DNA of 19,823 nucleotides from an uncultured Desulfomonile sp. (lineage in GTDB: Bacteria; Desulfobacterota; Desulfomonilia; Desulfomonilales; Desulfomonilaceae): assembly GCA_937915285.1 (NCBI GenBank), contig CALDNG010000028.1, forward strand, positions 1 to 19,823, in the 5' to 3' direction. Every line of letters begins with the position of its first letter. The first letter of the stretch is position 1. Below the pieces are notes generated by a model. That model had not been told where the DNA came from. It ran no database searches and worked only from the letters and a program-made list of their open reading frames with translations. This document shows positions 1-19,823 of the stretch, in pieces. Position numbers and translations under genes: made by a program.

Positions 1-33
1 ATCGGACATCGGGTAAACTAATGGAAACGGTAG

Positions 34-66
34 CCCTTGTCTCCAGTTTGGAGGCAAGGGTTTTTT
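34..66 (+). terminator. Intrinsic terminator upstream of the MDR gene
   Basis: A 12-bp stem (34-45 with 49-60, one G-T wobble) closes a 3-base loop and is followed at once by six T (61-66). That is the classic layout of a rho-independent terminator on the plus strand. It most likely ends a gene lying mostly left of the window; stop codons at 14-16 or 19-21 could be that gene's end, but the frame cannot be told. The next gene starts only 10 bases after the T-run, so the terminator either leaks into it or acts as an attenuator (inference). Confidence 0.85.
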
Positions 67-76
67 ATTTGGAGAA

Positions 77-1075
77 ATGAAGGCATTAGTTCTAAGAAAA
101 CCTGGAGAAATGATCGTCTTGGACGTCCCTGATCCTGGGCCCAGGCCTGGTTACGCGGTTTTAAAAGTCGAAAGCTGCGCCCTGTGCAGGACTGACGCAA
201 AAATGATGGTCCAAGGACAAAGGGACCTGATTCTGCCGCGAATATTGGGCCATGAGATAGTGGGAATTCGTGAAGACACCGGCGAACGGGTTGCGGTGTG
301 GCCGGCACAAGCGTGCGGAGTTTGTGTTCACTGCATTTCCGGAAAAGATAACCAGTGCGACGCCATAGGCATTATAGGTTTCAACATGGACGGTGGATTG
401 GCCGAGCGTCTGCTGATCTGTGAATCCTCTCTTCACCCAATTCCCGACTCCCTCGATAGTGATGTAGCCTGTCTCGCCGAACCTCTAGCCTGCGCGATAA
501 ACGCCCTGGAACAGTCAAACATAGCCAAAGATCAGACAGCGCTGATTTTTGGAGGTGGCAGTCTTGGATTGTTACTGGCCCTGGCCGCCAAAGCCATAGG
601 AGCCTTCCCAACGATCAATGAGACTAATCCCCAAAAATTGAAAAAAAGCAGCTACTTCCTGAGCAGGCTAGGGCTTACAAACCAAAGAGCAGACGATTCA
701 AATGACTACGACGTGGCAATCAACGCCTGCCCATCCACTACAGCCGTGAACGAGGGTCTGCAAAGATTGAAGAAGGGAGGTTGCTTCTGCCATTTCAGCG
801 GATTAGCGCCTACCGATTCTATAACTTGCGGAGCGCTGAATGAAATTCATTACCGTCAATTACACATGGTAGGCGCCTATGGTTGCTCCACTTCCCATTT
901 CAGGTCAGCCATAGAATTGCTCGAACGGCATCAGGCGACAGCCCGACTCCTGATTGAAAGCAAAATTGACCTTGAAAGGGTTCCAGCAGCGCTTTTAGAA
1001 ATTCTTTCCGGCCGTCCACTCAAGATTCTGGCGGATTTGTCACGACTTCAACCCCAAGGAAAGACAGAAACCTAA
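77..1075 (+). CDS. Zinc-binding medium-chain (alcohol-type) dehydrogenase
   Basis: Predicted cytosolic NAD(P)-dependent oxidoreductase of the zinc MDR superfamily, 332 aa, a normal length for the family. The N-terminal GroES-like half shows the catalytic zinc ligands Cys37 and His59-Glu60 (GHE). It also has the complete structural-zinc set Cys80, Cys83, Cys86 and Cys94. A Rossmann nucleotide-binding stretch with GGGSLG lies near residue 160. The ATG has a GGAG only 2 bases upstream, which is tight, but the N-terminus MKALVL is typical of the family. The gene begins 10 bases after a terminator and is followed after 20 bases by the TrpD-fold gene, so the two are probably co-transcribed. The substrate cannot be told from sequence; sorbitol, threonine and other polyol dehydrogenases share this layout. 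Confidence 0.9.
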   Translation: MKALVLRKPGEMIVLDVPDPGPRPGYAVLKVESCALCRTDAKMMVQGQRDLILPRILGHEIVGIREDTGERVAVWPAQACGVCVHCISGKDNQCDAIGIIGFNMDGGLAERLLICESSLHPIPDSLDSDVACLAEPLACAINALEQSNIAKDQTALIFGGGSLGLLLALAAKAIGAFPTINETNPQKLKKSSYFLSRLGLTNQRADDSNDYDVAINACPSTTAVNEGLQRLKKGGCFCHFSGLAPTDSITCGALNEIHYRQLHMVGAYGCSTSHFRSAIELLERHQATARLLIESKIDLERVPAALLEILSGRPLKILADLSRLQPQGKTET

Positions 1076-1095
1076 CGATTTAATGGAGACCGCGG

Positions 1096-2169
1096 ATGAT
1101 GGATGAAGACAGGAAACGTGAATTCGGGCGGCTGATATCAGCCGTGGCATTTGGAAGGCAATTGACCCGTGAAGAGTCATGCGAGGCTTACAGGCAAGTT
1201 ATCATGAATGAGCAGCCGGAACTGCAGCAAGGCGCATTTCTACTTGCCCATATTGCGCGCGGTCCATCCACCGAAGAACTCGGGGGCGCATGGCTGGCTT
1301 TGGACAGGTATGACACAGCAAAGATCTGCGTCAGTAAAACGGGGCCGATGTGTGACATTGTTGGGACAGGCTCTGACAAACTCAAAACGGTCAACTGCTC
1401 AACCCCGTCCGCCCTTATTGCTTCTGCAGCCGGCCTTAGTGTGGCTAAGAAGGGGGCCCGTCTTGTCACTGGAGTATCAGGGGCATCCGACATCTTTGAG
1501 ATACTCGGCCTTGACCTGGACCGTCCACTCTCACAGGCTGCAAAATGCCTGGAGGCCCATGGGCTGTGTTACTTGCCGGGAGAGGCTTTTCTCAAGTCAG
1601 GCTGGGCCCGTCTGATAAAATCGATGCGTTTCACATCGGCTTTCAATATAATTGGCCCCATAACAAGACCGTGTGAACAAACGAATTGTATAGTGATAGG
1701 GGCTTACTCGCCAACAGTTTGTGACCAGCTTGTAGCAGTGCTGAATGAAACGGGAATGCCCAGAGCCCTGGCTCCTTTCGGAATGGCCACAGGGAGAGAT
1801 TTGTCGGAGGGAATGGATGAATTCTCTACGTGCGGACCTACCAGGGTAGTAGAATTGAAACAAGGGAAGACCGATATTTATGAAGTTACTCCCTTTGATT
1901 TTGGGATTGATGAGACCGCTTTCGAGAGCATTGCGAGCAGACATACTGCTTATGAAAACGCCACAGCCATTCTTGATATCATATCTGGACAATATGACAC
2001 TCCATTGGCCGACTTTTTCTGTATCAACGCTTCAGCCGCTCTATATGTTTCAGGGCTGGCCAAAAACTACAGGACCGGCTTCGAAATGGCAAAACAGGCG
2101 CTCGCCCAAGGAAAGGCCAGGGAAAAGCTGGAGAGACTGCTTGAATTTCAAGGAGCTTCAAGGAGTTAA
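1096..2169 (+). CDS. Divergent TrpD-fold (anthranilate phosphoribosyltransferase-like) protein
   Basis: 357 aa, clearly related to anthranilate phosphoribosyltransferase and nucleoside phosphorylase family 3. It has an N-terminal helical domain and then a PRPP-binding loop DIVGTGSDKLKTVNCST (about 87-103). KKGARLVTGVSG follows (about 118-129), then FNIIGPI (183-189) and GMDEFS (239-244). Known TrpD enzymes have KHGNR where this protein has KKGAR, so the His and Asn there are absent. By hand alignment, the Arg pair before FNLLGP is also replaced (residues around 172-181). The phosphoribosyl-diphosphate side is therefore kept and the anthranilate side is changed, so I infer a different acceptor or a non-tryptophan role, as in TrpD2/YbiB-type paralogues. 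No other trp gene is nearby. The ATG has GGAG 7 bases upstream. It sits 20 bases after the MDR gene and 36 bases before the methyltransferase. Confidence 0.82.
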   Translation: MMDEDRKREFGRLISAVAFGRQLTREESCEAYRQVIMNEQPELQQGAFLLAHIARGPSTEELGGAWLALDRYDTAKICVSKTGPMCDIVGTGSDKLKTVNCSTPSALIASAAGLSVAKKGARLVTGVSGASDIFEILGLDLDRPLSQAAKCLEAHGLCYLPGEAFLKSGWARLIKSMRFTSAFNIIGPITRPCEQTNCIVIGAYSPTVCDQLVAVLNETGMPRALAPFGMATGRDLSEGMDEFSTCGPTRVVELKQGKTDIYEVTPFDFGIDETAFESIASRHTAYENATAILDIISGQYDTPLADFFCINASAALYVSGLAKNYRTGFEMAKQALAQGKAREKLERLLEFQGASRS

Positions 2170-2205
2170 GGATTTTAAGATGGGCCAGGAGACTCGGGGA
2201 ATCAC

Positions 2206-3465
2206 ATGAAGTTGGGCACATCCATCGATTCATACTTACGAAAGTTCACTCTTGTTGATGAAAGGACAAACCTCCATCTGTTCGGTCATGATGAAGCTTC
2301 CACACGGGTTGAAGAGGCAACAATCGACGGAACACTGGTCAACAGATACGTCAATGAATTTTGGACATCACGCCAGAGACAGGCGAGTTCCATCCATGAA
2401 ATCTCATACAGGGCATGTTTCAAACCGCAGTTGCCAGGATTCTTCATAAAGCTGCTTTCCGATGCCAATTCGCTCATATATGACCCATTTAGTGGCAGGG
2501 GAACAACATTGATAGAGGCCGGGTTGCTTGGTCGAAGAATCATCTCCAATGACGCAAATCCTTTGAGCCTCATTCTGACTCGCCCGAGGTTTGCCCCACC
2601 GGCCGTGTCCGATGTTAGCGCCAGACTGGATTCTATTCCCGCCAAATCTTGCGACGGCGATGAAATTGACCTATCCATGTTCTTTCATGAAAAAACCATT
2701 CAGGAGATTTTGCGCCTGAGAAACTACCTTGTCGACCGACGAACTGCAGGCGAGGAGGATGACATTGACAGATGGATAGCCATGGTTGCGACCAACAGGC
2801 TGACGGGTCATTCAAAGGGATTTTTTTCAGTTTACACACTGCCGCCCAATCAGGCAGTCTCTCCGGAAAGACAGAAGAAAATCAACCTAGCGAGAAATCA
2901 GACCCCAGAATACCGCAATGTCAAAGAAATCGTCCTCAAGAAAACTGCCGGCCTGTTGAGATCCCTCACCCAAGAACAGATCAACAACCTCAAGAATGCC
3001 GCATGCTCAGCGGCGTTCCTTAACAATGACGCCAGAAACACCCCTAAAATTGAATCAGACTCCGTGCAGCTAATAGTCACATCCCCTCCATTTCTGGATG
3101 TTGTTCAGTATTCTACAGATAACTGGATGAGGTTATGGTTCAACTCATTGAAGCTCAATGAATCAGGGGCCTCAATCACCATGGCTAAAAAGGTTGAAGA
3201 CTGGTCATCATTCATTATGTTCGTTTTCAAGGAACTTTACAGGGTATGCAAAGGAAACGGCTACGTGGCCTTTGAGGTCGGAGAGGTAAAAAACCGAACG
3301 GTGAACCTTGATGAGCATGTGGTTCCCTTAGGAATAGCCGCTGGATTCGAATGTCTAGGAATCCTGGTCAATTCGCAGCGGTTTTCAAAAACATCAAACA
3401 TATGGGGAGTCAAGAACATGACTTCGGGAACCAACTCCAACAGGATAGTGCTGTTCAGAAAATAG
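2206..3465 (+). CDS. Amino-type DNA methyltransferase (N4-cytosine/N6-adenine family), apparently orphan
   Basis: 419 aa. A SAM-binding motif DPFSGRGTT lies at 93-101, followed by an acidic end of strand two (SNDANPLS, 114-121). The catalytic motif TSPPF is at 292-296. An upstream His...Tyr...Pro pattern (64-77) resembles that of PF01555-type DNA methylases. The motif order, SAM site first and SPP(F/Y) later with about 190 residues between, fits that family. TSPPF rather than DPPY favours N4-cytosine but does not prove it. No restriction endonuclease or specificity subunit is adjacent, so it is solitary here. A GGGGA lies 5 bases before the ATG. It is the third gene of a closely spaced group with the MDR and TrpD-like genes and the last plus-strand gene before a convergent minus operon. 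An RNA or other nucleic-acid substrate is possible. Confidence 0.85.
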   Translation: MKLGTSIDSYLRKFTLVDERTNLHLFGHDEASTRVEEATIDGTLVNRYVNEFWTSRQRQASSIHEISYRACFKPQLPGFFIKLLSDANSLIYDPFSGRGTTLIEAGLLGRRIISNDANPLSLILTRPRFAPPAVSDVSARLDSIPAKSCDGDEIDLSMFFHEKTIQEILRLRNYLVDRRTAGEEDDIDRWIAMVATNRLTGHSKGFFSVYTLPPNQAVSPERQKKINLARNQTPEYRNVKEIVLKKTAGLLRSLTQEQINNLKNAACSAAFLNNDARNTPKIESDSVQLIVTSPPFLDVVQYSTDNWMRLWFNSLKLNESGASITMAKKVEDWSSFIMFVFKELYRVCKGNGYVAFEVGEVKNRTVNLDEHVVPLGIAAGFECLGILVNSQRFSKTSNIWGVKNMTSGTNSNRIVLFRK

Positions 3466-3602
3466 TGTATTATTAAAGATGTTTAGCTTGAAACAGCACG
3501 AAACAATTTCCACGCGCCAGGACCTGCGCCTCGCTTCCAGGCGTTTGAACGCAATGGACAAGGAAAACATATCTGTAGCTGTCGATAGGAGCGCATTTCC
3601 GA

Positions 3603-4595
3603 TCAATCCTTCTGATTCTCGAGGAATTGATTCAGGAATGGCAATATTGATGTTGCGGCTATGTCATGGCCGAGCGCATTGGGATGCTGATCTAAAGACG
3701 AAACCCACAGATCAGGCGCATGCATGCCAAGAAAGGACGGAAGAAGATTATGGGTTGGAATTTGACCTTCCTTCCCAAATTTTACCAAGTGGTTCACAAT
3801 TCCCTGAAACGGATAACTTTCATTGAGTTCAACCAAAACCGGAAAAATCACCATGCCGATAACCGCTCCATGACTTTCAGATACGGCTTTGATTTTTCGG
3901 ATGTTAACCTTGGCGCGCTCCCACTCCTCTGTTTTATCAGTCCCTCCGAAATAGGACTCGTTCAATAATTCAGAATACTTCCTAGCCAGAAATGACCGGT
4001 CGAGGAAGTCCTGAAACAATCGGTAGAGATACGAGTGTCGATAGAGGATTGATTCATTCGTTCGGTTTGCAATGGACCTGCCTTGAATTTCCCGACGAAT
4101 AGGATCGAAGAAGTGCCCCATGGAACCCAGTCGTGTGCCATCCCTCAAAAAAAACACTATAAGGACAATATCCGGTTTAAACGGCACAATCACACGATTC
4201 AACAAATCCAGCCAATTGTTGGTCAGGCTGCCCGGCAAGCCTCCATTGAGTATTTCAACGGATAACCCTTTCGGGGACAGTAAGCTATTTAGTTGTTTCT
4301 CCAGCAACCTCGGGAAAATGGCCTCTTCCTCTTTAACGCCTTGACCGAATGTGAAGGAATCCCCGAGTATCAAAACACGCTTGCAGTCATGGGGGACGAC
4401 ATCAGAAAAATCTTTATCCCGCAAACCGAAAGTGTTCAACTTTACCGACGCGTTGGGACTTACCTCCTCCGACTCTCCCAAAAGACTTTGATACCATGGC
4501 TCTGTGTAAACCAGCCTACAGTAGGACTCAACTATCGTAACCCCCAATAAAATACTGACAACAACTAATAAGACTTCAAACGGAAATCTCCTCAA
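3603..4595 (-). CDS. Membrane-anchored SGNH/GDSL-type hydrolase-like protein
   Basis: About 330 aa. One N-terminal hydrophobic segment (about residues 4-24 from the chosen start) should anchor it in the inner membrane with the catalytic domain outside. The nucleophile block is ILGDSFTFGQG (Ser80) and the C-terminal block is SLDQHPNALGH (Asp302, His304), so Ser, Asp and His of a GDSL esterase are present. The block normally written as G/N-x-N-D after the VLIVFF strand reads FFLRDG, with Arg where Asn usually completes the oxyanion hole. I chose the TTG at 4595 because GGAGG lies 4 bases upstream. A longer reading from the TTG at 4622 adds nine residues but has only a distant AGGA. It is the last gene of the minus operon, about 70 bases after the methyltransferase, and may deacylate or modify the operon product or a cell-surface glycan (inference). 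Confidence 0.78.
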   Translation of the reverse strand: MRRFPFEVLLVVVSILLGVTIVESYCRLVYTEPWYQSLLGESEEVSPNASVKLNTFGLRDKDFSDVVPHDCKRVLILGDSFTFGQGVKEEEAIFPRLLEKQLNSLLSPKGLSVEILNGGLPGSLTNNWLDLLNRVIVPFKPDIVLIVFFLRDGTRLGSMGHFFDPIRREIQGRSIANRTNESILYRHSYLYRLFQDFLDRSFLARKYSELLNESYFGGTDKTEEWERAKVNIRKIKAVSESHGAVIGMVIFPVLVELNESYPFQGIVNHLVKFGKEGQIPTHNLLPSFLGMHAPDLWVSSLDQHPNALGHDIAATSILPFLNQFLENQKD

Positions 4596-4668
4596 CGCCC
4601 CTCCATAAATTGGCAATAACAATTTTTGCGGCTATCCTAACGGACGATTAGAAATTCAAAAATTTGCA

Positions 4669-5610
4669 CTACAAATTCCCAGACAATCTGCGTCCTACAT
4701 AATCAAGCTGATGAGCCATGTAAAATAATTCGTTGTTCGTTATTTGGTTTCTTCTTGTTTCAAGCCATTGATCCAGTTCCGCCTTCTCGACTCCAGGATT
4801 GTTTTGGAGAGCCGAGCCTACTGTTTCAACTATAAAGCGGATGAAATATTGTTCGTCATGCCTGTACCCGGACTCAAGGGGTGCAACAACCCAGTCAGAA
4901 GCCCCAACCTCCATCACCGAACAGCCATTAGCTATCAGGTGTTTGAACAGATGCCTCCCAGCCTTGCTGTCGCCTGATTTTAGCCCGTTAGTGATTCTCT
5001 CATCCATGGTCTGGTGATAGAGATGTTCGATGCGCTCATCCAGTTCAGGATCAACTTCGGGCTGAAAAACAGTAGAGCCATCGAAATTGATCGAGAAATA
5101 ATACAGGCCGTTTGGTTTTAGCAGACTGATTATCGACGAGAGGCTGCGCTTCATGTCTATCAGATCCAAAAAGGCATTTGACACAAGAATGTCAAATTGG
5201 GGATTTGACCCTGTTGATTCAATAAATCTAAAGACATCATCGAGGATAAAATTGACTGTGAGGTCGACGCCCTCGGATGATCTTACGGTAATGGAGGAAT
5301 CCGGATTAACATGAGTTTGGAAACCTTTATCAGCAGCCCAACCGGTTATCCGTCTCCTTGCTTCAGCGATGTTATCTTCCATGGAATCCAGCGCGAAATA
5401 ATGGGCTTTCTTGAGAATAGTCCAATCCACAAGCCTGTCTATCATAGAACCGATTCCGGCCCCTATTTCAAGGATACGCGGATACTCTAACCCTTGAATA
5501 GTCAATTCATCTCTGAACGTCTCAATCACAACCCGGTTGAGGGCCCTATCATCGACTGTTTTTTTTGATGATAGATATCTGGGGAAACTGAACAAAAAAT
5601 TCTGCGACAT
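4669..5610 (-). CDS. Class I SAM-dependent methyltransferase
   Basis: 313 aa. Motif I ILEIGAGIG lies at about 46-54, preceded by a helical N-terminus. An acidic residue follows at the second strand (ALDSMEDN), then the motif IV-like region FDILVSNAFLDLID and the post-motif LLKPNGLYYFSINF. These mark a seven-strand class I methyltransferase with a large C-terminal substrate lid that ends in AHQLDYVGRR. The acceptor cannot be read from sequence. The ATG at 5610 begins 2 bases after the glycosyltransferase stop (5613-5615); a TTG at 5616 overlapping that stop would add two residues. SD is weak (AAAGAAATGG), so translation is probably coupled to the upstream gene. The context suggests methylation of a glycosylated small molecule made by the operon (inference). 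Confidence 0.82.
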   Translation of the reverse strand: MSQNFLFSFPRYLSSKKTVDDRALNRVVIETFRDELTIQGLEYPRILEIGAGIGSMIDRLVDWTILKKAHYFALDSMEDNIAEARRRITGWAADKGFQTHVNPDSSITVRSSEGVDLTVNFILDDVFRFIESTGSNPQFDILVSNAFLDLIDMKRSLSSIISLLKPNGLYYFSINFDGSTVFQPEVDPELDERIEHLYHQTMDERITNGLKSGDSKAGRHLFKHLIANGCSVMEVGASDWVVAPLESGYRHDEQYFIRFIVETVGSALQNNPGVEKAELDQWLETRRNQITNNELFYMAHQLDYVGRRLSGNL

Positions 5611-5612
5611 AG

Positions 5613-6692
5613 TCAACGAACCATTTCTTTAACAAATTCAAGAGCCTTTTCTGCGCTCTGATCCCACGTTGGATGCACCCGATACCTGCGTAAAGCCGCC
5701 TGGCCCATTTGGGCCAGTCTGTCCCTGTCCCGACTCAGCATGTCTAATGTTTTATAAATGGCTTCCTCATCACCGGGGCTAACCAGAAAACCATTAACGG
5801 AATTGGTGATTATCTCGTGAGCTGCGCCAACATTTGAACCAATCGACGGCATCCCAAAGCCCATGGCCTCGAGGTACACAATCCCAAATCCTTCGTAGGA
5901 TGACGGGACTGCCAGGACATGATTTTCCATATATCGTCTGGCCAGATCAACCGGATCGAGCGGTCCGAGCGCATTGACTGATTCCTCCAGACGATTCGCC
6001 TCAATAAGCTTTGTGACGAGCTTTGAATAGTTCCTGTCAACCTTGAAGCTTCCGACTATATCAAGTAGCCACTCACCTCGAGGTAGCCTTGACAGGGATT
6101 TTATCAGGGTATGGAGTTCTTTTCTGGGAATTACGCTTCCCACGAAGAGTATTCTCAGTGGGCCATCAGCATGAGCGCGCTTCGAAACATAATCATCATC
6201 TACATTTTCTCGAATGCCGTCCCGACCCGGATGCGCCACCACTCCCGGACGGGCCCCGAGGTCAAGCGCTCTCACCGCCTTACGGGTCGTGTTGCTGTTG
6301 TAAATCATCCCATCCAGAGTTGAAAGATAGGCGCCCTCAACAAACCGATAGATACCATTCATGAATTTGGATCGCTGCTCACTGCACCTGAGGTGATGAA
6401 CAATGCTGATGATGGGATATCGGATCTTTTGCTTGAGCTTACGGTTGAGACGGACCAGGGATGGGTGATTTAGTTCGTCCTGAATCAGGATGTCCAGGCG
6501 AGCAGAGGCTAGATTAGAAAGGAAATCCTTTCTGTAGTTGTCGGCCAGATGGCTGGGATAATTTCTCCAAGGTAATGAAAACACTTTGACATCATGTCCC
6601 TTTGACCGAAAATAGGACACAAATTTCCTGTCATACAGGAAGCCACCGGTTAGCGTATCGAGGCTCCCGTAAATAACAATCCCAATCCTCAA
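5613..6692 (-). CDS. Family GT4 glycosyltransferase
   Basis: 359 aa, two-domain GT-B fold of the GT4 group. It transfers a sugar from a nucleotide donor to an unknown acceptor, with retention of configuration according to family knowledge. The N-terminal domain starts RIGIVIYGSL and has a conserved VHH (about 98-100). The C-terminal donor domain starts LRILFVGSVIPRKE (Arg190-Lys191 for phosphate contacts). It carries the EX7E motif as PSSYEGFGIVYLEA (Glu267 and Glu275), then the NGFLV segment. The start is TTG: its TTGA overlaps the TGA stop of the PTPS-like gene by 4 bases, with a purine-rich GAGAGAG just before it. Such tight coupling to a pterin-type protein suggests a soluble small-molecule acceptor rather than lipopolysaccharide, although a polysaccharide role cannot be excluded. 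Confidence 0.87.
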   Translation of the reverse strand: MRIGIVIYGSLDTLTGGFLYDRKFVSYFRSKGHDVKVFSLPWRNYPSHLADNYRKDFLSNLASARLDILIQDELNHPSLVRLNRKLKQKIRYPIISIVHHLRCSEQRSKFMNGIYRFVEGAYLSTLDGMIYNSNTTRKAVRALDLGARPGVVAHPGRDGIRENVDDDYVSKRAHADGPLRILFVGSVIPRKELHTLIKSLSRLPRGEWLLDIVGSFKVDRNYSKLVTKLIEANRLEESVNALGPLDPVDLARRYMENHVLAVPSSYEGFGIVYLEAMGFGMPSIGSNVGAAHEIITNSVNGFLVSPGDEEAIYKTLDMLSRDRDRLAQMGQAALRRYRVHPTWDQSAEKALEFVKEMVR

Positions 6693-7093
6693 GCTCTCTC
6701 TCTTCTGCAGGAAGCCCAGGCTATTTCATTCTCCCAGAGTTTAACAGATATCGCCTCAACGTTGGATAACTCTAAATGCTTCCAGAAAGACTCCAGAAAG
6801 AAGCCCGAGAGGCGCTCTATGCTGGGATTTAATCCATCAAACTCCGGAAGAGCATTGAGATCCTTGTCACGATAATAGTCCACAAGACCGTTTATGCAGT
6901 TTTCAATGTCTACTATATCGACCAGGTATCCGTGCTGATCCAGTTCCGAGCCTTCAAGGCAGACTTCTACCTGGTAATGGTGTGAATGGAGTTGGTTTTC
7001 GCTACCCCAGTCACCACCGAAAAGAAAATGACGGGCTACAAAATCACGTTTGACAGCTACGCAGTATGTGGACGCAGTCCTTGTTAGAGCCAT
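6689..7093 (-). CDS. PTPS/QueD-fold protein with apparently altered catalytic residues
   Basis: 134 aa, the normal length for 6-pyruvoyl-tetrahydropterin synthase / 6-carboxytetrahydropterin synthase. The zinc-binding histidines are present: His22 in FVARHFL and His36 and His38 in LHSHHYQVEV. Asp59 of the LVDIVDIE strand and the pterin-anchoring Glu121 (KLWENEIAWA) are also kept. By hand alignment, the catalytic Cys four residues before the HxH is Glu32 (ENQLHSH). The usual Asp-His before xxLN is Arg-Asp (RDKDLN, about 75-80), and HGH is HSH. PTPS-III enzymes also lack Cys, but their Glu lies three residues before the His, not four. It is therefore probably not a standard QueD or folate enzyme; a different reaction on a pterin-like substrate, or a binding role, is inferred. 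GAGGA lies 6 bases upstream of the ATG. The MDR stop is 2 bases before the start, and the GT4 gene overlaps the 3' end. Confidence 0.85.
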   Translation of the reverse strand: MALTRTASTYCVAVKRDFVARHFLFGGDWGSENQLHSHHYQVEVCLEGSELDQHGYLVDIVDIENCINGLVDYYRDKDLNALPEFDGLNPSIERLSGFFLESFWKHLELSNVEAISVKLWENEIAWASCRRERA

Positions 7094-7095
7094 TG

Positions 7096-8127
7096 TTAAT
7101 CCTCGTGCACAAAAATTGCCTGTATTATCTCGTGGGGTTTCTTGTCTATAGTGTCATATGCCAGACAAGCTTCATTTATGTTAAATCGATGGGTGACCAG
7201 CCTCGACGGACGGACTTTTCTCAAAAAGTCAATGGCGAGATCCAGACGCCTCTTTTTTGTCCAGCGTCCCAGAAACTCGGGGGAAATGGTGCTCACCTGA
7301 CTGCTGGAGATATTAATCCTGCTCCTGTGGAAATAGCCACCGAGGTTAATGTCAGCATGCTTTGATCCGTACCATGATCCTATTACAATTCGTCCAGCAA
7401 ATCCAGTAACTTCTATTGCGGAATTGAGCGCCAGGGGGTTTCCCGAAAGTTCAAGACTGAGGTCGGCCCAGCGTCTGAAATTGGCTGAATCAATAGGCTT
7501 GCCCAGATTGGAATCCGCCAGGCAAACAGAGGGATCATGAACCGAATCGGCGCCCAGTTCCAGGGCAAGATTTCTGCGCTGTTCGAGGCCATCAAAAGTA
7601 GCCAGGTGTTCAAGCCCGACGCGACTCAAAACGGCTACAGTCAGCAGACCTACTACCCCGAGACCAAACACGCAAACGCGCTCACCAATTGTCGGATGAC
7701 CGTCCATGACAAGGTTTACGGCAGTTTCCATATTGGGGAGCATTGATGCGCCTTCAGATTCGATGTCATCAGGTATGCGGATTACATCCGCTGGCCCGCA
7801 AACAAATAGACTCTCATGAGGGTTGAATGAGAAGACCCTTTTCCCAACCAGCGAGGGATCTACGCCACTTCCAGCATCGATAACCCGGCCGATACTGGAA
7901 TACCCATATTTTATTGGATAGGTGAAATCATCGGACAGCGAAGAGATCGTTTCATCGACAACACAGTTCTTTGGCCACTGGCCCCTGTAAACCAGCATTT
8001 CAGTGCCAGAGCTTATTGCCGAAACTATTGTTTTTATTAACAGCCTGCCTGGCTGGGGCCAGACGATGTCCGATTCAAGGACTCTTACATTGTATGGTGA
8101 ACTAAACTCTATATATTTCGACTTCAT
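7096..8127 (-). CDS. MDR-family dehydrogenase lacking zinc ligands (BchC-like subgroup)
   Basis: 343 aa with the MDR layout: an N-terminal GroES-like domain, then a Rossmann domain with VFGLGVVG (GLGVVG at 155-160). The catalytic-zinc Cys position reads SAISSGTE (Ser40). The usual GHE reads GYS in KYGYSSIGRV (75-77), and no cluster of four cysteines for structural zinc is present. The S-x-S-GTE and KYGYS signatures resemble those of BchC-like dehydrogenases; that resemblance is from memory of the family. I infer an NAD(P)-dependent reductase or dehydrogenase without zinc chemistry, acting on the product of the neighbouring reductase or PTPS-like protein. The ATG has GGAGG 7 bases upstream. 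It lies 23 bases after the RibD-type gene and 2 bases before the PTPS-like gene. Confidence 0.83.
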   Translation of the reverse strand: MKSKYIEFSSPYNVRVLESDIVWPQPGRLLIKTIVSAISSGTEMLVYRGQWPKNCVVDETISSLSDDFTYPIKYGYSSIGRVIDAGSGVDPSLVGKRVFSFNPHESLFVCGPADVIRIPDDIESEGASMLPNMETAVNLVMDGHPTIGERVCVFGLGVVGLLTVAVLSRVGLEHLATFDGLEQRRNLALELGADSVHDPSVCLADSNLGKPIDSANFRRWADLSLELSGNPLALNSAIEVTGFAGRIVIGSWYGSKHADINLGGYFHRSRINISSSQVSTISPEFLGRWTKKRRLDLAIDFLRKVRPSRLVTHRFNINEACLAYDTIDKKPHEIIQAIFVHED

Positions 8128-8150
8128 GGCCGGGCCTCCATCCGAACTTG

Positions 8151-8906
8151 TTAAGCCCGACCCGCTCCTACAGCTTCAGACAAGACTGAGACCGTTGCCC
8201 TGTTTTCAGTAAGGCTTCCCCAGAGAATGAGGTCTTTACCCAACCACCTGTGGCCTGGATTGACCAGTCTAAGGAACTGCGCCGGATCTACGTCCCCCAG
8301 TTCACTTACTGCCCTTAGACCTCCTACCAACACTGGAGCTATGGTCAGCACGATGTAATCTGTCAGTCTCTCCATCAGAAAGCTTGTAATAATACGAGCG
8401 CCACCCTCGACCATAAGACTGTTGATTCCTAGGCTGCCGAGCTTGTCCAGCATGTCCGACAGGTTGACCTGTCCACGCTCATTGGATTGAATTCTAAGGA
8501 CTTGCGCCCCTAACTCCTCTAACGCTCGAACCCGCTTGCCGTCGGCCTGTTTGCTCGTGACAATAATGGGTTTACGAGAGGATTCCTTAAGAAGGTTGCA
8601 ATCGAGCGGCAATCTGAGTTTGCTGTCCACGACGACCGGTCTGGGATCTTCACCGTGGACAAGGCGAACGGTTAGCCTCGGATCATCCGAGAAGACTGTG
8701 CCGATTCCCACCAAGATAGCGTCATGTGAAGCTCTGAGCTGATGAGTAAGCTTCAGGGATCTTCTTCCACTCAAAGCCAAAGGCTCTCCAGGTCTCGCGG
8801 AAATACAGCCGTCCAGGCTCTGGGCATAACTCAGAGTAACAAACGGGCGGCCCTTCAGTCTCCTGTGCTCGGGAGCAAACGCTAGTAGAGGCTTAATGAA
8901 ATCCAT
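8151..8906 (-). CDS. Stand-alone RibD C-terminal-type reductase (DHFR fold)
   Basis: 251 aa from the chosen ATG. It matches the reductase half of RibD, which in riboflavin synthesis reduces the ribosylamino-pyrimidine with NADPH. Visible family motifs are RPFVTLSYAQSLDGCIS near the N-terminus, HQLRASHDAILVGIGTV, DDPRLTVR, a VDSKLRLP strand, VEGGARI, and AP-x-x-x-GG before the C-terminus. The zinc deaminase half of bifunctional RibD is missing (no HAE or PC-x-x-C segment). The architecture is thus like archaeal or fungal stand-alone reductases. The first gene of the minus operon, it sits with PTPS-like and MDR genes rather than with other rib genes, so reduction of a pterin- or pyrimidine-type intermediate is inferred. 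Starts at GTG 8924 or TTG 8933 are possible; none has a strong SD. Confidence 0.85.
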   Translation of the reverse strand: MDFIKPLLAFAPEHRRLKGRPFVTLSYAQSLDGCISARPGEPLALSGRRSLKLTHQLRASHDAILVGIGTVFSDDPRLTVRLVHGEDPRPVVVDSKLRLPLDCNLLKESSRKPIIVTSKQADGKRVRALEELGAQVLRIQSNERGQVNLSDMLDKLGSLGINSLMVEGGARIITSFLMERLTDYIVLTIAPVLVGGLRAVSELGDVDPAQFLRLVNPGHRWLGKDLILWGSLTENRATVSVLSEAVGAGRA

Positions 8907-8992
8907 TTTAAATCTTTGTCGCACCTGCCACAATAATTAATATCCGTGACCAAGGAAGCCCTGGTTTGGCTCCTGCCAAAAACATAAGCTGC

Positions 8993-9021
8993 TTATAATA
9001 ACAAAACCGAAAATTCTACAA
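8993..9021 (-). promoter_or_regulatory. Candidate promoter of the reductase-PTPS-glycosyltransferase operon
   Basis: On the minus strand TTGTAG (9021-9016) and TTATAA (8998-8993) are 17 bases apart; a second -10 reading, TATTAT, lies two bases upstream. Transcription from here would give a leader of about 80 bases before the ATG at 8906. That leader carries a perfect 6-bp hairpin (8965-8980, loop of 4) and an imperfect one at 8950-8964. The match to consensus is only fair. Confidence 0.35.
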
Positions 9022-9302
9022 AATAAAAAAGTGACACATTTCGCTGTTCTACCCTTGAAAAATAGCTTCTAACACGATGGCAGACTCTAATCAAGCCATC
9101 TTAAGCTCGGGAATCTTTTTTTGTGTCGCAATTTTTTTTGTTGTCTCCATGTATTAAGGGGTAGAACACACTTGTCTGATATTAGTTCCAGATAATTTAG
9201 TCAATGCGCAAAAATATCTTTGCATCTACAACAAGAATCAGTTTCGCTTCCTGTTTTTGGCGAGCGAAGCGTTTCCACATTCACAGCTTTGTCCAATAAA
9301 AA

Positions 9303-9331
9303 TTGAAAAGACCGGTTCCTTGTGGTACACT
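9303..9331 (+). promoter_or_regulatory. Sigma70-type promoter for tsaE-lysC-cimA-HhH
   Basis: TTGAAA (9303-9308) and TACACT (9326-9331) are separated by exactly 17 bases. Expected transcription start is near 9338, giving a leader of about 60 bases before tsaE. This is one of the best-matching promoters in the window and lies directly upstream of a four-gene same-strand run. Confidence 0.6.
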
Positions 9332-9398
9332 TGCTGATTGATCTTTGTGAGTGAGACGCAAAGTCTTGTGAAAAGGCATCTATAGGAATTGTTTCAAG

Positions 9399-9890
9399 TT
9401 GGCGTCAATGAAGAGTCAGACACATCTTACGATGTCAGAGGCCCAAACCATCGAGATGGGAAAGATCATCGGATCATCGTTGATGCCAGGAGACATTGTA
9501 ATTCTGATTGGGGATCTTGGCGCCGGTAAAACGAGACTGGCAAAGGGCATAGTGTCTGCCGCCACAGGGATAGACCAGGATGAGGTTGTAAGCCCGTCAT
9601 TCAGTCTGATCAACCGTTATGAAGGTGACATGGTCGTGGACCATGCCGACCTGTACCGACTGACGGATCAGCAGGTAAACGATCTGGGAGTCTATGATGT
9701 GCTCGATGAAGCTGCCCTGATTATTGAATGGGGACATTTCCGCGAATCTCATGACGACCGGGAATTACAGGTTGTCATCAGATACGCCGAAGAAGAAGAT
9801 TCAAGGTTGATAGAATTGTCTTACGCTTGCGATGGATCCTGGGATAAACGACTCACGACCAGGCTCAGGGAATTTGAACTTATTCAGTAG
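9399..9890 (+). CDS. tsaE: tRNA threonylcarbamoyladenosine biosynthesis ATPase TsaE
   Basis: 163 aa P-loop ATPase. It works with TsaD and TsaB in making the t6A37 modification of ANN-decoding tRNAs in the cytosol. The Walker A motif is GDLGAGKT (38-45). It is followed by the family segments VVSPSFSLINRY (about 63-74), HADLYRL (82-88) and LIIEWG near residue 110. Length is normal for the family. The TTG at 9399 has AGGA 11 bases upstream; the ATG at 9408, which would remove three residues, has no SD at a usual distance, so the TTG is slightly preferred. It is the first gene after the 9303-9331 promoter. The order tsaE-lysC-cimA recurs in deltaproteobacteria, to my recollection. Confidence 0.93.
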   Translation: MASMKSQTHLTMSEAQTIEMGKIIGSSLMPGDIVILIGDLGAGKTRLAKGIVSAATGIDQDEVVSPSFSLINRYEGDMVVDHADLYRLTDQQVNDLGVYDVLDEAALIIEWGHFRESHDDRELQVVIRYAEEEDSRLIELSYACDGSWDKRLTTRLREFELIQ

Positions 9891-9960
9891 TTGACAGGTT
9901 CTTCCATGGACCTGAACTAGTTTTGTCTTGAAGGTCTTGCAGTATGCACGGAGAAAACTG

Positions 9961-11181
9961 ATGCCACTAATTGTCCAGAAATACGGAGGAACTTCCGTAG
10001 GTGATTTGGGACGAATTGCAAACGTAGCGCGACGGGTAGCTTCCTATAAAGACAGGGGAGATGACCTTGTAGTCGTGGTATCGGCAATGGCTGGTGAAAC
10101 TGATCGCTTGATAAATCTGGCCAAACAGATATCCCCTACACCGAACGAGCGCGAGCTGGATGTACTGGTCTCGACGGGAGAACAGGTGACGATTTCCCTA
10201 CTGGCCATGACGCTGGAGTCAATGGGCTATAAGGCCAGGTCTTATTGCGGGTGGCAGATCCCGCTGGTAACAGACAGCGCCTTCTGTTCGGCCAGGGTTA
10301 CGGATGTGCATAGGGACAACATAGAAAAGGACCTTAAAGAAGGCGCCATTGTCATAGTGGCGGGCTTTCAGGGGGTTGACGATAGAGGAAATATAACCAC
10401 CCTGGGCAGAGGCGGATCTGACACATCCGCTGTCGCAGTGGCTGCAGGTCTAAAAGCTGACCTGTGTGAGATATTTACCGACGTGGACGGGGTTTACACC
10501 ACAGACCCAAACATCAGCCCTGACGCCAGGAAGATCAAGCAGATCGCTTACGAGGAAATGTTGGAAATGGCGTCTCTAGGGGCTAAAGTCCTCTATATTC
10601 GGGCAGTTGAATTCGCGATGAGACATAGTGTACCGCTAGTTGTCCGCTCCAGTTTTAATGACAATGAAGGGACCCTTGTAACGGAGGAAAATACGGAAAT
10701 GGAAAAAGAGTCTGTTAGGGCAGTCACTTGCAATACCAAGGAAGCAAAAATCAAGGTAGCCGGGGTTCCAGACGTGCCTGGTGTAGCGTCTCAGGTGTTC
10801 GGGGCAATGGCAGAGGCCAACATAGTGGTTGACATGATCATTCAGAATTCTAGCGCCGACGGTAAGACGGACATTACCTTCACGGTTCCCGAGTCTGATC
10901 TGGAAAAAGGTTTGGAAGTGTGCCAGGGGCTGAAAGACATTCTTGCGGCTGAAGACATCAGGGGAACAAAGGACATAGCCAAGGTCTCCATCATCGGTTT
11001 GGGCATGCGGTCTCATTCCGGGGTGGCCTCCAAAATGTTTGCTGCGCTTGCCCGGGAGGGAATAAACATACAGATGATTTCAACATCTGAGATCAAGATT
11101 TCCTGCGTGGTGAAGAGAAAATACGCTGAATTGGCAGTCCGCGTGCTTCACGATGTCTTTGAGATGGAAAAAGCCCTGTAG
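9961..11181 (+). CDS. lysC: Aspartokinase (monofunctional, two ACT domains)
   Basis: 406 aa. It phosphorylates aspartate, the first step towards lysine, threonine and methionine. The N-terminal kinase signature is VQKYGGTSVGD (about 5-15), followed by STGEQV, GRGGSDTSAVAVAAGL and FTDVDGVYTTDP. Two C-terminal ACT domains (roughly 265-335 and 345-400, with VPDVPGVASQVF and MRSHSGVASKMF) indicate feedback control by an aspartate-family amino acid, by family knowledge. The start at ATG 9961 is set by GGAG 7 bases upstream and by homology. An in-frame TTG at 9928 gives an 11-residue extension that I reject. A perfect TTGACA at 9891-9896 lacks a convincing -10 (GAACTA at 17 bases), so the gene probably shares the tsaE transcript. 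Confidence 0.96.
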   Translation: MPLIVQKYGGTSVGDLGRIANVARRVASYKDRGDDLVVVVSAMAGETDRLINLAKQISPTPNERELDVLVSTGEQVTISLLAMTLESMGYKARSYCGWQIPLVTDSAFCSARVTDVHRDNIEKDLKEGAIVIVAGFQGVDDRGNITTLGRGGSDTSAVAVAAGLKADLCEIFTDVDGVYTTDPNISPDARKIKQIAYEEMLEMASLGAKVLYIRAVEFAMRHSVPLVVRSSFNDNEGTLVTEENTEMEKESVRAVTCNTKEAKIKVAGVPDVPGVASQVFGAMAEANIVVDMIIQNSSADGKTDITFTVPESDLEKGLEVCQGLKDILAAEDIRGTKDIAKVSIIGLGMRSHSGVASKMFAALAREGINIQMISTSEIKISCVVKRKYAELAVRVLHDVFEMEKAL

Positions 11182-11205
11182 ATTTGTAGAGTTCGGAGCA
11201 TTTAA

Positions 11206-12786
11206 TTGAAGAGTATCGAATTATATGACACCACGTTGCGAGATGGGGCTCAAACCTGGGGGATTACCTTTTCTCTGGATGATAAACTCAGAATTGCCCA
11301 GAAGCTGGATGAGATAGGTATTGACCTCATAGAGGGGGGCTATCCAGGCTCCAATCCCAAGGATCGAAGGTTTTTTCAAGCCGCCAGATCGATTAAATTC
11401 AGGCGATCCAGAATAGCCGCCTTTGGTAGCACATGCAGGGCCGACCTGACACCGGACAGGGATCCGCAGATTCAGGCTCTCATCGACACCCAAACAGAAG
11501 TAGTCACTGTAGTGGGGAAAAGCTGGGACCTTCATGCCCGGGAAATTCTCGCGGTGCCTCTCGAACGCAACCTTTCAATGATTGCAGACTCTCTGGAGTT
11601 TTTAAGGCCTCATTTTCAGAAAGTTATTTTTGACGCTGAACATTTCTTCGACGGATTCAGAAAAAACAGGGAATACGCTCTAGCTACTCTCAAGGCGGCT
11701 CAACCCTACAGCGATGTCATTTGCCTCTGCGACACCAATGGGGGAACACTCCCCATGGAATTGGTGGAGGTCATCACCGAGGTCAGAAAACACATAGACA
11801 AAGAGCTGGGTGTTCACTGTCACAATGATTCAGAAACCGCAGTAGCTAATTCCATCATGGCTGTGGTGGCTGGGGTAAACCATGTTCAAGGGACTGTCAA
11901 CGGTATTGGCGAACGCTGCGGCAACGCCAATCTAATATCCATCCTGCCCGCTTTAAGCCTCAAGATGAAACGGATGGAGATTGCTCCTGAGAAACTCCGT
12001 ATGTTGAAACACGTGTCGGAATTCGTTGATGAAATGGCCAACAGGACTCCGAACAAATCGCAACCCTATGTGGGCGCATCGGCATTTGCCCACAAGGGAG
12101 GATTACATTCAAGCGCGGTATTCAAGAACGCCATGGCCTATGAACACATCGACCCGGACCTGGTAGGCGCTGCCCGTAATTTCCCCATATCAGAACAGGC
12201 CGGCCGCGCAGCCCTGGCCCAGAAAGCAGCCCAGTACGGGATCAATATTAGCCCTGATGATCCACGCATAACCGAGATTCTCAAGACCCTCAAAGACATG
12301 GAAGCCCAAGGCGCCAGGTATGATATTGCCGATGGCTCATTTGAATTGCTGATGAAACGCATGCTCGGACTCCACAAAAAGCTCTTTACGCTGCACGGAT
12401 TCAACGTCACGGATTCCAAACGCCAGGGAGATACCAAGACCTATTCGGACGCAGTTATTCGAATAGTGGTTGGTGACAAGATGGAATTCAGCGCAGCGGA
12501 GGGAAACGGACCCGTTAATGCTTTGGACAATGCCTTCAGAAAGGCGCTGTCGAATTTCTATCCTAGCGTTAACAAGGTTCACCTCACCGACTTCAAGGTC
12601 AGGGTCATCGAGGGAACGTCGGGAACCGGAGCCACGGTAAGCGTTCTCATTGAATCAACCGATGGTGAGGACGTATGGTGGACAGTAGGCTTCAACCAGA
12701 ATGTCATCCAGGCCTCATGGAGCGCGCTGGTGGACAGCATAGACTATAAATTACAAAAAGACATGGCGTCATCGGGTGAGCGTTAA
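11206..12786 (+). CDS. cimA: (R)-citramalate synthase
   Basis: 526 aa, the length of CimA rather than of the shorter 2-isopropylmalate synthases of some groups. It condenses pyruvate with acetyl-CoA to citramalate, the threonine-independent entry to isoleucine. The HMG-CoA-lyase-like barrel begins ELYDTTLRDGAQ (5-16; Arg12 and Asp13 catalytic). The metal-binding GVHCHND (202-208; His204 and His206) and VNGIGERCGNAN (231-242) follow. The C-terminal third (about 390-520) fits the LeuA-type regulatory dimer domain, the usual site of isoleucine feedback. The ITFSLDDKL and IEGGYPGSNPKD segments match citramalate synthases as I recall them. The start is TTG, with GGAG 7 bases upstream. It lies 24 bases after lysC and overlaps the HhH gene by 11 bases. 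Confidence 0.94.
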   Translation: MKSIELYDTTLRDGAQTWGITFSLDDKLRIAQKLDEIGIDLIEGGYPGSNPKDRRFFQAARSIKFRRSRIAAFGSTCRADLTPDRDPQIQALIDTQTEVVTVVGKSWDLHAREILAVPLERNLSMIADSLEFLRPHFQKVIFDAEHFFDGFRKNREYALATLKAAQPYSDVICLCDTNGGTLPMELVEVITEVRKHIDKELGVHCHNDSETAVANSIMAVVAGVNHVQGTVNGIGERCGNANLISILPALSLKMKRMEIAPEKLRMLKHVSEFVDEMANRTPNKSQPYVGASAFAHKGGLHSSAVFKNAMAYEHIDPDLVGAARNFPISEQAGRAALAQKAAQYGINISPDDPRITEILKTLKDMEAQGARYDIADGSFELLMKRMLGLHKKLFTLHGFNVTDSKRQGDTKTYSDAVIRIVVGDKMEFSAAEGNGPVNALDNAFRKALSNFYPSVNKVHLTDFKVRVIEGTSGTGATVSVLIESTDGEDVWWTVGFNQNVIQASWSALVDSIDYKLQKDMASSGER

Positions 12787-13336
12787 GGAAGAAAAATCGA
12801 TCTCCGCTTCCAGGTTGGCTCTAGTAGGGATTGTTTCGGTCTGGGTATCCATAGAGCTGGTTTCGCATGCGTTTCGTTTTATGGATACGAATCATCGGAT
12901 GGAGGGTTTACTGGAAGGGGAGTGTGTGTATCAGGTTTCTACGGACAATTTCATTCTGGGCACAAGGTCCTTTGTTAACCCAAGGAGTCTTGGCGATCTA
13001 CTCAAGAGTTTCGATAGTGTCACGATGAGTGAACAGGAATTTATTAACCGCATTGTTCCCTGCAACACCCTAGTGAACATTAATACCAAGGACGGAGCAG
13101 TGGCGTTTTCTTCAATTCCTGGAACCCAATTGATCGCTCTGGGCAAGAAAGTATCTATAAACGATTCTACGACTGAGGATCTCGAGGCTGTGCCTGGCAT
13201 AGGCCCACGCATGGCCGAAAGAATTGTCGATTACAGGTCGTCTCACGGAAGGTTCAAATCAGTCAGGGATCTTGAAAAAGTCCAGGGCATCGGACAAAAA
13301 CGACTTCTGGAACTGGAATCCTACCTCAAACCCTGA
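12776..13336 (+). CDS. Membrane-anchored ComEA-like helix-hairpin-helix protein
   Basis: 186 aa. One hydrophobic segment (about 13-33, ALVGIVSVWVSIELVSHAF) should anchor it with the C-terminus in the periplasm. The middle part (35-120) has no motif I recognise. The C-terminal 60 residues form a tandem helix-hairpin-helix DNA-binding unit with PGIG at 140-143 and QGIG at 170-173, as in ComEA, the periplasmic DNA-uptake receptor. ComEA proteins are often close to this architecture, but no other competence gene is nearby. The start is GTG, 11 bases inside cimA with only a weak SD, so translation is probably coupled. It ends 4 bases from the convergent larB stop. DNA uptake is possible, but another DNA-binding role cannot be ruled out. 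Confidence 0.8.
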   Translation: MSVKEEKSISASRLALVGIVSVWVSIELVSHAFRFMDTNHRMEGLLEGECVYQVSTDNFILGTRSFVNPRSLGDLLKSFDSVTMSEQEFINRIVPCNTLVNINTKDGAVAFSSIPGTQLIALGKKVSINDSTTEDLEAVPGIGPRMAERIVDYRSSHGRFKSVRDLEKVQGIGQKRLLELESYLKP

Positions 13337-13340
13337 ACCG

Positions 13341-14102
13341 CTAATTCTTTCTTTCTGATCTGGTCATTATACAGGCGGCATACGCCGCGCCAAATCCATT
13401 GTCAATGTTAACGACCACGACACCTGGAGCGCATGAGTTGAGCATGCCTAGTAGGGCGGCTATGCCTCCGAAGGACGCCCCATAACCGATAGACGTTGGA
13501 GTGGCGATCACGGGCCTGTCCACCAAACCTCCCACAACACTGGGGAGAGCCCCCTCCATACCAGCCACAACAATTATAGCCGAAGCCTCCCTGAGCTTTT
13601 CATAATGCCGGAAAAGCCTGTGTATGCCGGCAATTCCCACATCATAAATAGTTTCCACTCGAGCGCCGAAAGCCTGGGCCGTGACCTTTGCCTCTTCAGC
13701 AACCGGCAAATCAGAAGTTCCTGCGGCTACTACTAGGATGAGGCCGGTTGATAACGATTCAATTGGTTTCCTTGAATAAACAAGGGTACGAGCCAACCGG
13801 TTGTGTTCAAGACCCTGTATGGCACTCATCACCACGGCGGACTTTTCATCACTGACACGGGTAGCCAATACAGTGTCCTGTTTCCTGATTAGCGAATTGA
13901 AAATGCCTGTTATCTGTTCTGCAGTCTTGCCTTCACCATAAATCACTTCCGGGAAACCAAGACGAATTGCGCGGTGATGATCCACCGATGCAAACCCCAA
14001 ATCTTCCACCTGAAGAGCCTTGAATTTCTCACAAGCGATATCAGGAGATATCTCGCCGTCCCTAACCTGTTCAAGAATTGTCAAAAGCCGCTGGCGATCC
14101 AA
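13341..14102 (-). CDS. larB: LarB, pyridinium-3,5-biscarboxylic acid mononucleotide synthase
   Basis: 253 aa. LarB carboxylates and hydrolyses nicotinic acid adenine dinucleotide in the first step of the nickel-pincer nucleotide cofactor of lactate racemase-type enzymes. The N-terminal part has [20 protein letters not shown] (41-60). The PurE-like domain has [13 protein letters not shown] (126-138), [15 protein letters not shown] (179-193) and [18 protein letters not shown]. Cys224 is in the place of the catalytic Cys of characterised LarB. The start is TTG 14102, with AGAGG 5 bases upstream. larC and larE are not in this window. It is transcribed alone on the minus strand and meets the HhH gene tail to tail with 4 bases between. 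Confidence 0.94.
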
Positions 14103-14150
14103 TTTCCCCTCTCAGTACAAATCGATCAAGAAGTAGACATCATTTTGTTG

Positions 14151-14178
14151 AATATAGATTCCCGCAAATGACAGACAA
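14151..14178 (-). promoter_or_regulatory. larB: Candidate larB promoter
   Basis: On the minus strand TTGTCT (14178-14173) and TATATT (14156-14151) are 16 bases apart, placing transcription start near 14144 and a leader of about 40 bases before the TTG at 14102. It directly abuts the hairpin at 14183-14215, so that hairpin would lie upstream of larB transcription. Confidence 0.4.
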
Positions 14179-14182
14179 AGGA

Positions 14183-14215
14183 AAGCCCCGGAAAGGAGGA
14201 TAAGAACCGGGGCTT
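14183..14215 (-). terminator. Hairpin, probable terminator of the CBS-domain transcript
   Basis: A perfect 9-bp stem (14183-14191 with 14207-14215) encloses a 15-base loop. Read on the minus strand it is followed by TTTCCTTTG, a moderately U-rich tail, and it lies about 180 bases after the CBS-domain gene. On the plus strand the loop contains AAAGGAGG, an SD-like sequence, with no start codon at the right distance. It may instead be half of a paired repeat element with the hairpin at 14241-14262. Confidence 0.5.
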
Positions 14216-14240
14216 CGCATTGGAGAAAAGGTATGTTGTC

Positions 14241-14262
14241 CGGCGGGTTACGCCACCCGCCG
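14241..14262. repeat. REP-like palindromic hairpin
   Basis: A perfect 8-bp GC-rich stem (14241-14248 with 14255-14262) closes a 6-base loop TACGCC. GGCGGGTTACGCC resembles the GGTGGGTTACG type of palindromic intergenic repeat found in many proteobacteria; that resemblance is from memory and no second copy is present in this window. There is no adjacent T-run in either direction, so it is not a simple terminator. Confidence 0.45.
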
Positions 14263-14391
14263 TGAGTTCAGCTTTTAAACATAATATTAGCATGTTGTCA
14301 ACTTTTTTTAATGTAAAATATAATATATTTAAAAGAAACATCGTGTCGTGTATTATATATTAAGGTTAACTATCTGTTTTAAATATCTTTA

Positions 14392-14847
14392 TTATAGCAC
14401 ACCTTCAGCGATTGACCTTATAATGTCACCCTTGCCAAGCACACCGACGAGTTCACCATTTTCTATTACCGGGATTGTGTAAAACTTTTTGTTGGTCATT
14501 ATTTGTGCGGCTTCTGAAACGTCGGTATCCGGTTCGACACAAACGGCCGGAAAAGAATAGACATCCTCTACAACCGAGGCCGTTAGTTTTTTGAAATCCT
14601 TGTGGAGTCTCCATGGGTTTTCGAGCGGGATTACGGAATCCAGTATTACGAACACTGTGGGGATGTGCAACGGTGTGTTCTGATCGACCAGGTCAGATTC
14701 GCAAACTACTCCGATAACCTTATTTTCAGAATCGACCACTGGAACGCCGTTGATATTTTTCTCGAAAAGTATTTTTGCAAGTTCTCTGAGGGGCGTGTTT
14801 AGCCCAACGGTGATCACGTTTTTTGACATGCAGTCTCGGACTTTCAT
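14392..14847 (-). CDS. Two-CBS-domain protein
   Basis: 151 aa made almost wholly of two CBS domains, about 1-55 and 95-148. The first starts MKVRDCMSKNVITV, followed by INGVPVVD and GVVCESDLV. The second has VCVEPDTDVSEAAQIM, FYTIPVI and VGVLGKGDII. Such Bateman modules bind adenine nucleotides or SAM and usually regulate a partner by sensing energy state (family knowledge); no effector domain is fused here. The start at ATG 14847 is set by AGGAG 7 bases upstream and by the family's M-x-V-x-D-x-M start, so the in-frame upstream codons are not used. It lies downstream of a clear terminator of the carboxyltransferase operon and has its own promoter with an operator-like dyad. Confidence 0.88.
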   Translation of the reverse strand: MKVRDCMSKNVITVGLNTPLRELAKILFEKNINGVPVVDSENKVIGVVCESDLVDQNTPLHIPTVFVILDSVIPLENPWRLHKDFKKLTASVVEDVYSFPAVCVEPDTDVSEAAQIMTNKKFYTIPVIENGELVGVLGKGDIIRSIAEGVL

Positions 14848-14934
14848 TAATTTCTCCTGTAAGGGAATAACTTTTCGGCTCATTTTTGATGATGACCGCA
14901 AATCTATACCGAATTTCCATCTAAAAGAATTAAA

Positions 14935-14964
14935 ATTTTACACAAACAGAATCCGTTTGTTCAA
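14935..14964 (-). promoter_or_regulatory. Promoter of the CBS-domain gene with spacer dyad
   Basis: On the minus strand TTGAAC (14964-14959) and TAAAAT (14940-14935) are 18 bases apart. Between and touching them is a perfect 6-bp inverted repeat, ACAAAC (14942-14947) and GTTTGT (14955-14960), with 7 bases between the arms. This is a good place for a repressor to block RNA polymerase (inference). The leader would be about 80 bases. Confidence 0.5.
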
Positions 14965-14997
14965 AAAAAAAGAAAGCCACCGGAGTGACTTTCTTTT
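14963..14997 (-). terminator. Intrinsic terminator of the carboxyltransferase operon
   Basis: Read on the minus strand, AAAGAAAG plus CAC pairs with GTG plus CTTTCTTT (14969-14980 with 14985-14996, one G-U wobble) around a 4-base loop. It is followed by a run of T (14970-14963 in the genome, as A on plus). It starts 17 bases after the stop codon of the carboxyltransferase. The -35 of the next promoter overlaps its distal end. Confidence 0.85.
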
Positions 14998-15013
14998 AAA
15001 TAGTCAGGTTCAG

Positions 15014-16348
15014 TTATTTTTTCTCGGCAAAATACCCCGTGGCTTCGTGAGGGAAAATGGCGTGGATTAGTATCTCTTCCTCCGTAAGTCCAGGGAACTT
15101 CTGTTCGAGTTCGGGCCACATCGGAGGGATGAGTTCCGCTGGACGAACGTTGATAGGTTTGTCCCCTTTGAGGACCCTATCCTGGAGTTCCTTGTTAACA
15201 GGCGCAGGGGTTTCACCATACATACCTTTCAGGAGGTTAGCCGTATGGTTTGCGATGATTTTGTACCTGCCGAGTAGGACGTTGAAGGTGGCTTGTGACA
15301 CAACAATCTGAGAAGTCGGTGTAACCAGAGGTATGAACCCTAGATCTTCCCGGACCCTTGGAATTTCGTCAATTATTTCGTCAATCCTGTCTATGGCATT
15401 CTGTATTCTGAGTTGGCTGGCCAGGTTTGACATGACGCCACCGGGGATTTGAGTGATGAGCATCTTGCAGTCAACTCCACTGTAGGGGGCCTCAAAATCG
15501 CTGTAAAGGTTTCTGACTGCCCTGGCTTCTTCTGCCGCGCTGGTGAGTTTCTTCAGGTCGCAACCGGTATCATATCCGAGTCTGCCCAGAGAGTAGACAA
15601 GAGATTCGGTGCATGGGTGGCCTGTTCCGCCAGAGAATGGGCTCAAAACGGAATCCAGCATTTCACAACCGGCTTCCACGGCTTTCAGAGCTGACATCAT
15701 ACCAAGACCGCAGTTGTCATGAGTGTGGAGGTGAATAGGAACATTGACGGCCTTTTTAAGACTTGTGACCAACTGGAATGTTGTGTAGGGATCAATCAAC
15801 CCGGCCATGTCCTTGATGGCTATCTGATGGACTCCTTTATCTTCAAGAGCCCTGGCCTTGGACACGAACTTCTCGATGGTGTGCACGGGACTTATGGTAT
15901 AGCAGACAGCCCCCTCGGCTATTTTCCCGACGTCACGAATAGCCTTGATAACAGTCTCCTGGTTTCTAATGTCGTCCAGAGCATCAAATATCCTGAATAC
16001 GTCAATCCCGTTTCTTGCGGCCACATCGACAAATTTAACCACTACATCATCCGGAAAATTTGAATAAGCCACAAGGTTTTGCCCTCTGATGAGCATCATG
16101 CTCTTAACATTGGGCATTACCTCTTTAAGTTTTCGCGCCCTTTCCCATGGATCTTCCCTCAAATACCTGACGCACACGTCAAAGGTAGCGCCACCCCAGG
16201 TTTCCGCCCCGTAGATACCTGAATCAGCCAGCTTGGAAGCTACCTTGAGCAAGTCGTCGAGTTTGATTCGAGTGGCCACTTTGCTCTGGGATCCATCGCG
16301 AAGTGTGATGTCAAAAATCTTGACCTTTCTTGAGCCGCCTTTCTCCAT
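15014..16348 (-). CDS. oadA: OadA/PycB-type carboxyltransferase subunit without biotinyl domain
   Basis: 444 aa from the chosen start. The carboxyltransferase barrel shows KIFDITLRDGSQS near the N-terminus, GGATFDVCVRYLREDPWERA and the active-site lysine region AIKDMAGL. The metal-binding HLHTHDN and IPGGVMSNL follow. It moves CO2 between biotin and pyruvate/oxaloacetate. The protein ends soon after the conserved C-terminal barrel region (EEEILIHAIFPHEATGYF) with no A-M-K-M biotin-attachment segment, so a separate biotin carrier and partner are needed. It could serve pyruvate carboxylase (subunit B), oxaloacetate decarboxylase or a transcarboxylase; sequence alone does not decide. The ATG at 16348 has GGAGG 5 bases upstream; a GTG at 16393 would add 15 residues but has a poor SD. 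It follows the DHH-nucleotidyltransferase gene and ends at a strong terminator. Confidence 0.88.
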   Translation of the reverse strand: MEKGGSRKVKIFDITLRDGSQSKVATRIKLDDLLKVASKLADSGIYGAETWGGATFDVCVRYLREDPWERARKLKEVMPNVKSMMLIRGQNLVAYSNFPDDVVVKFVDVAARNGIDVFRIFDALDDIRNQETVIKAIRDVGKIAEGAVCYTISPVHTIEKFVSKARALEDKGVHQIAIKDMAGLIDPYTTFQLVTSLKKAVNVPIHLHTHDNCGLGMMSALKAVEAGCEMLDSVLSPFSGGTGHPCTESLVYSLGRLGYDTGCDLKKLTSAAEEARAVRNLYSDFEAPYSGVDCKMLITQIPGGVMSNLASQLRIQNAIDRIDEIIDEIPRVREDLGFIPLVTPTSQIVVSQATFNVLLGRYKIIANHTANLLKGMYGETPAPVNKELQDRVLKGDKPINVRPAELIPPMWPELEQKFPGLTEEEILIHAIFPHEATGYFAEKK

Positions 16349-16395
16349 CATGACCTCCCAGTCACTAACTATCGTGTCACCAATTTCGGGCACGC

Positions 16396-19038
16396 CTATC
16401 CGTCACAACCTATAAACTCTGGAAACTTGTTCCTCAGAAGTTGAATCTCGTCCTCCACAGAGTTGGTCAAACCATCCAGACGCGCATCACGCAGGTAACC
16501 CAGGATCTCCCCGAAAACAGGTCCAGGTTTTAACCCCATGGACTTCAAGTGAGCGCCATTAATTAAGGGCTTAACATTTCTGTAGTGGATGATTTGGTCA
16601 GATACAATTCTTCTGGTCTGCTCTTTGGTGGTCTTGGCCATCATGTAGAGCAGGGATTCCAACGACAGTTTCTCCAATATTTTAAATATTTCACTCGGCT
16701 TAGTCAACCTCCCCCTGTCAAGCAATCCGAGGGATGCTTTTAACTTCAGACGTTCCCCGGTTATGTCCACCATGTGTCCTCTGGGGATGGACAACCTATC
16801 CAGGGAGCCCTCAAATGATTTCTCATCCAGAGAGTCGGTCAGCGCCAAGAAGTACACCACCCACGACTGGATCTTATCCTCGAGGAAAAGATATTTCCAC
16901 CAGGCCAGTACACCCGACACGGATTCTACGAGTGAAAAGATCCTCGCATTTGTCATTATCGGCGGATATATCGCCTTAAAAATACCCAGCTCGGCCATGG
17001 ATTTTATGGGAGCCAGAGGATTCTTTTCATCCATGACGTGAATGAGTTCGTTGAGAATCCTTTTGCCCTCAACGCGATCGAAAATCCTGATCTTTAATGC
17101 GCCCTTTATCAATGACATAGTATGCTTACTGATCATGAAACCGAAACGACTGCTGAAGCGTATGGCTCGCAGGATTCTGGTCGGGTCCTCGACAAAAGCA
17201 AGGTTATGAAGGACCCTGATGGCCCGGTCCTTTATGTCTCTTACACCCCCAAAAAAATCGATCAGTTCGCCCCATGAATCCGAATTCAGACTTACCGCAA
17301 GAGTGTTCATGGTGAAGTCGCGCCTAAACAGGTCCCTTTTTATTGAGCTAATCTCTACAGTCGGCAATGCCCCTGGGCTTTCATAATATTCATGACGCGC
17401 AGTAGCTATGTCTATTTTGAAACCATCATTAAATAGCACCACTGCAGTTCCGAACTTTTCATGACTTCGTAGTCTGCAGCCCTGACAGCCTTTGGCCAGT
17501 TTCGTGGCAAAGGGTATACCCTCACCCTCTATCACCAGATCTATATCGAGGTTGTGATTTCTAAGGAGAAGATCCCGCACAGCCCCTCCGACAAGGTAGA
17601 TCCGGTTTCCATTCTCGTCGGCGACTTCGCCTGCTTTGCGCAAAACATCCAGGACCCTTCTAGGCAACCGTTCTTCAAGCAGTTTCTTAACGCTCTTGCG
17701 TTTCTCCCGATCCTGAGTGTAATTTTCCGGACCGTTAGAGTCACTCGTTCTGGGGAGTTTTAGGTGCTCCAACAAATCACTTCTCGAAATGACCCCCACC
17801 ATTTTGCCTTCGTCTATGACCGGAACGAGCCTGTGACGCCCTTCAACAGAAACCTGGAGGACTCTCTCGATCAAATCATCCGGGGTGACAAAAACTATTC
17901 CAGGGTTCATGAAATCGCTTACCAGGTGATGCTCCAATCCATGATGGACAGCCCTATCCACCGCGTGTCTGTGCAATATCCCGAGTAACGATTCATCGCG
18001 TTCGACGGGCAAGGAGCTGATTTGGTAACGGCTTAGCATTTCAGAGGCCTCACTGATAGTCTGATCCGGCCTGATACTCACGACCGGCTTACTCATTATT
18101 TCCAGCGCCTTCTGTTTGGGACGCACCTTTTCATGCAGGAGAGTGATGAGCCGGTCCCTGGCCTCATATAGGGACATATCTTTAATCGTGGCGCTTGCAG
18201 CCGTCGGATGGCCTCCTCCGCCAAAAGCAGCCGCTATCTCTCCGACATTAACTGCATCAGCGCTGCTACGGGCAATCAAGTGGACCCTATCCTCCATTCT
18301 TACAAGGGCCAAAATAGCATCATGACTCTCCATATCCTTAAATTTATGAACCAGTATGGCCAAATCGCCTATGTATCCTTCTGCCCCGGCTATGGCCACA
18401 ACAATGTCTATCCCACCTATGTTTACCTGACGGGCGTCTTCTATCAGTTGATGCATGATGTCGATCTGATCGCGGCTCAGCTCGCTTGTCATCATGTTCG
18501 CAACAATATTTAGGTTTGCCCCCTTACTGATCAACCAGGCGGCTGCCTCAAGATCATTCGTGGTGGTAGATGAGAAAGTAAACGAACCGGTGTCCTCATA
18601 GATGCCCAACGAAAGTATAGTGGCTTCCTCAGCGTTTATTTCGCAACCTTTCTGCCTCAGAAGCTCGATGAATATGGTTACGGTCGATCCATACGGTTTG
18701 ATTATTTCCAACGATCCCTTGATGTCGTCATCAGAGTTAGGGTGATGATCATATATGTGAACATCCACCGACGGACGGTCACAAATTTCTGATAACTGCC
18801 CGATCCGGCTCTTTTGACGTGTGTCTACCAGTACAAGCCTGTGAACCTTGTTTAAATCAAGATCCTTGACGCGCTCAATTGACAGAATGTAAAGCGAAGA
18901 TTCCATGAAGAAATCGCGAAGGCTTTTTTCCCTAGATCCTGGAAACACTACTACCGCAGCTGGATATATCTTTTTTGCAGCCACTATCGAGGCGAAAGCG
19001 TCAAAGTCAGCATTGAGGTGAGTGGTAATAACTTCCAT
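16396..19038 (-). CDS. DHH-DHHA1-CBS-CBS-tRNA nucleotidyltransferase fusion (CCA/A-adding type)
   Basis: 880 aa multidomain protein. A DHH phosphoesterase domain (1-150) has HLNADFDAFAS, VDTR (71-74) and DHHP (97-100). A DHHA1 domain ends in FGGGGHPTAA (272-281). Two CBS domains cover about 312-428. The poly(A)-polymerase/CCA head follows with YLVGGAVRDLLL (481-492), catalytic DID (498-500), RRDFTMN (572-578) and EDPTRILRAIRF (617-628), then a helical tail. This architecture is known from deltaproteobacteria and Aquificales-type genomes and is usually linked to addition of the 3' CCA, or only its terminal A, to tRNA. The DHH part may be a nanoRNase-like or cyclic-dinucleotide-type hydrolase, and the CBS pair may sense adenine nucleotides (inference). 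The ATG has AGG 8 bases upstream. It is first in the operon with the carboxyltransferase. Confidence 0.92.
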   Translation of the reverse strand: MEVITTHLNADFDAFASIVAAKKIYPAAVVVFPGSREKSLRDFFMESSLYILSIERVKDLDLNKVHRLVLVDTRQKSRIGQLSEICDRPSVDVHIYDHHPNSDDDIKGSLEIIKPYGSTVTIFIELLRQKGCEINAEEATILSLGIYEDTGSFTFSSTTTNDLEAAAWLISKGANLNIVANMMTSELSRDQIDIMHQLIEDARQVNIGGIDIVVAIAGAEGYIGDLAILVHKFKDMESHDAILALVRMEDRVHLIARSSADAVNVGEIAAAFGGGGHPTAASATIKDMSLYEARDRLITLLHEKVRPKQKALEIMSKPVVSIRPDQTISEASEMLSRYQISSLPVERDESLLGILHRHAVDRAVHHGLEHHLVSDFMNPGIVFVTPDDLIERVLQVSVEGRHRLVPVIDEGKMVGVISRSDLLEHLKLPRTSDSNGPENYTQDREKRKSVKKLLEERLPRRVLDVLRKAGEVADENGNRIYLVGGAVRDLLLRNHNLDIDLVIEGEGIPFATKLAKGCQGCRLRSHEKFGTAVVLFNDGFKIDIATARHEYYESPGALPTVEISSIKRDLFRRDFTMNTLAVSLNSDSWGELIDFFGGVRDIKDRAIRVLHNLAFVEDPTRILRAIRFSSRFGFMISKHTMSLIKGALKIRIFDRVEGKRILNELIHVMDEKNPLAPIKSMAELGIFKAIYPPIMTNARIFSLVESVSGVLAWWKYLFLEDKIQSWVVYFLALTDSLDEKSFEGSLDRLSIPRGHMVDITGERLKLKASLGLLDRGRLTKPSEIFKILEKLSLESLLYMMAKTTKEQTRRIVSDQIIHYRNVKPLINGAHLKSMGLKPGPVFGEILGYLRDARLDGLTNSVEDEIQLLRNKFPEFIGCDG

Positions 19039-19089
19039 TTACAAACCTGTTTATAAGTTGCACTAATATGATACTGTTATTTTTACGTT

Positions 19090-19095
19090 ATTATA
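19090..19095 (-). promoter_or_regulatory. Candidate -10 of the nucleotidyltransferase operon
   Basis: A perfect TATAAT is read on the minus strand at 19095-19090, with an overlapping TGGTATATA that would form an extended -10. No good -35 is found 16-18 bases upstream (CATAGG). The start of transcription would be near 19083, giving a leader of about 45 bases before the ATG at 19038. The rest of the 19039-19302 gap holds only the plus-strand promoter. Confidence 0.4.
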
Positions 19096-19252
19096 TACCA
19101 AAAATCACAGCCCCTATGAGACCCCTTTTGGCATTGTGCTCATTAGGCCCTAGAGCTTCCAGCTAACTGCTCATCTCTGTGTATCCAGCATCAGGAACAC
19201 TCCGCAGGTATCGACTTCACCTCAGGTAAAGGACCTAATTCTCCACTTTGTC

Positions 19253-19281
19253 TTGATTTATTTCACTATTAGTAATAAACT
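19253..19281 (+). promoter_or_regulatory. Candidate promoter of the SH3-domain lipoprotein gene
   Basis: TTGATT (19253-19258) and TAAACT (19276-19281) are exactly 17 bases apart. Transcription would begin near 19288, inside the first ATG-initiated reading, which argues for a downstream start codon of the gene. Confidence 0.45.
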
Positions 19282-19302
19282 ATGGCGCTAATGAGGATGA
19301 CA

Positions 19303-19823
19303 TTGCCTGCTAACTTTAAATATAGATCACAAAATTCAACGAAAAGCTATCATTTGGCGTCCGGCTTAATTATCGCCTTTCTGGTTTGCCTTACGTCCGG
19401 CTGCCAGGAGATAGACACTCTCAAGCGCGAGTTACTACTGAAGGCTCAATCCACGATCCTTAAAAAGAAGAGCCAGTTTACTCCTCGCGATGGCATGACA
19501 ATCAGGACCACGTCTCTTTATCAAACTGCCAATCCCAATTCTGAGGTAATCCGGAAGCTACCTGCAGAGACTCCTGTCCACCTGATGGACAAGGTGGGCG
19601 ACATGTTTCGGGCCCGAACACGCGACGGCCGCGAGGGATATATTGAGCAACGAGCTGTCGGTGGAGAGGACATAATCCACAAAACTCAGGAACTCAGGTT
19701 ATCCATTGAGGGTTTGCCCATGCAGGCGGAGGCGGTGACCAAAACAAAGGCTAACTTCAGGCTTGCTCCCGGTCGCCATCATGAGGTGGTTGAGACTCTG
19801 CCCCCTGGCAAGAAGTTGGAAAT
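19303..19823 (+). CDS. SH3-domain lipoprotein, partial (cut by window end)
   Basis: The reading frame stays open to the window edge (about 173 codons visible). A basic N-region (KYRSQNSTK) is followed by a hydrophobic stretch and a lipobox-like LTSGC, so the protein is probably exported and lipid-anchored at that Cys. The mature part has one bacterial SH3-like unit starting at TIRTTSLYQTANPNSEVIRKLP and ending at GYIEQRAV. A second unit begins at ANFRLAPGRHHEVVETLPPG, so at least two are expected. Such domains often bind cell-wall peptides. The start is uncertain: TTG 19303 has GAGG 6 bases upstream and fits the promoter. ATG 19282, 19291 and 19297 are in frame but lack a usable SD or a usual leader. 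Confidence 0.75.
   Translation, partial: MPANFKYRSQNSTKSYHLASGLIIAFLVCLTSGCQEIDTLKRELLLKAQSTILKKKSQFTPRDGMTIRTTSLYQTANPNSEVIRKLPAETPVHLMDKVGDMFRARTRDGREGYIEQRAVGGEDIIHKTQELRLSIEGLPMQAEAVTKTKANFRLAPGRHHEVVETLPPGKKLE

Follow-up and report, generated by a model that had tools for sequence, protein, structure and literature searches.

A conserved five-gene block in an uncultured Desulfomonile sp. as a candidate pathway from GTP to a glycosylated, methylated pterin or diaminopyrimidine

Pterin glycosides are made in Chlorobium and cyanobacteria with the help of a PTPS and an oxidoreductase. In the toxoflavin pathway, riboflavin-type enzymes are diverted, together with a methyltransferase, to another product; to our knowledge, this pathway contains no PTPS-like protein, MDR or GT4. 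The riboflavin pathway and the archaeal flavin/F420 pathways are entered through RibA, or through GTP cyclohydrolase III and a formamidase, and then RibD_C, and the block described here resembles them in this entry. A GT4-like enzyme is reported to glycosylate a biopterin in Chlorobium (PMC5683033). The block shares a glycosyltransferase of this type with the Chlorobium/cyanobacterial route and differs from it by RibA and RibD_C in place of GCH I and sepiapterin reductase, and by an additional methyltransferase. RibA and RibD_C were noticed beside PTPS-IV genes in a 2017 network paper (PMC5445326). A literature search of titles and abstract starts, with most subscription journals not covered, returned no description of the five-gene pathway under the gene combination, COG0720/PTPS paralogs, pterin glycosides, PTPS-IV or pterin lipids.

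The window, i.e. the whole stretch of DNA analysed, comprises 19 823 nucleotides (contig CALDNG010000028.1 of assembly GCA_937915285.1). An ORF check recovered the six ORFs of the initial annotation in place and on one strand (Table 1), with successive gaps or overlaps of 23, 2, −4 and 2 bases. The last gap, given there as about 70, is 46 bases if the longest SGNH ORF is taken and widens with an internal start. The longest RibD_C ORF would start at 8933; the ATG at 8906 was preferred because it fits MDFIRPLLA, the N-terminus of the relative in locus L024. The promoter scan gave 12 promoter-like sites where shuffled sequence gave 7.3 (sd 2.6), and the terminator scan three terminator-like sites where it gave 5.8 (sd 2.7); neither count was used in the reading. 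No upstream riboswitch was detected when the window and six loci were scanned with Rfam at gathering thresholds, the sole match being an RNase P RNA in L012.

Table 1. Position and domain assignment of the six ORFs in the window
Feature	Position	Strand	Domain evidence
RibD_C-type reductase without deaminase domain	8151-8906	-	Pfam RibD_C 157.6 bits
Zinc-less MDR dehydrogenase	7096-8127	-	Pfam ADH_zinc_N only (no ADH_N)
PTPS-like T-fold protein, ExxxHSH subfamily	6689-7093	-	Pfam PTPS
GT4 glycosyltransferase	5613-6692	-	Glycos_transf_1 111 bits; EX7E intact
Class I SAM methyltransferase	4669-5610 or 5616	-	Methyltransf_12 32.8 bits
SGNH-like ORF, adjoining the block, not a member	3603-4622	-	Lipase_GDSL_2 29.9 bits, below the curated cut-off of 32.9

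The genes for RibD_C, MDR, the PTPS-like protein, GT4 and the methyltransferase form a five-gene block that is conserved in bacteria and partly in archaea. Genome comparison recovered the complete set in relatives of Desulfomonile, in Chloroflexota and in Binatota; haloarchaea, Streptomyces, Thiodictyon and Palleronia have the MDR, PTPS-like and methyltransferase genes, in most cases accompanied by GT4. Deltaproteobacteria and Chloroflexota share the gene order, which archaea repeat in part, so that the block goes beyond chance. Neighbours of the PTPS-like gene were scored as present within 9 kb on the same strand at 80 genome loci, the best 80 of 558 confirmed matches of the PTPS-like profile: GT4 was found at 76, the methyltransferase at 66, MDR at 62 and RibD_C at 52. 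Among the 49 of these loci flanked by 4 kb or more upstream and 3 kb or more downstream, the counts were 45, 41, 42 and 39, respectively. The PTPS-like gene was accompanied by GT4 and the methyltransferase only at 14 of the best 80 loci, four of them among the 49 well-flanked ones, and by GT4 only at three of the 80; both patterns weigh against the pathway proposed below. In a phylum sample (297 genomes from the phylum of a Desulfomonile genome), the PTPS-like subfamily was found in 15 genomes (E 2.2e-41 or better; next match 2.8e-26). With flanks of 1.5 kb only, these 15 loci carried GT4 in 13 cases, the methyltransferase in 11, and MDR and RibD_C in 10 each; at least two of the 15 carriers (G001, G005) overlap with the 80 loci. 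None of the five next-best loci of the sample had any of these four genes.

The operon of the initial annotation is thus real and conserved, with five members instead of six. The SGNH hydrolase was rejected as a sixth member since it was seen in the window only (1 of 91 loci): no relative at E 1e-8 was present at the other 90 loci, including the closest one (L011), an absence that is weaker for some loci because they end shortly past the methyltransferase. Two observations had been named that would speak against the initial annotation: core genes that never co-occur elsewhere, and a GT and methyltransferase belonging to a polysaccharide locus while the PTPS-like gene moves independently. Neither was made, since the RibD_C, PTPS, MDR and GT4 block recurs across phyla, and the PTPS-like gene is accompanied by GT and methyltransferase in relatives. 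Surface polysaccharide loci commonly carry GT4 and class I methyltransferases, and TIGR03112, a model of a PTPS-related domain, gives a weak match (39.2 bits, cut-off 69.35). That the PTPS-like gene is a bystander of such a locus is nevertheless highly improbable: the PTPS-like, GT4 and methyltransferase genes stay in the same order and almost touching in different phyla and, partly, in archaea, and on this conserved order a polysaccharide locus in which the PTPS gene moves about was rejected. The distance matrices also correlate (GT4-methyltransferase 0.81, PTPS-methyltransferase 0.74, PTPS-GT4 0.67; each value was reached in 0 of 200 permutations), with shared ancestry adding to these values. 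RibD_C and PTPS-like distances correlate weakly (Spearman 0.23), a point against the proposed pathway.

The RibD_C protein of the window scores above the cut-off of NCBIfam ribD_Cterm and reaches 142.1 bits with the archaeal DARPP reductase model TIGR01508, against a cut-off of 186.45. Its best solved relatives, a RibD (7lrh), the archaeal 2azn and others, have near-equal scores. It is predicted to reduce DARPP (2,5-diamino-6-ribosylamino-4(3H)-pyrimidinone 5′-phosphate) to the ribityl compound. Genome comparison links this gene to RibA, the GTP cyclohydrolase II: separate or fused, RibA was found at 41 of the best 80 of 558 loci, and at 22 of them RibA and RibD_C lie in one ORF. The GTP cyclohydrolase neighbour for which a search had been suggested is therefore frequent, and the stated absence of riboflavin partners holds for the window only. 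RibA is missing from the window itself, and in an even Chloroflexota sample it lies less than 5 kb from the PTPS-like gene in two of 11 carriers; both facts count against the proposed pathway.

Other entries from GTP were seen in relatives. GTP cyclohydrolase III, which is non-homologous to RibA, is present in two Haloarcula records (Pfam-checked in one). The Streptomyces RibA has Met where the 44 other RibA domains compared (41 from the genome loci, one from Palleronia and two housekeeping RibBA) carry Tyr. We take this change, at what we assume to be the Tyr concerned, to give a formylated intermediate. With such a product and a creatininase-family formamidase, the RibA, Met-RibA and cyclohydrolase III variants would converge on DARPP. 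A formamidase of this family is reported to convert the formylated intermediate into DARPP in S. meliloti (PMC9478397). Creatininase-family genes are found close to the block in both H. marismortui and Streptomyces. Their proteins match MftE best (141 and 147 bits, cut-off 172) and the archaeal formamidase model poorly (37 and 20 bits, cut-off 180), a point against the proposed pathway. The H. marismortui gene is 6.9 kb from the block, and no cyclohydrolase was seen in that locus.

Riboflavin, F420 and pterin genes were searched in ten chosen Chloroflexota carriers, five titled as chromosomes and five drafts, single gene absences being weaker in the drafts. RibB, RibH and CofH had no match in any of the ten, which sets the block apart from the riboflavin and F420 pathways: RibA and RibD_C cannot serve either in these genomes, and both roles were rejected for them. 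Each of the ten has one RibA, within the fetched locus in eight. In an even sample of 121 Chloroflexota-phylum genomes, the PTPS-like gene was found in 10 of 16 genomes with RibA and without RibH, against 1 of 76 with both (one-sided Fisher p 1.1e-8, relatedness ignored). Two observations go against the proposed pathway: the carrier G391 has RibH but lacks a cluster-type MDR, and this MDR is also missing from four of the six RibA+/RibH− genomes without the PTPS-like gene. Genome comparison places the use of RibA and RibD_C outside riboflavin synthesis in Chloroflexota.

A part of the block in F420 or riboflavin synthesis is very improbable in general, even though RibA and RibD_C are riboflavin-type enzymes and PTPS-IV is mentioned as formerly linked to F420 in unpublished work (PMC5041015). 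All five deltaproteobacterial carriers have their own separate RibBA, RibH and RibD-length protein, with RibH and RibB elsewhere in the genome. CofH above the cut-off was found in none of the 15 carrier genomes (10 Chloroflexota, 5 deltaproteobacterial), the CofH-like matches in the deltaproteobacterial G003 and G004 scoring about 300 bits where the cut-off is 374.

Within COG0720, the PTPS-like protein is a variant carrying the motif ExxxHSH. Like QueD (PTPS-I) and mammalian-type PTPS (PTPS-II), it has the T-fold of the PTPS superfamily, the zinc histidines and the pterin-anchoring Glu121. Unlike them, it has Glu32 in place of the catalytic Cys (Glu in 87 of 90 sequences, Ala in three) and Arg75-Asp76 in place of the Asp-His dyad. 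The motifs of the described classes are all absent. The PTPS-I/QueD motif CxxxHGH (PMC5445326, PMC5041015) does not fit, Glu32 standing at the Cys position and HSH replacing HGH. For CxxxxxHGH of PTPS-II (biopterin) the window reads GDWGSENQLHSH, and for ExxHGH of PTPS-III (folate bypass) the Glu lies four, not three, residues ahead of the first His. The FGPAQ signature of PTPS-IV, present in L008, L009 and L010, is WGSEN in the window; of the PTPS-IV neighbours, RibD_C is in the window and RibA is not, the latter occurring at 41 of the relatives' loci (best 80 of 558). The closest solved relative is SCO6650 of Streptomyces coelicolor (PDB 3d7j). The literature search for SCO6650 by name, with most subscription journals not covered, returned no paper. 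The FGPAQ branch (SCO6650/PTPS-IV) has Ala at the third of the three zinc histidines kept in the window subfamily, and three of its proteins share only 24-25% identity with the window protein. The loss of Cys and dyad argues against assigning a known PTPS or QueD reaction and is a point against the proposed pathway, and the database names 6-carboxytetrahydropterin synthase and 6-pyruvoyl tetrahydropterin synthase are contradicted by this active site.

Where zinc-dependent MDR alcohol dehydrogenases have the Cys and His that bind the catalytic zinc, the MDR carries Ser39 (69 of 70 sequences, one gap) and Tyr76 (all 70), and membership in that group was rejected on these residues. Position 179 is Asp or Glu in 70 of 70, the NAD-type Rossmann acid. 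The structure model (pLDDT 89.7) has threonine and polyol dehydrogenases as nearest folds; the fold search returned mainly zinc dehydrogenases, with no pointer to one reaction. In the pathway, the MDR is predicted to act as a polyol-phosphate dehydrogenase. Against this assignment, reductases are commoner than alcohol dehydrogenases among zinc-less MDRs. The EX7E motif of the GT4 is conserved (E267 in 75 of 75 sequences, E275 in 74 of 75); the Streptomyces GT4 stays under the cut-off of every model, with EpsE at the top and MshA next.

Taken together, the block probably encodes a dedicated pathway from GTP through DARPP to a glycosylated, methylated pterin or diaminopyrimidine, of which the five genes would be the later part. 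The chemical steps, including 2′-oxidation, ring closure, sugar, methylation site and product, are what we infer from these data. GTP cyclohydrolase II would make DARPP, presumably as the housekeeping RibBA in the Desulfomonile lineage and as the in-cluster RibA elsewhere. RibD_C would convert the ribosyl chain of DARPP to ribityl without deamination, and the NAD-type MDR would then oxidize the ribityl phosphate, with C2′ the likeliest position on its chain. The resulting 2′-ketone corresponds chemically to the Amadori intermediate in the GTP cyclohydrolase I reaction; ring closure with the 5-amino group would turn it into 7,8-dihydroneopterin 3′-phosphate. This oxidation and ring closure is put forward tentatively and has the odds somewhat against it; reducing the sugar chain only to reoxidize it would be an indirect path to a dihydropterin, a further point against the proposal. 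The PTPS-like enzyme would remodel the side chain using zinc and a glutamate base, GT4 would attach a sugar and the methyltransferase a methyl group.

A more conventional supply of reduced pterin, with substrate from GCH I or FolE2, a PTPS-like pterin enzyme, MDR replacing sepiapterin reductase as side-chain ketone reductase, RibD_C as dihydropterin reductase and a Chlorobium-like GT4, is decidedly unlikely. FolE2 is present in all five chosen deltaproteobacterial genomes (one partial) and GCH I in five of the ten chosen Chloroflexota (a fragment in a sixth), and the enzyme for the Chlorobium pterin glycoside is reported to be GT-1- and AviGT-4-like (PMC5683033). However, the recurrent neighbour is RibA, fused to RibD_C, and GCH I and FolE2 are both absent from four of the ten Chloroflexota carriers.

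The recurrence of a CDP-alcohol phosphatidyltransferase makes a lipid-bound product possible. This enzyme could join the ribityl phosphate of a (diamino)pyrimidine or pteridine, its ribityl chain kept, to CDP-diacylglycerol or CDP-archaeol, GT4 and methyltransferase decorating the head group and a flippase-like protein moving the lipid. Relatives of a haloarchaeal CDP-OH_P_transf protein lie near the block at 18 of the best 80 of 558 loci (Chloroflexota, one Binatota) and at six of ten plasmid loci (four haloarchaea, Streptomyces, Thiodictyon), with Pfam confirmation for five; a sequence cluster whose representative is LPG_synthase_TM/flippase-like occurs in 21 loci. The transferase was, however, seen neither in the window nor in most fetched loci, none of the three tested passes a curated family cut-off, such enzymes are common lipid genes that may be neighbours for other reasons, and no paper on a pterin lipid was found among titles and abstract starts. 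A lipid product is considered unlikely.

In its broadest form, the pathway to a glycosylated, methylated pterin would be a GCH I-free route: RibA, RibD_C and the NAD-dependent MDR would replace the Amadori rearrangement, a new glutamate-based T-fold enzyme would act on dihydroneopterin phosphate, and a possibly membrane-bound pterin cofactor common to bacteria and archaea would arise through GT4, the methyltransferase and, in many lineages, the CDP-alcohol transferase. This generalization is speculative, with perhaps one chance in a few of holding. Conservation of the block across bacterial phyla and haloarchaea, together with a RibA-RibD_C fusion in organisms seemingly unable to make riboflavin, points to an unrecognized cofactor or signal molecule. 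Since some carriers are culturable (Streptomyces, Haloarcula), its product should be findable.

The six minus-strand ORFs of the initial annotation were all present and their family assignments were borne out by Pfam. The MDR match was restricted to the nucleotide-binding part (ADH_zinc_N) and the SGNH match lay under the curated cut-off. Of the pteridine/pyrimidine glycoside operon proposed from these ORFs, recurrence of the block and GTP cyclohydrolase neighbours were supported, SGNH membership was not, and the product end is predicted.

Features located in the window and in fetched loci of relatives (L numbers)
Stretch	Coordinates	Feature	Remark
Window	3603-8906	RibD_C, MDR, PTPS-like, GT4, methyltransferase, SGNH	six ORFs, minus strand
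Window	2206-3465	419-aa protein, DNA-methylase-type domain	adjoins trpD; N6_N4_Mtase; TIGR01177 below cut-off
Window	13341-14102	LarB (nickel pincer cofactor synthesis)	294 bits, cut-off 175; in Pfam, AIRC alone
Window	16396-19038	880-aa protein; DHH, DHHA1, CBS, poly(A) polymerase domains	A-adding tRNA nucleotidyltransferase model 926 bits, below cut-off 1440
L007 (Haloarcula marismortui pNG700)	8001-8273	PTPS-like match, residues 38-128 only	no gene listed there in either record of the strain; PLSDB gene table incomplete
L007	3833-5803	Gfo/Idh/MocA domain fused to aldo/keto reductase	close to CDP-alcohol transferase
L032	13134-14159	recurrence of CDP-alcohol transferase and flippase-like protein	near block
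L043	925-2160	recurrence of CDP-alcohol transferase and flippase-like protein	near block

A protein search with the window PTPS-like query returned 7579 proteins at E <= 0.001; the organisms named among the best 120 were Desulfomonile or Desulfomonilaceae, plus one Anaerolineales. At least 596 stretches were matched in the GTDB species genome scan, 558 were confirmed and the best 80 of these were analysed. Companions of the PTPS-like gene (same strand, within 9 kb) were GT4 in 76, methyltransferase in 66, MDR in 62 and RibD_C in 52 of these 80 loci, which are non-independent (two groups dominate) and often cut by contig ends. Restricting the count to the 49 loci that extend 4 kb or more upstream and 3 kb or more downstream gave 45 (GT4), 42 (MDR), 41 (methyltransferase) and 39 (RibD_C). 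The search of other genomes suggested with the initial annotation thus found RibD_C, MDR, PTPS-like and GT4 genes recurring together. RibD_C-MDR-PTPS-GT4-methyltransferase was the commonest order in the fetched loci, and RibA (GTP cyclohydrolase II) or a RibA-RibD_C fusion stood ahead of the block in many Chloroflexota. TsaE, aspartokinase and citramalate synthase adjoined the block again in seven to eight loci (including L012, L013, L015, L018, L019 and L024), three of them labelled Desulfomonile; this shared neighbourhood assigns the window to a Desulfomonile-like bacterium. A five-locus sequence cluster corresponded to a DNA-methylase-like ORF (TSPPY, by eye). Redox or membrane proteins lay upstream of the PTPS-like gene (L031, L032), between MDR and PTPS (L052, L081) or otherwise within or beside the block (L009); they were CxxCH cytochrome c-like (by eye), DUF420-like (below cut-off) or annotated as cytochrome b.

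A tblastn search of plasmids found relatives in haloarchaea with 40-47% identity; QueD-annotated genes and a Streptomyces type followed at 23-30%. MDR was upstream of the PTPS-like gene and methyltransferase after it in all seven haloarchaeal records examined (for L007 the methyltransferase was identified by our own sequence comparison), with GT4 between the latter two in four. Left of the block, L001 and L006 carried iron ABC transporter genes and a GT4 gene on the opposite strand.

As a control, 297 genomes from the phylum of a Desulfomonile genome were searched. The subfamily was found in 15, all at E 2.2e-41 or lower; beyond these, matches began at 2.8e-26 and were judged by score to be ordinary PTPS/QueD-type. 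With flanks of only 1.5 kb, GT4 accompanied 13 of the 15, methyltransferase 11, MDR 10 and RibD_C 10, at least two of these genomes (G001, G005) being also among the 80 loci; none of the four was found in the five next-best loci with the same flanks. Because PTPS-GT4-methyltransferase stood alone together in 5/15 control carriers and 14/80 loci, this trio is the tightest core, and in such loci the MDR may be located elsewhere.

His22, His36, Asp59, Glu93 and Glu121 were invariant in 90 PTPS-like sequences, and His38 and Glu32 were each present in 87. Arg75 (77/90) and Asp76 (85/90) occupied positions that are Asp-His in PTPS and QueD. These residues indicate that the zinc site and the 2-amino-4-oxo-pyrimidine anchor are retained and the catalytic Cys and dyad replaced, the residue roles being those assigned in the family. 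The predicted model (pLDDT 87.4) best matched SCO6650. The MDR was without zinc ligands and retained GxGxxG. His104, Glu134, Arg184, His267 and Arg294 were invariant, and Asp or Glu at position 179 in 70/70 sequences favours NAD rather than NADP as cofactor. Among the proteins of similar fold are polyol and polyol-phosphate dehydrogenases, which are generally zinc enzymes. The EX7E pair was present in GT4.

A GTP cyclohydrolase neighbour, which the initial annotation proposed to look for, was found as RibA, fusions included, in 41/80 loci. RibA and RibD_C formed a single ORF in 22 of the 80 (L061, L049, L029 and 19 others; about 440-610 aa stop to stop), one Pfam-confirmed; no match to RibB or RibH was found in the three fusion-bearing genomes tested (L049, L079, L086). 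GTP cyclohydrolase III took the place of RibA in Haloarcula sp. GH36 and H. pelagica, both among the seven haloarchaeal records. In Streptomyces fungicidicus, RibA and a creatininase-family protein were next to MDR-PTPS-GT4-methyltransferase. This RibA contains the segment KLRAMALQ; at the position of its Met, Tyr stands in 44 other RibA domains, drawn from 41 genome loci, Palleronia and two housekeeping RibBA. A Tyr to Met change in RibA leads to a formylated intermediate. A creatininase-family formamidase of S. meliloti was shown to make 2,5-diamino-6-ribosylamino-4(3H)-pyrimidinone 5'-phosphate (DARPP; PMC9478397). If the S. fungicidicus RibA makes this intermediate and a formamidase acts on it, three different enzyme sets would converge on DARPP. 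For the two creatininase-family proteins, near the block in Streptomyces and H. marismortui, MftE gave the highest score, under its cut-off, and the fit to the archaeal formamidase model was poor, which counts against such convergence.

Fifteen carriers were chosen: five Desulfomonile-type Deltaproteobacteria and ten Chloroflexota (five titled as chromosomes). Each had one RibA. RibH, RibB and CofH gave no match in the ten Chloroflexota, eight of which had RibA inside the fetched locus; this points to a use of RibA outside riboflavin synthesis in these carriers. In the five Deltaproteobacteria, RibA and RibB matched within a single frame of 403-404 aa (RibBA). These genomes also had RibH and two RibD_C matches, one of them in a frame as long as RibD (385-425 aa). 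GTP cyclohydrolase I was absent from 5/5 Deltaproteobacteria and 4/10 Chloroflexota (a fragment in one further); FolE2 was in 5/5 and 0/10, respectively. A less selected sample comprised 121 genomes from the phylum of genome G006, centre genome counted in, with the PTPS-like gene in 11, RibH in 78 and RibA in 92. The PTPS-like gene was present in 10/16 RibA+/RibH- versus 1/76 RibA+/RibH+ genomes (p 1.1e-8), or 9/15 versus 1/76 with the centre genome removed (p 6.0e-8; both one-sided, kinship ignored). Six RibA+/RibH- genomes were without it; two had a cluster-type MDR, in one case 0.8 kb from RibA, and four had none. MDR lay within 3 kb of the PTPS-like gene in 9/10 carriers tested. Against a use outside riboflavin synthesis, RibA was at most 5 kb from the PTPS-like gene in only 2/11 carriers, and one exception, G391, has RibH and is without the cluster-type MDR.

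PMC5445326 describes a PTPS-IV cluster of 561 sequences neighboured by PF00925 and RibD_C; PF00925 is called FolE2 there but is GTP cyclohydrolase II by Pfam. 'Glycosyltransferase' and 'methyltransferase' occur 0 times in its main text. PMC5041015 ties PTPS-IV to F420 as unpublished and terms PTPS-V unclear, with 'glycosyl' 0 times in the article text. The literature searched contained no further relevant paper on PTPS-IV.

RibA, then RibD_C, would give ribityl-diaminopyrimidine phosphate. A CDP-alcohol transferase recurred near the block (18/80 genome loci, 6/10 plasmid loci), as did a flippase-like neighbour (a sequence cluster in 21 loci); a less probable alternative is that this transferase couples the ribityl phosphate to a lipid. 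In Chloroflexota the transferase and a flippase-like LPG_synthase_TM protein were often side by side near the block. In the predicted route through RibA and RibD_C, C2' oxidation by the MDR would yield the compound that GTP cyclohydrolase I makes via Amadori rearrangement and that cyclises to dihydroneopterin phosphate. The later steps would fall to the PTPS-like enzyme, GT4 and methyltransferase. The literature searched gave no description of this combined pathway, of the ExxxHSH subfamily, of the RibA-RibD_C fusions or of the riboflavin-free carriers.
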